Source: Hyphomicrobiaceae bacterium
GTDB lineage: Bacteria > Pseudomonadota > Alphaproteobacteria > Rhizobiales > Hyphomicrobiaceae
Assembly: GCA_016793635.1 (NCBI GenBank)
Contig: JAEUMD010000014.1
Span: 62,001 to 126,000, forward strand
Length of the DNA stretch: 64,000 bases
Direction: 5' to 3'
Of this stretch, positions 1-64,000 are shown piece by piece. Position 1 is the first letter of the stretch, and each line of letters begins with the position of its first letter. Made by a program: the position numbers and the translations under genes. The notes below the pieces were generated by a model. It worked only from the letters and a program-made list of their open reading frames with translations, made no database searches and was not told where the DNA came from.

Positions 1-285
1 GTCGATCTCATGAAGATGCTGCCGGGCGATACTGTCAGCGTCCGCACATGATGCGGTGGGCGTGTCCGCGAGACCGATCAAATCGCGGATCGCCGGGATC
101 TCGAACCCGAGTTCGCGCGCATGGCGGATGAAGGCAAGACGTTGCAGCTCCAGCTCACCGTAAGTGCGCCGATTGGATGCCGTGCGCTCCGGACGTGGCA
201 AGAGCCCGATGCTCTCATAATAGCGGATCGTCGTGACCTTCACGCCCGTCCGCCGCGCTACCGCACCGATCGCGTAAGTGGCCAT
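1..285 (-). CDS. MerR-family metal-responsive regulator (3' end outside window)
   Basis: The first 95 residues of a MerR-type activator are present; the C-terminal part lies beyond base 1. The N-terminus reads as the usual winged HTH (YAIGAVARRTGVKVTTIRYY, then GLLPRPER and NRRTYGELELQRLAFIRHAREL), followed by the start of the coiled-coil region and a Cys in TASCADADS, where metal-sensing MerR proteins often place a ligand. It is divergent from the CDF exporter at 357 and the shared 71-bp gap holds a MerR-type dyad promoter. It probably twists that promoter open when it binds metal. Which metal cannot be told because the C-terminal ligand loop is missing. Confidence 0.9.
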   Translation of the reverse strand, partial: MATYAIGAVARRTGVKVTTIRYYESIGLLPRPERTASNRRTYGELELQRLAFIRHARELGFEIPAIRDLIGLADTPTASCADADSIARQHLHEID

Positions 286-295
286 TACTCACCTC

Positions 296-326
296 TTGAT
301 CCTCTAGTGACTGTAGGACGTAGGGT
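296..326 (+). promoter_or_regulatory. MerR-type promoter with central dyad
   Basis: A -35-like TTGATC (296-301) and a -10-like TAGGGT (321-326) are separated by 19 bp, the over-long spacer typical of MerR-regulated promoters. The spacer contains the imperfect inverted repeat CCTCTAGTGACTGTAGG (301-317), with arms CCTnnAGT and ACTnnAGG. It points at the CDF gene, whose ATG is 31 bases downstream, and lies just upstream of the MerR gene on the other strand, so autoregulation is possible. Confidence 0.75.
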
Positions 327-356
327 GCCATCACTGGACTTTCGAGGAGACGCATC

Positions 357-1040
357 ATGAGCGATCATTGCGAAGCGGCGGGAGCGTGCGGCTGCTCCGG
401 CAATCCCAGTTTCGATGGCATTGACCCGCGATACAAGCGTGCGCTGTGGATCGTGATCGCAATCAATGCTGGCATGTTCGTCGTTGAGACGGCCGGTGGA
501 CACCTTGCTGGTTCGCAAGCGTTGCAGGCAGATGCACTCGACTTCCTTGGCGATACGCTGACCTATGGCCTCAGCCTTGCCGTGATCGGCGCAAGCCTGA
601 GGACTCGGGCGATGGCCGCTATTCTCAAGGGGGCCAGCCTGACCGTGATGGGCCTGTGGGTCGCGGGATCGACGGTCTATCACGTCCTCGTCCTCGGCGT
701 TCCGCGAGCCGAAATCATGGGGACGATCGGCTTCATGGCGTTGGCGGCGAACGTCACCAGTGTGCTGCTGCTCCGCCGCTACAAGGACGGCGACGCCAAT
801 GTCCGATCGGTCTGGCTCTGCTCGCGAAATGACGCGATCGGCAACATCGCCGTGATGATGGCCGCCGTTGCGGTCTGGGCAACGGCTTCGGCCTGGCCCG
901 ACCTCATCGTGGCCGCCGCGATGGCCGCATTGTTCCTGAACTCGTCGTTCCTTATCCTGCGGCAGGCGTTCTCGGAGTTCAGAGGCAAGGGTGATAGCGG
1001 CCTCCCCAGCGGCGAGCGGCACGAGCACAGTCACCATTAG
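357..1040 (+). CDS. Cation diffusion facilitator family metal exporter
   Basis: A 227-residue inner-membrane protein of the CDF superfamily with about six hydrophobic segments. The two-site metal-binding pattern is visible: QADALDFLGD in the second helix and SRNDAIGN in the fifth, plus a Cys-rich N-terminus (CEAAGACGCSG) and a His-rich tail (HEHSHH), both likely metal ligands. It is shorter than full CDF proteins (about 300 residues) because it lacks the cytoplasmic C-terminal dimerisation domain, a known short subgroup. Expected role: proton-coupled export of a divalent cation. Control is by the adjacent MerR promoter. Confidence 0.85.
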   Translation: MSDHCEAAGACGCSGNPSFDGIDPRYKRALWIVIAINAGMFVVETAGGHLAGSQALQADALDFLGDTLTYGLSLAVIGASLRTRAMAAILKGASLTVMGLWVAGSTVYHVLVLGVPRAEIMGTIGFMALAANVTSVLLLRRYKDGDANVRSVWLCSRNDAIGNIAVMMAAVAVWATASAWPDLIVAAAMAALFLNSSFLILRQAFSEFRGKGDSGLPSGERHEHSHH

Positions 1041-1062
1041 GTAACTGTGCTGATCCCCCTGC

Positions 1063-1359
1063 TTACCGGAAGCGGCCAGCGTGAGTGCCATGATCATCGT
1101 CCGGTCGCGCCCCTGACCGCCAGGGTAGCCCAGCTCGTTCGCAGTCCTTTTTTTCCCGAACTACCGCGCCGTCGACGTGGCAGTGAGGACGTGTCGGGCT
1201 CCAGTCAGCAAGATACATGCAGGGCCCTTTGGCACACGAACCATAGGGGATTCTTCGGAGCTCTCCCGCGCGCCAGGGAAGCTCGTGCGCATAGGAGGTG
1301 ACCTGCACCGCGAGCAGCGAAAGCCCCGTCAAGACTGCAAGACTGATGATCTTTGGCAT
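1063..1359 (-). CDS. Small secreted Cys-containing hypothetical protein
   Basis: Encodes 98 residues with a clear signal peptide (hydrophobic residues 4-20, likely cleavage after SYA). The mature part is small and polar with four Cys residues (GSCAKGPC, HCHVDG, KKDCERAG), suggesting two disulfides or a metal site in the periplasm. A GGAG-type ribosome site precedes the ATG. It is the last gene of the minus-strand metal-efflux block, downstream of a strong hairpin. No family recognised. Confidence 0.6.
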   Translation of the reverse strand: MPKIISLAVLTGLSLLAVQVTSYAHELPWRAGELRRIPYGSCAKGPCMYLADWSPTRPHCHVDGAVVREKKDCERAGLPWRSGARPDDDHGTHAGRFR

Positions 1360-1383
1360 CTTGGTTGTTCTCCACTTCAGAAG

Positions 1384-1413
1384 GATGTCGCGCCCCTTCG
1401 AGGGCGCGACATC
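1384..1413 (-). terminator. Perfect 12-bp hairpin between efflux-block genes
   Basis: GATGTCGCGCCC (1384-1395) and GGGCGCGACATC (1402-1413) form a perfect stem around CTTCGA. It lies between the stop of the 125-residue gene at 1423 and the start of the 98-residue gene at 1359. No T-run follows on the minus strand, so it may be a partial terminator, an mRNA-stabilising structure or an attenuator rather than a strong intrinsic terminator. Confidence 0.5.
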
Positions 1414-1422
1414 ATCGGTTGG

Positions 1423-1800
1423 TCAGTCGAGCTTGAAACGTGCCTGCTCCGGCTTGTGATCGGGCATGGTCAGCGTGATCACGATGGTCGCGCCCTTGGC
1501 GGCCTTGAACGCCCCCTTGCCGCTGAAAACGCCACCGGCAGCCGGCTGCAGATCAACCGCCTCGGTCTTGCCGTCAGCGAGTACGGTCGCAGAGGCCTTG
1601 GCCTTCGTCACGTCCTCGGGCTTGTCCGCCTCGTCACGCACGTAGAGCGTCAGCGAGCCATCGGCCGCGATCAGCTCGAGATGATGGTGGCCGCTTTCCA
1701 CGACCTTGCCGCCGTGCTTGCCTTTGTGGTCTCCAGCGGCGAAAGCAGCGACAGCCGATGTGGCGACGATGGCTGCGGCAAATGTTAACTTGCGAAGCAT
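1423..1800 (-). CDS. Periplasmic His-rich small protein of the efflux operon
   Basis: A 125-residue protein with a signal peptide (MLRKLTFAAAIVATSAVAAFA) and a His/Lys-rich mature N-terminus (DHKGKHGGKVVESGHHH), then a small beta-rich domain. The ATG at 1800 is chosen because the signal peptide begins there, although the frame is open much further upstream inside czcA. It lies 23 bases downstream of the RND pump gene and is probably co-transcribed. A role in periplasmic metal binding or delivery to the pump is an inference from the His content and context. Confidence 0.75.
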   Translation of the reverse strand: MLRKLTFAAAIVATSAVAAFAAGDHKGKHGGKVVESGHHHLELIAADGSLTLYVRDEADKPEDVTKAKASATVLADGKTEAVDLQPAAGGVFSGKGAFKAAKGATIVITLTMPDHKPEQARFKLD

Positions 1801-1823
1801 GGTGGTACTCCCTTGGTTGAACG

Positions 1824-4800
1824 TCAGAAGGCTTCGGCGTGTGCCAGCTCCCCCTCGGTCTCCTGCAGACGCTCGAGCGGCTTTCGACCGAAGAGAAGGA
1901 ACAAGGTCGGCGTGAGAAAGGCATCCAGCAGCGTTGCGCTGACGAGGCCGCCAAAGATGGTGATGGCAACCGGATTGAGCAGCTCCTTGCCTGGCTCGTC
2001 GGCGCCGATCATCAGCGGGATCAAGGCCACTCCGGCGGCGAGCGCCGTCATGAGCACGGGCGTCAACCGTTCCAAAGTGCCTCGGATGATCATACGCCGT
2101 CCGAACCGCTCGCCTTCGAACAAGACGAGGTTGATGTAGTGGCTGATCTTGAGGATGCCGTTGCGGGTTGCGATGCCGGCAAGTGTGATGAGGCCGATGG
2201 CGCTCGCAACCGAGAACGGCTGCCCGGCGATCCACAGCGCTATGACGCTGCCGATGAGCGCGAGCGGCACGTTGCCCATGATGATGAGCGCGAGCACGGC
2301 GGACTTGTAGCGCGAATAGAGCACCACGAAGATCATGAGCAGTGAGATGATGGACAGCGCCGCGATGAGCTGCGAAGCCTGTTCCTGCGCCTGGAACTGT
2401 CCTTCGAGCCGCGTGAAGTAGCCCTGCGGCAGCTTCGTCGCTTCGATCTCCCGGCGGATCGCAGCCACGATGGCCGCCATGTCGGAGCCATCGGTGTTGG
2501 CGAACACGGCGATGCGGCGGCGTCCGTCCTCGCGCTGGACCTGATTGGGGCCGTCGGTCTCGATAATCTCGGCGAATGTCTTGAGCGGCACGCGACCCGC
2601 TGGGGTCTCGACCAGAAGTTCGGCCAAGGCACGGGTCGTCCGATCGCGGTCGGCGAGGCGCAACACCACGTCGAACCGGCGGCTTTCGTCGATGATCTGA
2701 GACACTACACGGCCGTTGGACAGCGTCTCCAGTGCCTCGGTGACGGCAGCGGGCGTCAAGCCGTAGCGCACGGCGGCGTCGTAGTTGACGCGCACCTGGA
2801 GCTGCGGGATGCGCACCTGCTTCTCGGTCTGCAGGTCGACCACGCCGCGAACACCCTTGAGCCGCTTTTCGAACTCGGCGGCCAGAGCCAGGAGCGTGTC
2901 GAAGTCGTCGCCATAGATTTTGAGCGCGAGTTGGGCACGCACGCCCGACAGCATGTGATCCAGGCGGTGGGCGATCGGCTGGCCGACGATGATGCTGGCC
3001 GGCAGCACCGACAGCCGGTTCCGGATATCCGCGAGGACAGCCTCGCGACTGCGTTCTGATCGCTTCAAATCGACATCGAGCTCGCTGTTGTGAACACCCT
3101 CGGCATGCTCGTCGAGTTCCGCGCGGCCCGTGCGGCGGCCGACCGAGTGAACCTCTGGCACCTCCTTGACGATCTTCTCGGCAATGGCGCCGATGCGGTC
3201 GCTCTCGGCGAGGCTGATGCCCGGCTGGAGGATAACGCTCACAAGCACGGTGCCCTCGTTGAAGGAGGGCAGGAACGCGCGCGGCAGCAGCGTGCCTGCG
3301 AATGCTGCGGCTGCCACTGCCGCGATAGGGAATCCGACGACGAAGGTCGGGCGATCGAAGCACCACTCGAGCCCGCGCTCCTGCCAGCGCTTCAGGATAC
3401 GCACGACGGGGCTCTCGTGTTCGGCCATGCGCTTCATGCGCGGCAACAGCCAGTATGCGAGCACCGGCGTCACCGTGATCGACACGAACAGACTCGCGAC
3501 GATCGACACGATGAATGCGACGCCGAGCGGCGAGAACAGGCGCCCCTCGATGCCCGACAGCGCGAAAAGCGGGATGAAGACGAAGATGATGATGGCCGTG
3601 GCGTAGAGGATGCCCGAGCGCACCTCGTTGGTGGCCGATGCGACGACCTCCATTGCCGACCTGTGGTCATGGCCGGATGCGGCGCGATGCTGTTTCAGGC
3701 GGCGGTAGATGTTTTCGACGCCCACGACGGCATCGTCGACCAGCGCGCCGATGGCAATGGCGAGGCCGCCGAGCGTCATGGTGTTGATCGACAACCCGAA
3801 GAGCTGGAACACGATGACAGTCATCAGTACGGACAACGGAATCGCCATCAGCGAGATGAACGTGGTCTGCCAGTTGAGCAGAAACGCGAACAGCACCACG
3901 GCTACGACGATGAGCGCCTCGACGAGCACCTTCTTCACGTTGTTGATAGACGTCTCGATAAACGTCGCCTGACGGAACTGGATGTCGGTAACCCGCACAC
4001 CCGCCGGCATCACACGCTGCAACTCCGGCAGCATGCGCTCGATCTCCTTGGTGATCGTCACCGTATCGCCGGTCGGCTGCTTCTGAACGGCGAGGATCAC
4101 GGCCGGCTGGCCGTTGAGCCCTGCATTGCCGCGCTTGGTCCTGGCCGCGAAATCCACCTCGGCGACCTGATTGAGCAGTATCGGCTGACCCTTGCGGTAC
4201 ACGACCACCAGGTTCTGCAAATGCTCGATCTTGGTGGTGCGGCCAATGTTGCGGATCAGGAATTCGCGCGCCTGCTGATCGACGAAACCGCCGCCGGTAT
4301 TGCCGCCGAACGACTTCAGCGCCTTTTCGATCGCCTCGAAGTTGATATCGAGGCTGGCCATCCGCCGCATATCCGGGACGATACGGTATTGGCGCACCTC
4401 CCCGCCGATGGGCACGACCTGCGAGACGCCGGGTACAGTGAGCAACTGGCGACGCACCACGAAGTCGGCAAGCTCACGCAGCTTCATCGGGCTTTCGGTC
4501 GTGCTCGACATGGCGATCAGCATGATCTCGCCCATGACCGAGGAGATCGGCCCCATCTGGGCGTGGATATTGGGCGGCAGCTGCTCGCGCACGAGCTGCA
4601 TCCTCTCGGCCACCTGCTGGCGCGCCAGATAGATCTCGGTCGCCCAGCTGAACTCGATGTAGACGATCGAGAGACCGACGCCCGAGACCGAGCGGACGCG
4701 CGTTACGCCTGGCATCCCGTTCATCGCCGTCTCGATCGGCGTCGTGATGAGAAGCTCGACCTCCTCGGGCGCGAGGCCTTCGGCTTCGCTGATCAGCGTC

Positions 4801-4940
4801 ACGGTCGGCCGGTTGAGATCGGGGAACACGTCGACCGGTAGCTTGGTCAGCGTCAGGGCGCCATAGAGCATGATGACGATCGCGCCGATCAGCACGAACA
4901 GTCGGTTGGCTAGGCTGCCGCGAACGATGGCGTCGAACAT
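1824..4940 (-). CDS. HME-RND metal efflux pump, CzcA/CusA-like
   Basis: A 1038-residue inner-membrane RND transporter, the normal length for the family. It has the N-terminal TM1, two large periplasmic loops and two blocks of TM helices. The TM4 motif reads ALVDDAVVGVEN (Asp402, Asp403, Glu409), placing acidic proton-relay residues at the expected site, but it differs from both the classic CzcA and CusA TM4 signatures, so the substrate is not clear. It lies 9 bases downstream of the membrane-fusion gene and forms a tripartite pump with the proteins at 4950 and 6656. Expected role: proton-driven export of divalent or monovalent metal across the envelope. Confidence 0.9.
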   Translation of the reverse strand: MFDAIVRGSLANRLFVLIGAIVIMLYGALTLTKLPVDVFPDLNRPTVTLISEAEGLAPEEVELLITTPIETAMNGMPGVTRVRSVSGVGLSIVYIEFSWATEIYLARQQVAERMQLVREQLPPNIHAQMGPISSVMGEIMLIAMSSTTESPMKLRELADFVVRRQLLTVPGVSQVVPIGGEVRQYRIVPDMRRMASLDINFEAIEKALKSFGGNTGGGFVDQQAREFLIRNIGRTTKIEHLQNLVVVYRKGQPILLNQVAEVDFAARTKRGNAGLNGQPAVILAVQKQPTGDTVTITKEIERMLPELQRVMPAGVRVTDIQFRQATFIETSINNVKKVLVEALIVVAVVLFAFLLNWQTTFISLMAIPLSVLMTVIVFQLFGLSINTMTLGGLAIAIGALVDDAVVGVENIYRRLKQHRAASGHDHRSAMEVVASATNEVRSGILYATAIIIFVFIPLFALSGIEGRLFSPLGVAFIVSIVASLFVSITVTPVLAYWLLPRMKRMAEHESPVVRILKRWQERGLEWCFDRPTFVVGFPIAAVAAAAFAGTLLPRAFLPSFNEGTVLVSVILQPGISLAESDRIGAIAEKIVKEVPEVHSVGRRTGRAELDEHAEGVHNSELDVDLKRSERSREAVLADIRNRLSVLPASIIVGQPIAHRLDHMLSGVRAQLALKIYGDDFDTLLALAAEFEKRLKGVRGVVDLQTEKQVRIPQLQVRVNYDAAVRYGLTPAAVTEALETLSNGRVVSQIIDESRRFDVVLRLADRDRTTRALAELLVETPAGRVPLKTFAEIIETDGPNQVQREDGRRRIAVFANTDGSDMAAIVAAIRREIEATKLPQGYFTRLEGQFQAQEQASQLIAALSIISLLMIFVVLYSRYKSAVLALIIMGNVPLALIGSVIALWIAGQPFSVASAIGLITLAGIATRNGILKISHYINLVLFEGERFGRRMIIRGTLERLTPVLMTALAAGVALIPLMIGADEPGKELLNPVAITIFGGLVSATLLDAFLTPTLFLLFGRKPLERLQETEGELAHAEAF

Positions 4941-4949
4941 GTTGAACCC

Positions 4950-6659
4950 TCACCGCACCTGGTTCACGAACTCGGCGCCTTCGGTCACGATCCGCAAGCC
5001 GGGAGCGAGACCGTCGGTGATCAGCACGCGCTGCCCGTCCAGAGGTTCGGTACGCACGGGTTTGGCGACAAACCGCTCGGGGTTGGACTTGGTCCAGACC
5101 TGCGGCAGACCGTTGCCCGCTCGGACGACAGCGGCCTCGGGCAGCACGATGCCGGGCTGGGTGGCCTTCAACCGAGCGACCACGGTCACCGACTTCCCGA
5201 TCGCGAGCCCGCTGCCCGGCTTTTCGACGCTGAACAGCAGCGGCTGCGATTGCTGCTTCAGCTCGGGCGCGCGCCCGAGGAACTTCAATTCGATGGGAGC
5301 GCTGTCTTGACCGCCAACGCTTGCGGCCGTGATGCTTTTCTCATCGACGCTCGCGAAGCCGATCGCTTCGATCCATACCTTGTCCGGATCGACGATCTCG
5401 AACAGCACCTCACGGGCATCGACCACTTGCCCCGCGCGCACGTTCGCCGATGCGATGATGCCGGATACGGGAGCGCGCAACTGCTCCTGTCCGAACAGCG
5501 ACGGTGACAGCGCCTTGCGGCGTTCGCGCAGTGCCGTCAGTTCGGCGCGTGCCTGATCGATCTCGGCCTGTGGCACGCTGCCGACCAGCTTGCCGAGACG
5601 CGAGACCTTCTGCTCAGCCTGTGCAATATTGCCGTCGATTTCTGCAAGCTGCTGCTGCACCGATCCTCGCTCCACCGAACTCACCGTCGGCACCAGCCCT
5701 GCGAGCACGTCGCCCTGCTTGACCCGCTGTCCGACGAACGCGATGCCGGCGTTCGTCAATTCGATGCGCCCGGCGAATGGCGCCTGGACGCGGCCTGATG
5801 CCGCTGGATCGGACACTACGGTTCCGAGCAGTTCCACTGCTCGCGGTGCGGTCGTCGCCGAGGTTTCGAGCGTCCGGATGCGCAGCAGACGCTGCGCGGG
5901 CTTGGGCATGAAAACCGATCCGTCAGCTTGGCGTCTCGGAACGTTGCCGCCCGTCGGTGCGGCGCTCTCTCCGCCACCGTGATCGTGCCCAGGACCAGCC
6001 CACGACGGGTTCGACACCAATGCCAATCCCGCTGCCATGACAATCAAAAGGGCGGCAGCCTGGCGAATGGACCCGGCGACATTGGGCTCGATCCGCAGCG
6101 CAGCCGCCGCTGGATCGTCATCCGGTGCCCGCATGGGACGGAAAGCGAAGGACAGAAAAAAGCCGAGCGCCGCCGTGATCGCCGACCAGACCCAGAGTTC
6201 CACGCGTCCCATCAGGGCCTTGAAGTCGAGCGGCGGTGCAGCCGCTGCCGGCTCGGGGCCGTGGATGTCGAGTGTGCCATTGAGGAGGTCGGCAATCTTC
6301 GGCGTCGTCACCGTGAACACGAGCGCCTTGACGCCCGGCGTGTCGACCCAGTCCGCGTCGACTTCGTAGACACCCGGGCCGACCGGCTTCGCCATGGCCT
6401 TGCCTTTGCCGTCGGCGGTCACCTCGATCGTCGCGCCGTCGATCGGCTCGTTGGTAGCAGGGTTGTCGAGATAGACCGTCAGCTTGTGGCCTTCGGCGGT
6501 CGCCACAAGTTCGAGATCGGCCGTGACGCTGGAGAGCCGCGGTATATCCGCACTCGCCTGCACCGAAGCCCCTCCGTCACCGTGGTCGTGCCCGGGGCCC
6601 GCGTAGGCCAGCGACGAGAAGCAAGCGAAAGCAAGTACGAAGGCGGAGATAAGCTTCAT
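4950..6659 (-). CDS. RND efflux periplasmic adaptor (CzcB-like) with N-terminal extension
   Basis: A 569-residue membrane-fusion protein, longer than the usual ~400. Residues 1-20 are a signal peptide and about 30-140 form an extra beta domain like that seen in some CzcB/FixH-type fusions. Two hydrophobic segments follow (about 152-173 and 197-216), then the HlyD-type barrel-sandwich, hairpin and beta-barrel. The motif AGPGHDHG occurs twice, once after the signal peptide and again after the second hydrophobic segment, as if two secreted modules had been joined. It starts by a 4-nt ATGA overlap with czcC. The His/Asp clusters probably bind metal. Confidence 0.85.
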   Translation of the reverse strand: MKLISAFVLAFACFSSLAYAGPGHDHGDGGASVQASADIPRLSSVTADLELVATAEGHKLTVYLDNPATNEPIDGATIEVTADGKGKAMAKPVGPGVYEVDADWVDTPGVKALVFTVTTPKIADLLNGTLDIHGPEPAAAAPPLDFKALMGRVELWVWSAITAALGFFLSFAFRPMRAPDDDPAAAALRIEPNVAGSIRQAAALLIVMAAGLALVSNPSWAGPGHDHGGGESAAPTGGNVPRRQADGSVFMPKPAQRLLRIRTLETSATTAPRAVELLGTVVSDPAASGRVQAPFAGRIELTNAGIAFVGQRVKQGDVLAGLVPTVSSVERGSVQQQLAEIDGNIAQAEQKVSRLGKLVGSVPQAEIDQARAELTALRERRKALSPSLFGQEQLRAPVSGIIASANVRAGQVVDAREVLFEIVDPDKVWIEAIGFASVDEKSITAASVGGQDSAPIELKFLGRAPELKQQSQPLLFSVEKPGSGLAIGKSVTVVARLKATQPGIVLPEAAVVRAGNGLPQVWTKSNPERFVAKPVRTEPLDGQRVLITDGLAPGLRIVTEGAEFVNQVR

Positions 6660-7846
6660 GGCTCGATACCCTGAGCTTGATTGATGTCGGATTGGGCGCG
6701 GTCGACAGCGATGCGGGCGAGCGCACGCGCGTTGGCGGCGTCGAACATCTGGACACGCGCGCGGATAAGCTCGCTGAGTGACGTCTGACCTGCCTGTTGG
6801 GCCTTCTCGATCAGGATGACCGCCGCCGAGAGCTGTGTGTACCGCTTCTCGAGCGCAGCAAGTTGCTGCCTAGTCCCTGATAGTCGGGCGCGAGCTCCAT
6901 TGACCTCGGTCTTCAGAGCCAGCTCGGCGGCCACCAGCTCCGCCCGCGCAGCAACGATCGCCCCATCGGCCGCAGCACGCTTCGGTGCGTTGACGGCCTC
7001 GTAGGCGAATGGGATTTTGAGCCGGGCGCCGAGCTGCGTGTTGTAGTCTTCGCTGCGGTCGCCGCGATCCGTCTGGGTCGTCAGCCCGAACTCGGGCCGA
7101 TCCCGGTCGACAACCTCGACCAGATGTCGTTCCGCTTCTGCTCGGGCAACGGCCGCACTCAGTGCCAACACGTTGGGGTGGGTGGCTCTTCGAGCTTCCG
7201 CGGACTCTTTGAAGTGCCCGGGAGGCTTCCTGCCGGTCTTCCCTTCAAAGCGGATCTGCGCCTCTCGAAGTTCGCTGCGCCGAGCTTCCACGGCAGCCTC
7301 CGCGTCGTTCAGTTCGGCTTCGGCCAAATGCTGATCGATCTGGGATGACTGGCCGGCCGCCGTTCGGCGCTTGGTGTCGTCTGCCAGCGCCTTGGCAATG
7401 GCACGGCGGCGTTCCGCCAACGCCAGCTTCTCGCGTGCTTCGGCTAGCTCCCAATAGGCGTCGCGGACGATCTTCGCCACGTCGAGGCGACGCTTGCCGA
7501 TCTCCGCTTCGATACCTGCCAATGCGAGGTCTGCCGCTTGCGCGCTGGCACCTCGCTCTCCCGGCAGCCAGATCGGGAACGCGGCTTCGGTCGCGACCTC
7601 GCGTGCGCCCCTCCGGGTCGTCAGCGCGTCGGACTGCGTGCTGACACTGACCGACCAGCCGCCCGGCAGCAGTGCTCCGGCCGCATCACGCTTGGCGAGT
7701 TGCTCGCCCATGCGTGCAACCAGCGCCTGGATCTCCGCGCTCCGCTCAACAGCTGCCTCGAAGGCAGGCGTCAGAGTGGAGGCGTTGGCCGAGATCGGAT
7801 TGCTGGCAGCGACGATGAGGCCGAGGCACAATCGTGCCCATCTCAT
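6656..7846 (-). CDS. TolC-family outer-membrane channel (CzcC-like)
   Basis: A 396-residue outer-membrane efflux protein with a signal peptide (to about NASTL) and two repeats of long alpha-helical hairpins rich in Ala, Glu and Arg, as in CzcC/TolC. It is first of the three pump genes on the minus strand and its stop overlaps the czcB start by 4 nt, so the order is czcC-czcB-czcA. The channel would join the adaptor and pump to export metal to the outside. Confidence 0.85.
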   Translation of the reverse strand: MRWARLCLGLIVAASNPISANASTLTPAFEAAVERSAEIQALVARMGEQLAKRDAAGALLPGGWSVSVSTQSDALTTRRGAREVATEAAFPIWLPGERGASAQAADLALAGIEAEIGKRRLDVAKIVRDAYWELAEAREKLALAERRRAIAKALADDTKRRTAAGQSSQIDQHLAEAELNDAEAAVEARRSELREAQIRFEGKTGRKPPGHFKESAEARRATHPNVLALSAAVARAEAERHLVEVVDRDRPEFGLTTQTDRGDRSEDYNTQLGARLKIPFAYEAVNAPKRAAADGAIVAARAELVAAELALKTEVNGARARLSGTRQQLAALEKRYTQLSAAVILIEKAQQAGQTSLSELIRARVQMFDAANARALARIAVDRAQSDINQAQGIEP

Positions 7847-7899
7847 GCGTAGAATCCCTGCTTAGAGTTCGACAGACGCGTCATTAGACGCGAGGAACA

Positions 7900-8310
7900 T
7901 CAAGCAGCGATTCGGGGAGGCCTGAGGAGGCTGAAAAGGACTTGAAGATGGCGGCGGTTGTCGTGTCCCGCCGACACGAACTCGATCCTGTGAGCCAACC
8001 ATAGCTCGATTGGCGTCCGCAGGAGGAACGGGCCCACGGCGGAGCCACCGCACACGGCACAGTTGCAGTCCGGGCAGTCTGGGGCGGGTCCATGGGCCCC
8101 GTCATCATGGACGTGAGAGTGCCCATGCTGGTGGGTTACTTGAGCGGGCCGGGCAGTTGCCGACTGAACGTCCGAAGGATTGGCCTTTGTTGCAGCCACT
8201 GACGTTGTCGCAAATGCATCGGTTGGTGCCAACGGCAACATGCTCGCACCCAAGCCAACAATGGCGGCGACGAGCAAGGCAGCTAACAATGTGCTCCAAC
8301 GGCGCAGCAT
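7900..8310 (-). CDS. His/Cys-rich membrane-anchored hypothetical protein
   Basis: A 136-residue protein starting at the ATG at 8310, since the open frame upstream only offers a TTG. One N-terminal hydrophobic segment (about residues 8-28) is followed by a linker with HQHGHSHVHDDGAH and CPDCNCAVCGG, a striking run of His and Cys. It lies 53 bases upstream of czcC and is probably the leading gene of the efflux operon. Metal binding or sensing at the membrane is inferred; a DUF2946-like identity is possible but not shown. Confidence 0.6.
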   Translation of the reverse strand: MLRRWSTLLAALLVAAIVGLGASMLPLAPTDAFATTSVAATKANPSDVQSATARPAQVTHQHGHSHVHDDGAHGPAPDCPDCNCAVCGGSAVGPFLLRTPIELWLAHRIEFVSAGHDNRRHLQVLFSLLRPPRIAA

Positions 8311-8426
8311 ATGCTGATGAAGCGATGGAATCGAGATGAAAGTCAATAGCGTACCCGCCACACGCAATCCCTGATCTGCGATTGCGTCGACGCTGTGTCA
8401 AGATCGCTATTTGCGGGTTCGGGACG

Positions 8427-8657
8427 CTATTGCTTGCGGCCAGGAACGCGGAAATCGTCCAAGAGCTGCCCCGCCGGCACCTTCAGCCCCTTGGCGATCT
8501 TGTCGAGGATGAGCACCGTCGGGTTGCGGACGCCGCGCTCGATGCCGCTGATGTAGGTCCGGTGCAGGCCGCAGTGGTCGGCAAAGCTCTCCTGCGAGAA
8601 GCCCTGCTCCTCCCGCAGTTTCTTGAGGTTCAGCCCTAGCCGGCGGCGCACGTCCAT
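8427..8657 (-). CDS. XRE-family transcriptional regulator, controller-protein size
   Basis: A 76-residue single-domain HTH protein. The helix-turn-helix spans FSQESFADHCGLHRTYISGI with the typical following ERGVRNPT, and there is no effector domain. Size and position, divergent from a restriction-endonuclease-like gene, match C (controller) proteins of restriction-modification systems. The 122-bp gap to 8780 carries two copies of an 11-bp near-palindrome that may be its operators. It could instead be a phage-type repressor. Confidence 0.85.
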   Translation of the reverse strand: MDVRRRLGLNLKKLREEQGFSQESFADHCGLHRTYISGIERGVRNPTVLILDKIAKGLKVPAGQLLDDFRVPGRKQ

Positions 8658-8700
8658 GCCGGACAGGGTTTCGACACCTTAGTCGATCAATCTACAGACG

Positions 8701-8777
8701 ATGAGTCTCATTTGTCTGGACTTCACAGCCGAAGGAAGCGATCTGGCGTTCCCGGTAATGAACCCTATGAGTCTCAT
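8701..8777. promoter_or_regulatory. Paired 11-bp operator-like boxes
   Basis: ATGAGTCTCAT occurs at 8701-8711 and again at 8767-8777, 66 bp apart, in the gap between the divergent XRE gene and the pseudogene at 8780. The arms ATGAG and CTCAT are perfectly complementary around a central T. The second copy ends two bases before the ATG at 8780. Both boxes contain GAGTC, which fits the GANTC site of the alphaproteobacterial CcrM methylase. Confidence 0.55.
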
Positions 8778-8779
8778 CC

Positions 8780-9754
8780 ATGAACCAGACGACCCAGATG
8801 CACCCGATCGCCCCGACCACCGTCCGCTACATCAAGCTCGGCGCCGGCGGCAGCTTCGCCCGCTCGAGCCTCGATCAGGGCGAGCTTCAACTCGGCTACC
8901 ATGAGGTTCCGCACGATCTCTGCGCCGCAGGCGACTGGGACAAGGTGCTCGGCCACTTCACGAGCATCCGGAGGAGCATCGGCAAGGCCAAGGACTCTTT
9001 GCGGGAGGTCCAGGACTGCTACACGCTCGGGTCCGATTGTCTCTGGATCACGTTCGCAGGCGGCCTTCTCTGGTGGGGCTTCGCCGAACCCGAGGTAACG
9101 TGGCTCGGAACCGATCACAACCGCTCGGCATCACGGGTTCGGCGCATGATCGGCGGCTGGCGCAGCACCAATACTCTGGGCGAGCCGCTGCAAATGAACG
9201 AACTGCCGACGCGGCTGACCCAGGTCGCCAACTACCGCGGCACGATCTGCGCCGTCCGGGCAGCCGACTGTCTGGTCCGCAAGATCAACGCCGAAGAGGA
9301 GCCGGTCGTGGCGGTCGCAACCTCGGCCCGGGCGGCGATGCTCACGTCGGCGAGGCAGATGATCGCCGAGCTGCACTGCGCCGACTTCGAGATCATGGTC
9401 GACCTCATCTTCGCCCGCGGCGGTTGGCAGCGCACATCGGTGCTCGGCGGAACGTCGTGTTGAAAACACGCCTTCGGCATGATGGCGGATATCGACCTGC
9501 TGATCGAGCAGCCGACCATCGGCGAGGTGGCCTCGGTCCAGGTCAAGTCCCGCGCCAGCTAGGCGGCGTTGGACGAGCACATCAGCTACTTCGCCTCGAG
9601 CGGCCTGACGCGCACGTTCTTCGTCTGCCACTCGCCCGACGGGACGCTCTCGACGGGTGGCGCCCCCGGCGTGCACCTCTGGACCGGCGAGTACCTGGCC
9701 GACGTCGCCGTCAAGTCCGGCCTGTTCGAGTGGCTCATGGATCGCGTGGGGTGA
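8780..9754 (+). pseudogene. PD-(D/E)XK-type endonuclease-like gene broken by two in-frame stops
   Basis: One reading frame runs from ATG 8780 to 9754 but is cut by TGA at 9461-9463 and TAG at 9560-9562. Beyond the first stop it continues as MADIDLLIEQ and ASVQVKSRAS, an Asp-(x)n-Gln-x-Lys pattern typical of PD-(D/E)XK nucleases, then ISYFASSGLTRTFFVCHSP. The first stop lies in an apparent 27-bp insertion (9455-9481) containing CGTGTT-GAA-AACACG; the second looks like a CAG-to-TAG change. The intact N-terminal piece is 227 residues and lacks the putative catalytic segment. It was probably the nuclease partner of the nearby XRE regulator. Family name unknown. Confidence 0.7.
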
Positions 9755-9798
9755 TGCGGTGATGCGGAACATCGCGGCGACACGAACGCTTCCGGCGC

Positions 9799-11127
9799 TC
9801 AACGCAACTCTGTGCCGCCCGCCCTCGCCTCCGCGACCTCCTCGAACGCCGCGCCGGTTGCGGCGAGCGTGGCGCGCTTGCCGGTGTAGGCCTCGAAGCG
9901 GCGGACGATGACGTCACAGTAGTGCGGGTCGAATTCGATCAGGCGCGCGGTGCGGCCGGTCTTCTCGGCCGCGATCAGCGTGGTGCCGGATCCTCCGAAC
10001 GGGTCGAGCACGAGCGCTCCGCGTCGGGTCACGTCGAGGATCGCGTCGGCGACCAGTGCGACCGGTTTCACGGTCGGGTGCATCTCGAGCTCCTCCATGC
10101 GGCCCTTCTTCATCGTGTTGACGCCCGCATAGTCCCAGACGTTCGTGCGGTAGCGCCCCTCGTCGCCGAGGCCGAACGTGTTGGTGTGCGGAGCGGTGCC
10201 GACCTTGAACACGAAGATCATCTCGTGCTTCGAGCGATAGAAGGTGCCCATGCCGCCGTTGCTCTTGTTCCAGACGCAGACGTTCTTGAGCTCGGTGAAG
10301 ACTGCCTCGCCGGCCGTGATCAGCTCGCCCATGTGCCGCCAATCCATGCACACGAAGGCGATCGCGCCGTCGCCGCAGGCCGCCGCGGCATGGCCGAGCG
10401 TCGTCGTGAGGAATGTCGTGAACACCTCCTTGCTCATCTCTCCCGAGGCGAATGCGAACTCGCGGTGCTTGGTGGCGCCGAGGCCCGAGACGTGGCCGTC
10501 GATCTTCACATTGTACGGCGGGTCGGTGAAGACCGCGTCGACCTTGTCGCCATCGAGAAGCTGCGCATAGGCGCTTGCATCCTGCGCGTCGCCACAGATC
10601 AGCCGATGCCGGCCGAGCTGCCAGATGTCGCCAGCGCGCGTCACCGCGACTGCCGATGGCTCGGGACAGGCATCGTCGCGCGAATCCGAGCTGGTGGGTG
10701 AGGCCTCCCTCGCCTCCTGCAGGACCGCGTCGACCTCGCCGATCGAGAAACCGGTCACCTCGACCTGGTAGTCGGCCTCGATCAGGCCCTGCAGCTCGAT
10801 CGCCAGCAGCTCCTTGTCCCAGCCGGCGTTCAAGGCGAGCTTGTTGTCGGCGAGCACATAGGCGCGCTTCTCGGTCTCGGTGAGATGCGACAGCCGCAGG
10901 CAAGGCACCTGTTCGAGGCCGATGAGCTTGGCGGCCAGCACGCGGCCATGACCGGCAATGATGCCGTTGGCATCGTCGATCAGCACTGGGTTGGTGAAGC
11001 CGAACCGCTCGATCGACCGGGCGATCTGCTGGATCTGTTTCTTCGAGTGCGTGCGCGCATTGCCAGCATAGGGCTTCAGGGTCGCGGGCGCGAGCCGCTC
11101 GATGTGGTCGTGATGGATCAAGGTCAT
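9799..11127 (-). CDS. ParB-domain fused DNA adenine/cytosine N-methyltransferase
   Basis: A 442-residue two-domain protein. Residues about 1-110 are a ParB/sulfiredoxin-like domain (NARTHSKKQ, GHGRVLAAK). Residues about 170-430 are an N4/N6 DNA methyltransferase of beta type: catalytic DPPYNVK comes first and the AdoMet-binding DPFGGSGTT near the C-terminus. Such fusions are common in alphaproteobacterial prophages and their remnants, where they often sit next to DUF5681 proteins, as here. It converges on the broken nuclease gene. It may protect phage or host DNA; the target sequence cannot be deduced. Confidence 0.9.
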   Translation of the reverse strand: MTLIHHDHIERLAPATLKPYAGNARTHSKKQIQQIARSIERFGFTNPVLIDDANGIIAGHGRVLAAKLIGLEQVPCLRLSHLTETEKRAYVLADNKLALNAGWDKELLAIELQGLIEADYQVEVTGFSIGEVDAVLQEAREASPTSSDSRDDACPEPSAVAVTRAGDIWQLGRHRLICGDAQDASAYAQLLDGDKVDAVFTDPPYNVKIDGHVSGLGATKHREFAFASGEMSKEVFTTFLTTTLGHAAAACGDGAIAFVCMDWRHMGELITAGEAVFTELKNVCVWNKSNGGMGTFYRSKHEMIFVFKVGTAPHTNTFGLGDEGRYRTNVWDYAGVNTMKKGRMEELEMHPTVKPVALVADAILDVTRRGALVLDPFGGSGTTLIAAEKTGRTARLIEFDPHYCDVIVRRFEAYTGKRATLAATGAAFEEVAEARAGGTELR

Positions 11128-11186
11128 GGTCTCAGTTCCTCGTGCTTTCGATCCTGCGGGGGCGGCGTCCGGATGGAGTCCCTGGC

Positions 11187-11783
11187 TCAGCTCTCGTTAG
11201 TGTCGTCGTCGGCGCGTTCCCGTGCGGCCTTCTCGGCCGCCTCCGCCGCAGCCCACTCCCGCTCGAGGTCGAGAACCGCCTGCGGCTTGGGCCCCTTGCG
11301 CCACGTCGGCGTGACCGGTGCCGCCTTGGTCCGGTTGCGCGGTTGCCGGATCGGCTCGTTCACGGCCTCGTGGTGCTCCCGTCGTCGCAGCAGGAAATAG
11401 AGCCGGCGATACTCGTCGTAGAGCCCCTCGTGGATCTGGCCGGTCTTGTCGTGGTGGGCGAGGATCTGCTTGCCGAGGTGGCGCAGGTGAAACTCGCCTT
11501 CCTCGTACGTGTCGTCGGACTGCTCGAAGCGGTCGAACAGCTTGCGCTGAATGAGCACGCTGCCCTTGAGCGCCTGCTCGTACATCTTGTGCAGCAGCAG
11601 CTCGTGGCGCGTCAGCTTGGCCGGCTTGCCCTGGATCACGGCATCGACCAGCGTCTCCTTGAACTCGTTGACGTCGGCCTGGCTGACTTCCGGCTTCTTG
11701 CGCGGCCGGCCGTTCGGGTTCGGGCAGTGACCCTTCCTCCAGCGGCCATTGCGGTCGCGACCGCTGTTATCGTCGTCGTACAT
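11187..11783 (-). CDS. DUF5681 domain protein, phage-associated
   Basis: About 198 residues from the ATG at 11783 (a GTG three codons earlier is possible). The N-terminal signature NGRWRKGHCPNPNGRPRKK is that of DUF5681, found next to phage methylases and terminases. The rest is charged and alpha-helical, with an Ala/Glu-rich C-terminal helix. It lies 59 bases upstream of the methyltransferase on the same strand. A DNA-binding role in phage packaging is plausible but unproven. Confidence 0.75.
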   Translation of the reverse strand: MYDDDNSGRDRNGRWRKGHCPNPNGRPRKKPEVSQADVNEFKETLVDAVIQGKPAKLTRHELLLHKMYEQALKGSVLIQRKLFDRFEQSDDTYEEGEFHLRHLGKQILAHHDKTGQIHEGLYDEYRRLYFLLRRREHHEAVNEPIRQPRNRTKAAPVTPTWRKGPKPQAVLDLEREWAAAEAAEKAARERADDDTNES

Positions 11784-11888
11784 GGCACTCACTCCACAAG
11801 GCTCGGCGTCGGCGCTGCGGCCCCGCCGCTCGAATACAACCCGTTTCGATACTTCAAAAAGGCGCGGTTCTCCGCTCTGTACTGTTTC

Positions 11889-12638
11889 CTATGTCTGTTG
11901 GCGCCGCGGCCGGCCACGGGGAACGAGCGGGGCAGCGTCGAGGAACATTGCGACGGCCTGCGCGGTCGCGGCGATTTCCGTGATGATGACGGTCCGACGG
12001 TGTCGCGGCATCAACGCGTCGAGGCGCTGCTGCAGGCGGGAGATGCCCTCACAGACCTCGGGCTCGAGAAACACGGCTTGGCCGGGCCTGCTCTCGATCG
12101 CCGGCATCAGCTCGGTCATCTCGATACGATTGAGAATCAGGAACACCCGCGCGTCCGCGATCGGCGCCCGGCCGCCACTGCGCGCGAGCGAGGGAAGGCC
12201 GGGATGATGCTTCGCCGGATGCGACTGCCGGTCGATCAGCGACGGCCGCTTCAGGAGATCGTCGAACCAGTCGGCCAGCGTGTCCCGCAGGTGGCGCATC
12301 AGCAGCACGATCTCACCCTGCTTGAAGCCGACGTCGAGCAGGTCGAGCGCGATTGCCAGGCAGAAGGCGTCGAACGGCGTGTACTGGGCCTCGACGCCGC
12401 TGCCGCCCTCAGCGGGCTCGACGAAGGCGGACGTGCAGGGCGGCGGGACATCCAGACTGCCAGCATCGAGCTCACGGTCGAGATCGAGCAGGCGCTTGAT
12501 GCGGGTCCGGAATATTGGCGGCGGGCCGTCGCCAGGGCTGCGCGCCAGCGTGAATGTGCGCCACAACGCCCATTCGACCTGTCCGCGCTTGTAGGTGACG
12601 TTGCCCAACCTCGGCTCCGGATGAAAAAGAAGCATCAT
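11889..12638 (-). CDS. Hypothetical protein of the methyltransferase/DUF5681 cluster
   Basis: A 249-residue protein, predicted soluble, beginning MMLLFHPEPRLGNVTYKRGQ. It has a segment of hydrophobic helices (FDAFCLAIALDLLDVGF, LMRHLRDTLADWFDDLL) and a beta-strand region with RVFLILNRIEMTELM. No catalytic motif or family recognised. Position upstream of the DUF5681 and methylase genes on the same strand suggests one transcription unit of phage or plasmid origin. The opposite strand is also open over this stretch, so coding direction rests on context and on the neighbours. Confidence 0.6.
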   Translation of the reverse strand: MMLLFHPEPRLGNVTYKRGQVEWALWRTFTLARSPGDGPPPIFRTRIKRLLDLDRELDAGSLDVPPPCTSAFVEPAEGGSGVEAQYTPFDAFCLAIALDLLDVGFKQGEIVLLMRHLRDTLADWFDDLLKRPSLIDRQSHPAKHHPGLPSLARSGGRAPIADARVFLILNRIEMTELMPAIESRPGQAVFLEPEVCEGISRLQQRLDALMPRHRRTVIITEIAATAQAVAMFLDAAPLVPRGRPRRQQT

Positions 12639-13443
12639 TCAGGGTCAATATACGGCGCACCAATGAAACCTGCAATGGGGCCGGATTTGGTAGGGGCCAA
12701 GCGCGGCAGGGCCCGGCCCTGTGTGCCGTGCGCAGACGTCTCGGCCGCGCCGAGCCTCGTCAGGATGGGCAGTGCTGCCCGCCCCCAGTTTGACCGTGTT
12801 CGACGTGATAGCCGCCTGCTGGCATCGTGCTCGGCGCCCGTTTGGCACGCTTTCGGCACCCGTTTGGCGCTTGTTCGGCCCGTGTTATGCGCGTGTTTTC
12901 CGGGCCGCGCATTCTGGCAGGCCAGACTGGACAACATGCCGAAAAGACACGAGAAAGCGTCTCGTCAGCCGTCGTTAGACCTTTTCCGCCGCCCCAAAAT
13001 CCGTCGAAAACACGTGAACTTGGCCCAGTTTCCATGCCTGCCGCGTCGGAGACAGGTTCGCGCCAGACTGCCTCCGCCGCCAGCGCCGATTGGTGCCGCT
13101 CGCCCCGATTTCTCCCCAATGGGGTTGGCGTTTCAGCACGCACATTCCTACGCCGTGCCACTGCGGCGTGGCGTCGCGATCGCTCGCAGGCTCCCGCCCT
13201 TTCGCGACCGCTACCGGGCGTCTAGCAAAAAAGCGGCCCGCGTCATTTTCGCGCCTAAGATCGCCGAATCCGGCGTCGGGATCGTGCCGCCTGATGATAT
13301 TCGAGATGCGAGGGGGCTATCGGTCGAGATGTGATAGCTCCGCTTTGCCTTCGAAATCGAAAATTGCCCCCTCAGCTCATGGCGCCGTTCCTGCCGATCT
13401 GATGGTATGGACGCCGGGACAACGCGAAACCGGAGAGTTGGCG
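12639..13443. other. Non-coding gap of about 800 bp
   Basis: No convincing gene: open frames exist on both strands but have low-complexity Arg/Ala/Pro translations and no ribosome site. It separates the phage-like cluster from the cytochrome c gene and contains the phased 11-bp repeats at 12829-12905. The last ~100 bases must hold the promoter for the cytochrome gene. Confidence 0.5.
12829..12905. repeat. Seven phased 11-bp degenerate repeats
   Basis: The stretch divides into seven units of exactly 11 bp: GCTCGGCGCCC, GTTTGGCACGC, TTTCGGCACCC, GTTTGGCGCTT, GTTCGGCCCGT, GTTATGCGCGT and GTTTTCCGGGC. The shared core is GTTYGGC. The period is close to one helical turn, so a protein could bind all units on one face, as at iterons or partition sites. 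Function unknown. Confidence 0.5.
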
Positions 13444-13791
13444 ATGCTTCGAAACCCGTGCCGTTGGATGTCTGTCGTCCTTGCCGGCGCTGCCATCGCA
13501 ACGCCCGTATCCGCTCAGGTCGTCGATCCGAGCCGCGGGCACGAACTGGCGGAGCGGCTCTGCGCGGTCTGCCACAACGTCGCCTCGACCCCGGGTGCGC
13601 CAGTTGCCGCAGACATTCCAAGCTTCTTCACAATCGCCAACCGGGCAGGTCAGTCGCGCGACCGGTTGATCGGTGCGATCATCCTGCCGCCCCATCCGGC
13701 AATGCCGACGGTCTCGTTCACCACCTCGGAGATGCGCGACGTCGTCGCCTACATCCTCTCGCTCAAGGTCAACGATACCGCCCCGCGATAG
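13444..13791 (+). CDS. Small periplasmic c-type cytochrome
   Basis: A 115-residue class I cytochrome c. A signal peptide (residues 1-24, cleavage after VSA) is followed by the haem motif CAVCH (Cys40, Cys43, His44) and a probable Met axial ligand in HPAMPTV (Met87). The start is the ATG at 13444 with GGAG upstream, although the frame is open far upstream. It is monocistronic and converges with the response-regulator gene at 13810. Likely a soluble periplasmic electron carrier; the partner is unknown. Confidence 0.85.
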   Translation: MLRNPCRWMSVVLAGAAIATPVSAQVVDPSRGHELAERLCAVCHNVASTPGAPVAADIPSFFTIANRAGQSRDRLIGAIILPPHPAMPTVSFTTSEMRDVVAYILSLKVNDTAPR

Positions 13792-13809
13792 CTGATGAAG
13801 GCTCGACGC

Positions 13810-14280
13810 TTAGCGGTGTAGCGGTTCGTTGGACTGTCCAACTCCAGTCAGCGGTGCGACGGGCGCACGGCCGAAAGTTCCCGTCATCACCTGCTGCATG
13901 TGCAAACGGAACCGCAGCCAGTTGACCGGCTTCGTCGTGTACCAGTTTGCACCGAGCCTGCCCGCTTCCTCGATCGCTTCGGGATCATCGCGAACCGTGA
14001 GCACCATGATCGGCAGGTGAGCGAGGCGGGGAGTCGACCGAACGAGACCAATCAAACGGAAACCATCGATGTGCGGCATCGAGAGATCGATGAGCGCAAG
14101 ATCGTAGGAACTGCAAAGCAACGCCTCGAACGCCGCCGCACCATCCGCGACGACGGTCACTTCACAGCCGAAGGAACGCAGTGCCGCGGACGCGATCTCG
14201 GTGAAGACCGGATCGTCATCGGCAACGAGAGCGCGGATCGTATCGGTCATGTTCTTATCGATTTCTGACATGGTCTTCAC
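13810..14280 (-). CDS. Single-domain response regulator (receiver only)
   Basis: A 156-residue CheY-like receiver: acidic pair Asp21-Asp23 (ADDDPV), phosphoacceptor Asp65 (LIDLSMPHIDGF), Thr in MVLTVRDD and conserved Lys in YTTKPVN. The last ~25 residues are a short tail without an output domain. The start is probably the GTG at 14280, which overlaps the stop of the TadG-like gene by 4 nt (GTGA); ATG 14271 is an alternative. Coupling to a TadG-like surface protein and closeness to a hybrid kinase at 15.8 kb suggest one signalling module. Confidence 0.85.
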   Translation of the reverse strand: MKTMSEIDKNMTDTIRALVADDDPVFTEIASAALRSFGCEVTVVADGAAAFEALLCSSYDLALIDLSMPHIDGFRLIGLVRSTPRLAHLPIMVLTVRDDPEAIEEAGRLGANWYTTKPVNWLRFRLHMQQVMTGTFGRAPVAPLTGVGQSNEPLHR

Positions 14281-15626
14281 CGCGAAAGTGCTACCGGCTG
14301 GCCGGCTCCCCTGATGCCCTTCGGCACAGGCACGTCGGTCGCATCGTAGTTGGTGTTGAGGATGAGGTGCGGACCGCCATAGAGCCGCATCTTGTCGGCG
14401 ACGATCGCCGTATATGCAGACTCGTCGGCGATCGGTGACGTGGCATCGATGCGAAGTTCTCCGCGCGGGATATAGATCGTGCCGATCAGCACGTGCGCGT
14501 CATCGCTCAGAACCGAGTACACGAGAGTATCGCTCTGGCTCCGCGATCCGAAGACGAGCAGGCCAGCCATGGGGCCATCGGTCGGCGCCACCAGCGAGAT
14601 GGTCGATTGCCGCTCGAACGTGAAATTGGCCCCCGCCCCGATGAAGAACAATCCCACGGCCTTGCCGATCAGCTTGCCGCCGTCGCGGACGATGAGGGGC
14701 TTGTCCCTGAATACGAAGACGCCATTTTCGAGCGTCACGGTCGCCCCCGCCTCGATCACAAGACCGCAGTAGGTTCCGGGATAGAGCGTCGTATCAGCCG
14801 TGATGATGGCGGGGATCGCTGGATCGCATGACGCGACGGCCGGCTCCGGCCGCGACGCCAGCGGGTCGTCGAAGCTCGGGCAATCGACGATAGGTTCGGG
14901 CGAGAAGTTGCCGGCACCGCCATCCTTGCCCCCGCGCGAGCATATGAACGTCGCCTTGAGCTCGGCACTGTTCTTCGAGATCAGGCCTTTCGTGTGGTTG
15001 GAATTCGAGTAGACGGCGCAGTCCTGCCCCGTCACGCGCGCATCTTTCTCGAGAGAAATGGTTCTCGCCTCGACGGGGTTGAGCCCGAGCACGCAGATAT
15101 TGGGCTTGCCGATGACGCTCGCCACGGCGCGCGCGGAGATCTCGTCCAGACCGAGCCCAAACGCATCGCCGAACATCGGTGAGAACGGGATCGTTGCCAC
15201 GACCGCAACCTCGATCGGCTCGCCGGAGACGTTGGTCGTTACAGCGGGCGACGGGAGTGCTGCCCCGCTCGTTCCCGACTTGAGAAAAGCCTCGACCATC
15301 GTTTGCGCCACCGCCGCCACGCTCTCGCGCGTCGTATCGGTGAGCCCCATCTCCTTCGCCGCACCGAGCGCCGCAGCGTCGACCGCTGTTTGCAGTGCGC
15401 TCGACTCTCTCAGATAGCGCGCATGATCGACCGTGTGGCCTGCGACCAGCATCAAGATGGGTAACAGGAACCCGAGCTTCAGCGCGAACACGCCACGGCG
15501 ATCGGCGAGGCCAAGGATGGCGGCCTTCCGGATACGCTCGACGTGGATGTAGACGGCGCTCTGCATTCGTGTGAACCAGCTTCGCGGCGACGTACGCCTG
15601 CGAGGTTTGACGCTCGATGATGGCAT
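14277..15626 (-). CDS. TadG/TadE-like pilus-associated protein
   Basis: About 449 residues from the ATG at 15626 (another at 15566 fits the TadG start MQSAVYIHVERIRK). A cytoplasmic basic N-terminus is followed by one TM helix (FALKLGFLLPILMLVAGHT) and the TadE/G-like RESSALQTAVDAAALGAA that usually follows it. The large C-terminal part is extracytoplasmic and beta-rich. No tad secretion genes are nearby, so it is an orphan. It overlaps the response-regulator start. It may act as an envelope protein in tight adherence or stress sensing. Confidence 0.75.
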   Translation of the reverse strand: MPSSSVKPRRRTSPRSWFTRMQSAVYIHVERIRKAAILGLADRRGVFALKLGFLLPILMLVAGHTVDHARYLRESSALQTAVDAAALGAAKEMGLTDTTRESVAAVAQTMVEAFLKSGTSGAALPSPAVTTNVSGEPIEVAVVATIPFSPMFGDAFGLGLDEISARAVASVIGKPNICVLGLNPVEARTISLEKDARVTGQDCAVYSNSNHTKGLISKNSAELKATFICSRGGKDGGAGNFSPEPIVDCPSFDDPLASRPEPAVASCDPAIPAIITADTTLYPGTYCGLVIEAGATVTLENGVFVFRDKPLIVRDGGKLIGKAVGLFFIGAGANFTFERQSTISLVAPTDGPMAGLLVFGSRSQSDTLVYSVLSDDAHVLIGTIYIPRGELRIDATSPIADESAYTAIVADKMRLYGGPHLILNTNYDATDVPVPKGIRGAGQPVALSR

Positions 15627-15801
15627 CGGTGGAAATTGAACGAAACTCCAAGCTCCGACCCTGGCAACCGCTTGGCCACCGACTGTGCCAAAAAGGGGCG
15701 GAGCAGGACGAAACGGTGTGATTTTCTCACCTCTCGCCCGCGCAAGCCGGACTACTCCAACGCGGGACACCGATACGGCCTGTCAACCAAACTGCTTCAC
15801 A

Positions 15802-18567
15802 ATGGCTGTTGGTTCTGCAGCCCGGCGTCGAAACGTGAACGATTGGTTTCAAAAGTCGATCAGGAACAAGCTTGCCGCGCTCGTCATACTGGCGGTCGTG
15901 CCGGCGGCCTTGTTCGCGTCACTGCTGTCGGAGTGGCGCGAGTCGACGCGTCGGATCGAGTCGAAGCAGAACGAGGTCGCAGGCATCGCCGCCGCGCTCG
16001 CCGCCACGGTGTCGGAGCCGCTGTCCACCGGCGACCGGCGCCAGGCCGCCAACGCACTCAAAGGCATCGGTGCCATTCCGGACATCACGCACGTCAGCGT
16101 CACAGATGCCTCGGGCGTCAGGGTCTTTCAATTCGGCCCAGGCATCGTGATCCACTCGAACGGTTGGTCGGGTTCCTTCCTCAATCCTGCGACCTATCCT
16201 GTCGCCACCCCCGTCGTGCACGCAGGTCGCGAGATCGGAACCCTCACTGTCGTTGCCGACTTGTCGAACGCTGGCGCCACCCTGTCACGCAGCCTCAACA
16301 CCGCACTGCTTGGCGGCCTGCTCTCCGCGCTCGCCGGAATCTTCGCTTCGCACCGCATGCAGCGCGCCATCGCCCGGCCGATCACGGAATTGACGCGAAC
16401 GATGCGAGAGATCGCGACCACACGAGACTTCACGCGTTCGATCGAGCCTTCGACGCGGGATGAAACAGGCGCGCTGGTCGACAGCTTCAATCGCATGCTT
16501 GCCGAGATCCGGACGCGCGACGCCGAGCTTGCCCAGTATCACGAGGATCTCGAAGGACAGGTTCGTGAGCGCACGCGCGATCTCGCCGCCGCCACCGCGG
16601 AGGCCGAACGTGCCAATGCCGCCAAGTCGGAATTCCTCGCCACAATGAGCCACGAGATCCGGACGCCCATGAACGGCATGCTGGTGATGGCCGAGCTGCT
16701 CGCTCAGGGCAATCTCGAACCTCGCGCCCGCCATCAGTGCGACGTCATCCTGCGCTCTGGCCAGACGCTACTGGCGATCATCAACGACATCCTCGACCTG
16801 TCGAAGATCGAGGCGGGTCACCTCACGCTCGAGCATATCAGCCTAGATCCTGCCGCGCTCATCGACGATGTCCTGGGGCTGTTCGCGGAGCGCGCCAACA
16901 CGAAGGGACTGCAACTCGCCTCTCACGTCGCGAGCGACGTCCCAGGCTCTATCGTCGGCGACCCCGTGCGGCTCTCCCAGGTATTGTCGAACCTCATCGG
17001 AAATGCTCTGAAGTTCACCGAGCGCGGCGGCGTCCTCGTTCGCCTCGAGCGGGTCCACGGCGGAAACGGCGAACTTTTTCGCTTCAGCGTGGCCGACAGC
17101 GGCATCGGCATCGCGCCAGAACGACTCGCTGCCATCTTCGAACCATTCACCCAGGCCGAGCAATCGACGACGCGACGTTACGGCGGCACCGGAATCGGTC
17201 TCACCATCTGCCGGCGCCTCGTCGAGGCGATGGGAGGCGGTCTGCGTGTGGAAAGCCATCTCGGCTCGGGTTCGCTCTTCTGGTTCGACATCAGCTGCGA
17301 CGTAGCGCCATCCCCGGCCCTGACCCCGCAGCGCCGTAGCGGTACATCGTTGCTCCTGGTCGCCGAGGGTCCGGTGCGCACGGCCCTCGAACTTGCTTCA
17401 GCGGATGTCGGCGTCGCTGCAACCGCCTTCGATCCAGCGCAGCTTCCTGAATCGCCGCCGGCCGCTGCCCGCTTCGTCGTCGTTCCCCCTGACGCGCCGC
17501 CCGCCGTCTTCGCATACGCCCGCAAAACGGGCGCGCCAATCTTCGCACTCGCGCGTTTCGGCGATGCTGGCGCAGCGGGCCTTCTCCGCGACGGCCTTGT
17601 CCGCGACCTTCTCGAATTACCTCTCAGTGGCCAGTCGGCGCGAGGCGCCTTCATCGGTGCCCTCGAGGGAGGCGTACTGTCCCGGCAGGCCGAGGCGCAT
17701 CCATCACCGCACTCAGGCGCCGACCATGCAATAGCCCAACCGTTCACGAAGCACCGCATCCTCGCCGCTGACGACAGCGCGATCAATCGCGAGGTCTTGA
17801 AGGAAACCTTGAGCCGTCTCGGAGCAAGTATCGACTTCGTCGAGGATGGAACCTCCGCCGTCGCCGCAGTGCAGGCTCGACACTACGATCTCGTCTTCAT
17901 GGACGGCAGCATGCCAGTGATGGACGGATTTGCCGCAGCGCGTGCGATCCGGGCATGGGAGAGCGCACATCAGAAGAGTCCCGTGCCCATCGTCGGCCTC
18001 AGTGCGCACGTCTTCGGCGACGCTGACGCGACGTGGCGCCACGCCGGCATGTCCGATTTCATCACCAAGCCCTTCACGCTGGCCGTCATCCGCAAGTGCC
18101 TCGAACGTTGGCTATCGTCCGCGCCCCCCTGCACCTCCTCGCCAGAGCAGGCGGCCGACACCGCTACTGCGCCTGCGTCTTCGACACCACCCACGGTGCT
18201 GATCGACCCCGAGGTTCTGGGAGAAATTGCCGCGATGCAGGCTCCTGGCGATGATCTCGTTGGTCGCGTGGTCCACCTCTATATCGAGCACGCCCCGCGT
18301 GCCCTCGATATCATCACCGAGCGATTCTCGCGTCCGGAGGAGAATGCAGCGATGGCATCCGCAGCGCACGCCCTCAAATCGCTGTGCCGCAATATCGGAG
18401 CGATCCATCTCGGCAAGCTGTGCGGCGATATCGAGCACGATGCCCGCGGCGGCCTCGCCCCACCACCCTCCGCCTTGCGCGACCTGGAGATGGCTTTGCA
18501 CGACACTATCGCCGAGTTACGCCGCCTCCATCCGCCCAGCGCCGATCACGCCCGCCGGACCGCGTGA
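15802..18567 (+). CDS. Hybrid sensor histidine kinase with receiver and Hpt domains
   Basis: About 921 residues from ATG 15802. Two TM helices (about 20-36 and 163-180) flank a periplasmic sensor region, then HAMP, a coiled coil and the dimerisation helix with phospho-His284 (SHEIRTPMNG). The ATPase has the N-box (NLIGNALKF), G1 (DSGIGIAP) and G2 (GGTGIGLTI). A degenerate receiver-like region precedes a true receiver with Asp701 (VFMDGSMPVMDGF), and a C-terminal Hpt with His856 (AAHALKSL). All phosphorelay steps are therefore in one chain and would end on a separate regulator, perhaps the receiver at 13810, whose operon is divergent. The signal is unknown. Confidence 0.9.
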   Translation: MAVGSAARRRNVNDWFQKSIRNKLAALVILAVVPAALFASLLSEWRESTRRIESKQNEVAGIAAALAATVSEPLSTGDRRQAANALKGIGAIPDITHVSVTDASGVRVFQFGPGIVIHSNGWSGSFLNPATYPVATPVVHAGREIGTLTVVADLSNAGATLSRSLNTALLGGLLSALAGIFASHRMQRAIARPITELTRTMREIATTRDFTRSIEPSTRDETGALVDSFNRMLAEIRTRDAELAQYHEDLEGQVRERTRDLAAATAEAERANAAKSEFLATMSHEIRTPMNGMLVMAELLAQGNLEPRARHQCDVILRSGQTLLAIINDILDLSKIEAGHLTLEHISLDPAALIDDVLGLFAERANTKGLQLASHVASDVPGSIVGDPVRLSQVLSNLIGNALKFTERGGVLVRLERVHGGNGELFRFSVADSGIGIAPERLAAIFEPFTQAEQSTTRRYGGTGIGLTICRRLVEAMGGGLRVESHLGSGSLFWFDISCDVAPSPALTPQRRSGTSLLLVAEGPVRTALELASADVGVAATAFDPAQLPESPPAAARFVVVPPDAPPAVFAYARKTGAPIFALARFGDAGAAGLLRDGLVRDLLELPLSGQSARGAFIGALEGGVLSRQAEAHPSPHSGADHAIAQPFTKHRILAADDSAINREVLKETLSRLGASIDFVEDGTSAVAAVQARHYDLVFMDGSMPVMDGFAAARAIRAWESAHQKSPVPIVGLSAHVFGDADATWRHAGMSDFITKPFTLAVIRKCLERWLSSAPPCTSSPEQAADTATAPASSTPPTVLIDPEVLGEIAAMQAPGDDLVGRVVHLYIEHAPRALDIITERFSRPEENAAMASAAHALKSLCRNIGAIHLGKLCGDIEHDARGGLAPPPSALRDLEMALHDTIAELRRLHPPSADHARRTA

Positions 18568-18649
18568 TCCCCACCCTGCATCCTATTTGAGAGTGCCACT
18601 CGCGACCTCGCCACATCGCAAGCGCACTGCCATCGACGACGATAGAATC

Positions 18650-19126
18650 CTAGCGCGCGCGTGCCTTCGTGTTCGCGTCCGCCAGCATCAGCCGCGCATC
18701 GGCCAGCACGCGATGATGGTCGAAAGCCAGCTCTTCCTTTTTCCATCGGTGGCGCCATTCGACACTCGCCGCGTCATCCCCAGCGTGGGCCTTGGCACGG
18801 CGGACGCGCCCAATGAACACAACGGAGCACGTGTGCCCGCGTGGATCGCGATCCGGTCTCGAGTAAACGCCGACGAGTTGCAGGCGGCCGAGCTCGACAC
18901 CCGTCTCCTCCTGCACCTCGCGCCGGCAAGCCGCCTCGACCGTCTCGCCCTTGTCGACGAACCCGCCGGGCAACGCCAGCAGGCCAGCGAACGGCGGGTT
19001 TCGCCGGCGAATGAGAAGGATCTTCCCGTCCTCATCCACCACGACGCAATCGACAGTCAGGAGCGGCGTTGTCGGCTTGGCCATGGTGAACTCAGACGGC
19101 TCCCCGCGCTCAACGTTCGTAGACAT
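18650..19126 (-). CDS. Nudix hydrolase
   Basis: A 158-residue protein with the complete Nudix box: GGFVDKGE (54-61), then REVQEE (69-74) and GVEL. It would cleave nucleoside-diphosphate-X substrates; the flanking sequence does not tell ADP-ribose, NADH or oxidised-nucleotide specificity, although the size fits ADP-ribose or dNTP types. It overlaps the end of phaC by 17 nt if the first ATG is used; the ATG at 19084 is an alternative start. Confidence 0.85.
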   Translation of the reverse strand: MSTNVERGEPSEFTMAKPTTPLLTVDCVVVDEDGKILLIRRRNPPFAGLLALPGGFVDKGETVEAACRREVQEETGVELGRLQLVGVYSRPDRDPRGHTCSVVFIGRVRRAKAHAGDDAASVEWRHRWKKEELAFDHHRVLADARLMLADANTKARAR

Positions 19127-21017
19127 ACGTGCCGGGTGCAGCGACGCTCACGCCGCCATCGAGCACTCCCATTCGCGGCGGCGCCACCGGCGCACTCGAC
19201 CTCGCGTTCAACCATTCGATCCACTCGGGCCACCATGAGCCCTTGCGCTCCGGCGTGGACGCCATCCATGTCTGCGGATCGACGTAGGTCTCGTCGGCCT
19301 TCGACGTCGCGATACGATAGTGTCGGCGGGGATGCCCCGGTGGCGATACGATGCCCGCGTTGTGCCCGCCGGACGTGAGCAGGAACGTCACGTCGGAATC
19401 GGTCAACAGCCTGATCTTGTAGACGCTGCGCCAGGGCGAGACGTGGTCCGTCTCCGTGCCGACCGCAAAGATCGGCGCGCGAATGTCGGTCAACGCAACA
19501 GGCTTGCCGTCGACCCGGTAGCGGCCTTCCGCAAGGTCGTTGTCGAGAAACAGGCTACGCAGATATTGCGCGTGCATGCGCGCCGGCATTCTCGTCGCGT
19601 CGGCGTTCCAAGCCATGAGATCGTTGACCGTATCGCGCTCGCCCATCAAGTAGTGACGCACCGCGCGCGACCAGACGAGATCACCCGACCGCAGCATCTG
19701 GAACGCTCCGGCCATCTGTTCGGAGTCGAGGTAGCCTTGTTCGTGCATGACGTCGTCGAGAAAGGCCAGCTGGCCGGGATCGATGAACAGCATCAGCTCG
19801 CCGGCTTCTTTGAAATCGACCTGCGCGGCGAGCAACGTCAGCGTCTTCAACTGCCGGCCGCGCACGCCGTCGCCTCGCGCCAGAGCCGCCGCTGCGATCG
19901 ACAGCAGCGTTCCGCCGAGGCAGTAACCCACCGCGTGCACCGGGACCGACGGCACGATGCGCTGCACGTTGGCGAGTGCATCCGTGACACCGAGCGAGAT
20001 GTAGTCGTCAAGCCCGAGTTGGCGCTGCTCCGGTCCCGGATTTCGCCACGAGATGACGAACACCGTGTAACCTTGCCCAACCAGATAGCGAACCAGCGAG
20101 TTCTCCGGCGAGAGATCGAGAATGTAGTACTTCATGATCCACGCCGGAACGACCAGCACGGGCTCGGGTCGCACCTCGCGCGTCGCCGGCTCGTACTGTA
20201 TGAGCTCCATGAGTTCGTTGCGGAAGACCACGCGCCCCGGTGACGTCGCCACGTTCTCGCCGATCCTGTAGCGTTCGACGCCCGCCGGCGGGAGGCCCGC
20301 GATCTTGCGCTGCACGTCGTCGATCAGATTGGCCCAACCCGTGACGAGGTTCATCCCGCCCGCTTCGAACGTGCACGCGAGCACCACCGGGTTCGTCGCG
20401 ATGAAGTTCGACGGTGACATGGTGTCGAGCAACTGCCGCGCGGCGAACGATACGACTCGCTCGTGCTCACGCGTGACACCGCGCACGCCGGTCGTCGCGC
20501 TGTTCCACCACTGCTCCTGCAGCAGGAACGTCTGGTAGATGAGATTGAAGGGCCAGCGCTGCCATTCCGCTTCCGAGAAGCGGCGGTCGTTGAGCGCCGG
20601 GCGAACGCAGGGTTCCGCCTCTCCTGCCGCCATCGCGCACGACAAGCAATAGTGCATCATCAACGCAGTTCGCCGGATCATCTCCTCGGCGAGCTGGGTA
20701 CGCTTGCCCGGTGATTCCGCCAGATGGAGAAGCCAATCGAGATAGGCGAGATAGACCGCTGTCGGCGAGATGCCGAACGTCACCCGCGATTGGAGAAAAT
20801 GCAGTGTGCGATCCATGCCCTCGCTCGTCGCGGTGAGCAGCGGGCCGGCACTAGCAAGGGGATCGCAACGTCCTGCGTCCGCTTGCATCGCCTGGCCAGA
20901 GGCAACGGGCGTAGCCGGTGCCGTTGCGGCGAAATCGAAATTTCGCGCCTGGACGTCGCCGGTGTCCCCGTCTGCCAGCCGCGGCTCGGCTGCCGTCGAT
21001 GGTCTCGGCCGTGGCAT
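19110..21017 (-). CDS. phaC: Class I poly(3-hydroxyalkanoate) synthase
   Basis: A 635-residue synthase, normal for class I. The start at 21017 is fixed by a strong GGGGAGGA site. It has the PhaC N-terminal domain and an alpha/beta-hydrolase fold with the lipase-like box GYCLGG, the catalytic Cys near residue 365, and Asp and His in TETDHVSPW and SGGHNAG. It polymerises (R)-3-hydroxyacyl-CoA into storage granules. No phaA, phaB or phaP lies next to it; only the Nudix gene overlaps its 3' end. Confidence 0.92.
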   Translation of the reverse strand: MPRPRPSTAAEPRLADGDTGDVQARNFDFAATAPATPVASGQAMQADAGRCDPLASAGPLLTATSEGMDRTLHFLQSRVTFGISPTAVYLAYLDWLLHLAESPGKRTQLAEEMIRRTALMMHYCLSCAMAAGEAEPCVRPALNDRRFSEAEWQRWPFNLIYQTFLLQEQWWNSATTGVRGVTREHERVVSFAARQLLDTMSPSNFIATNPVVLACTFEAGGMNLVTGWANLIDDVQRKIAGLPPAGVERYRIGENVATSPGRVVFRNELMELIQYEPATREVRPEPVLVVPAWIMKYYILDLSPENSLVRYLVGQGYTVFVISWRNPGPEQRQLGLDDYISLGVTDALANVQRIVPSVPVHAVGYCLGGTLLSIAAAALARGDGVRGRQLKTLTLLAAQVDFKEAGELMLFIDPGQLAFLDDVMHEQGYLDSEQMAGAFQMLRSGDLVWSRAVRHYLMGERDTVNDLMAWNADATRMPARMHAQYLRSLFLDNDLAEGRYRVDGKPVALTDIRAPIFAVGTETDHVSPWRSVYKIRLLTDSDVTFLLTSGGHNAGIVSPPGHPRRHYRIATSKADETYVDPQTWMASTPERKGSWWPEWIEWLNARSSAPVAPPRMGVLDGGVSVAAPGTYVYER

Positions 21018-21223
21018 GGTTCCTCCCCGTCGGGCCAAGCGCAAACGCCGCCACCCCGACTGCAAAAGCCCGCCTTGAACTGAATGCTCTCAGAAGGATA
21101 CGGCGGCAAGATTAAGGTGAATTGACGGATCGCAAGGGGCGACTGCCGCCGCGGTGGCAGCCTCACCGCGATGGTGATGAGATCGTGCACCGCCGTGCAA
21201 TTTCAATGCGGAGGAGGAGCCCA

Positions 21224-21646
21224 ATGAGCTTTCGCTTGCTCGCCTCGATCGTCCGGGATCGCAATCCCGTCATGTTGCCTGCCGACGCGACCGTGCAACA
21301 GGCGTGTTCCGAGATGTGGCAACGGCGGGTCGGCTCCGTTCTGGTTGTCGATAGGAGCCTCCGGCTGCGCGGCATCTTCACCGGTCGTGACGCGGTACGG
21401 GCGCTCGCCGAAGGCCGCGATGCGGGGGCGACCCGCGTCGAGGAGGTCATGACCCGCAACCCGGTTTCTCTACCGCCTGGAGCCGATGCGCTCGATGCGC
21501 TCCATGTGATGTGCGACGGCGGCTTCCGCCATGTTCCGGTTGTCGATGGAGAGAGCATCTGCGGTGTCGTCTCACGCGGCGATTTCAAGGGCGTCGAGAT
21601 CGACCGCATCGACGAGGAGGAGCACCTCTGGGAATGCGTGCGTTAG
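21224..21646 (+). CDS. CBS-domain pair protein
   Basis: A 140-residue protein of two CBS motifs and nothing else, starting at ATG 21224 after a strong GGAGGAGGAG site. The repeats are recognisable from NPVMLPADATVQQAC, GSVLVVDR, IFTGRDAV and then NPVSLPPGADALDAL, FRHVPVVDG, VSRGDF. Such stand-alone Bateman modules bind adenine nucleotides and modulate other proteins. It is divergent from phaC across ~200 bp. Confidence 0.85.
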   Translation: MSFRLLASIVRDRNPVMLPADATVQQACSEMWQRRVGSVLVVDRSLRLRGIFTGRDAVRALAEGRDAGATRVEEVMTRNPVSLPPGADALDALHVMCDGGFRHVPVVDGESICGVVSRGDFKGVEIDRIDEEEHLWECVR

Positions 21647-21830
21647 GGCACGCGGCCTGCGTGGTCGCACGGCGCGCTGGCCGACAAATTCCATAATGTG
21701 CGCAACTCATCACGCATAGAGCGCTACAGCGCTCAGGCAGGTAACTCAGACATCCGGCTGACGCCGGCATACGGCAGTGGTAGAACGGGGCTCGCCGAGA
21801 CGGCCGAGACACACCGGAAGCGAGCCTCCT

Positions 21831-23375
21831 ATGCCCCCCGCACGAAAGCCCTCCCGCCGCGACGTCATCCTCGCTGCCGCGAAGCTCGGCCTTGTGACGG
21901 TGCTCTCACCACGCGATCTCCTCGCCCAGTCCGCGCCTGCTGCGCCCGCGACAACCGAAACAGGACGTATCACGCTCGTCCTCGTCAACGATCTCGACCG
22001 CATGGGAGACCGTCGCGGCCGCGGTGGGCACGCCAAGCTCGCAACCATCGTCAATGCCGAGAGAGCGCGCGGCAACACGCTATTCGTGCACGCCGGCGAC
22101 GCCATTTCGCCATCGATCCTCGCCGGGTTCGACAAGGGCTTCCACATCATCGACATTCTCAACCGCATCGCGCCCGATATCTTCACGCCCGGCAATCACG
22201 AGTTCGATTTCGGCGCCGCCAATTTCCGCGCCCGCATGAAGCAGGCCACCTTCGACGTCATTGCCGCCAACATCCTTGAAAAGGACGGAGCGCTCGTCGC
22301 GGGTCTTACGCCGACCAAGACCATCGAAGTTGGTGGTTTCAAAATCGCCTTCGTCGGAGTCACGACCGAGGAGACGGCATTCCTCTCGACAGCCGAAGAC
22401 ATCCGGTTCAGTCCGGCCGTCACCACCGCGGCCGAACTCGCACGCAAACTGCGGAACGACGGCGCCGACATCGTCGTCGCCGTCACACACATGGGGTTCG
22501 ACGACGACATGGCGCTGGTGCGCACCGGCGCTGCCGATGTCGTTCTTTCGGGGCATGACCACAACCTCGTCACGTTCTGGAATGGGAAGGTCGCCCTCGT
22601 CGAGAGCGCGTCGCAGGCGGACTTCGTGACACCCGTCGATCTTCTGATCGAACGGTCTATCGATAACGGTGCGAAACGCGTGTCGTTCGTGCCGAACTTC
22701 CGCCCCACCGACACCATGCAGGTGCCCGCCGACCCGATGATCGCGTCCGTCATCGCAAGCTACGAGGCCGAACTCGACAAGGAGCTCGGCGTCATCATCG
22801 GACGAACCGAAACGGCGCTCGACACGCGCGGCAGCGTTGTCAGACGTGAGGAGGCCGCGTTCGGCAATCTCGTTTGCGATGCCATGCGGACGGCGGTCTC
22901 GGCCGACATCTGCATCACAAATGGGGGCGGATTTCGCGCCAACCGCACGTATCCCGCAGGCGCCGATCTGACGCGGCGCGACGTCTTCGAGGAGATGCCA
23001 TTCGGCAACAAAACCGTGCTGCTCGAGGTGAGCGGGGCGACGCTCCGCGCAGCGCTCGACCACGGCGTCACGGGCGACGGACGCTTCCCGCACGTCTCAG
23101 GCCTCGTCGTCGATGCCGATGCGGCGGCCGCCGCGGGAAGCCGCGTGAAAGCGGTGTCCGTGAACGGCGCCCCGCTCGACGATGCCAAGCTCTACAAGCT
23201 CGCGACCAACGATTTCATGGCGCGCGGTGGCGATGGATACGACATGCTGAAGCGCGCACGCACGCTGATCGACAATCTTGCCGCACAGTACGTCGCCGGC
23301 CAGGTAATCGCGTATATCACCAAGGCGGGAACGATCTCGCCCCGCGTCGAGGGTCGCATCAAGCTGGCAAGGTAG
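21831..23375 (+). CDS. Tat-exported 5'-nucleotidase / UDP-sugar hydrolase
   Basis: A 514-residue periplasmic nucleotidase. The ATG at 21831 gives an N-terminus with a twin-arginine signal (SRRDVILAAAKLG) cleaved near LLAQ. The metallophosphatase domain shows GNHEFDFG and SGHDHN metal ligands, although the first motif (VNDLDRMG) is a variant of the usual DxHG. The C-terminal substrate-binding domain shows NGGGFRA. It would hydrolyse nucleotides outside the membrane to recover phosphate and nucleosides. Confidence 0.88.
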   Translation: MPPARKPSRRDVILAAAKLGLVTVLSPRDLLAQSAPAAPATTETGRITLVLVNDLDRMGDRRGRGGHAKLATIVNAERARGNTLFVHAGDAISPSILAGFDKGFHIIDILNRIAPDIFTPGNHEFDFGAANFRARMKQATFDVIAANILEKDGALVAGLTPTKTIEVGGFKIAFVGVTTEETAFLSTAEDIRFSPAVTTAAELARKLRNDGADIVVAVTHMGFDDDMALVRTGAADVVLSGHDHNLVTFWNGKVALVESASQADFVTPVDLLIERSIDNGAKRVSFVPNFRPTDTMQVPADPMIASVIASYEAELDKELGVIIGRTETALDTRGSVVRREEAAFGNLVCDAMRTAVSADICITNGGGFRANRTYPAGADLTRRDVFEEMPFGNKTVLLEVSGATLRAALDHGVTGDGRFPHVSGLVVDADAAAAAGSRVKAVSVNGAPLDDAKLYKLATNDFMARGGDGYDMLKRARTLIDNLAAQYVAGQVIAYITKAGTISPRVEGRIKLAR

Positions 23376-23391
23376 CTCCCGCGCGACGCAC

Positions 23392-24267
23392 ATGACCGAC
23401 ATGCGGGCTCGCTCCCGGCACACACCGGACGGCCTGTGCTACCCCATCAGCCATGCACTTGCGGATCAAGGCGGTACATTGCTCATGGATCGACCCGACA
23501 TCACCATTCGCGCCATACAGCTTGGCGAGCGCATCGAGCTCAAGGGGCTGGAGCGCGAGGACACGTTCTCGAAGAACCCGCTCGCCTATCGCACGCCGAG
23601 CGGTGGCATCGTCGCGCTCTTCAAGACCGGTGCCGTCGTCTTCATCGCCATGACACCTCCGGAGGAGGAGGCGATGATCCCGAGCATTATGCCGCGCGTC
23701 GCTGGGGCGCTTACTGAACGCGAGAGCGAGACAGCGCACGTCCTCGTGCGCGGCCAGTCCGACGACCTCGTCACCAGCTCCGGCATGATCCAACTGCGCA
23801 CCACCGACGACAACCGGCTGCTGCTTGTCGCCGAGGCGTTGGCGATGAGCGTGGCGATGGCCTATGACGAGCGGCGCATCGCGAAAGCGTTCGAGCGCAT
23901 CGCCCCCGTCGCGCAAAGCCTCTCCGCCCGGCGCCTGCCCGCGGGCAGCCAATCCAACTACCTCGAGCAGATCGGCGAAGCGCTGACGATACAGCAAAGG
24001 CTCGCCGACCGCGTCGATCTCGACGACAAGCCGGACGTGCTGTGGGACCATCCGGAGCTCGAGCGCCTGTGGATCAAGCTCGTGGATGAGTATGATCTTC
24101 CCGCGCGTGGCCGTGCCATCGGCCGCAAGCTCGAGGTGATTCAGGAAACGTCGGACACGATGACGGAGCTGCTCGCGACCCGGACCTCGCATCGCCTCGA
24201 GTGGTACATCATCGTGTTGATCGCGATCGAAATCTTGCTCGGGCTCTACGATCGCTTCTGGAAGTAG
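23392..24267 (+). CDS. RMD1/YagE (DUF155) family membrane protein
   Basis: Up to 291 residues; the conserved region begins near MDRPDITIRAIQLGERI (ATG 23485), which may be the true start since neither has a clear ribosome site. The family pattern is visible: a mixed alpha/beta N-terminal half, GGIVALFKTGAVVF, a helical half with PARGRAIGRKLEVIQET, and a single C-terminal TM helix (IVLIAIEILLGLYDRFW). Related yeast proteins act at mitochondria; bacterial function is unknown. It follows the nucleotidase gene by 16 bases. Confidence 0.8.
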   Translation: MTDMRARSRHTPDGLCYPISHALADQGGTLLMDRPDITIRAIQLGERIELKGLEREDTFSKNPLAYRTPSGGIVALFKTGAVVFIAMTPPEEEAMIPSIMPRVAGALTERESETAHVLVRGQSDDLVTSSGMIQLRTTDDNRLLLVAEALAMSVAMAYDERRIAKAFERIAPVAQSLSARRLPAGSQSNYLEQIGEALTIQQRLADRVDLDDKPDVLWDHPELERLWIKLVDEYDLPARGRAIGRKLEVIQETSDTMTELLATRTSHRLEWYIIVLIAIEILLGLYDRFWK

Positions 24268-24344
24268 CGGCGCCAACGCTTCTCGCTGCGATCGGTTGAG
24301 ATCACATCATCCACGGATTGACCCAAACAACTGCACGCGGACGC

Positions 24345-25106
24345 TCACGGCAGGCAGCCGGGGAAACGTTCGGCGGCTCCCGCGGGCAGTATCGCGATGG
24401 CCGACGGCGCCGCGCTCGCCCATGCACGGAGCTCGGTCACGTTCGTCTCTTCCAGCGCGACGCAGCCCGCCGTCCCCTGCCCCGGCTTTCGCCACACGTG
24501 AATGAAAATGCACGAACCCGCCTTGCGCTCGCGGTCCGCCGGATAGTCGACGACGAGCCCAGTTCGATAGAGCGGCTCGGCGCGCATCTGGTCGAATTTG
24601 ATGCCGGGCGCAATCGCCGAGCGCTTGACGATTTGGCCATAGAGGTCCGAGCGCACATCCTCGACGCAAATGTGTTGGTCCGTCGCCAGCTGCAGATACC
24701 CCGCGTCGCTCGACGCCTCGAAACCGAACGGCGCACCCATCCGGTAAATCCCCGCCGGCGAGCGCCTGTCCCCCTCTTGCTTCAGCGGCTCGCCGTCTCT
24801 TGCCAGATGCCGCCACGGACCGCCCCACGCAAGCCCTTTCAATCCGACGACAGCTTCCCGCAGACCTCCGACCGACGTCCATGGCGCGTCGGCACTGCTG
24901 CGTTCGTAAGTGGCGAGGAGCGCTCCCGGTGCGTTGATATCGGCTGCTGTTACGACGATCAGGCGGGTCGCCCCGACGAGAGGCTGCGGGCACGACGCCT
25001 CCTGTCCCGCCGCTACATTATCGATCATCGCGAGCCCTCCCCACATCGCAGCCACCGCAGCGATCGCATGCAGGCAGATGTCGCCTGCAAGCCCGATCGT
25101 TTTCAC
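24345..25106 (-). CDS. YkuD-type L,D-transpeptidase-like secreted protein
   Basis: A 253-residue protein if it starts at GTG 25106, which has GAGGTAAGG just upstream and leads into a hydrophobic export signal ending near NVAAGQ. The catalytic motif of YkuD enzymes is present: FIHVWRKPGQGTAGC, with His and Cys at the expected spacing. It would cross-link or modify peptidoglycan in the periplasm. It converges with the RMD1/YagE gene and is divergent from the DUF892 gene. ATG 25046 is a shorter alternative start. Confidence 0.75.
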   Translation of the reverse strand: MKTIGLAGDICLHAIAAVAAMWGGLAMIDNVAAGQEASCPQPLVGATRLIVVTAADINAPGALLATYERSSADAPWTSVGGLREAVVGLKGLAWGGPWRHLARDGEPLKQEGDRRSPAGIYRMGAPFGFEASSDAGYLQLATDQHICVEDVRSDLYGQIVKRSAIAPGIKFDQMRAEPLYRTGLVVDYPADRERKAGSCIFIHVWRKPGQGTAGCVALEETNVTELRAWASAAPSAIAILPAGAAERFPGCLP

Positions 25107-25272
25107 ACCATGCGCCTTACCTCGGGCGAGCCACCTCGCACGCGGCAGAACTCTTCGCACGCTCAGGGAACCATTGTCCGCTTGCGCGGTTACTACCGCA
25201 GATAACACACGCGGCAGATCACCAACGCGCCCTCGCGCCCGAAAAATCTCAGCAACGCTCTGGAGTAAAAAC

Positions 25273-25749
25273 ATGAAAACCCTCGCTGACGCTTTCGAGC
25301 ACACCCTGCAGGATATGTACTACGCCGAGAATGCGATCGCGAAATCACTACCCGACGTGATCTCTGCCGTGAGCCGCAAGGAGCTGAAGACGGATCTCAC
25401 CGCGCATCTCGACGAGACCAAAGGGCAGATCAAGACGCTCGAAAAGGTCTTCAAGACTATAGGGAAAAAGCCCGCGGGCGAGAAGTGTGATGCCATCGAG
25501 GGTCTCATCAAGGAGACCGAGAGCGTCATGTCGGACGCCAAGGGTGCTAGCGCGAAGAACGCCGCTCTGATCGGCTGCTGCCAGGCCATCGAGCATTATG
25601 AGATCGCGCGCTATGGAACCCTGCGCGAATGGGCAAAGTCACTCGGCAACGAAGAGGCTCATGACCTCCTGACGTCGATCCTCGACCAAGAGAAGGCCGC
25701 CAACCACAAGCTCACCCACATGGCGGTGACGATGGTCAACAACTCCTGA
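25273..25749 (+). CDS. DUF892 (YciE/YciF-type) ferritin-like protein
   Basis: A 158-residue four-helix-bundle protein starting at ATG 25273 after GGAG. The family signature is clear: FEHTLQDMYYAENAI, HLDETKGQI, IEHYEIARYGTLREWA and DQEKAANHKL, giving Glu, His and Asp residues for a di-iron centre. Members are stress-induced and thought to act as ferroxidases. It is monocistronic. Confidence 0.88.
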   Translation: MKTLADAFEHTLQDMYYAENAIAKSLPDVISAVSRKELKTDLTAHLDETKGQIKTLEKVFKTIGKKPAGEKCDAIEGLIKETESVMSDAKGASAKNAALIGCCQAIEHYEIARYGTLREWAKSLGNEEAHDLLTSILDQEKAANHKLTHMAVTMVNNS

Positions 25750-25809
25750 TCAAGCGTCGGCGCGATCACGCCAATCCGTGCGGGGTCGCGCCGGCTGAAT
25801 TCATCGCGC

Positions 25810-28800
25810 TCAGATCTCTACGACTTCGATGACGCCAGGCAGGGTCGACAATCGGCCCGCCTGTTGCGGCGACACGTCGTACGACCCTGGAACTACGATT
25901 TCGATCTCACGCCCCCGCTCTGCAATCGGCAGCACGAGGCGAATCTCTCCCCCCTTGCGAGAACTGGGCTCCGTGCGTGGCTTCAACATGCCGGCGAACT
26001 CATTAGACCAGCCTCGCCGGCGCGCAACGGCATCGGCATCGAGAACGAGCTTGAGGCTGCGCTGCACACCCGCCGCGACCGCGTCCAGCGCCTCGACCGA
26101 CTGCACCCGCATCTTCAACGTCTCACCATCGACCTCCGCCTCGACCGAGACGACGACGGGCGTGCCAGGCTCGAGCAGATCGCGACAGGCTGCGAGTGTG
26201 TCGGAGAAGATGACGGCTTCGTATTGGCCCGTCGGGTCGGAAAACATCGCGAACGCGAACTTGTTGCCTTTTTGCGAGCGCCGCTCGCGCGCGGAGATGA
26301 CGATTCCGCCGAGGCGTCCGACGGTCGATCCCTTGCGCGCGGCTGCTTCGAATTCGACGAAACGGCGCACGCCTATCTTGGCAAGCAGGCTCTGGTATTG
26401 GTCGAGTGGATGGCCCGAGAGGTAGAACCCGATCGCCTCGAACTCTGCGCCGAGCCGCTCCATCGGGGTCCAGGCGCGCATCGCCCGGAGTTCAATCGCA
26501 GGTGGCCCGCTCGCAACCCCGCCACCGAATAGATCGCTGGTGCCGAGCGCGGCGTCGCTTTCGGTGCGCTGCGCCATGGCCATGATCGTATCGGCGTTGG
26601 CCGCCACCATTGCCCGGTTGGGCTCCACGCAATCGAAGGCTCCGGCCTTGCTCATCGTCTCGATGGAACGCTTGTTGAGCGCCTTTGGACTGATGCGCGA
26701 GGCGAAATCTCCGAGCGTACGAAAACGTCCGGTCTTGCCACGTTCCTCGACGATGGTGCCGACCGCGCCAGCGCCGATGTTCTTCAACGCAGCGAGGGAG
26801 TAACGGATCGCGCCATGCTCGCCCTCGGCCTTGCCAGGTTCGGCTAGGAAATCGATGTCCGAGGCATTGATGCAAGGTGGCAAGATCGAAATGCCGCTCT
26901 TGCGTGCCTCCGCGGCGAACATGGCGAGCTTATCCGTGTTCGACATGTCGAGTGTCATCGATGCCGCCAGAAACTCCTCGCGGTAGTTCGCCTTCATGTA
27001 GGCCGTGTGGTAGCTGACAAGGGCATAGGCGGCCGCGTGCGATTTGTTGAAGCCGTAGCCCGCGAACTTGTTGACCAGCTCGAAGATGTAGACAGCCTCT
27101 TCCTTCTTCACGCCCCGCTCAACCGCGCCCTCGACGAACTTGGCCTGCTGGCGGGCCATCTCGTCCTTGTCTTTCTTACCCATCGCGCGGCGAAGCATGT
27201 CGGCTTGCCCGAGCGTATATCCGCCCATCACCTGCGCGATCTGGATCACCTGCTCCTGATAGATGATGACGCCGTAAGTCTCCTTGAGGATGCTTTCGAG
27301 CATCGGGTGAAGATAGTCGACCGGCTCCTCGCCGTGCTTGCGATGGATGTAGGTCGGGATGTTGTCCATCGGGCCCGGCCGATACAGCGCGACCATGGCG
27401 ATGATGTCCTCGAAGCGGTCGGGCTTCAGCCGCTTCAGGCTTTCGCGCATGCCTGTGCTTTCGAGCTGGAACACGCCGACCGTATCGGCCTTGGCCAGCA
27501 GTTCGTAGGCCCCGCGAACCTTGGGGTCCTCACCGGCAATGGCGAGCGTCGTCAGATCGAGTTCGATGCCACGCCCGCGTTTGACGTACTCCACCGCCTT
27601 CTGCAGCACCGTCAGCGTCTTCAGGCCGAGGAAGTCGAACTTTACGAGGCCAGCCGCCTCGACGAACTTCCAGTTGAACTGCGTCACCGGCGTATTCGAC
27701 TTCGGGTCCTTGTAAAGAGGCACGAGCTCGTCGAGAGGGCGGTCACCGATCACCATGCCCGCGGCGTGCGTGGAAGCGTGCCGATAGAGTCCTTCGAGCT
27801 TCTGCGAGACCTCGAGAAGCTTTGCCACGATCGGCTCGCGGTCGCGCTCCTCCTGAAGCTTGGGCTCGCCTTCGATGGCTTCCGCCAGCGTCACGGGGTT
27901 AGCCGGATTGTTCGGCACGAGCTTGCACAGGCGGTCGACCTGTCCATAGGGAATCTGCAACACGCGGCCGACGTCACGCAGAACCGCGCGGGCTTGCAGC
28001 TTGCCGTGCGTGATGATCTGCGCGACCCGATCCTCGCCGTACTTGTGCTGGACGTAGCGGATGACTTCGTCGCGCCGGTCCTGGCAGAAATCGACGTCGA
28101 AGTCCGGCATCGAAATGCGTTCGGGATTGAGGAAGCGCTCGAACAGCAGGCCGAACCGCAAGGGGTCGAGGTCGGTGATCGTGAGCACCCAGGCGACGAG
28201 CGATCCCGCACCCGATCCGCGCCCCGGTCCGACCGGGATACCGTTCTCCTTGGACCACTTGATGAAGTCGGCGACGATCAGGAAGTAGCCGGGGAACTTC
28301 ATCCGCGTGATGACGTCGATCTCGTAGGCGAGCCGCTTGTCGTAATCCTCGCGCGTAAATCCCGGCGCGATCGGATGCACGGCGAGGCGCGCGTCGAGCC
28401 CTTCCTCCGCCTGCCGCTTCAGCTCCTGCGCCTCGAGGCGTGATTGCTCGATCTCGCTGACACTCTCGTCGCTGGCGACGAAGCGCGGCAGGATGGGCTT
28501 CTTGCCCTTTGGCCGGAAGGCGCAGCGCAGCGCGATCTCGACGGTACGTTCGAGCGCCTCTGGCAAATCCGCGAACAGCCGCGCCATATCGTCAGCACTC
28601 TTGAAGCAGTGCTCCGGCGTGACGCGGCGGCGGTTGTCTTCGACGACGTAATTGCCGCCGGCGATGCACAGCAGCGCATCGTGCGCCTCGTAATCGGCCG
28701 GTGTCGCGAAATAGATCTCGTTGGTCGCAACGATGGCCGATGCGCTGCGATAGGCGAGGTCGAGGAGTTGCGGCTCCACCTCGCGCTCGAGTGGCTGCCC

Positions 28801-29406
28801 GTAACGCTGGATCTCGATGTAGAGCCGATCGCCGAACACAGCCCTCAGGCGTTGAAGCCGCGTCTCAGCAACCGCTGCCCGGCCGTCGCGAATAGCGCGG
28901 TCCAACGGGCCTTCTGCCCCACCCGACAAGGCGATCACGCCCTCGCTGTGGCGCTCGATGTCGTCGAACGTGACGTGCGGCGGCTCCCCCTCTGCCGGCA
29001 GAAGGAAGGCGTGGCTCGCAAGCTTCATCAGGTTGGCGTAACCCTGCTCGTTCATCGCGAGCAGGGCAAGGAGTCCGTCGCTGTTGGCCTCGCGCGGCGC
29101 GGCGGCGCGGACGGCCGCGGTGATCGGCGATTGCCCCTTGTCTTCGCGTTCGCCAAAATCGACGGCGAGTGCGATGCCCGCGATCGGTTGCACACCGGAG
29201 CCCGAGAGCTTCTCGGAGAACTCCAGAATGCCGAACATGTTGTTGGTGTCGGTGAGCGCGATCGCCGGAAACCCGTAGGCGTCGGCCAGCTTGGCGAGCT
29301 TGCCGATCGGCAGCGCCCCTTCGAGGAGCGAATAGGCCGAGTGCACCTTGAGCGGGATGTAGCGCGGCATATCTGCCGGCGCGCCAGTTCGATTCGCGTC
29401 TGTCAT
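25810..29406 (-). CDS. dnaE: DNA polymerase III subunit alpha
   Basis: A 1198-residue replicative polymerase. It starts with the PHP domain (LKVHSAYSLLEGALPIG), followed by palm and fingers with the catalytic PDFDVDF near residue 435, then the thumb, beta-clamp binding region and an OB-fold. Length and order are normal for DnaE. It is downstream of lolD on the same strand with a 90-base gap, the usual alphaproteobacterial order proS-lolC-lolD-dnaE. Confidence 0.95.
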   Translation of the reverse strand: MTDANRTGAPADMPRYIPLKVHSAYSLLEGALPIGKLAKLADAYGFPAIALTDTNNMFGILEFSEKLSGSGVQPIAGIALAVDFGEREDKGQSPITAAVRAAAPREANSDGLLALLAMNEQGYANLMKLASHAFLLPAEGEPPHVTFDDIERHSEGVIALSGGAEGPLDRAIRDGRAAVAETRLQRLRAVFGDRLYIEIQRYGQPLEREVEPQLLDLAYRSASAIVATNEIYFATPADYEAHDALLCIAGGNYVVEDNRRRVTPEHCFKSADDMARLFADLPEALERTVEIALRCAFRPKGKKPILPRFVASDESVSEIEQSRLEAQELKRQAEEGLDARLAVHPIAPGFTREDYDKRLAYEIDVITRMKFPGYFLIVADFIKWSKENGIPVGPGRGSGAGSLVAWVLTITDLDPLRFGLLFERFLNPERISMPDFDVDFCQDRRDEVIRYVQHKYGEDRVAQIITHGKLQARAVLRDVGRVLQIPYGQVDRLCKLVPNNPANPVTLAEAIEGEPKLQEERDREPIVAKLLEVSQKLEGLYRHASTHAAGMVIGDRPLDELVPLYKDPKSNTPVTQFNWKFVEAAGLVKFDFLGLKTLTVLQKAVEYVKRGRGIELDLTTLAIAGEDPKVRGAYELLAKADTVGVFQLESTGMRESLKRLKPDRFEDIIAMVALYRPGPMDNIPTYIHRKHGEEPVDYLHPMLESILKETYGVIIYQEQVIQIAQVMGGYTLGQADMLRRAMGKKDKDEMARQQAKFVEGAVERGVKKEEAVYIFELVNKFAGYGFNKSHAAAYALVSYHTAYMKANYREEFLAASMTLDMSNTDKLAMFAAEARKSGISILPPCINASDIDFLAEPGKAEGEHGAIRYSLAALKNIGAGAVGTIVEERGKTGRFRTLGDFASRISPKALNKRSIETMSKAGAFDCVEPNRAMVAANADTIMAMAQRTESDAALGTSDLFGGGVASGPPAIELRAMRAWTPMERLGAEFEAIGFYLSGHPLDQYQSLLAKIGVRRFVEFEAAARKGSTVGRLGGIVISARERRSQKGNKFAFAMFSDPTGQYEAVIFSDTLAACRDLLEPGTPVVVSVEAEVDGETLKMRVQSVEALDAVAAGVQRSLKLVLDADAVARRRGWSNEFAGMLKPRTEPSSRKGGEIRLVLPIAERGREIEIVVPGSYDVSPQQAGRLSTLPGVIEVVEI

Positions 29407-29496
29407 GCCCCGAGATTACGCGGGGCAGGCAACGGGCGCACGCGGAACCGCACGCTCCAGGGCGAGCGGCAGTGGAGAGAAGCAGCCCGCCGGCGT

Positions 29497-30216
29497 TCAG
29501 CGGCCGCCAGCTCTCGTCGGGGTGATCTCATGCAGCAGGCCATCGGCGAGCTGAAGCACGCGATCCATCCGGTAAGCCAGGTCGATGTTGTGCGTGGCGA
29601 TCAGCGCCGCGACGCCCGTCGTCCGGATGAGATTGATGAGCTCGTGGAACACACGCTCCGACGTCTTCGGATCGAGGTTACCGGTCGGCTCGTCGGCAAG
29701 AATGAGCCGTGGAGAATTGGCGAGCGCACGGCAGATGGCGGTGCGCTGCTGTTCACCGCCCGAAAGCTCGGCCGGCCTGTGATCGACGCGCTCGGCGAGC
29801 CCCATGGAGCCGAGCAGCTCGCGCGCCCGCGTCTCCGCCGCTTTGCGCGATCGGCCGAGGATCATCTGCGGGATGACGACGTTTTCGAGCGCCGAGAATT
29901 CAGGAAGAAGCTGGTGGAACTGATAGACGAAGCCCATCTCCGCGCGGCGCACGGCAGTTCGCGCCTCGTCGTTCATCTTCGCGCAATCACGACCGTTGAC
30001 GACGACATGTCCGGTATCGGGCGTTTCCAGCAGGCCGGCGATGTGCAGCAACGTCGATTTGCCAGCGCCAGACGGGCCGACCAGCGCAACAGCCTCACCC
30101 GGCATGAGCCGGGCCCCGGCACCGGCAAGCACGGTGATTTCGCGCAAGCCCTGCCGGAACGAGCGCCTCAAATCGATCAATTCCAGCACCGGGCGGTAGG
30201 CGGAAGGGTCCTGCAC
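29497..30216 (-). CDS. lolD: Lipoprotein-releasing ABC transporter ATPase
   Basis: A 239-residue ABC ATPase. It shows Walker A (GPSGAGKST), the Q-loop ([18 protein letters not shown]), the signature LSGGEQQR (with Thr-Ala following, as in LolD), Walker B ([12 protein letters not shown]) and a switch His (ATHNI). It probably starts at GTG 30216, eight bases after the lolC stop. With LolC it forms the complex that extracts outer-membrane lipoproteins from the inner membrane. Confidence 0.92.
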
Positions 30217-30224
30217 GGTGGGCC

Positions 30225-31544
30225 TCACTCGTATCGCAATGCTTCGACAGGATCGAGCTTCGATGCCCGCCACGAGGGATAGAGCGTCGCCAGCACCGAC
30301 AGCAGCATCGCCATGACGACGATGAACCCCGTTTCTCCGACGTCGATATCGGCGGGAAGCTTGTTCAGATAGTACACTTGTGGATCGAAGATCCGCGTGT
30401 TGGTGAGCCAGGCGACGAAATTGCGGATCGACTCGATGTTCCAGCAGAACACGATGCCGAGCGCGAAGCCGGCGAGCGTGCCGACGACGCCGATCGAAGC
30501 GCCGGTGATGAGAAACACGCGCATGATGGCGCCTTTTGTCGCTCCCATCGTGCGCAGAATGGCGATGTCCCGCCCCTTGTCCTTCACTAGCATCATCAGG
30601 CCGGAGATGATGTTGAGCGCCGCCACCAGAACGATCAGCGACAGGATGATGAACATCACGTTGCGCTCCACCTCGAGCACCGTGAAGAACGTCTCGTTGC
30701 GCTGGCGCCAATCACTGAGCTGCACCGTTGGCCCGCCCGCCTGGCGAATATCCGCTGAATAGTGTGAGACGCGCTCGGGATCGTCGACCACCACCTCGAG
30801 CACGTCGATCGAGCCGCCCTTGGAGAAATAGCGCTTCGCCTCGCCGAGCGGCATGAACACCATCATGCGGTCGTATTCCGACATGCCAAGCTCGAATACG
30901 GCAGAGATGGTGTAGGGCTTCGAGCGTGGCGCCGTGCCGAATGGCGTTGTCGCGCCGCGCGGAGAGACGAGCGTGATCTGATCGCCAACACCGACGCGCA
31001 GCGAGTTGGCGAGGCGCTGGCCGATGGCGATGCCGCTTTGGTTGTCGAACCCGGCGAGCGTTCCATCCCTGACGTTGGAAGCGATCAAGGGCAAGGCGTT
31101 GATCGAGGCTTCGTCGATGCCGCGCACGAGGCCGCCCGTCGCATGAACCACCGAAGACACCATCACCTGCCCTTCGATCAGCGGGATGACGGCCTTGACG
31201 CCAGAGACGGCGGCAATGCGCGCGGAAATATCGGCATAGTCCTCGAACGGCTCGCCGATCTTGTGGACGACGATGTGGCCGTTGAGACCGAGGATCTTGG
31301 AGAACAGGTCCTTGCGGAAACCATTCATCACCGCCATCACGATGATGAGCGTGGCGACGCCGAGCATGATGCCGACGAACGAGAAGCCGGCGATGACGGA
31401 GATGAAGCCTTCCTTACGCCGCGCCCGCAGGTAGCGCCCCGCGAGCATCCACTCGAACGGCGAGAATGCGGAGGTCCCCGCCGGAGCCGCGGCTGACGTC
31501 GGGCCAGAGCCGCGCACCGACGAAGGTCCATCAGAAGCTGTCAT
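30225..31544 (-). CDS. lolC: Lipoprotein-releasing ABC transporter permease (LolC/E type)
   Basis: A 439-residue inner-membrane protein with one N-terminal TM helix, a large periplasmic domain and three C-terminal TM helices, the MacB/FtsX-like fold. It has the LolC hallmarks [21 protein letters not shown] and [16 protein letters not shown]. Alphaproteobacteria generally carry one LolC/E-like subunit working as a homodimer with LolD, so no separate lolE is expected. It lies between proS and lolD. Confidence 0.92.
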
Positions 31545-31656
31545 CGTGCCACTCTCCGTCAGGCGTCCCGCCGGCCCGGCTCACGTTTGGCAAGGCTCGG
31601 CGGCGCGATCAAGGCAAGTCACTCGTGGCTACGCCGCCGCAAGGGCGTCCGCATCC

Positions 31657-33189
31657 TCAGTAGGCGCGTGCAATCAAGACCATTTCTTTCGCCGGCCCGC
31701 CCGTGAACAGGCAAGGACGGTCAATCGCCTTCTGCGCCATCGGCGCATTGCGAATAGTGAGCTTCATCGCCTTGAGGCGATCGGCGATCGCTTCGAGCTC
31801 GGCGCCCTCGGGACGCGACCACGCGACCTCGGCCCAGCCCTTGAACGCTCCGCCCTCGTCATCCGCCTCGGCTTGACCGAAGTAGTCGGCGAGTTCGTCA
31901 AACGTCTTGATGCCTGAGATGATATTGGCGTCGAGACGCGCTTTGGCCTCGGCGAACAACTGGGCCTGGATATCGGCCAGCAGCGCCGCGGCGCCGGCCA
32001 CGAATTCCGCACGCGACATCGTCTTGGAAATCGCCTTGTCGCCGTCACGCAGCTTGTCGCGCCGCATGAACGTGACGTTGCCGCCGCTCGCGTCTCGCCC
32101 ACCAATCTCGACGATCACCGGCGCGCCGCGACGCACCCAGCCCCAGCGTTTCTCAGCCGACTTCGTCGGTTTGACGTCGACGAGGGTGCGGATGCCTTGG
32201 GCCTTCAGCTCCTTCTCGAGCGCGATGCAGTAGTCCTTAAGCTCCGCATCCTCGGGCTTGTCGCGCAGCATCGGCACGATGACGACCTGGCGCGGGGCGA
32301 TGGCCGGCGGCAGGCGCAGGCCGTCGTCGTCACCGTGGGTCATGATGACACCGCCGATCAGTCGCGTGGAAACGCCCCAGCTCGTCGTGTGACAGTACTC
32401 GAGCTGACCGGCGGCGCTTTGGTACTGAATGTTCTGGGCCTGTGCGAAGTGCGTGCCGAGATAGTGCGAGGTGCCGGCCTGAAGGGCCTTGCCGTCCTGC
32501 ATCATGGCTTCGATCGAGTAGGTGTTGTCGGCGCCCGGGAAACGTTCGTTGGCCGGTTTCTCACCCGCGATCACAGGCATGGCGAGCACGTTCTCGGCGA
32601 ACTCGCGGTAGACCTCGAGCATCTTCAGCGTCTCGGCCATGGCGTCGTCGCGGTCGGCGTGGGCGGTGTGGCCCTCCTGCCAAAGAAACTCGGCCGTTCG
32701 CAGGAAAAGGCGTGTGCGCATTTCCCAGCGCACCACGTTGGCCCACTGGTTCACGAGCAGCGGCAGGTCACGATAGCTTTTCACCCAGCGCTGGAAAGCG
32801 TCACCGATGATCGTCTCAGAGGTCGGCCGCACGATCAGCGGTTCTTCCAGCTTGGCGGTCGGATCGAGCTCGAGCTTGCCGCCGACATTCTTCAACCGGT
32901 GATGGGTAACGACCGCCATCTCCTTGGCGAAGCCTTCGACGTGCTCGGCCTCCTTGGCGATGAAGCTCATCGGTATGAACAACGGGAAGTAGCAGTTGTC
33001 GTGTCCGGTATCCTTGATGCGCTGGTCGAGCTCGGCCTGAATGCGCTCCCAGACGCCCCAGCCCCAAGGCTTGATGATCATGCAGCCGCGCACGGGGCTG
33101 GTCTCGGCCATGTCGCCGTCGCGAACCACAGCCTGATACCAGTCGGGAAAGCTCTTCTCGCGGGTGACGTCGAGCGCGCGCTTGCTCAT
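31657..33189 (-). CDS. proS: Prolyl-tRNA synthetase, archaeal/eukaryotic (type 3) form
   Basis: A 510-residue class II synthetase. It is the archaeal/eukaryotic-type enzyme and not the usual bacterial one: VRGCMIIKPWGWGVWERIQ, NCYFPLFIPMSFIAKEAEHV, motif 2 (RWEMRTRLFLRTAEFLWQEG) and motif 3 (MTHGDDDGLRLPP), and the C-terminus ends in a free RAY, the typical terminal Tyr. Only one Cys remains in the C-terminal domain, so the zinc site is lost. It charges tRNA-Pro. Its place just ahead of lolC and dnaE is where rhizobia normally have a bacterial-type proS. Confidence 0.93.
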   Translation of the reverse strand: MSKRALDVTREKSFPDWYQAVVRDGDMAETSPVRGCMIIKPWGWGVWERIQAELDQRIKDTGHDNCYFPLFIPMSFIAKEAEHVEGFAKEMAVVTHHRLKNVGGKLELDPTAKLEEPLIVRPTSETIIGDAFQRWVKSYRDLPLLVNQWANVVRWEMRTRLFLRTAEFLWQEGHTAHADRDDAMAETLKMLEVYREFAENVLAMPVIAGEKPANERFPGADNTYSIEAMMQDGKALQAGTSHYLGTHFAQAQNIQYQSAAGQLEYCHTTSWGVSTRLIGGVIMTHGDDDGLRLPPAIAPRQVVIVPMLRDKPEDAELKDYCIALEKELKAQGIRTLVDVKPTKSAEKRWGWVRRGAPVIVEIGGRDASGGNVTFMRRDKLRDGDKAISKTMSRAEFVAGAAALLADIQAQLFAEAKARLDANIISGIKTFDELADYFGQAEADDEGGAFKGWAEVAWSRPEGAELEAIADRLKAMKLTIRNAPMAQKAIDRPCLFTGGPAKEMVLIARAY

Positions 33190-33661
33190 CGGCCGGCCTC
33201 CACCATCATGCGTCGCGCTCCCCTCAGCGCAAGATCCGGATAGGCGCGCGGCGCGGGGACAGAGCTTCCGGTCAAGTCACACGGCGAGCCGCTCTCTGGC
33301 GGCGCGACCGAAGCGGCTCTGCGGACCCCCCTCCGCCGGCGGGCTGCCGGTTGCGCGATCCTGTTCGGTTGCGCTCTTAACGAGGATTGGGACGTGTGGC
33401 AATGCCGCGATGCTCGCCGCCCGGCCACCCTTGGGGATGGGCGGGCCAGCATGCAACATCGGGCCCGGATCGCGTGAACAGTGCTATGCATCCCGCTCCC
33501 CCCTCGACGGGCATGCAATCCAGATCGCACGCCTCGATTTTCTTAGTGCGGCATAGATCCCCGATCGCTTTTTTGGATCAGCGCGACGCTCTTGAGGCGT
33601 GACAGACAGGCACTTTTCGAGTACCTTGCGCTGGCATTCATGAAAAGGGTCGAGCCCATGT
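33190..33661. other. Intergenic region upstream of proS
   Basis: No convincing gene in about 470 bases; open frames here are Arg/Ala-rich without ribosome sites. The first part must contain the proS promoter on the minus strand. The second part leads into the putative small RNA. Confidence 0.45.
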
Positions 33662-33690
33662 TTGAAATGGCAATCGGCCTAAGTCTAGGG
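33662..33690 (+). promoter_or_regulatory. Possible promoter for a small RNA
   Basis: TTGAAA (33662-33667) and CTAGGG (33685-33690) are separated by 17 bp. The -10 element is poor. It is proposed because a strong plus-strand terminator lies ~140 bases downstream with no gene between. Confidence 0.3.
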
Positions 33691-33696
33691 AGATAG

Positions 33697-33830
33697 CCCC
33701 AGAGCCTTTGCCCCGTTTCCCGGCACGGCATATTGCCGCGCCGCGTTGGTGCTTTTCGCTCTGAGGAACACGAAAGTCCGACGCCCCGGAATGGCCTCAG
33801 ATGAGGTCACTCCGGGGCGTCTGCTTTTTT
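33697..33830 (+). ncRNA. Putative small RNA of about 134 nt
   Basis: A strong intrinsic terminator on the plus strand at 33780-33830 has no protein gene upstream: proS (minus) starts at 33189 and the next gene (DUF1467, minus) ends at 33941. The likeliest reading is a small RNA. Upstream of the terminator there is a short hairpin (CGGCA-TAT-TGCCG) and a single-stranded purine-rich stretch (GAGGAACACGAAAG). It does not match 6S, tmRNA, SRP RNA or RNase P RNA by eye. The 5' end is a guess from the weak promoter. Confidence 0.45.
33780..33830 (+). terminator. Strong intrinsic terminator
   Basis: GACGCCCCGGA (33780-33790) pairs with TCCGGGGCGTC (33811-33821), and the stem continues inward after one A-C mismatch to a loop of AGAT. 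Six T residues follow at 33825-33830. The T-run is on the plus strand only. Confidence 0.85.
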
Positions 33831-33940
33831 GGACTGTCGGCGCGACTGGCTATCGCCGCTCCAAGCACTGTTTCCTTATTGCGCGGACCTCGTGTTGGTC
33901 TCGCGAGGACATCCCCCGCCTGAGCGAGAGCAACGCGGCC

Positions 33941-34219
33941 TTACACCTTGGGCACGTCGATCGGCAGCGTGAGCGGGAACGTCTCCGGGTCGAGCCAGCC
34001 GTACTCGACCCCGGCCCAAAAAATGGCGAAGCAGACGCTGGCGACCGCCGTGTTGATGAGGAAGACGCGCAGCAAGCGCGGGGTCGAGGGCGCGCTTTCC
34101 GGTGTGCCGGGCACCACCTCGCCCTGCTCGTGCTGCGTGCGCAAACCGAACGGCAACACCATGAAGAGCGTCAGCCACCACATGATGAAGTAGATTGCCA
34201 GTCCGAATGTGAAGCTCAT
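33941..34219 (-). CDS. DUF1467 family membrane protein
   Basis: A 92-residue protein with two TM helices (about 3-25 and 52-72) and the family opening FGLAIYFIMWWLTLFMVLPF. DUF1467 proteins are almost limited to alphaproteobacteria and are regularly found between the nuo-birA-rnj-mce block and proS, as here. Function unknown. Confidence 0.85.
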   Translation of the reverse strand: MSFTFGLAIYFIMWWLTLFMVLPFGLRTQHEQGEVVPGTPESAPSTPRLLRVFLINTAVASVCFAIFWAGVEYGWLDPETFPLTLPIDVPKV

Positions 34220-34267
34220 CGCCTCGCGTCCTCGCGTTGTCGCCCGCCCTGGTTCCGTCGCAGCCTG

Positions 34268-34672
34268 TCAGGCCTGCTCGAGCTCCGTCAGCGTGCCGAG
34301 AAAATCCTTGGGGTGGAGGAACAGCACGGGCTTGCCGTGGGCACCGATTTTCGGCTGCCCGTCGCCCAGCACGCGCGCGCCCTGCTCTTTGAGTTTGTCG
34401 CGCGCGGCGATGATGTCGTCGACCTCGTAGCAGACATGGTGAATGCCGCCGTCCGGGTTCTTTTCGAGGAACTTGGCGATGGGCGAATTGTCACCGAGCG
34501 GCTCGAGAAACTCGATCTTGGTATTCGGGAGCGTCACGAAAACCACCGTCACGCCGTGGGCGGGCTCAGCCTGCGGCTCGGAAATGACGGCGCCGAGCGA
34601 ATTTTTGTAGGTCGCGACGGCGGCCTTGAGGTCCTTGACTGCGATGGCGACGTGGTTGAGGCGTCCAATCAT
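34268..34672 (-). CDS. mce: Methylmalonyl-CoA epimerase
   Basis: A 134-residue vicinal-oxygen-chelate protein. The start is ATG 34672 after AGGAG. It has LNHVAIAVKDL near the N-terminus, EFLEPLGDNSPI with a metal-ligand Glu, and GIHHVCYEVDDI with a metal-ligand His, matching the epimerase that interconverts (R)- and (S)-methylmalonyl-CoA in propionyl-CoA metabolism. It lies between rnj and DUF1467, a conserved rhizobial neighbourhood. Confidence 0.88.
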   Translation of the reverse strand: MIGRLNHVAIAVKDLKAAVATYKNSLGAVISEPQAEPAHGVTVVFVTLPNTKIEFLEPLGDNSPIAKFLEKNPDGGIHHVCYEVDDIIAARDKLKEQGARVLGDGQPKIGAHGKPVLFLHPKDFLGTLTELEQA

Positions 34673-34723
34673 GTTCAACTCCTGCGGATGTGGCTCCCGC
34701 CCGGCTGCCCAGGCGAGCTCAAA

Positions 34724-36430
34724 TCAATTCTCGACGACGTTGATCAGAACCTTGCAGATCGGCTTCTTGCCCCAGGCGCTGGCGATGGACGACCGCGCGG
34801 CGCGCCGTATGGCCTCGCGGACGACCTCGATATCCTTGCGCCGCTTGGGCGGAATGCTGGTGACGGCGCCATCGACCGCATCGGCGACGATCTCATACAT
34901 CTGGTCGCCCTCGGCGTCCTCCAGCGGAATACCGTCGAGCATCACTTGCGGCTCGCCGAGCACCTCACCGCGACGTGTGATTGCAAGGGCGACGACACAA
35001 ATGCCGGCCTGCGCGAGCCGGCGGCGGTCGCGCACCGGCCCCTCGACACTATCGACGATCAGGCCTCCATCACGGAAAAGCCGTCCGACGGGGACGTCGT
35101 CCATGATCTCAGCCGGCCCCGGCGCCAAACGGATCATATCGCCGTTGAAACCGGTGACCACTTGCGGCACGCCCGCCTGCCGCGCCAGTTCTGCATGGGC
35201 CTTGAGATGGCGGGCCTCGCCGTGCATCGGAACCGCTATTTGCGGCTTCACCCAGGCGTACATCTGCTTCAACTCGTCCCGGCGCGGGTGTCCGGTCACG
35301 TGAACTAGCGCCTCCTGATCGGTCAGCAGCTCGCACCCCATTTGAACCAGAGCGTTTTGGATGCGGTTCACCGCCTTCTCGTTGCCGGGAATGGTCCGCG
35401 ACGAGAAGATCACGAGATCACCCTTGGCGACGCTGAGGTCGGGATGATCGCCTTCGGCCATGCGTGCCATGGCTGCGCGCGGCTCGCCCTGGCTGCCCGT
35501 GCAGAGCAAGACCACGTCGGCGCGATCGAGATAACGGTACTGCTGCTGGTCCACATAGCGGAAGTCGGGCGGCAGATAGCCCGTCTCGACTGCGACGGCA
35601 ATGACCCGGTGAAGCGCCCTGCCGCCGACGACGAGCGTGCGGCCCGCCTTCGCCGCAGCGTCCGCCACGGCCTTTATGCGGGCGACGTTGGAGGAGAACG
35701 TCGTGATGATGACGCGGTGGCGTGCCTTCTTGACGATGTCGACGATCGACGCCGCGACGTCGCTCTCGGATGGCGAGCGCCCGTCGCGCATCGCATTGGT
35801 CGAATCGCAGATCAGCGCTGTGACACCTTCGGCGCCGAGCCCTGCGAGCCGCGCTTCGTCTGAAGCACCGCCGACGTAGGGGCGGTCGTCGAGCTTCCAG
35901 TCACCCGTGTGCAGCGCCAGACCGTGCTCCGTGCGAATGGCGATGGCCGACGGCTCGGGAATCGAATGTGCCATCGACACGAGCTCGATTTCGAACGGCC
36001 CGATCTTGGCGCGGGCACCGAGCGCCACCGTATTGATGGGTAGCTTCACCGAGCCGCCGAATTCGGAGAGCTTCGCCCGCAGCATGCCGGCGGTGAACGG
36101 CGTCGCGTAGATCGGCGCACGCAGCGTCGGAGCGAGATCGATCACCGCGCCGATGTGGTCCTCATGGGCATGCGTCAGCAGAATGCCGGCGAGCGCGCCG
36201 CGCTCCTCCTCGAGGAAGCGCAGGTCCGGCAGGATGACGTCGACGCCAGGATCGAACTCGCCTTCGGGAAAGGTGATTCCGAGATCGACCAGCAGCCATT
36301 GGCGCGCGCCGGGCGGCCCGACGCCATAGAGATAGGCGTTCATACCGATCTCGCCCATGCCGCCGAGAGCCGTGAGGACGAACTCACTCTGGCCGGCTTC
36401 ACCGCCGGCCTTCTGTTTTTCTGTTGCCAT
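34724..36430 (-). CDS. rnj: Ribonuclease J
   Basis: A 568-residue metallo-beta-lactamase/beta-CASP nuclease. The metal-binding HxHxDH is His87-Ala-His89-Glu-Asp91-His92, with the beta-CASP region (ALICDSTNAM, GSQGEPRAAMARMA) and VHVTGHPRRDEL. It would combine 5'-exonuclease and endonuclease activity in RNA maturation and decay. It follows birA by 20 bases on the same strand. Confidence 0.93.
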   Translation of the reverse strand: MATEKQKAGGEAGQSEFVLTALGGMGEIGMNAYLYGVGPPGARQWLLVDLGITFPEGEFDPGVDVILPDLRFLEEERGALAGILLTHAHEDHIGAVIDLAPTLRAPIYATPFTAGMLRAKLSEFGGSVKLPINTVALGARAKIGPFEIELVSMAHSIPEPSAIAIRTEHGLALHTGDWKLDDRPYVGGASDEARLAGLGAEGVTALICDSTNAMRDGRSPSESDVAASIVDIVKKARHRVIITTFSSNVARIKAVADAAAKAGRTLVVGGRALHRVIAVAVETGYLPPDFRYVDQQQYRYLDRADVVLLCTGSQGEPRAAMARMAEGDHPDLSVAKGDLVIFSSRTIPGNEKAVNRIQNALVQMGCELLTDQEALVHVTGHPRRDELKQMYAWVKPQIAVPMHGEARHLKAHAELARQAGVPQVVTGFNGDMIRLAPGPAEIMDDVPVGRLFRDGGLIVDSVEGPVRDRRRLAQAGICVVALAITRRGEVLGEPQVMLDGIPLEDAEGDQMYEIVADAVDGAVTSIPPKRRKDIEVVREAIRRAARSSIASAWGKKPICKVLINVVEN

Positions 36431-36450
36431 ACCGTCCTAATGCCCTGCGA

Positions 36451-37230
36451 TCAGTCGCTTAGCAAGGCCACATCGCCAACGGTGACAACCATCCGGCCAG
36501 CCCCAGCGCGTTCCATCAACAGGTAGCCCGCGTCATCGAGGCCGGCGAACGTTCCCGCGACACGACCGCCCGGTCCCGTATCGACGCTCATCTCCGTGCC
36601 GAGCGGCAGCGACCGATCGAGCCAAGCCTCGCGGATCGACGCGAAGCCCTGTCCGCTGTCCCACTCGTCGAGCGCCCGATCGAGATGCGCGCCGACACGC
36701 CGCGCCAAAGCCGCCGGCGTCGCAGGATCGTCGGCACGCGCCAATCCGAGGCTCGCGAGCGCCACCGTCTCGCGCCCTTCGACCCTGGGTGCGTGCGCCA
36801 CGTTGATGCCGATCCCGACGACGGCGATGCGGTCGGCACCGGCAGTCGTCGCCTCGACCAGTACGCCTGCGAGCTTGGCCCGGCCGGCGAGAAGGTCGTT
36901 GGGCCATTTGAGCGAAATGGAGACGCTGATGCCCGACGCGTCGAGCTGCTCTGCCACGGCGCGGTGAACGGCAAGCCCGGTGACGAGCGAGATCTGCGGC
37001 ACGGCCGCGGGCGGGCAATCGAGCGGCACGAGGCGGCTCATGGCAATGTTGCCAGGAGGTGAGTGCCACATTCGGCCGGAACGTCCGCGGCCCGCCGTCT
37101 GGCGGCTGGCGCGGACATAGAGCGGGCGGCGTTCACCGGCGATGGCGCGCCGCATCAGCTCGGCGTTGGTGGAGTCGATCTCGTCGAGTTCGATCCAGCA
37201 TGCACCGTCGAGACCGCGCTCCCCCGCCAT
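36451..37230 (-). CDS. birA: Biotin--[acetyl-CoA-carboxylase] ligase
   Basis: A 259-residue monofunctional biotin protein ligase. The biotinyl-AMP loop is GRGRSG (47-52), followed by MWHSPPGN, KWPNDLL and VGIGINV. It lacks the N-terminal winged-helix of bifunctional BirA, so it would not act as a repressor. It lies 6 bases downstream of nuoN and is probably the 3' part of the nuo transcript. Confidence 0.92.
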   Translation of the reverse strand: MAGERGLDGACWIELDEIDSTNAELMRRAIAGERRPLYVRASRQTAGRGRSGRMWHSPPGNIAMSRLVPLDCPPAAVPQISLVTGLAVHRAVAEQLDASGISVSISLKWPNDLLAGRAKLAGVLVEATTAGADRIAVVGIGINVAHAPRVEGRETVALASLGLARADDPATPAALARRVGAHLDRALDEWDSGQGFASIREAWLDRSLPLGTEMSVDTGPGGRVAGTFAGLDDAGYLLMERAGAGRMVVTVGDVALLSD

Positions 37231-37236
37231 GGCCTT

Positions 37237-38670
37237 CTAGAGCCTGAGCGACTTCGCGGCAGCGGCTGCCGCCTCCACGATCGGTCCTGGATAGACGATG
37301 AAGCCGATCACGAACAGCGTGGCGAGCGCCATTACGAGGCCCACCTTGCCTTCGACGTTCAGGAAGCGCTCCTTGGGCTCCTTCACGAACATCACCAGCA
37401 CGATGCGGATGTAGTAGAAAGCCGCGACCACGCTCGCCAGGACCGCAATGACCGCGAGCGTCAGGAGGTCGGCCTTCACCGCGGCAGCGATGACGTAGAA
37501 CTTGCCCCAGAAGCCGGCGAGCGGCGGAATGCCGGCCAGCGAGAACATCAGCATGGCGAGAGCGAACGCCATCGGCAGGTTGGTCTGCGCGAGTCCCGAA
37601 AGTTCCTCGATCTCCTCGATCGCTTCGTCCTTGCGGCGCATCGCGAGGATGCACGCGAAGGTGCCGAGCGTCATGACGAGGTAGATCGACATGTAGATCA
37701 GCACGCCCTGGACACCTTCCGTGCTGTTCGACGCGAGGCCGACGAGCGCGAATCCGACGTGACCGATCGACGAGTACGCCATCAGCCGCTTGATGTTCGT
37801 CTGCCCGATCGCGGCGAACGACCCGAGCAGCATCGACGCGATGGCCACGAACACGATGATCTGCTGCCACTGCGGGCTGACACCGGGGAACGCCACGGTA
37901 ACGACGCGAACCAGAAGGGCCATGGCGGCAACCTTCGGCGCCGCCGCGAAGAACGCGGTGACGGGTGTCGGCGCGCCTTCGTAGACGTCCGGCGTCCACA
38001 TGTGGAACGGCACGGCGGAAACCTTAAAGGCGAGGCCGACGAGCAGGAACACGAGGCCGATTATGACGCCGATGTTGCTCGCCTTGGCGACGCTGGCGAT
38101 CACCGGGAACGAGGTCGAGCCCGAAAAACCGTAGATCAGCGAGGCACCATAGAGCAGCATGCCGGAGGATAGGGCGCCGAGCACGAAGTACTTGAGGCCC
38201 GCCTCACTCGAGCGCACATGCTCGCGGCGGAACGCGGCGACGACATAGAGTGCGAGGCTCTGCAGCTCGAGGCCGATGTAGAGCGAGATGAGGTCGTTGG
38301 CCGAGACCATCATCATCATGCCGACGGTCGACAACAGCACCAGCACCGCATACTCGAACTTCAGGATCTGCTGGCGCGCGAAGCTGTCGAAGGAAAGCAG
38401 AAGTGCGCCGGCCGAACCGGCGAGCACCAACAGCTTCATGAAGCGCGTGTAGCGGTCGGTCACGAACGCATTGTCGAACAGCGTGGCGCTGGCCGGCGGC
38501 TGCATGGCAACCACTGCGCCGGCGAGCACGAGCAGCGCAATGGCGAGCCAGCCCGTCGCCGCGCCGGTCTCCTGGTTGTCGGCCGAGAAAGCTCCCTGCA
38601 TCAGCAGGGCCATCGCGCCGACCGCGAGAATGATCTCGGGCAGCGCAGGATAGGACAAGAGATCGGTCAT
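37237..38670 (-). CDS. nuoN: NADH-quinone oxidoreductase subunit N
   Basis: A 477-residue antiporter-like membrane subunit of complex I with about 14 TM helices and the motif [20 protein letters not shown]. The start at 38670 overlaps the nuoM stop by 4 nt (ATGA); an in-frame start five codons earlier would overlap more. It is last of the 14 nuo genes. It is one of the three proton-pumping channel subunits. Confidence 0.95.
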
Positions 38671-40211
38671 CGCGCGGCCTCCCACTTGTCGAGCGCCAGC
38701 TTGAAGCGGGGCTGCCCTTCACGTTCGATCTCGGCCTTGCGCACGGCCGTCTCGTAGTTGGTGACGAGCTTCTGCACCGAGGCCGCCGTCACGTCGAGGA
38801 TCGGGGCCGGATAGAAGCCGAACAGGATGGTGAGAATGACGAGCGGGGCGAGCACGAAGATCTCGCGCGCGTTCATGTCCGCGAGAGCCTTAAGGCTCGG
38901 CTTCTCGAGCGCCCCGAAGACGACGCGGCGATAGAGATAGAGCGCGTAAGCGGCGGACAGGATGACGCCCGAGGTGGCGAAGAACGCGACCCACGTATTG
39001 GCACGGAACGCGCCGAGCAGCGTCAGGAATTCGCCGATGAAGCCCGAGGTGCCGGGCAGGCCGACGTTGGCCATCGTGAAGACCATGAACACCGTCGCAT
39101 AGACCGGCATCCGCTCGGCGAGACCGCCGTAGGCCGAAATCTCGCGCGTGTGCAGGCGGTCGTAGACGACACCGACGCAAAGGAACAGCGCAGCCGAGAC
39201 GAGGCCGTGCGAGAGCATCTGGAAAATCGCGCCGTCGACGCCCTGTCGGGTGAACGTGAAGATACCCATCGTCACGAAGCCCATGTGGGCGACGGAAGAG
39301 TAGGCGATCAGCTTCTTCATGTCCTCCTGCACCAGCGCCACCAGCGACGTGTAGACGATGGCGATGACGGAGAGCGCGAACACCAGCGGAGCGAGGTCAG
39401 CCGACGCGACGGGGAACATCGGCATCGAGAAGCGCAGGAAGCCGTAGCCGCCCATCTTCAGCAGGATGCCGGCGAGGATGACCGAGCCCGCCGTCGGCGC
39501 TTCGACGTGCGCGTCCGGCAGCCAGGTGTGCACGGGCCACATCGGCATTTTCACCGCGAACGAGGCGAAGAAGGCCAGCCACAGCCACCACTGCATGTTC
39601 GCCGGGAAATTCGTCTCGAGCAGCACCGTGATGTCGGTCGTACCGGCGTGCCACCACATGGCCATCATGGCCAGCAGCATGAGCACCGAGCCGAGCAGCG
39701 TATAGAGGAAGAACTTGAAGCTCGCGTAGATGCGCCGCTTGCCACCCCAGACGCCGATGATGATGAACATCGGGATGAGGCCTGCCTCGAAGAACAGGTA
39801 GAAGAGCATCATGTCGAGAGCGACGAACACGCCGATCATCAGCGTTTCGAGAACGAGGAACGCGATCATGTATTCCTTCACGCGCGTCTCGATCGATTCC
39901 CAGCTCGCCAGGATGCAGAGCGGCATCAGGAACGTCGTCAGGATGACGAACAGCATCGAGATGCCGTCGACACCGAGCTTGTACTTGATCGGCCCGAGCC
40001 AGGCGCGCTCCTCGATGAACTGGAAGCCGGGGTTGGCCTTGTCGAAGTTCACCCAGATGAGCAGCGACACCAGGAACGTGACGAGCGTCGTCCACAAAGC
40101 GACGTAGCGCGCGTTGCGAACCGCGTCCTGCGGCAGGAAGGCGATGAACAGCGCTCCCACCAGAGGCAGGAACGTCACCGTCGAGAGGATTGGCAGAGTC
40201 GAGATGTTCAT
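38667..40211 (-). CDS. nuoM: NADH-quinone oxidoreductase subunit M
   Basis: A 514-residue antiporter-like subunit, with [20 protein letters not shown] and GGYGFLRF as in other NuoM proteins. It starts inside the end of nuoL (ATGA overlap) and ends inside the start of nuoN, so translation is coupled. Role: a proton channel in the membrane arm. Confidence 0.95.
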
Positions 40212-42271
40212 TTCGCAATCCCGCCGGTGATGTTCGGGAACATGAAGTAGCTGATGAGCAGCGCGACGCCGATGAGCATCGCGAACGCATAGTGATAGAC
40301 GTAGCCCGTCTGGAGCTTGACGACCTTGCCCGTGGTCCAGGCGACGCCCTTGGCGGTACCGTCGATCGTGCCGTCGATCACCGCTCCGTCACCGCCCTTC
40401 CAGAGCATGCGGCCGATGGCGAAGGCGGGACGGACGAACAGCAGGTCGTAGAGCTCGTCGAAGTACCACTTGTTGAGCAGGAACAGATAGAGCGGGCGGA
40501 AGGCGCGGGCGGTCGCCTGCGGCAGCCACGGCGCTGCGATGTAATAGAGGTACGACAGCGCGAAGCCCGCGATCATGGCGATCGTCGCCGACCACATCAC
40601 CCACTCGGGCGGATGATGCGCGCCGTGCGCTGCGCCATGAGCGGCACCCTGAGCAGCGGCGGGCGCCGCGTGACCGGCACCGCCCACCGCGTGATGCACA
40701 TCTTGCAACGCCGTCGCCGTAGCTGCCGCAACGGCATCACCCGCGCCCGTGCCGGCGACGAGAGACTTGTCCCAGAATGCGGCCGCGAGATCACCGATGA
40801 AGTAGGGCTGGAAGATGAAGCCCGCGAGCACCGCTCCGACCGCGAGGACGGCGAGCGGAATGAGCATCACCGCCGGGCTCTCGTGCGCGTGCTTGTAGGT
40901 GTCGGGCTCGGCGCGAGTCTTGCCATGGAACGTCATGAACATCAGGCGCCACGAGTAGAACGACGTCATGAAAGCGGCGAGGACGAGCATCCAGAAGGCA
41001 TAGTCGTAGGGCAGGTGTGCGGCGTGCGTCATCTCGATGATGGCATCCTTCGAATGGAAGCCGGCGAAGCCACCGAGATGGGGAATGCCGACGCCAGTCA
41101 GCGCCAGTGTGCCGATCAGCATCATCGCCCAGGTGAAGCGGATCTTCGGTGCGAGACCACCCATGTTCCGCATGTCCTGCTCGTGGTGCATGGCGTGGAT
41201 CACCGAGCCTGCACCGAGGAACAGCAGCGCCTTGAAGAAGGCGTGCGTGAAGAGGTGGAAGATGCCGGCGCCATAGGCGCTGACCCCAAGCGCCGCGAAC
41301 ATGTAGCCGAGCTGCGAGCAGGTCGAGTAGGCGATCACGCGCTTGATGTCGTTCTGCACGAGGCCGACGGTCGCCGCGAAGAACGCCGTCGCCGCGCCGA
41401 CCGCGGTGACCACCTGAAGGGTGAGCGGCGCCTGCTCGAACAGCGGCGAGAGACGCGCTACCATGAAGACGCCGGCGGTGACCATGGTCGCCGCGTGGAT
41501 GAGGGCGGAAACCGGCGTCGGGCCTTCCATCGCGTCCGGCAGCCACGTGTGCAGAAGAAGCTGCGCCGACTTGCCCATGGCGCCCATGAAGAGCAGCAGC
41601 GTCAACGTCGTCATGACGTCGACCTGCATGCCGAGGAAGTTCATGGTCGCGCCCTTGGCGCCGGGCGCCGCGGCGAAGATGGCGTCGAAGTTGATCGAGC
41701 CGAACAGGAAGAACACGCCGAAGATGCCGAGCGCGAAGCCGAAATCGCCGACACGGTTGACCACGAACGCCTTGATCGCGGCGGCGCTGGCCGACGGCTT
41801 CTCGTACCAGAAGCCGATCAGCAGGTAGGACGCGAGGCCGACGCCTTCCCAGCCGAAGAACATCTGCAGCAGGTTGTCCGCGGTCACCAGCATGAGCATG
41901 GCGAACGTGAACAGCGACAGATAGGAGAAAAAGCGCTGGCGGCTCTCGTCCTCGTGCATGTAGCCGATCGAGTAGAGATGCACGAGCGACGACACCGACG
42001 TGACCACGACCAGCATCACCGCCGTCAGCGTATCGATGCGCAGGCTCCAGGACACATCGAGCTCGCCGGAAGTGATCCAGCGCATGATCGGCACGCGCGC
42101 CGTCTCGGTTCCTAGTCCGACTCGTACGAACACGATCCATGACAGCGCCGCCGCCGTGAGCAGCAGACCTGTGGTGATGATCTCGGCCGGACGCGGACCG
42201 AGGACGCGGCCGAACAGCCCTGCGACGAGGGCACCGATCAGTGGCAGAAAAACGATTGCGGTATAGATCAT
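40208..42271 (-). CDS. nuoL: NADH-quinone oxidoreductase subunit L
   Basis: A 687-residue distal antiporter-like subunit. It has the conserved [20 protein letters not shown] and a long amphipathic C-terminal helix region. An Ala/His-rich stretch between residues about 515 and 560 ([21 protein letters not shown]) is unusual and looks like a low-complexity insertion in the late loop. The ATG at 42271 lies 14 bases after nuoK. Confidence 0.95.
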
Positions 42272-42285
42272 CTGGGCGAGCCCCC

Positions 42286-42594
42286 TCAGCCCTTCATCAT
42301 GTTGATGTCTTCGACCGCGATGGAGCCGCGGTTGCGGAAGTAGACGACGACGATGGCGAGGCCGATGGCGGCCTCGGCGGCGGCGACAGTCAGCACCAGG
42401 AGCGCGAACACCTGGCCGACCAGATCGCCGAGAAAGTGCGAGAAGGCGACGAGATTGATGTTGACCGCCAGAAGCATCAGCTCGACCGACATCAGGATCA
42501 CGATGACGTTCTTGCGATTGAGGAAGATGCCGAGGATGCCGAGCGTGAAGAGACACGCGGCAACCGTCAGATAATGTGCGAGCCCAATCGTCAT
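42286..42594 (-). CDS. nuoK: NADH-quinone oxidoreductase subunit K
   Basis: A 102-residue subunit with three TM helices, containing the conserved membrane Glu residues of NuoK in VELMLLAVN and [11 protein letters not shown]. Full length. It is separated from nuoJ by the small membrane-protein gene at 42647. Confidence 0.95.
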
Positions 42595-42646
42595 CGCGTC
42601 CTCACCTCGTCCGTCCGCCGCGCGAGAGCGGCGTCACATCATTCGT

Positions 42647-42889
42647 TCAGCGCACAGCGCCGAGCAGCCACGCCACCCCGAGCACCACCAGCGGCGCCAG
42701 CAGCGCCACGATCCATGCCCGGTACTCGGGCGCCAGGAGCACCGCGAGCCTTGCCTTCGTCATCTCGCGCCGCCGCTCACGCCGCGCCGCCTTCAACCAC
42801 GCCCAGTCTTCCCCGCGCCGGAAGATGTGCTCCGGCAGTTCGGTCGGGCTTGCACCTTCCGCGCCGCCCTTCCGGTGCGGGGCGTCCAT
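42647..42889 (-). CDS. Small membrane protein coupled to nuoJ
   Basis: An 80-residue protein: a charged N-terminal half (RRGEDWAWLKAARRERRREMTK) and one C-terminal TM helix (about 58-78). Its ATG shares one base with the nuoJ stop (TAATG), so translation is coupled to nuoJ. It lies where nuoK normally follows nuoJ directly. No family recognised. A single-span, basic protein in this place could be an accessory subunit or assembly factor of complex I. Confidence 0.7.
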   Translation of the reverse strand: MDAPHRKGGAEGASPTELPEHIFRRGEDWAWLKAARRERRREMTKARLAVLLAPEYRAWIVALLAPLVVLGVAWLLGAVR

Positions 42890-43530
42890 TACCGCTGCGC
42901 CTCCGCCGATGGCACGATCGCCTGCCCCGGCGCGACCTTGACGACCTCCATCGCGGTCTTCGGGTTGCGATTGACCTGAGCCGAGATCGACTGCCGCCTG
43001 ACACCTTCCTTATGGCGCAGCGTCAATACGATCGCGCCGATCATCGCGACCAGCAGCACGAGGCCCGCGCCCTGGAAGAAGTAGACGTACTTCGTGTAGA
43101 GCAGCAGCCCGAGTGCCTTGGTGTTCGAGATACCGGCGCCCGGCGCCGGCATTGCCGCAGCGAGCTGTTTCGCCTGACCGAGATCGAAGCCATAGACCGC
43201 AAACATCGCGATGAGCTCGACCAGCACGACGCCGCCGACCATCAGCCCGACCGGCGCATTCTTGATGAAACCGGCTCTCAGCTCCGCGAAATCGACGTCG
43301 AGCATCATGACGACGAACAGGAACAGCACCGCCACCGCGCCGACGTAGACGACGACCAGCAACATCGCCAGGAACTCGGCGCCGAGCAGAACGAACAGTC
43401 CCGCTGCGTTGAAGAACGTCACGATCAGGTAGAGCACCCCGTGTACCGGATTCTTCGCCGTGATCACGAGCGTTGCCGAGATCACCGCGAGAATCGCGAA
43501 CAGGTAGAAGAAGAAGGCCGTCAGTGTCAT
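42889..43530 (-). CDS. nuoJ: NADH-quinone oxidoreductase subunit J
   Basis: A 213-residue subunit with five TM helices and the family motif NPVHGVLYLIVTFFNAAGLFV near the second and third helices. ATG 43530 is preferred; a GTG three codons earlier is possible. Its C-terminal tail (after about residue 165) is soluble and positively charged. Role: membrane arm near the quinone pocket. Confidence 0.94.
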   Translation of the reverse strand: MTLTAFFFYLFAILAVISATLVITAKNPVHGVLYLIVTFFNAAGLFVLLGAEFLAMLLVVVYVGAVAVLFLFVVMMLDVDFAELRAGFIKNAPVGLMVGGVVLVELIAMFAVYGFDLGQAKQLAAAMPAPGAGISNTKALGLLLYTKYVYFFQGAGLVLLVAMIGAIVLTLRHKEGVRRQSISAQVNRNPKTAMEVVKVAPGQAIVPSAEAQR

Positions 43531-43548
43531 GCCGCTCACCTCTTCCCG

Positions 43549-44037
43549 TTACCTGTACTTCGCGTCGAGGGCGATGTTCTGCGCAATCTCGCGCTCCCAG
43601 CGGTCGCCGTTCGCGAGCAGACGCGCCTTGTCGTAGAACAACTCCTCGCGGGTCTCCGTCGAGAACTCGAAATTCGGTCCCTCGACGATCGCCTCCACGG
43701 GGCACGCCTCCTGGCAAAGTCCGCAGTAGATGCACTTCGTCATGTCGATGTCGTAGCGCGTGGTGCGCCGCGTGCCGTCGTTCCGCCGCGGGCCCGCCTC
43801 GATGGTGATGGCCTGCGCCGGGCAAACGGCCTCGCACAGCTTGCACGCGATGCAGCGCTCCTCGCCATTGGGATATCGGCGTAGAGCGTGCTCACCGCGG
43901 AAGCGCGGGGAGAGCGGCCCTTTCTCGAAGGGATAGTTCAGCGTCGCCTTCGGCGCGAAGAAGTAGCGCATCGTCAGGAAGAACGCCGAGACGAACTCGG
44001 TGAGGAAGAGCGACTTGATGCCGGTTGCGATGCTCAT
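43549..44037 (-). CDS. nuoI: NADH-quinone oxidoreductase subunit I
   Basis: A 162-residue ferredoxin-type subunit with two complete 4Fe-4S motifs, [12 protein letters not shown] and [12 protein letters not shown] (clusters N6a and N6b), which pass electrons to N2. Length is normal for alphaproteobacteria. It follows the 69-residue gene by 15 bases. Confidence 0.96.
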
Positions 44038-44052
44038 CGCTTCGTCTCCGTG

Positions 44053-44262
44053 TCAGCTCAGAACGAAGGGGCCGAGCACGTAGCCCAGCACGGGGAAGGT
44101 GACCAGCTCGACCAGCGAGGCGATCCGCAGGATGCCGGCACGGCGGCGGGAGTCGTCCGTCGGCATCGGCCCCTCGGCCCGCTCCGCCATCCACCGCAGG
44201 ACGGCGAAGTTACCGACGCCGAACACCGCGCCGATCGTGGCACCTGTCAGGGCCGGGCTCAT
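44053..44262 (-). CDS. Small two-helix membrane protein coupled to nuoH
   Basis: A 69-residue protein with a TM helix at about 5-24, a polar loop ([14 protein letters not shown]) and a second helix at about 45-67. Its ATG overlaps the nuoH stop by 4 nt (ATGA). It sits exactly between nuoH and nuoI, which are normally adjacent. Too short for most gene callers but the coupling and the hydrophobic pattern support it. No family recognised; an accessory subunit of complex I is possible. Confidence 0.7.
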
Positions 44263-45353
44263 GCCAGACCTCCGAAATGCACCGCGGCCGCCACCAGCAC
44301 GACCATGACGAGCGACAGTGGCAGGAACACTTTCCAGCCGAGGCGCATGAGCTGGTCGTAGCGATAGCGCGGCACCATCGCCTTCACCATCGCGAACATG
44401 AAGAACACGAACGTCGCCTTGGCGATGAACCAGAAGATGCCGGGCACCCAGTTCAACGGCGCCACGTCGAGCGGCGGCAGCCATCCGCCGAGGAACAGGA
44501 TCGTCGTCATCGCACACATGGTGACGATCGCCACATACTCGCCGAGCATGAACAACAGGTACGGCGTCGAGGCGTATTCGACCATGAAGCCGGCGACCAG
44601 CTCCGATTCCGCTTCCGGCAGATCGAACGGCGGACGGTTCGTCTCTGCGAGCGCGGAGATGAAGAACACGACGAACATCGGGAACAACGCCAGCCAATGC
44701 CAATCGAGCACCGAGCCCGGCAGGCCGACACGCGTGCCGAGCCCCGTCTTCTGCGCATTGACGATGTCGGTGAGGTTGAGCGAGCCGACCAGCAACAGCA
44801 CGGTGATGATGACGAGGCCGATCGAGACCTCGTACGAAACCATCTGCGCTGCAGACCGCAACGATCCCATGAACGGATACTTCGAGTTCGAGGCCCAGCC
44901 ACCCATGATGATGCCGTAGACACCGAGCGACGAAATCGCCAACAGGTAGAGGATGCCGACGTTGAGGTCGGAGATCACCCATTTGCCCCAGCTGTTCTCG
45001 TCGAGCGGGATGACCGCCCAGGCGGCAAGCGCAAACGTCGCGGTCGCGAGCGGCGCGAGCAGAAAGACGCCCTTGTCTGCGCCCGCCGGAATGAGCGGCT
45101 CCTTGAACACGAACTTCAACAGGTCGGCGAAGGATTGCAGCAGGCCGAAGGGACCGACGACATTCGGGCCGCGCCGCATCTGCACCGCCGCCCAGACCTT
45201 GCGGTCCATGAGCAGCAGGAACGCGATGATGACGAGAAGCCCGACCAGCACCGCGAGGCTCGCGACGGCGTAGACCAGAAGCCACCACACCCAGCCGAGC
45301 CAATCCGGCAGCAGTGCGAGGCCGTTCAACCATTCGATGATCGATCTCAGCAT
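44259..45353 (-). CDS. nuoH: NADH-quinone oxidoreductase subunit H
   Basis: A 364-residue membrane subunit with eight or nine TM helices that joins the peripheral arm to the membrane arm and helps form the quinone chamber. The conserved loops [18 protein letters not shown] and [20 protein letters not shown] are intact. It follows nuoG by 12 bases. Confidence 0.96.
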
Positions 45354-45365
45354 TGTGCCTGCCCC

Positions 45366-47441
45366 TCACTCGGCCGCGGCGGCGACACGGTTGCGGCCAG
45401 CGGCGTGGCGCAGAGCCGAAAGCTCCGCCATCACCGCGGACGCCCGCGCGACCGGGTTCGTCAGATAGAAATCGGCGATCACGGCCTGGAACGCTGCCGC
45501 TGTTACGCTGCCGCCACGCGCAGCGAGCGCGCTAAGGGCCTGAGCCCCGTCGCCCGGCTGGATCGCGTCGACGCGGGCCAGATGCGGCACCGCGCGGTAC
45601 ATCTGCGTGCGCAGATCGCCGAGCGTGTCGTAGGCGAGCGGTCGACCGAGACGGGCGGAAAGCGCGCGCAGGACTGTCCAGTCCTCCTTCGCCTCGCCCG
45701 GCGGGAAGGCGGCGCGCGCAGAGACCTGCGCGCGGCCCTCGGTGTTGCAGTAGGTCGCGCTCTTCTCGGTATAGGCCGCGCCGGGCAGGATGACATCGGC
45801 GCGATGCGCGCCGCGATCGCCGTGCGTGCCCTGGTAGATCACAAATGGCCCCGGAGCGATGTCGAACTCGTCGGCACCCAGGTTGTAGATCACGTCGACG
45901 CCGCCGGCTGCGATGGCGGCCGTGGCCTTGCCGCCCGCGCCCGGCACAAAGCCGAGGTCGAGGCCGGCGACACGCGCGGCGGCGGTGTGCAGGATCGCGA
46001 GGCCGTTCCAGCCGTCCTTGACCACGCCGAGCGACTGCGCCGCCTTCGCGATCGAAGCCAGCACTGCTGCCGCATCCTCACGTGCGAACGCACCCTGTCC
46101 GACGATGATCATCGGCCGCGCGGCAGTGGCCGCTCCCTTGCCGATAAGCTGTGCGATTGAATCAGGGCCGTCACCGACGTGAACGTAGGGGTAGCCGAGA
46201 TCGGCTGCCTGGCCGATCACGCCGACCTCGAGGCCGCCCTGCCGCCAGCGGTGGCGGATGCGCGCATTGAGGACGGGTGCCTCGATGCGCGGATTGGTGC
46301 CGATGAGCAAGATGGCATCGGCCTCGTCGATCCCCTCGATGGTGGGATTGAAGATGTAGCTCGCGCGGCTGAGCGCAGGGTCGAGCGCCTCGTGCGGCGC
46401 GCGGCAATCCATGTTGACCACGCCGAGCCCGCCGAGGAGATCCTTGAGCGCGAACATTTCCTCCGCGCCGCAGAGATCTCCGGCCAGCGCGCCGATGCGC
46501 TCACGTGCGGTGTTCTTCAAGCGGTCGGCAACGACGGCGAGCGCCTCGTCCCAGGTCGCCGGAACGAGACGGCCGTCCTTGCGCACGTAGGGCTGATCGA
46601 GGCGCTGCGTCTTGAGGCCATCGACGACATGGCGAGCCTTGTCGGAGATCCACTCCTCGTTCACCGAGTCGTTGTTGCGCGGCAGAATGCGCATGACCTC
46701 GCGGCCGCGCGTATCGACACGGATGTTGCAGCCGACGGCATCCATCGCGTCGATGGTCTCGGTCTTCCTCATCTCCCACGGACGGGCGTTGTGCGCCCAC
46801 GGGCGATGCGTCAAGGCGCCAACCGGACAGAGATCGACGGCATTGGCGCTCATCTCCGAGAGAATGCCCTTCTCGAGATAGGTGGTGATCTCGGCATCCT
46901 CGCCGCGCCCGGCGAGACCCAACTCCTCGACTCCCGCGACCTCAGTCATGTAGCGGACGCAGCGCGTGCAGTGGATGCAACGCGTCATCGTCGTCTTGAT
47001 GAGAGGGCCGATGTACTTGTCCTCGACCGCGCGCTTGTTCTCGTGATAGCGCGAGCCGCCGACGCCGAAGGCGACGGCCTGATCCTGCAGGTCGCACTCA
47101 CCGCCCTGGTCGCAGATCGGGCAGTCGAGCGGATGATTGATGAGCAGGAACTCCATCACGCCCTGGCGCGCCTTCTTCACCGTCGGGCTCTTGGTGAAAA
47201 CGACGTTCGGCGAGCCGTCCGGGTTGGGGCGCAGCTCGTTCACCGTCTGCGCGCAACTCGCGACCGGCTTCGGCGCGCCGACCACCTCGACCAGACACAT
47301 GCGGCAATTGCCGGCGATCGATAGGCGCTCGTGGTAGCAGAAGCGCGGGATCTCGGAGCCCGCCATCTCGCACGCCTGCAACAGCGTGGTGCCGTCCGCA
47401 ACCTCGATCTCAACACCGTCGATGATCAGCTTCTTTGGCAT
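45366..47441 (-). CDS. nuoG: NADH-quinone oxidoreductase subunit G
   Basis: A 691-residue iron-sulfur subunit. The N-terminal 2Fe-2S ligands are in [19 protein letters not shown], the next 4Fe-4S site in [15 protein letters not shown] with HCTRC, and the last in the segment ending DLCPVGAL. A molybdopterin-oxidoreductase-like domain follows, without a cofactor site. Length is typical for alphaproteobacteria. Confidence 0.96.
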
Positions 47442-47538
47442 GTTCTGCTTCGCTCGCCTGATCCGTCCGTCCGGTTTGGCCCGCAGCCTCGGGGCGCTCC
47501 CGTCCGTTCAACTCACCGTCCCGATTAACTCGCGGGTT

Positions 47539-48822
47539 CTACTCCGCAGCCTCGGCATGCGCCTTGGCGTAGTCCTCGATCCGCTGCTCCATGACGTTGC
47601 GGAAGTTGCGGATGAGCCCCTGCACCGGCCAAGCCGCCGCATCGCCCAGCGCGCAGATCGTGTGACCTTCGACCTGCTTGGAGACATCCCACAGCATGTC
47701 GATTTCGCTCTTGCGGGCCTCGCCCTTCACCATGCGCTCCATCACGCGCCACATCCAGCCGCAGCCCTCGCGGCACGGCGTGCACTGGCCGCAACTCTCG
47801 TGCTTGTAGAAATACGAGATGCGGCTGATCGCCTTGATGATGTCAGTGGACTTGTCCATCACGATCACCGCGGCGGTGCCGAGGCCCGACTTGGCCTTCG
47901 ACAGCGCGTCGAAATCCATGGTGATGTCCTGGCACACATCGGCCGTGATGCACGGCACCGACGAGCCGCCCGGGATGACGGCGAGAAGATTGTCCCACCC
48001 GCCGCGCACGCCGCCGCAATGGCGCTCGATCAGCTCGCGCAGCGGAATGCCCATCTCTTCTTCGACGACGCACGGATTGTTCACGTGCCCGGAGATCTGG
48101 AACAGCTTGGTGCCGGTGTTGTTCGGCTTGCCGAGCGCCGAGAACCAGCCGCCGCCGCGACGCAGGATTTCGCCGACGACGGCGATACTTTCGACGTTGT
48201 TGACCGTGGTCGGCGCGCCGTAGAGGCCGCAACCGGCCGGGAACGGCGGCTTCAGGCGCGGCTGGCCCTTCTTGCCCTCGATGGACTCGATCATCGCGGT
48301 CTCTTCACCGCAGATGTAGGCACCGGCGCCGTGGTGGACGACGATGTCGAGGTCCCAGCCGTGGATGTTGTTCTTGCCGATCAGTCGGGCGGCATAGGCT
48401 TCGTCGACGGAGCGCTGGAAGCGCTCACGCTCGCGGATGTATTCGCCGCGGAAATAGATGAAGCAGGTATGCGCGCGCATGGCGAACGACGCCAGCAGCA
48501 TGCCCTCGATCAACACCTGCGGGTCGTTGCGGAGGATCTCACGGTCCTTGCACGAGCCGGGCTCGGACTCGTCCGCGTTGACGATCAGATAGCTCGGACG
48601 CGGGTCGTTCTTCGGCATGAACGACCACTTGAGGCCGGTCGGGAAGCCGGCGCCGCCGCGACCGCGCAACCCCGAGCCCTTGACCTCGTTGATGATCCAG
48701 TCATGCCCCTTGTCGATGAAGTACTTGGTTCCGTCCCAGGCACCGCGGCGACGCGCGGCGTCGAGGCCGCTGTCGTGGAAGCCATAGATGTTGCGGAAGA
48801 TACGATCCTTGTCTGCGAGCAT
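47539..48822 (-). CDS. nuoF: NADH-quinone oxidoreductase subunit F
   Basis: A 427-residue flavoprotein that binds NADH and FMN. It has [15 protein letters not shown] (NADH/FMN site), [16 protein letters not shown] and the N3 cluster motif [12 protein letters not shown]. The ATG at 48822 shares one base with the stop of the 44-residue gene upstream (TGATG). Confidence 0.96.
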
Positions 48823-48956
48823 CAGGCCTGCCTCTTCGCGACGGTGGCATAGCTGAACGTGACGAGCCCGGCTGCGCCGCATCCGGCCGCGGCGGAACCG
48901 GAGACTGCAGCGCGCGGGGCGCAATCGGGAGAATTATGGAAGCTCGCTGCCGCCAT
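48822..48956 (-). CDS. 44-residue mini-protein between nuoE and nuoF
   Basis: A short frame begins at ATG 48956, six bases after the nuoE stop, with AAGGGTG upstream, and its TGA shares a base with the nuoF ATG. It encodes [14 protein letters not shown], an Ala/Gly/Ser-rich centre ([19 protein letters not shown]) and a basic end (AKRQA). Tight packing on both sides suggests translation couples nuoE to nuoF through it. It may be only a coupling leader and not a functional protein. Confidence 0.5.
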
Positions 48957-48961
48957 TGCCG

Positions 48962-49672
48962 TCACCCTTTCGGCTTATCGGCCGGAGCCGTGCCGGCGAG
49001 CTGGCTGGCGGCGGCCTCGAGGTCGGCGAACCGGCGCTTCCATGCGCCGATGCTCGAACCATCATAGAGCGCGGGGTCCTTGAGCGAGGTCGCCGCCCCC
49101 GCCGGACACGATGCCGTGCGCCCCGTCTGCGAGCCGGGCTTCGGCGTACCGCCGGCCGCGAACGTATCGATGACACGTTCGAGGAGTTCCGGCGTCAGGT
49201 CCTCATAGGTATCCTTCCAGATCTGCACCATCGGGGCGTTGGCGCAGGAGCCGAGGCACTCGACCTCCTCCCACGAGAACTTGCCGTCGGCAGAGAGATG
49301 GTGCGGGTCCGGGTTGATTCGCCGCTTGCATGCCTCGATCAGATCGAGCGAGCCGCGCAGCATGCAGGGCGTCGTTCCGCAGACTTGAATGTGGGCGACA
49401 CTGCCGACAGGCGCGAGCTGGAACATCGTGTAGAAGGTCGCGACCTCGTAGACGCGGATGTACGCCATATCGAGCAGCTCGGCGACAAGGCGGATAGCCG
49501 GCTCGGGCAGCCAGCCGCCGTGCTGCTCCTGCGCGCGCCAAAGCACCGGGATGACCGCCGAAGCCTGCTTGCCCGGCGGATACTTCGCGACCGTCTCCTG
49601 AATCCAGGCGACGTTCTCCGGGGTGAAAGCAAAGCTCGAAGGCTGGTCGGGGTGCAGGCGGCGAACGGCCAT
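48962..49672 (-). CDS. nuoE: NADH-quinone oxidoreductase subunit E
   Basis: A 236-residue thioredoxin-like 2Fe-2S subunit (cluster N1a): [10 protein letters not shown] and CLGSCANAP hold the four Cys ligands. The start at 49672 has GAGGAG upstream. The last ~50 residues are a Pro/Ala-rich, charged tail common in alphaproteobacterial NuoE. Unlike the usual order it is 4.9 kb from nuoD. Confidence 0.95.
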
Positions 49673-49976
49673 CAATCGGCTCCTCGGACTTCGAATACCG
49701 GGCGGGGAGTGCAGCAAACCGATGGACCGGGCGGACCTGCGCGCTGGCGCGCGCAATGCAACTCGCCGGTCCCGCACCTCCCCCAGCGCAGGACATTGAT
49801 CCACTACGTCCAACCACGCCTCAAAGCAAGCTCGGTCCGGTCCGCCAAAGGCAGCAGTTCGTCTTAGCCGGCACTAGATTTTTGGTGAAGCGGCGTTGCC
49901 CTCGCATCACAACGCCCAACCCACCGGCCAGCCGAATGCTGGACGACGTGCTCTAGACGATGGAGGCTGACGGCAA
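49673..49976. other. Intergenic region upstream of nuoE
   Basis: About 300 bases without a convincing gene. Because nuoD is 5 kb away, a second promoter for nuoE-nuoN is expected here on the minus strand, but I do not see a strong one. Confidence 0.35.
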
Positions 49977-50408
49977 TCAGCGGCCGTCGGAACCCGGGTG
50001 AGCGTCACCTTGGCGATGGAGGATAACGTCCGCAGGTCGAGCCGTCGCCCACTTGGGCCGCTCGTAGCCGAGGATCTGCGGCATCCAGCCGACCAGAAGC
50101 AGAGCAGTCGCGACCGGCGCGAGGAACAGCGCAATCTGAGAGCCGACACGCAGGAAGCCGGTCCAGAACACGGCGAGGAGAATGCCGAATAAAATGATGA
50201 TCCAACCGCCGAAGGCCGCCCCGCGGGCCGCAGCGAAGGCTAGGCCGGCCGTCAGAGCAAACAGGCCGATAAGGATCGGTATCGCAGGGAGATCAGCGTG
50301 CAAGGCGCCCATGGGCCAGCCATTCTGGCGGGCGAACAGGCGGTAGGTGGTGAGGCTCAACCCCCATCCGAAGGCGGCGATGGCGAGCAGGAAGAGATTG
50401 TCGATCAT
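49977..50408 (-). CDS. Four-helix membrane hypothetical protein
   Basis: A 143-residue protein starting at ATG 50408. It has about four TM helices (roughly 3-18, 36-52, 58-76 and 85-103) and a short polar tail. No family motif recognised. It is part of the block inserted between nuoD and nuoE and lies 140 bases downstream of the DUF4267-like gene. Confidence 0.6.
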   Translation of the reverse strand: MIDNLFLLAIAAFGWGLSLTTYRLFARQNGWPMGALHADLPAIPILIGLFALTAGLAFAAARGAAFGGWIIILFGILLAVFWTGFLRVGSQIALFLAPVATALLLVGWMPQILGYERPKWATARPADVILHRQGDAHPGSDGR

Positions 50409-50549
50409 CGGTTTGCCTCGGCTGGACTCTCGGGCGGCGGATACTCCCTGGCCGCGAGCGCGGTCGACATGCCCGTCGCGCGCTGCGTCCGCCTCCAATT
50501 GTCTTGCCAGAGCTTTTTGACCGAAGCCAGACGCAATGGTTGCTCGAGG

Positions 50550-50960
50550 TTAAGGCTGGGGGTTGCCGAACCGCCGCCAGATCGCGGCCGCCATCCACGC
50601 ACAGACGATCCCCGACCCGGTGTGGAAGGCGATAGCCCTCAATTTTCCGCTCGATCCGGCGGCGATCGACGCATCGGCAAAGCAGACCAGCGCGCCGAGC
50701 CCGAACCAAAGCGCCAGCGCCCGCCACTCCCTGAACGCGGCCAACGCGACCGCCAGAAGCCCGAGCCATATATCTCGCAATCCGACGATATGATGCAGCT
50801 CATAGCCCGCGATCTCTCGCGCCAGACCGAAGGTGTTGGCCGCGGACCGGGGAACGATCAAGAACCTGATGCCGATGAACGCCAGAAGCAGGCCCGTGCC
50901 GACGGACAGCCACAACAGATGGCGATGCTTCGCTGGTTTCATCGGGCTCGTCTCGCGCAT
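50550..50960 (-). CDS. DUF4267-like small membrane protein
   Basis: About 136 residues with four TM helices. The pattern GIRFLIVPRSAANTFGL, then HHIVGLRDIWLGLLAVAL, matches DUF4267 proteins, which are short membrane proteins of unknown function. The ATG at 50960 is preferred over the GTG at 50969; 50942 is also possible. It belongs to the nuoD/nuoE insert. Confidence 0.65.
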   Translation of the reverse strand: MRETSPMKPAKHRHLLWLSVGTGLLLAFIGIRFLIVPRSAANTFGLAREIAGYELHHIVGLRDIWLGLLAVALAAFREWRALALWFGLGALVCFADASIAAGSSGKLRAIAFHTGSGIVCAWMAAAIWRRFGNPQP

Positions 50961-51075
50961 CGCTGACACTCACAACCGCCGGCAGCTCGCTGGCATCTAT
51001 TCAGGCGACCACCCTCCTGTCACCCTCCTCTTGGCGCGGTGTGCCTCTCCCCGTGAATCCTGACGCCGGACCGCC

Positions 51076-52209
51076 TCAGCGGAAAGACCGAAGGTAGTGC
51101 CGTTCGAAGGCGCGCTTCGACCAGTGCAGAACGCGATGGCCCGGCAGCACCACCGATCGCTTCACGTCGCGATACACCAGCATGCCGGAATCGAGCGTAT
51201 CGACGATGCAGATGAGCTCCGGCCTCGGCGTGCGCCGGGGCGCCTTGCCGGCGAGCTCGCCGACGAGGTTCTCGGTCGCGGCCTTGGCCTGCAGATCCGC
51301 CATGTGCGCCTGCTTCGGCAACCAGTCGGGACCGGGAAAGCTGCCGGCATCACCCGCGACATAGGTGCGGTCGAAGCCGGGAACGCGGCAATATTCGTCA
51401 CCCTTGATAAACCCACCGGCGGACTTCGGCAGCGCCGTATCCTTGACCCAGGCCGGCCCCGTGAGACCCGGCATGAACAAGATGAGATCGGCGTTGACGT
51501 GGCCGCCCTCGGTTTCGACGCCCTTTTCCGAGAACCCGAGCGGCTTGTGACCGAGGTGGGTGTCGATGCGCCGCCGCGCCATCTCCGCGAGCAGCCCCGT
51601 CACCGCTTTCTCGCCGAGGCGCTTGCCCGGTTCGGCGGCGGCGTTGAAGAACGTCAGCTCGACGTTGTCGCGGCGCCCCTCCTTGCGCAGCCAGGAATCG
51701 AGTCCGAACAGCAGCTCGAACATCGGGCCGCCGCGCATGGCTGTCGGCTCGTTCGGGTTGCCGCCAAAACCGAGTGCGATGCGGCCCTTGGTCAAGGCGT
51801 CGACGCGGGCACGAATCGCCTCTGCGGCGTCGATGCCTTCACACAGCGTCAGCGCGTGCTCGATGCCGGCCAGGCCCTTCATGAACCGCGCACCCGTGGC
51901 AATCAGCAAAGCATCGTTGCGCAGCGGGCCGGCGGTGGTGTGAACAGTGCGTCCGCCATCATCGACGCCCGTTACACTCGCCTCTTTGAAGCCGAGCCGG
52001 TTGCGCTTCAGGAATCTCTCCAGCGGCAGCACGATGTCGCTACGGTGACGCAGCCCCGTCGGCACCCAGATGAGGCTCGGCAGGTACTGAAACTCTGCCT
52101 TCGGCGCGACCAGCGTGATCGCGGCCTGCGGCAGCTTGCGGCGAAGGTTCCGCGCGGCGGTGAGCGCGGCGAATCCCGCTCCGAGGATTGCGATCTCAGG
52201 CTTGCCCAC
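51076..52209 (-). CDS. SQR/FCSD-like FAD-dependent pyridine-nucleotide oxidoreductase
   Basis: About 377 residues from GTG 52209, which follows a good AGGAGAT site; ATG 52224 is an alternative. It has the FAD-binding EIAILGAGFAALTAARNL, the second ATGAR motif (LLIATGARFMKG), and TYVAGDAGSF, which contacts FAD. The C-terminal VLHWSKRAFERHYLRSF resembles the amphipathic membrane-binding end of sulfide:quinone oxidoreductases. Cys residues are few, so a true SQR trisulfide mechanism is uncertain. It may feed electrons to quinone. It is divergent from the exosortase cassette. Confidence 0.75.
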   Translation of the reverse strand: MGKPEIAILGAGFAALTAARNLRRKLPQAAITLVAPKAEFQYLPSLIWVPTGLRHRSDIVLPLERFLKRNRLGFKEASVTGVDDGGRTVHTTAGPLRNDALLIATGARFMKGLAGIEHALTLCEGIDAAEAIRARVDALTKGRIALGFGGNPNEPTAMRGGPMFELLFGLDSWLRKEGRRDNVELTFFNAAAEPGKRLGEKAVTGLLAEMARRRIDTHLGHKPLGFSEKGVETEGGHVNADLILFMPGLTGPAWVKDTALPKSAGGFIKGDEYCRVPGFDRTYVAGDAGSFPGPDWLPKQAHMADLQAKAATENLVGELAGKAPRRTPRPELICIVDTLDSGMLVYRDVKRSVVLPGHRVLHWSKRAFERHYLRSFR

Positions 52210-52393
52210 GTCCCATCTCCTCATGCTCGCGTTGAAGCGATGGCGCCGCGCACCAGACCGGCTGCAAAAAGACAAAGCGCCACCGGCGCGCCGGCGGTCA
52301 AGCGGTTAGCAAGCCTCGCTGCGCGGTGCTGTGACTGCGCGCACTAAGGCGACCGCCCATATCGGTTCCATGCCGTGGCCAGCGGCTTGGCGA

Positions 52394-52409
52394 TTAACCG
52401 GCTGTTTAC
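52394..52409 (+). promoter_or_regulatory. Possible CtrA box
   Basis: TTAACCGGCTGTTTAC has the TTAA-N7-TTAAC form of a CtrA site with one mismatch (TTTAC). It lies 48 bp upstream of the exosortase ATG. Short sites like this arise by chance, so support is weak. Confidence 0.25.
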
Positions 52410-52456
52410 CGGCCTCCACCAGATAATCGTCACGCGGTTTTGCGGAGGTTCCGAGC

Positions 52457-53266
52457 ATGCCAGCAGCATCTGCTCCATTCCCCCTCGCGGCAGCGACCGC
52501 CCGACTGCCCGCAGTCATCATGATCGGAGCGGCGGTCAACGCTCTCGTCGTCAGCGTGATGGCCGGCCTTGGACCGGAGGCGGCGCCGTCGATCACCTTC
52601 GGCGTCAATCCGTTTCAGCTCGTTGCCGTGGGCGTCGCGGCTCGCCTCAGTCTCGGCGATGGTGAAGCGGCCCGGCGTCATAGCCCGTGGCTCGATGCGC
52701 TCGCGGTCGCGCTCGTGCTCGTCCCGAGCAGCGCTATCGCCTGGCTGGCACTCGCCATTTACGCGGCCGTCCAAGCCACGCAAACGACTTCCGAACGTCG
52801 CGCAGGCGCGCTGATTTTCCTCGCGCTTGCCATCGCGTCGCTATGGTCCTCCGTCGTCTTGAAGTGGATCGCCCTGCCGGTCACTTCGGCGGAAGCCTTC
52901 ATGGTCGCCAAGGCGCTGGCGCCATTCCGGCCCGATATCGTCCAGATCGCGAACGTCGTCGGAGACCAGGCGACGCACAACCTCATCATCATGACCAAAT
53001 GCACGACGGCCGACGCCTTGCCTCAGTCGGCGGTCGCCCTCGCCGCCGTCGCGCTGCTGCTCGGCCCGGTGTCCCCGAGGCGGCTGCTCAACGCTTGCAT
53101 CGCCCTCGGCGCGCTCTACGCCGTCGCCAACCTCGCGCGGCTCGCGGCCATGGCGTGGTCTGCGGATTACTATGCGCTCGTGCATGGACCGATCGGCGCC
53201 AACATCTTCGATCTCTTCCAGGTAGTCGCCGTGCTCGCGCTCGCAGCCTCGGCGAGCCGTCCATGA
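52457..53266 (+). CDS. Exosortase/archaeosortase-like membrane transpeptidase
   Basis: A 269-residue polytopic membrane protein (seven or eight TM helices), starting at ATG 52457 with GGAGG 8 bases upstream. The three exosortase residues are seen in order: Cys182 (IMTKCTTADAL), Arg228 in VANLARLA and His243 in VHGPIGANIF. The Cys-to-Arg gap of 46 is like EpsH-type exosortases; the Arg-to-His gap of 15 is a little shorter. The Cys context (KCTT) replaces the usual ACSG, so it is a divergent member. The likely substrate is the 116-residue protein at 53832. It would cleave at PLPALG and transfer the protein to a cell-surface acceptor. Overlaps the next gene by 4 nt. Confidence 0.75.
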   Translation: MPAASAPFPLAAATARLPAVIMIGAAVNALVVSVMAGLGPEAAPSITFGVNPFQLVAVGVAARLSLGDGEAARRHSPWLDALAVALVLVPSSAIAWLALAIYAAVQATQTTSERRAGALIFLALAIASLWSSVVLKWIALPVTSAEAFMVAKALAPFRPDIVQIANVVGDQATHNLIIMTKCTTADALPQSAVALAAVALLLGPVSPRRLLNACIALGALYAVANLARLAAMAWSADYYALVHGPIGANIFDLFQVVAVLALAASASRP

Positions 53267-53757
53267 GGCGCGATGCGTTGAAATTCGCCGCTGTCATCGC
53301 GGCACTCGCGGTCGGTGTCGCGCTCAAGGTCGGTCGATATGCTGAGCGTGGCGATCCGGGCGCGGTCGCCGCGCACGATTACGTCGTGCGGGTGATGGCG
53401 TCGTACGGATGGGCTCCTGCAGACGGCCCGCCTGACGAAGTTCGCAATCTCTACGCACCGATGGCGTTCGAGCGGGCCGGATGCGGTGATCCCGTCGTCG
53501 TCGCCGTAATGGGTGGCAATGCGGAAGGCGCCGAGTTCTTCCGCCTCCAACACGACGGCGACGCCGCCTTCATCCAGCAGGAGGTTGTGGCGCGACCGAG
53601 CGGATTTGCCCGCCATTGGGATGCGATTGGCGGCTTCTGGGGGAAAATGACCGGTGCCGGTTCCAGCTCGGCAATGCCCGTACTGGCAATTTCGCCCGCG
53701 CCCGCTGCCGGAAATGCGGGCTGCGGCGGACCACCGGTCGAGGCTTGGCACCGCTGA
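53263..53757 (+). CDS. Exosortase-coupled anchored protein of unknown function
   Basis: A 164-residue protein whose ATG overlaps the exosortase stop by 4 nt (ATGA). An N-terminal signal anchor (residues 8-22) is followed by a soluble extracytoplasmic domain of about 140 residues with Cys in AGCGDPVVV and NAGCGGPP. It somewhat resembles in layout the EpsI-type partners found with other exosortases, but no family is recognised. It probably works with the exosortase. Confidence 0.65.
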   Translation: MRRDALKFAAVIAALAVGVALKVGRYAERGDPGAVAAHDYVVRVMASYGWAPADGPPDEVRNLYAPMAFERAGCGDPVVVAVMGGNAEGAEFFRLQHDGDAAFIQQEVVARPSGFARHWDAIGGFWGKMTGAGSSSAMPVLAISPAPAAGNAGCGGPPVEAWHR

Positions 53758-53831
53758 TCGGGCGCCCGCCCGTGAAGCTTTCCTTAAGCTGGACCGGATA
53801 ATTTATCTCCTAATAGTAGAGGAGTTAGCTC

Positions 53832-54182
53832 ATGCCCTATAAAATAAGCAAAATGAGCATATCCGGGCTGGTTTCACTCAGTGTGCTGAGTATATTTATT
53901 GCCGTGTCGGACGGCCACGCTGCACCGGGCGGAAACGGCAATGGCAACGCCTATGGCCTGGGAAATGGAAACGGCACTGGTAACGCCTACGGACTGGGCG
54001 GCGGCCGGGCCGGCGGCGGAAATCCCAACGTTCCGGGTGGCGGAGCCCCGCTGCCCGCACTTGGCGTAACGCTATTGGGCCAAGCGGCTGGTGCGGCAGG
54101 TCTTTTCGCATTGTGGCGGCGCCGGCGCAGCAAGCAGGCCGACGCCCGACGCACCAGCCACGACCACGCGACAATGATGTAA
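53832..54182 (+). CDS. Gly/Asn-rich secreted protein with C-terminal sorting signal
   Basis: A 116-residue protein from ATG 53832 with GGAG 7 bases upstream. Residues 1-30 are a signal peptide (cleavage near GHA). Residues 32-72 are Gly/Asn-rich with a near-repeat GNAYGLGNGNG and GNAYGLGGG. The C-terminus has the three parts of a PEP-CTERM-type signal: PLPALG (73-78), a hydrophobic helix (about 77-95) and RRRR (96-99). The tail of 17 residues after RRRR is longer than usual. AT-rich bases just upstream (GATAATTTAT) suggest its own promoter. Likely substrate of the exosortase. Confidence 0.75.
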   Translation: MPYKISKMSISGLVSLSVLSIFIAVSDGHAAPGGNGNGNAYGLGNGNGTGNAYGLGGGRAGGGNPNVPGGGAPLPALGVTLLGQAAGAAGLFALWRRRRSKQADARRTSHDHATMM

Positions 54183-54308
54183 TTGCCCGAGCGGCCCGTC
54201 GTCACGCTCGCTCGCGCGGTGCCACCCCGCTCAAACTGCCGACCCCGGGAAATATCTCACGTTGCCGCCCCGAAGCCCGTAGCCCGAAGCCCGAAGCCCA
54301 CGAAGGCC

Positions 54309-54638
54309 TTAGCGCCCGGCCGGCACCTCGGTGAGGGAATAACACCCGTTCGAGCGCATGCCGCTGCGGCCGCCCTTCATCTCGCAGACGAGCGCGTCGC
54401 GGCCCTTGATCCACACCTCGATCACCCAGAACACTCCCTCGAGGTCCTTGGGACTTTCGGTGCGATACTTGAGTATCCACCCGCCGTCGCGCAGCGTCGG
54501 TGCGCACCAGCGTGCCTCCGTCTTTTCCGGGCACGCATCGTTGAACCAATCGTCTTTCGAACTGGCGGCCTTCGAGCCGCCGGCGTGAAAAGTCGCCACC
54601 GCGAGCCCAATGAACGCGGCAGCGCGTAGCCGCCTCAC
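54309..54638 (-). CDS. Secreted four-Cys protein coupled to nuoD
   Basis: A 109-residue protein starting at GTG 54638, which overlaps the nuoD stop by 4 nt (GTGA). A signal peptide ([16 protein letters not shown], cleavage near KAA) leads to a small domain with four Cys (NDACPEK, ARWCAP, ALVCEM, SNGCYS). It is therefore a periplasmic protein translated with a cytoplasmic complex I subunit. No family recognised. Weak ribosome signals and the GTG start make it easy to miss. Confidence 0.65.
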
Positions 54639-55825
54639 CGGTCGATCTCGCCGAACACGATGTCGAGCGAGCCGATCACGGCCGAGACGTCGGCCAGCAT
54701 GTGACCGCGCGTGAGGAAGTCCATCGCGGCGAGGTGCGGGAAGCCGGGAGCGCGGATCTTGCAACGGTATGGCTTGTTCGATCCATCGGCGACGAGGTAG
54801 ACGCCGAACTCGCCCTTCGGCGCCTCGACCGCAGCGTAGACTTCGCCTGCTGGAACGTGGAAGCCCTCGGTATAGAGCTTGAAGTGGTGGATAAGCGCCT
54901 CCATCGAGCGCTTCATCTCACCGCGCTTCGGCGGCACGACCTTCTTGTTCTCGGCCGACACCGGCCCGCGCCCTTCCGCGCTCAGCAGCCGCACGCAGCA
55001 CTGCTTCATGATCTTCACCGACTCGCGCATCTCCTGCATGCGGATGAGATAGCGGTCGTAGCAGTCGCCGTTCTTGCCGATCGGAATATTGAAATCGAGC
55101 TCGGAGTAGCACTCGTAGGGCTGCGCCTTGCGCAGATCCCAGGCTGCGCCGGACCCGCGCACCATCACGCCGGAGAAGCCCCAGTCGAAGGCGTCGTCGA
55201 GCTTGACGATGCCGATATCGACGTTGCGCTGCTTGAAGATGCGGTTGTCGGTCAGCAATCCCTCGATGTCGTCGCAGACCTTGAGGAAGGGATCGCACCA
55301 GTCGAGGATGTCGCGTACCAGCTCGTCCGGCAGGTCCTGATGGACGCCGCCGATGCGGAAGTACTTCGCATGCATGCGCGAACCCGAAGCGCGCTCGTAG
55401 AAGATCATCAGCTTCTCGCGCTCCTCGAACCCCCACAGCGGCGGGGTGAGCGCGCCGACGTCCATCGCCTGCGTCGTGACGTTGAGAAGGTGCGAGAGCA
55501 GGCGCCCGATCTCGGAGTAGAGCACGCGGATGAGCTGGCCGCGGTAGGGTACGGTGAGCCCGAGGAGCTTCTCCGCGGCGAGGCAGAAGGCGTGCTCCTG
55601 ATTCATCGGGGCGCAGTAGTCGAGACGGTCGAAGTAGCCGATCGCCTGCAGGTAGGTCTTGTGCTCGATCAGCTTCTCGGTGCCGCGATGCAGCAGGCCG
55701 ACGTGCGGATCGACGCGCTTGACCACCTCGCCGTCGAGTTCGAGCACCAGACGCAGCACGCCATGCGCCGCCGGATGCTGCGGGCCGAAGTTGATATTGA
55801 ACGAGCGGATGTCTGCTTCAGCCAT
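54635..55825 (-). CDS. nuoD: NADH-quinone oxidoreductase subunit D
   Basis: A 396-residue 49-kDa-type subunit that holds the quinone site with NuoB and NuoH. It has [14 protein letters not shown] at the N-terminus, [15 protein letters not shown] and [17 protein letters not shown] at the end. The ATG at 55825 is preferred. It is the fourth nuo gene, 69 bases downstream of the thioesterase gene. Confidence 0.96.
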
Positions 55826-55894
55826 TGCTTGCCTCGTGCGGGAGCCTCCCACGGGCTCCCCGATACGTGAAAACTTGAACCCGAACCGTGCAGC

Positions 55895-56344
55895 TCAGCT
55901 CGTGCGTCGTGCCACCGGACCGACGCGCGCCGCCTTCGCCTTCTCGTTGACCTTGGCCTCGAACTTGTCCCACGGCACAACCGCGCGCTCGTGTAGCCCC
56001 TCGCCGATCATGTCGATGCCGTCGTGGGCGCGCACCTTGAACGAGACGCGACGCCCCCGCACGGCCGTGCACTCTGCGTCGACCGTGACGATCTGGCCCG
56101 GCACAGTCGCCGCCACATGCGTCACATCAACGTGCGTGCCGAGTGACCCTTCGCCCGGATCGAGATGCGGCGTCAGCATCTGCACGCACGTCCACTCCAT
56201 CAATCCGACCATGAACCCCGTCGCGAACACCGTCGGCATGAGCTGGAACTCGTGCGCCTCGGGATAAAGATTGGGGACCGTCTTGTCGGCCGGCACCTTG
56301 TAGGCGAACTGAAAGGTGGCACCGGGTTTCAGAGTGTCTTTCAT
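55895..56344 (-). CDS. FlK-type hotdog thioesterase
   Basis: A 149-residue hotdog-fold thioesterase very close in layout to fluoroacetyl-CoA thioesterase FlK. The catalytic residues fall at the same numbers: Thr42 (FATGF), Glu50 (GLMEW) and His76 (DVTHVAAT). FlK's Phe36 lid, which gives its fluoroacetyl selectivity, is Met36 here, so it probably hydrolyses some other small acyl-CoA. It is inserted between nuoC and nuoD on the same strand with short gaps, so it is likely co-transcribed with complex I. The physiological link is unknown. Confidence 0.85.
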   Translation of the reverse strand: MKDTLKPGATFQFAYKVPADKTVPNLYPEAHEFQLMPTVFATGFMVGLMEWTCVQMLTPHLDPGEGSLGTHVDVTHVAATVPGQIVTVDAECTAVRGRRVSFKVRAHDGIDMIGEGLHERAVVPWDKFEAKVNEKAKAARVGPVARRTS

Positions 56345-56376
56345 CGTTCACGCCCTACCGAGCACCGTCACCCGCA

Positions 56377-56997
56377 TCACGCCCTGCCGCCCGCACCGCC
56401 ATTGGCCTTCTCGTCGCCCGGGAGTGGGACGTTGATGCCTTCCCACGGGCTGTCGAAGTCGAAATTGCGGAACTCCTGGTTGAGCTTGATCGGCTCGTAC
56501 ACGACCCGTTTCTGCTCGTCGTCGTAGCGCACCTCGACATAGCCCGTGACCGGGAAATCCTTGCGCAGCGGATGGCCCTGGAAGCCATAGTCCGTCAGCA
56601 GTCGGCGAAGGTCCGGGTGGCCCGAGAACAGGATGCCGAACATGTCGTAGGTCTCGCGCTCGAACCAGTCGGCGGCGGAATAGACGCCGATCGCTGTCGC
56701 CACCGGTTCCGTCTCGTTGGTCTCGACCTTGACGCGGATGCGTTGGTTCGTGCGCGGCGAAAGCAGGTGATAGACGACGTCGAAGCGGTTCTCGCGCCCG
56801 GGCCAGTCGACGCCGGTGATGTCGATCAGCACCTCGAAGCGGCAGCGCGCATCGTCGCGCAGCACCTTCAGCACATTGGTGATCTGGCTGCGCGAAACCG
56901 TCAGCGTCAGCTCGCCATAGGCGATCTTGCGGTCGAGCAGCGCGCCGGAGATCTTGCCGGAGATGTACGTCGCGAAATCGTCGAGCTGTTCGTCCAT
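56377..56997 (-). CDS. nuoC: NADH-quinone oxidoreductase subunit C
   Basis: A 206-residue 30-kDa-type subunit with [20 protein letters not shown] and GHPLRKDFP. It begins at MDEQLDDF (ATG 56997), although the frame is open further upstream. It is part of the peripheral arm. It lies 85 bases downstream of nuoB. Confidence 0.94.
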
Positions 56998-57082
56998 GTG
57001 CTTTCCGTGTGCGTGAAAGGCCGCGTGCCGTGGGCGGAAGCGATGGCCGGCGCCGGCTGGGAGCCGGACGACGGCGCCGGCC

Positions 57083-57652
57083 TCATCTCTCGATGGTTCC
57101 GGTGCGACGGATCTTCCGCTGCAGCAGCAGAATGCCGTAGACGAGGGCTTCCGCGGTCGGCGGGCAGCCGGGTACATAGACGTCCACCGGGACGATGCGG
57201 TCGCAACCGCGAACCACGGCGTAGGAATAATGGTAGTAGCCGCCGCCGTTCGCGCACGATCCCATCGAGATCACGTAGCGCGGCTCCGGCATCTGGTCGT
57301 AGACCTTGCGCAGTGCGGGCGCCATCTTGTTGGTCAGCGTACCGGCCACGATCATCACGTCCGACTGGCGGGGTGAAGCACGCGGCGCGAAGCCGAAGCG
57401 CTCGACGTCGTAGCGCGGCATGGACGCCTGCATCATCTCCACCGCGCAGCAGGCGAGGCCGAACGTCATCCACATGAGCGAGCCCGTGCGCGCCCAGTTG
57501 ATGAGATCGTCCGTAGTGGTGACGAGGAAGCCCTTGTCGGCGAGCTCGTTATTGATCTCGCCAAAGAACTTCGCGTCAGGCTGCACGATGTTGCCGCCAG
57601 CTCCCTCGCGGGCGCGGTCGAACACGGCCTGCGGCGGAACGATCAATCCCAT
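57083..57652 (-). CDS. nuoB: NADH-quinone oxidoreductase subunit B
   Basis: A 189-residue subunit carrying the terminal 4Fe-4S cluster N2: adjacent Cys in LACCAVEMM, then GSCANGGG and [11 protein letters not shown]. The ATG at 57652 overlaps nuoA by 10 nt, and a start 7 codons earlier is possible. It hands electrons to quinone. Confidence 0.96.
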
Positions 57653-58008
57653 TCCAACGCTCCCTTGCGCCACTCATAGATGAAACCGATCGTGAGGACG
57701 GCGAGAAACACCATCATCGACCAGAACCCGAACGCCCCGATCTCCTTGAACGCGACCGCCCAGGGGAAAAGGAATGCCACCTCGAGATCGAAGATGATGA
57801 ACAGGATCGACACGAGATAGAAGCGCACGTCGAACTTCATGCGCGCATCGTCGAAAGCTGCGAAGCCGCACTCGTAGGCAGAGACCTTCTCGGGGTCCGG
57901 CTTGTTCACCGCGATCAGGAACGGTGCCGCCATCAGTGCCACGCCGATGAACAGCGCGACACCAAGGAAGACCACGATCGGGAGGTAGTCGATCAGGAGT
58001 TGATTCAT
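57643..58008 (-). CDS. nuoA: NADH-quinone oxidoreductase subunit A
   Basis: A 121-residue subunit with three TM helices and the family motif [23 protein letters not shown] in the loop. It is the first gene of the nuo operon; a candidate promoter lies about 155 bases upstream. Confidence 0.95.
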
Positions 58009-58161
58009 GTCACGTCCTTGGCCTCGTGGCGCCGCGACAGAGCGTGGGCCGAGGCATTGGTCGGGTGCGAAGCACGAAGACCGGCGCCGGAGATCGCAGA
58101 TCCGCTGCGCATCCGGGCCGGCATCGCCGGGCGTAATTGAGCCGCGACGATGCGAAGCAAA

Positions 58162-58190
58162 CTGTTATCCCAGCGCCCTTCACCACGCAA
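58162..58190 (-). promoter_or_regulatory. Candidate nuo operon promoter
   Basis: Read on the minus strand, TTGCGT (58190-58185) and TAACAG (58167-58162) are separated by 17 bp and point towards nuoA. The leader to nuoA would be about 150 bases. No other good match was seen between nuoA and the tRNA gene. Confidence 0.4.
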
Positions 58191-58283
58191 CCTGACCTCA
58201 CCCAAAGTGGGGTGTGTGGAAGCTCGGAATATCATCGCTCCCCGGTCGCTTCGAGAATAGCTGTCCACCGTCGCGAAGCGTGC

Positions 58284-58312
58284 TTGACTTGCGCCGCGCG
58301 AACCCGTAAACA
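58284..58312 (+). promoter_or_regulatory. tRNA-Asp promoter
   Basis: TTGACT (58284-58289) and TAAACA (58307-58312) with a 17-bp spacer lie ~50 bases upstream of the tRNA 5' end. The -35 element is close to consensus. Confidence 0.6.
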
Positions 58313-58364
58313 CCGCGTCCTGTGAAGACGTACCGAGGGCTAACCACTCGGCACGGTTGCGAAT

Positions 58365-58441
58365 GCGGGAGTAGCTCAGTTGGTTAGAGCGCCGCCCTGT
58401 CACGGCGGAGGCCGCGGGTTCAAGTCCCGTCTCTCGCGCCA
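58365..58441 (+). tRNA. tRNA-Asp (GTC)
   Basis: A 77-nt cloverleaf with CCA encoded. The acceptor stem is GCGGGAG with CTCTCGC (one G-T pair). The anticodon stem-loop is CCGCC-CTGTCAC-GGCGG with anticodon GTC, and the T loop is TTCAAGT between GCGGG and CCCGT. It is divergent from nuoA and directly followed by the tandem repeats. Confidence 0.97.
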
Positions 58442-58462
58442 TCCTTTGGATGGCTTCTTTTC

Positions 58463-58926
58463 TTCCTGACACAAGCTGAAATTATCGTCGTTCTACGGCC
58501 GAACCTCCGTGAGGACGCGACGGCACACGAGCGCCGGGCGGCAGTCGCGGCCTCAGCGGCTGAAGCCGCTGACGAGCGGGTTCTTCCTGACACAAGCTGA
58601 AATTATCGTCGTCTGACGGCCGAACCGCCGTGAGGACGCGACGGCGCACGAGCGCCGGGCCGCGGTCGCGGCCTGAGCGGCTGAAGCCGCTGACGAGCGG
58701 GGTTCCTCCTGACACACGCTGAAATTATCGTCCTCTGACGGCCGAACCGCCGTGAGGACGCGACGGCGCACGAGCGCCGGGCCGCAGTCGCGGCCCGAGC
58801 GGCTGAAGCCGCTGATGAGTGGGGTTCCTCCTGACACAAGCTGAAATTATCGTCGTCTGACGGCCGAACCGCCGTGAGGACGCGACGGCGCACGAGCGCC
58901 GGGCCGCTGTCGCGGCCTGAGCGGCT
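58463..58926. repeat. Four tandem copies of a 121-122 bp unit
   Basis: Copies begin at 58463 (121 bp), 58584 (122 bp), 58706 (122 bp) and 58828 (99 bp, truncated at its 3' end). They are highly similar. Each carries CTGAAATTATCG near the start, and the first three end with the hairpin AGCGGC-TGAA-GCCGCT followed by a G/T/C-rich stretch. Copies 3 and 4 begin CTCCTGACAC and copies 1 and 2 TTCCTGACAC. The period is not a multiple of three, so the open frames through the array on the minus strand shift in each unit and are not a repeated protein. Possible tandem small RNAs or binding sites. Confidence 0.85.
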
Positions 58927-59165
58927 AGAGAGTGATCGGCTGAGAGTGAAGAGTTCGCCGGTTTCGTCGAGGGCGTCGATGCACCCTAAACCCTGCTTTC
59001 AGAGTTCCCAACCGCACCCATCCGCGTGAGCGCCCCCCCTGTGGAACATGAACCACAGATTAAAACGGCGTTCAGAGTGGGTTCAAGGCGGCGCGGGCAT
59101 TCTCCACTCCATCGAATTCAAGACCAACCCGGCCGGCACACCCTGGCCACTCGATGGAGACGAAC
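58927..59165. other. Gap between repeats and small secreted-protein gene
   Basis: About 240 bases without a gene. It must contain the promoter for the gene at 59166; no clear -35/-10 pair stands out. Confidence 0.4.
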
Positions 59166-59510
59166 ATGAAAGTTGCTACCCTCACCCTCGCCACCCTCTT
59201 CGTTGCCACCGGTACGCTCGGCGCCTCCGCTCACTCGGTCAAGCCGATCGAGAAGCGCCAGGCCATCCAGCACGAGCGCATCGAGGACGGCCGCCGCGAA
59301 GGTTCGATCACCTGGCTCGAGGGCAAGAAGCTGCGCAAGGAGCAGCGTCAGATCCAGGCGCTGAAGAACGATTTCCTCGACGATGGCCGCCTTACGAAGC
59401 GCGAGTCGCACTACCTGACCTGGAAGCAGAAGCAGGCCTCGGCTCACATCTACGAGGAGAAGCACGATGCCCGCCGCCGACTCTGGTGGCTGCCCCGCGT
59501 CGGCCGCTGA
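59166..59510 (+). CDS. Small secreted basic hypothetical protein
   Basis: A 114-residue protein from ATG 59166 (GGAG 7 bases upstream; ATG 59154 is an alternative). A signal peptide (MKVATLTLATLFVATGTLGASA) leads to a very basic helical domain rich in Lys, Arg, Glu and Gln (EKRQAIQHERIEDGRREGSI, then KLRKEQRQI and HDARRRLWWLPRV). No family recognised. It is monocistronic with its own terminator. Such basic, helical periplasmic proteins may bind nucleic acid, lipid A or metals; none is shown. Confidence 0.7.
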   Translation: MKVATLTLATLFVATGTLGASAHSVKPIEKRQAIQHERIEDGRREGSITWLEGKKLRKEQRQIQALKNDFLDDGRLTKRESHYLTWKQKQASAHIYEEKHDARRRLWWLPRVGR

Positions 59511-59536
59511 TCCGCCGATACGCCCTGCAAAACGAC

Positions 59537-59571
59537 AACGGGTCGCCCTTAGGGCGACCCGTTTGACTTTT
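59537..59571 (+). terminator. Intrinsic terminator
   Basis: AACGGGTCGCCC (59537-59548) and GGGCGACCCGTT (59552-59563) form a perfect 12-bp stem around TTA, followed by TGACTTTT. It ends the gene at 59166. Confidence 0.85.
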
Positions 59572-59688
59572 GTACCGTCTGCCGGCGACGCCGTCCCTGT
59601 CAGTTGCGCTCCAGCGCCCCCTTAAGGAAATTCCGGGCCCGAGCCGCAATCAGCGCCAAGCCCCGGTCGTGTCCGAGCGATCTCGCGA

Positions 59689-60177
59689 TCAGGAGCTCGA
59701 TGGCACAGTCGTTTCGCCAGCCATCGCAGGCGCGCCGGCCAGTGGATCGTCGCTGCGGCGAGACTTGCCCTCGAAGTAAGCACCCTGCTCGATCGCAAGC
59801 GACTGATGATAAATGTCGCCCTCGACGCGGCTGGACGTCTGCAGCATGACGCGGCGGCTACGCACGGAGCCCATAACCTGACCGCGAATGACCGTCTCCT
59901 CCGCGATCACCGTGCCGGTGATGCGCGCACGCTCGCCGATGATGATGTTGGTGCCGCGAATATCGCCTTGGACTTCGCCATCGATCTGCATCTCGCCCTT
60001 GGAGACGAGGTTGCCGGTAATGATGAGATCGGGGCCGATGACCGATGGGGCGCCGCGCTCCGAGGTGCGGATGTTGGGCGGGGAAGGACGGGGCGGCTGG
60101 ACGGACGGCGGTGCGACACCGGGACTAGCGGGTGACTTCACCGGCTCAGTCTCGGACTTCTTGAAATTCGGCAGCAT
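59689..60177 (-). CDS. Bactofilin (polymer-forming cytoskeletal protein)
   Basis: A 162-residue protein with a Pro-rich N-terminal linker (about 14-45) and the bactofilin right-handed beta-helix: VIGPDLIITGNLVSKGEM, IDGEVQGDIRG, IIIGERARITGTVIAEE and VEGDIYHQSLAIEQGAYFEG. It would form nucleotide-free filaments that help shape cells or place cell-wall enzymes. Confidence 0.9.
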   Translation of the reverse strand: MLPNFKKSETEPVKSPASPGVAPPSVQPPRPSPPNIRTSERGAPSVIGPDLIITGNLVSKGEMQIDGEVQGDIRGTNIIIGERARITGTVIAEETVIRGQVMGSVRSRRVMLQTSSRVEGDIYHQSLAIEQGAYFEGKSRRSDDPLAGAPAMAGETTVPSSS

Positions 60178-60418
60178 GTCGAAAAATCCCTCCGCACTCT
60201 ACGGCAACGCCAACGACGGCAACGCCAAACCACTACGCACGGACCACCGCGCTCCGGCGCCGGTCCCGCGTACATTCGAAAGCCCTGAGAAGCATTCCAT
60301 CCCCCGGCTGCATTAGCACACTCGCCATGAGGCGTCATCGCCGCCGAGCATGCCGGCGGCACAATGTTCGGCGAAAGAGGCCGGAATGAGCCTGTTATGC
60401 CGCATGGCGAGCCGCCGC

Positions 60419-60889
60419 TCACGCCTTGGCGAGTTCCAAGACGGCGGCGAGCACCGCAGCCGCGTGGCCAGGAACCTTCACCTTGGGCCAGATCCGAGCA
60501 ATGCGCCCCTTGGCGTCGATCAGGAAGGTGGTGCGCTCGACGCCCATGTACTTCCGCCCATACATCGACTTCTCGACCCACACGCCGTATCTCTCGACGA
60601 TGCTGCGGTCCTCGTCGGCGACAAGCGCCACGTCGAGCCCGTGCTTGGCCTTGAACTTGACGTGCTGGGCAACCGAGTCCGGCGAAAGTCCGATCACGCG
60701 CGCACCGGCTGCGGCAAACTCGCTGGCAAGGGCGGTGAAGTCTTTCGCCTCAGAGGTGCATCCCGAGGTATCGTCCTTGGGATAAAAATAGAGGACCACC
60801 AGCGCTCCCTTGAGCTTGCCGAGCTTGAACGATGATCCATCGTCGAGCGGCGCCGTGAAGTCGGGGGCCTTGTCACCCACTTCGAGCAT
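60419..60889 (-). CDS. Bcp-type thiol peroxidase lacking the usual resolving Cys
   Basis: A 156-residue peroxiredoxin of the BCP/PrxQ group (YFYPKDDTSGCTSEAKDF). The peroxidatic Cys is Cys44. The usual resolving Cys five residues later is Lys49, and the protein has no other Cys, so it must act as a one-Cys enzyme. The TxxC motif reads TSGC and not TPGC. It would reduce hydroperoxides using thioredoxin or glutathione. Confidence 0.88.
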   Translation of the reverse strand: MLEVGDKAPDFTAPLDDGSSFKLGKLKGALVVLYFYPKDDTSGCTSEAKDFTALASEFAAAGARVIGLSPDSVAQHVKFKAKHGLDVALVADEDRSIVERYGVWVEKSMYGRKYMGVERTTFLIDAKGRIARIWPKVKVPGHAAAVLAAVLELAKA

Positions 60890-61295
60890 TGTCCGATGCC
60901 TTTCTTTCGTGGCTACTCCGCCAGAGACACCCGCCGCTGCCCTGCCCAGGCAGGCGCGGCGTCCAGCATGACGGTAGAGGGCTGTTGGCGCCGCGCAACC
61001 ATTCAGTTTGGAAATCCAAACCCTTCAGTGTCCAATCGTGCCGGCCGCCTCAAACCGGGCACAATCGTGGACGACTTGGCAGAAGGATGGCGCAACCCGC
61101 CGCTTCGCCGTACCCCACCTAGAATGCGGTTTGTGCAAGTGCGGCAGGGTGTGTGGCGGAAATTAAGGTGCTAAGCCATGCCGGTGGGGAGCCCAGGACC
61201 GGAGAGGCGCGTTGCCCGGGAGCCTCGGGGCGGAACAGCGCCACTGTCGTGCGGCTGGCGTCGGCTCGGATTGACTGCGGGAAGCTACCGTTATC
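60890..61295. other. Intergenic region upstream of the AsmA-like gene
   Basis: About 400 bases between two divergent genes. Open frames here have no ribosome site and no recognisable content. It probably holds promoters of both neighbours. Confidence 0.4.
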
Positions 61296-64000
61296 GTGAG
61301 ACATGAGCGGCGTTCGCGGAACGAGGGCATACCTCCGAACCGCCCACATTTCGGCTACGAGGAGGTGCCCGGCGAGCAGCCGACGCGCGGTCGACGGGCC
61401 ATGCGCCACGCAGGGCGCGGCTTCAAATGGGTCATACTGGCTGTATTACCGTTCATCGTGTTGCTGCTGCTCGGCGCTGCTCTCAGCTACGTCCGCCTGC
61501 GACATGGCCCGATTTCGCTGGCATTCCTCGCCGGCCCGATCGAGCGCAGTATCAACGCCGAACTCGTCGGTTACAACGCCCGCATCGGCGACGCTATCGT
61601 TCGCCTCACCGAGAACGGCCGCCTCGAATTCCGTCTGGCGCAGGTGAGCTTTCAGGAGCAGGACGGCGATACCGTCGCCTCCGCGCCGCTCGCCGCGCTC
61701 GAACTCAGCCACAAGGCACTGTTGCAAGGCCGCTTCGCGCCCTCGCGCGTCGAGCTGATCGAGCCGCGCTTGTTCCTTTCCTACTCGCCGCGGGCCGGTC
61801 TTTCACTCAGCTTCTCGGCGCCCGCTGCGGTTCCCGCACCAAGGCCTGCCCGTCCGCCGGGGGCCGCCGGGGAGGAGCACGGCACGAACGCGCCGGAGCC
61901 TACCGCACTCCCCTCCCCCGGAGCCGGCGCTGTGGCCCCCGCCGACGGTGATGCGCAATTGAAGCGGCTTGACGCCGCGTCGCTGCTGCGGCGCATGACA
62001 GCGGAAACGCGCTCGGGCACGACGACGTCGTTCCTCCGCGAGTTCGGCCTGCGCGACGCTTCCGTCCTGATCGACCACGACGGCGCGGAAAGCCTGTGGC
62101 ACGTGCCGGAGTTCACTCTCGACCTCGACCACCGGGGCGCAACCACCGTAATTTCCGGGCAGGCGCGGATTGCCTCCGACCAGGGCGGCTGGCGCATGGC
62201 GTTCCATACCGAGGATGCCGACGGAAAGGTTGCGCTGCACGCCTCGATCCGCGATCTCGTTCCCTCGGCCTTCGCCGCCGCGCAGGGCCCAATTCCGCTG
62301 CTGTCGCGTCTCAACCTGCCGGTCGGCGCCGATGTTTCCCTGGCGATCACCTCGGATGGCTCCGTCGCTGGCGGTGAGATCGCGATTGCACTCGGCAAAG
62401 GGCGCATCGAGCTTTCGAGCCCGCAGCATCGCCACCACCCCATCGACCTCGAGGCGGCCCTCATCAAGGCCAGCTACAACGCCGCCACCAGTACGATCGA
62501 CATCGAGCCCTCGACGCTTCGTTCGGCGGGCTCGGCGCTGACGCTGGCGGGGACAGCGAGCAAGGCCGAGCGCGCTGGCGAGGAACGGTGGGCGTTCGAT
62601 ATTCGCTCGCTCGACGGCACACTGTCCGCTCCCGAGAATGGAGCCGGACCGATCGCCGTCGAAGCCCTCCGCGCAACGGGCTCGTGGACCCCGTCCCGCG
62701 ACGTCGTCGTGCTCGATGGACTGGACATCCGCGGCGGAGGCACCAGCATACGGCTCGCTGGCGAGTTCAGCACCACGGCCGCGCGCGCAGGCGTTCGGGT
62801 CGAAGCGGCGATGCAAGCGGCAGAGCTTGCTACAGTAAAGTCGGCCTGGCCGCCCTTTCTCGCCCCGCTGTCGCGTCAGTGGGTGGCGCGCAATGTCGAG
62901 GCTGGCGGTATCCGCAGCTTGACGTGGCGGCTCGCGAGCGGTGTCTATGTCGAGCCGGGCAAACCTGTCTCGCCCGGAAGCGACGAAGCCTCCTCGCTCG
63001 TCATCGAAGCCGGCCCCTCGCTCTTCCGCGCCGACCGTGCACTGCCGCCGATCAAGGCACCCCGCGCGCTCATTCAGGTCGAGAACGACGCCCTCGAGGT
63101 CTCGGTGCCCGAGGCTGCAATGCTGCTGCCATCGGGAAAGCAGATCGCGCTGAAGACGATCCGCCTCACCTCGCCCGATGTACGCCCGGAGCCCTCCGCC
63201 GGTACACTTTCCTTCCGCGCCCAGGCCGAGGCCGCGCAGGCGATCGAACTGTTGTCCTCGCCCGGCCTCACTCTCATCCGCTCGCTGGACAGCGAACGCC
63301 TCAAGTTGCAGGGCAAAGTTGAAACGCAGCTCACGCTGAACTTCCCACTCGCACGTGACCTCGACCGCTCGCAGATCGCCTACACGGGTACGGCGAAGCT
63401 TTCCGACGGCAAGGCGCAGAAGGTGCTCGGTGGTTACGACGTGCAGGGCGCCAGCGTCTCCGTCGACCTCTCGAACGGCGCCGTCGAGGCGAAGGGCGAT
63501 GCGCTCGTCGCCGGCGTTCCGATGCGCATCGGCTGGCATCGCATCCTCGATGCGACAGGCGACCAGCAGCCGCCGCTACGCATCAACGCCACACTCGACA
63601 ACGCCGACAGGACGCAGCTCGGCCTCGACGTGAACCACATGCTGCACGGCGAGATTCCCGTCGATGTCCAGATTCTGCCCGGCGAAGGCGACCCGAAGGT
63701 GCACTTGCGTGCCGACCTGTCGAGCGCCGAGCTGATCCTCGACGCCATCTCGTGGACCAAGCCTCCGGGCCGCAGCGCGTTCGCCGAGTTCGACATCGTA
63801 CCCGTCGCCGGCAACAAGCATGAATTACAGGGCTTCCGCGTCGCCGGCGACAACATCGCCATCGAGGGAACCGCGAGCCTTGGCTCGGACGGGAAGCTGC
63901 GCGAGTTCAGCTTCCCTGTCTTCTCGCTCAACCTCGTCACACGCCTCGCCGTGAAGGGCACACGCGGCGCCAACGGCATATGGAACATCAAGGCCAACGG
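61296..64000 (+). CDS. AsmA/DUF3971-like (YhdP-type) envelope protein, 3' end outside window
   Basis: An open frame runs past the window end with no stop for more than 860 codons. ATG 61401 leads into a TM helix (WVILAVLPFIVLLLLGAALSYV) with the usual LRHGPISLAFLAGPIERSI, and then a long beta-rich periplasmic region. The start may be the GTG at 61296, which adds a coding-looking leader (RSRNEGIPPNRPHFGYEEVP); neither has a strong ribosome site. Later segments such as VGADVSLAITSDGSVAGGEI are typical of the DUF3971/AsmA fold, large bridge-like proteins proposed to move phospholipid across the periplasm. Confidence 0.8.
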   Translation, partial: MRHERRSRNEGIPPNRPHFGYEEVPGEQPTRGRRAMRHAGRGFKWVILAVLPFIVLLLLGAALSYVRLRHGPISLAFLAGPIERSINAELVGYNARIGDAIVRLTENGRLEFRLAQVSFQEQDGDTVASAPLAALELSHKALLQGRFAPSRVELIEPRLFLSYSPRAGLSLSFSAPAAVPAPRPARPPGAAGEEHGTNAPEPTALPSPGAGAVAPADGDAQLKRLDAASLLRRMTAETRSGTTTSFLREFGLRDASVLIDHDGAESLWHVPEFTLDLDHRGATTVISGQARIASDQGGWRMAFHTEDADGKVALHASIRDLVPSAFAAAQGPIPLLSRLNLPVGADVSLAITSDGSVAGGEIAIALGKGRIELSSPQHRHHPIDLEAALIKASYNAATSTIDIEPSTLRSAGSALTLAGTASKAERAGEERWAFDIRSLDGTLSAPENGAGPIAVEALRATGSWTPSRDVVVLDGLDIRGGGTSIRLAGEFSTTAARAGVRVEAAMQAAELATVKSAWPPFLAPLSRQWVARNVEAGGIRSLTWRLASGVYVEPGKPVSPGSDEASSLVIEAGPSLFRADRALPPIKAPRALIQVENDALEVSVPEAAMLLPSGKQIALKTIRLTSPDVRPEPSAGTLSFRAQAEAAQAIELLSSPGLTLIRSLDSERLKLQGKVETQLTLNFPLARDLDRSQIAYTGTAKLSDGKAQKVLGGYDVQGASVSVDLSNGAVEAKGDALVAGVPMRIGWHRILDATGDQQPPLRINATLDNADRTQLGLDVNHMLHGEIPVDVQILPGEGDPKVHLRADLSSAELILDAISWTKPPGRSAFAEFDIVPVAGNKHELQGFRVAGDNIAIEGTASLGSDGKLREFSFPVFSLNLVTRLAVKGTRGANGIWNIKAN

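Follow-up and report, generated by a model that had tools for sequence, protein, structure and literature searches.

A compact exosortase, an anchored partner and an adjacent secreted protein in a Hyphomicrobiaceae genome: a probable dedicated sorting system

The three-gene unit

In the 64-kb stretch of Hyphomicrobiaceae DNA analysed here (the window, from the genome G000), three adjoining genes are found on the plus strand, as an earlier sequence-only reading of this DNA had described, and both the open reading frames and the sequence agree with that description. The genes, and the signal at the end of the third, are:

52457..53266 (+), putative compact exosortase gene (xrt), 269 aa, ATG at 52457; catalytic candidates C182, R228 (in N225-x-x-R) and H243 (in H-x-x-x-G247)
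53263..53757 (+), P2, N-terminally anchored partner, 164 aa, ATG at 53263; conserved K22, R25, W50, F69, C74, P139-x-L-A and C154
53832..54182 (+), target, predicted secreted Gly/Asn-rich protein, 116 aa, ATG at 53832; C-terminal signal PLPALG-helix-RRRR
54036..54131 (+), putative C-terminal sorting signal GGGAPLPALGVTLLGQAAGAAGLFALWRRRRS, target residues 69-100, aligned with 10 other tails

The start codon of P2 and the stop codon of xrt share an overlap of 4 nt, and P2 has an N-terminal hydrophobic anchor, in keeping with the earlier claim of an anchored partner coupled to the enzyme. A gap of 74 nt separates P2 from the target gene. A scan for sigma-70 promoters found no site.

The target begins with a hydrophobic stretch which, read by eye, ends at ...SDGHA/APGG. 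Its middle part carries a GNGNAYGLG-type repeat, in two 32-nt copies that are 88% alike. Towards the C-terminus follow PLPALG, a helix free of charged residues, RRRR and a last stretch of 17 residues. The 116-residue protein is therefore as it had been described, with the signal peptide resting on inspection by eye. When the 64-kb window was scanned mechanically for an N-terminal hydrophobic stretch combined with a P-motif/helix/basic C-terminus, the target was the single match.

Comparison of G000 with its near relative G078 (Nei-Gojobori) gave dN/dS values of 0.117 (xrt) and 0.139 (P2 and target alike); the dS of the target, 1.14, is close to saturation. With 0.12-0.14 in all three, the values fit genes that are translated and kept by purifying selection.

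The enzyme, its family and the partner protein

The residues proposed as catalytic, Cys182, Arg228 and His243, had been placed correctly: C182, N225, R228, H243 and G247 are invariant in 10/10 close homologues, the window enzyme included. The same Cys, Asn-x-x-Arg and His-x-x-x-Gly occur in this order in all 36 compact enzymes aligned (10 close and 26 distant). According to the part of the EpsH paper drawn on here (PMC1569441), the canonical motif of EpsH is Cys-Xaa-Gly. This motif is absent from all 36 compact enzymes, in which the third residue of the Cys-x-x motif is Ser, Thr or Val and never Gly. The context in the window enzyme, KCTT, had been called non-standard; it is the form that C-[TAS]-[TS], the motif of this clade, takes locally. 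In a tree the ten close enzymes form one clade with a local support of 0.991, several inner branches being poorly supported.

A hydropathy scan of the enzyme gave about six to seven separate segments, the superfamily expectation being about eight transmembrane helices with the catalytic residues facing the periplasm. AlphaFold models from two-row alignments reached pLDDT values of 41 (enzyme) and 40 (P2), too low for use, and sequence searches of the PDB returned chance matches only.

The enzyme had been taken for a divergent exosortase, to be checked with family HMMs. In NCBIfam the window enzyme stayed under every cut-off, and Pfam gave no exosortase match for it. Its top NCBIfam match is XrtS (NF033767), in the catalytic region, as it is for three homologues (22.0-23.2 bits), a fourth scoring 9.9; membership of XrtS was rejected since the 20.9 bits of the window enzyme lie far under the 145-bit cut-off. 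With TIGR04178 (cut-off 23 bits) the window enzyme scored 7 bits in one scan and 15.7 in another, and none of six close homologues scanned reached the cut-off. The enzyme at L018 had no NCBIfam match and that at L021 a TIGR04178 match only. When the own genome was searched with TIGR04178 at E up to 0.1, the one match was the window enzyme itself (E 0.044).

Profile comparison by way of compact intermediates bore the family assignment out. With hhalign the enzyme profile matched five distant compact exosortases at E 1.8e-23 (probability 99.6), three of which score 23.1 bits with TIGR04178 (two of those 19.7 and 19.5 in another scan), whereas four other membrane proteins of the window, run as single sequences, gave E 0.29-0.81. 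TIGR04178 was moreover passed by three of ten further compact relatives scanned (L051, L112 and L115, with 26.4, 24.6 and 24.1 bits), in whose genomes the enzyme profile matches at E 2.7e-19, 8.3e-21 and 1.4e-15, respectively. Against four XrtA-like N-halves the result was E 0.0024 with probability 12; in that alignment C182 and N225/R228 are in register and the catalytic His lies at the extreme edge, out of register. The window enzyme would thus join the exosortase/archaeosortase superfamily through compact intermediates, a placement that is supported by these comparisons, the direct XrtA-like link being weak.

It could be argued, from the NCBIfam and Pfam cut-offs that were missed and from the weak direct similarity to XrtA-like enzymes, that this membrane protein is unrelated to exosortases, that its Cys, Arg and His are there by chance and that the target simply carries a C-terminal anchor. 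We consider this very improbable in view of the match to the distant compact exosortases, of the relatives matched by the enzyme profile which pass TIGR04178, of the invariant N-x-x-R and H-x-x-x-G spacing, and of a tripartite tail that co-occurs with the enzyme in 10/10 genomes.

A second kind of exosortase is found in the same family of bacteria. These long fused enzymes pass the TIGR04178 cut-off and differ from the window enzyme in length (about 545-590 aa), in a second domain with EELAFRG, in their separate locus and in the lack of a direct profile match. We take them to be XrtE, and their EELAFRG domain to be CPBP-like. The XrtE-type profile, made from nine long exosortases kept from 30 loci by a composition/motif filter, gave no detectable match with the enzyme profile in hhalign (E 0.3). 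These nine, all with EELAFRG, are at L070, L075-L078, L080, L081, L085 and L090. Of 102 family genomes, 33 have TIGR04178 matches above the cut-off, for the most part in frames of 500-630 aa, and such long-frame matches are also present in the trio-bearing genomes G073 and G031.

As regards the partner, twelve residues of P2 are invariant across eight sequences, C74 and C154 among them. Compared by hhalign with the EpsI halves of four fusions, P2 gave no alignment (E 0.18), on which ground its homology to EpsI was rejected, and a TIGR02914 search of G000 at E up to 0.001 found no match. With seven proteins encoded downstream of other compact exosortases P2 aligned at E 1e-7 (probability 94). 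None of ten partners of compact exosortases scanned reached an NCBIfam cut-off.

Distribution, targets and genomic surroundings of the trio

The enzyme search of 103 family genomes gave matches in 13: five are distant, and eight, counting the own genome, are close, with E values of 1.5e-49 or lower. A scan of genome contigs gave one close relative, L001. P2 and a tailed protein adjoin the enzyme in 8/8 close family loci. A profile built from the eight close enzymes matched in 18 of 397 genomes of the order, the new close ones being G126 and G139, which belong to other families. These two were found by the enzyme profile alone and neither was used in building the P2 or target profiles; they nonetheless carry P2 (E 2e-36 and 3.8e-18) and a target (E 1.5e-13 and 3.5e-10), with tails, PAPLLAS and PLPGVAL respectively, that deviate from PLPxLG. 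The complete trio is consequently present in all ten genomes found to have a close enzyme homologue (8 from the family and 2 from the order).

At greater distance, nine of 386 class genomes matched; besides the own genome these are eight whose compact enzymes are distant (E 4.1e-32 to 1.4e-16). Six of 397 phylum genomes matched, five of these being already known from the own class and one marginal and stop-containing. In the nine regions around the class matches the PLPxLG tail profile had no match (lowest E 0.08), and a P2-like protein was found in three of them (E 3.7e-16, 1.8e-8 and 2.5e-5).

The sequence-only reading had proposed looking for other PLPALG-TM-Arg C-termini. With the target profile, the own genome yields one credible place, that beside the enzyme (E 8.7e-23), and three others with E above 1. 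A second match, on C19 (E 3.3e-4), was rejected, as it falls in the first part of a long Arg/Asp-rich frame and is not C-terminal; that frame runs opposite to a 147-aa ORF resembling a membrane protein. Across 102 family genomes there are nine strong target places (E 5.8e-17 or better), all in the eight enzyme-bearing genomes and none farther than about 1.4 kb from the enzyme; the remaining 94 genomes have no place as strong. Since the target profile was made from tails beside the enzyme, detection in those eight genomes is partly by construction, and in many genomes just 71 first-look candidates were scored; the independent part of the result is given by G126 and G139 and by the absence of strong copies from the other 94 genomes. 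Fourteen further places across the 102 genomes have E values of 5e-4 to 0.01, that on C19 being the one inspected. Seven of the eight family genomes, the own genome among them, thus have a single target near the enzyme and G085 has two. In G085 (L021:8157-8858) the two targets, PLPILG and PIPLLG, stand in tandem by one enzyme, the sole such duplication among the ten loci.

The enzyme might have additional targets bearing other tails, the adjacent protein being one of several. In related compact systems the tail motifs do vary widely, and a tail that has diverged would escape a profile of 43-44 positions. On the other side, the search of the own genome yielded the one credible place only, and the second strong target of G085 is in tandem with the first, so that we hold several targets to be unlikely.

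The trio lies among the following neighbours in the window:

47539-48924, nuoF, beyond nuoE
48962-49813, nuoE, beyond the Pyr_redox_2 gene
51076-52275 (-), Pyr_redox_2 gene, neighbour of the trio on the side opposite to nuoD
54635-55852 (-), nuoD, neighbour of the trio

It stands between nuoD and the Pyr_redox_2 gene, on the strand opposite to both, and breaks the nuo cluster at a point between nuoD and nuoE. A gene of the fluoroacetyl-CoA thioesterase family (FlK-like; 55895-56344, -) lies between nuoC and nuoD, as it also does in G076 and G051. Pyr_redox_2 and DUF4267 genes (50550-52275, -) lie between nuoD and nuoE, and this pair is found in G076 too; G051 has DUF4267 without a Pyr_redox_2 match, and neither was matched in G085.

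The location alone in the nuo cluster had been pointed out before. The position is correct, but among the ten loci both-side flanks are common only to G000 and G078, and the position is uninformative on function. In G076, of the same genus, the order nuoC-FlK-nuoD-PyrRedox-DUF4267-nuoE-nuoF is that of the window with the site free of the trio, about 375 nt separating the nuoD and PyrRedox matches, and the trio is on another contig. G077, also of this genus, has no enzyme match, and its partial nuo contig has no trio. The trio could also be a mere passenger, or belong to the nuo operon and act in respiration, as its position between nuoD and nuoE in G000, and in the corresponding stretch of G078, might suggest. 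It is found elsewhere in the remaining eight genomes, however, and it lies on the opposite strand; nuo is hence a mere location here, the functional link was rejected on the trio-free nuo order of G076, and we regard a respiratory role as extremely unlikely.

Nine arrangements are seen in the ten genomes. Those of G076 and G087 have in common a PHO4-family gene (68%) and a small neighbour (39%); the distance of these from the trio is 3 to 5 kb in G076 and at most about 2.2 kb in G087. Flanking proteins were chosen by a GC-frame heuristic, two to four per locus at nine loci; among these 29 Pfam gave no family named for polysaccharide synthesis or export, three being without a Pfam match. They include RecQ-like and RecG-like helicases, a pyrophosphatase, DapB, an MlaC-like protein and a beta-barrel protein.

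Around the window trio no transposon-type terminal repeats were seen. In G051 a 328-aa ORF (L018:4820-5806, -), about 1.3 kb upstream of the trio, matches Arm-DNA-bind_3 and Phage_int_SAM_3, which are phage-integrase N-terminal families; it had no catalytic-domain match. The intact trio in changing surroundings, together with the trio-free nuo site, indicates that the trio behaves as one transferable unit. The description as a self-contained cassette with one dedicated substrate is accordingly upheld by the ten complete trios, their varied surroundings and the one credible target in the own genome.

Related compact systems, known systems and the proposed mechanism

Twelve of the 26 distant compact loci (L023, L024, L025, L027, L050, L056, L057, L058, L060, L108, L112 and L115) have within 2.5 kb a plausible target, a short secreted protein with a tail type of its own, that at L058 (236 aa) being less typical. 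The P-motif/helix/basic scan found no target at ten of the 26 loci, and control stretches from the same loci gave two matches in 110,937 bases. Matches at L051, L053, L054 and L059 were judged to be non-targets, three of them being the enzyme itself. A looser pattern gave two more possible targets, at the G091 locus and at L113. The tails include PLPxLGxTLLGQ in the present system and, elsewhere, PAPGPLIGxGxP, PGPxxGxGLP and P-x-PVxGxVAGPWGLVA; PAPGPLIGLGMP and PGPLEGVGLP are distant examples, and at one locus the tail TPGPVLGMVAGPWGLVA occurs in a row of tandem copies. At L057:6213-7128 four tandem short proteins with near-alike P-x-P...VAGPWGLVA...YRA tails follow a compact exosortase. The separate tail types at 12/26 loci suggest enzyme/target pairs that may have diversified together.

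The well-studied exosortases have many substrates and lie mostly in EPS loci, as far as can be taken from the portion of PMC1569441 used here. Like XrtA/EpsH with PEP-CTERM in that portion (PMC1569441), the window enzyme is apparently polytopic with an ordered Cys, Asn-x-x-Arg and His-x-x-x-Gly, the putative substrate has a signal peptide and a motif-helix-basic tail, and there is a partner, downstream or fused, which is EpsI there and P2 here. The window system differs in having Cys-x-Ser/Thr in place of Cys-x-Gly, PLPxLG in place of PEP and a single target; the 29 flanking proteins scanned include none from polysaccharide genes, and P2 is not alignable with EpsI.

Archaeosortase A of Haloferax volcanii also has an active-site Cys and removes a C-terminal peptide, and the section of PMC7157517 considered puts forward, as speculation, a thioester-type intermediate resolved by an amine lipid; it is archaeal, and its lipid step is not evidenced for the window system. 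The dedicated rhombosortase/GlyGly-CTERM pairs (PMC3237569, in the part drawn on) likewise have the sole target encoded beside the enzyme, but the enzyme family is unrelated.

The unit had been put forward as undescribed. In NCBIfam release 20 the enzyme subfamily, the PLPxLG tail and the partner family are indeed all unnamed, but the word goes too far: one-target 'dedicated systems' are an already named concept, as the same part of PMC3237569 states, and by way of intermediates the enzyme belongs with the exosortase/archaeosortase superfamily. No paper combining exosortase and XrtS was found in the literature searched, the J Bacteriol archaeosortase/exosortase survey lying outside the search, and exosortase and Hyphomicrobium occurred together only in one paper, apparently on a cytochrome.

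Taking the evidence together, we consider that the trio is a dedicated exosortase system, with a probability of about 0.85. For its topology, cleavage, acceptor and the role of P2 we infer the following from the proposal made for EpsH (PMC1569441) and from archaeosortase A (PMC7157517), as far as the parts of these papers used here extend. The target would be exported by means of its signal peptide, and its C-terminal helix would halt in the inner membrane with the RRRR cluster inside and PLPALG displayed at the periplasmic face. C182, assisted by R228 and H243, may then attack near PLPALG, so that the helix is removed and the remaining Gly/Asn-rich peptide of about 40 residues could be passed on, with a periplasmic molecule, a lipid or water as the acceptor. 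P2, probably translationally coupled and anchored beside the enzyme, may aid the handling of substrate or acceptor, in a manner analogous and not homologous to EpsI.

For the Alphaproteobacteria as a whole we lean, by a small margin of confidence, towards a large and mostly unnamed radiation of compact exosortases, many of which would travel as a unit with a P2-like partner, from one new family, and a short target with a co-diverged tail; these would form a natural set of orthogonal enzyme/signal pairs, with P2 a required cofactor. Sorting systems of this type as a rule act on many proteins, and the trio itself appears to be a form with one enzyme and one substrate. With three genes and one 116-residue substrate it is a near-minimal system for direct tests of the cleavage site, the acceptor and the function of the partner, and swaps of enzymes and targets with the related compact systems that have other tails would map specificity.
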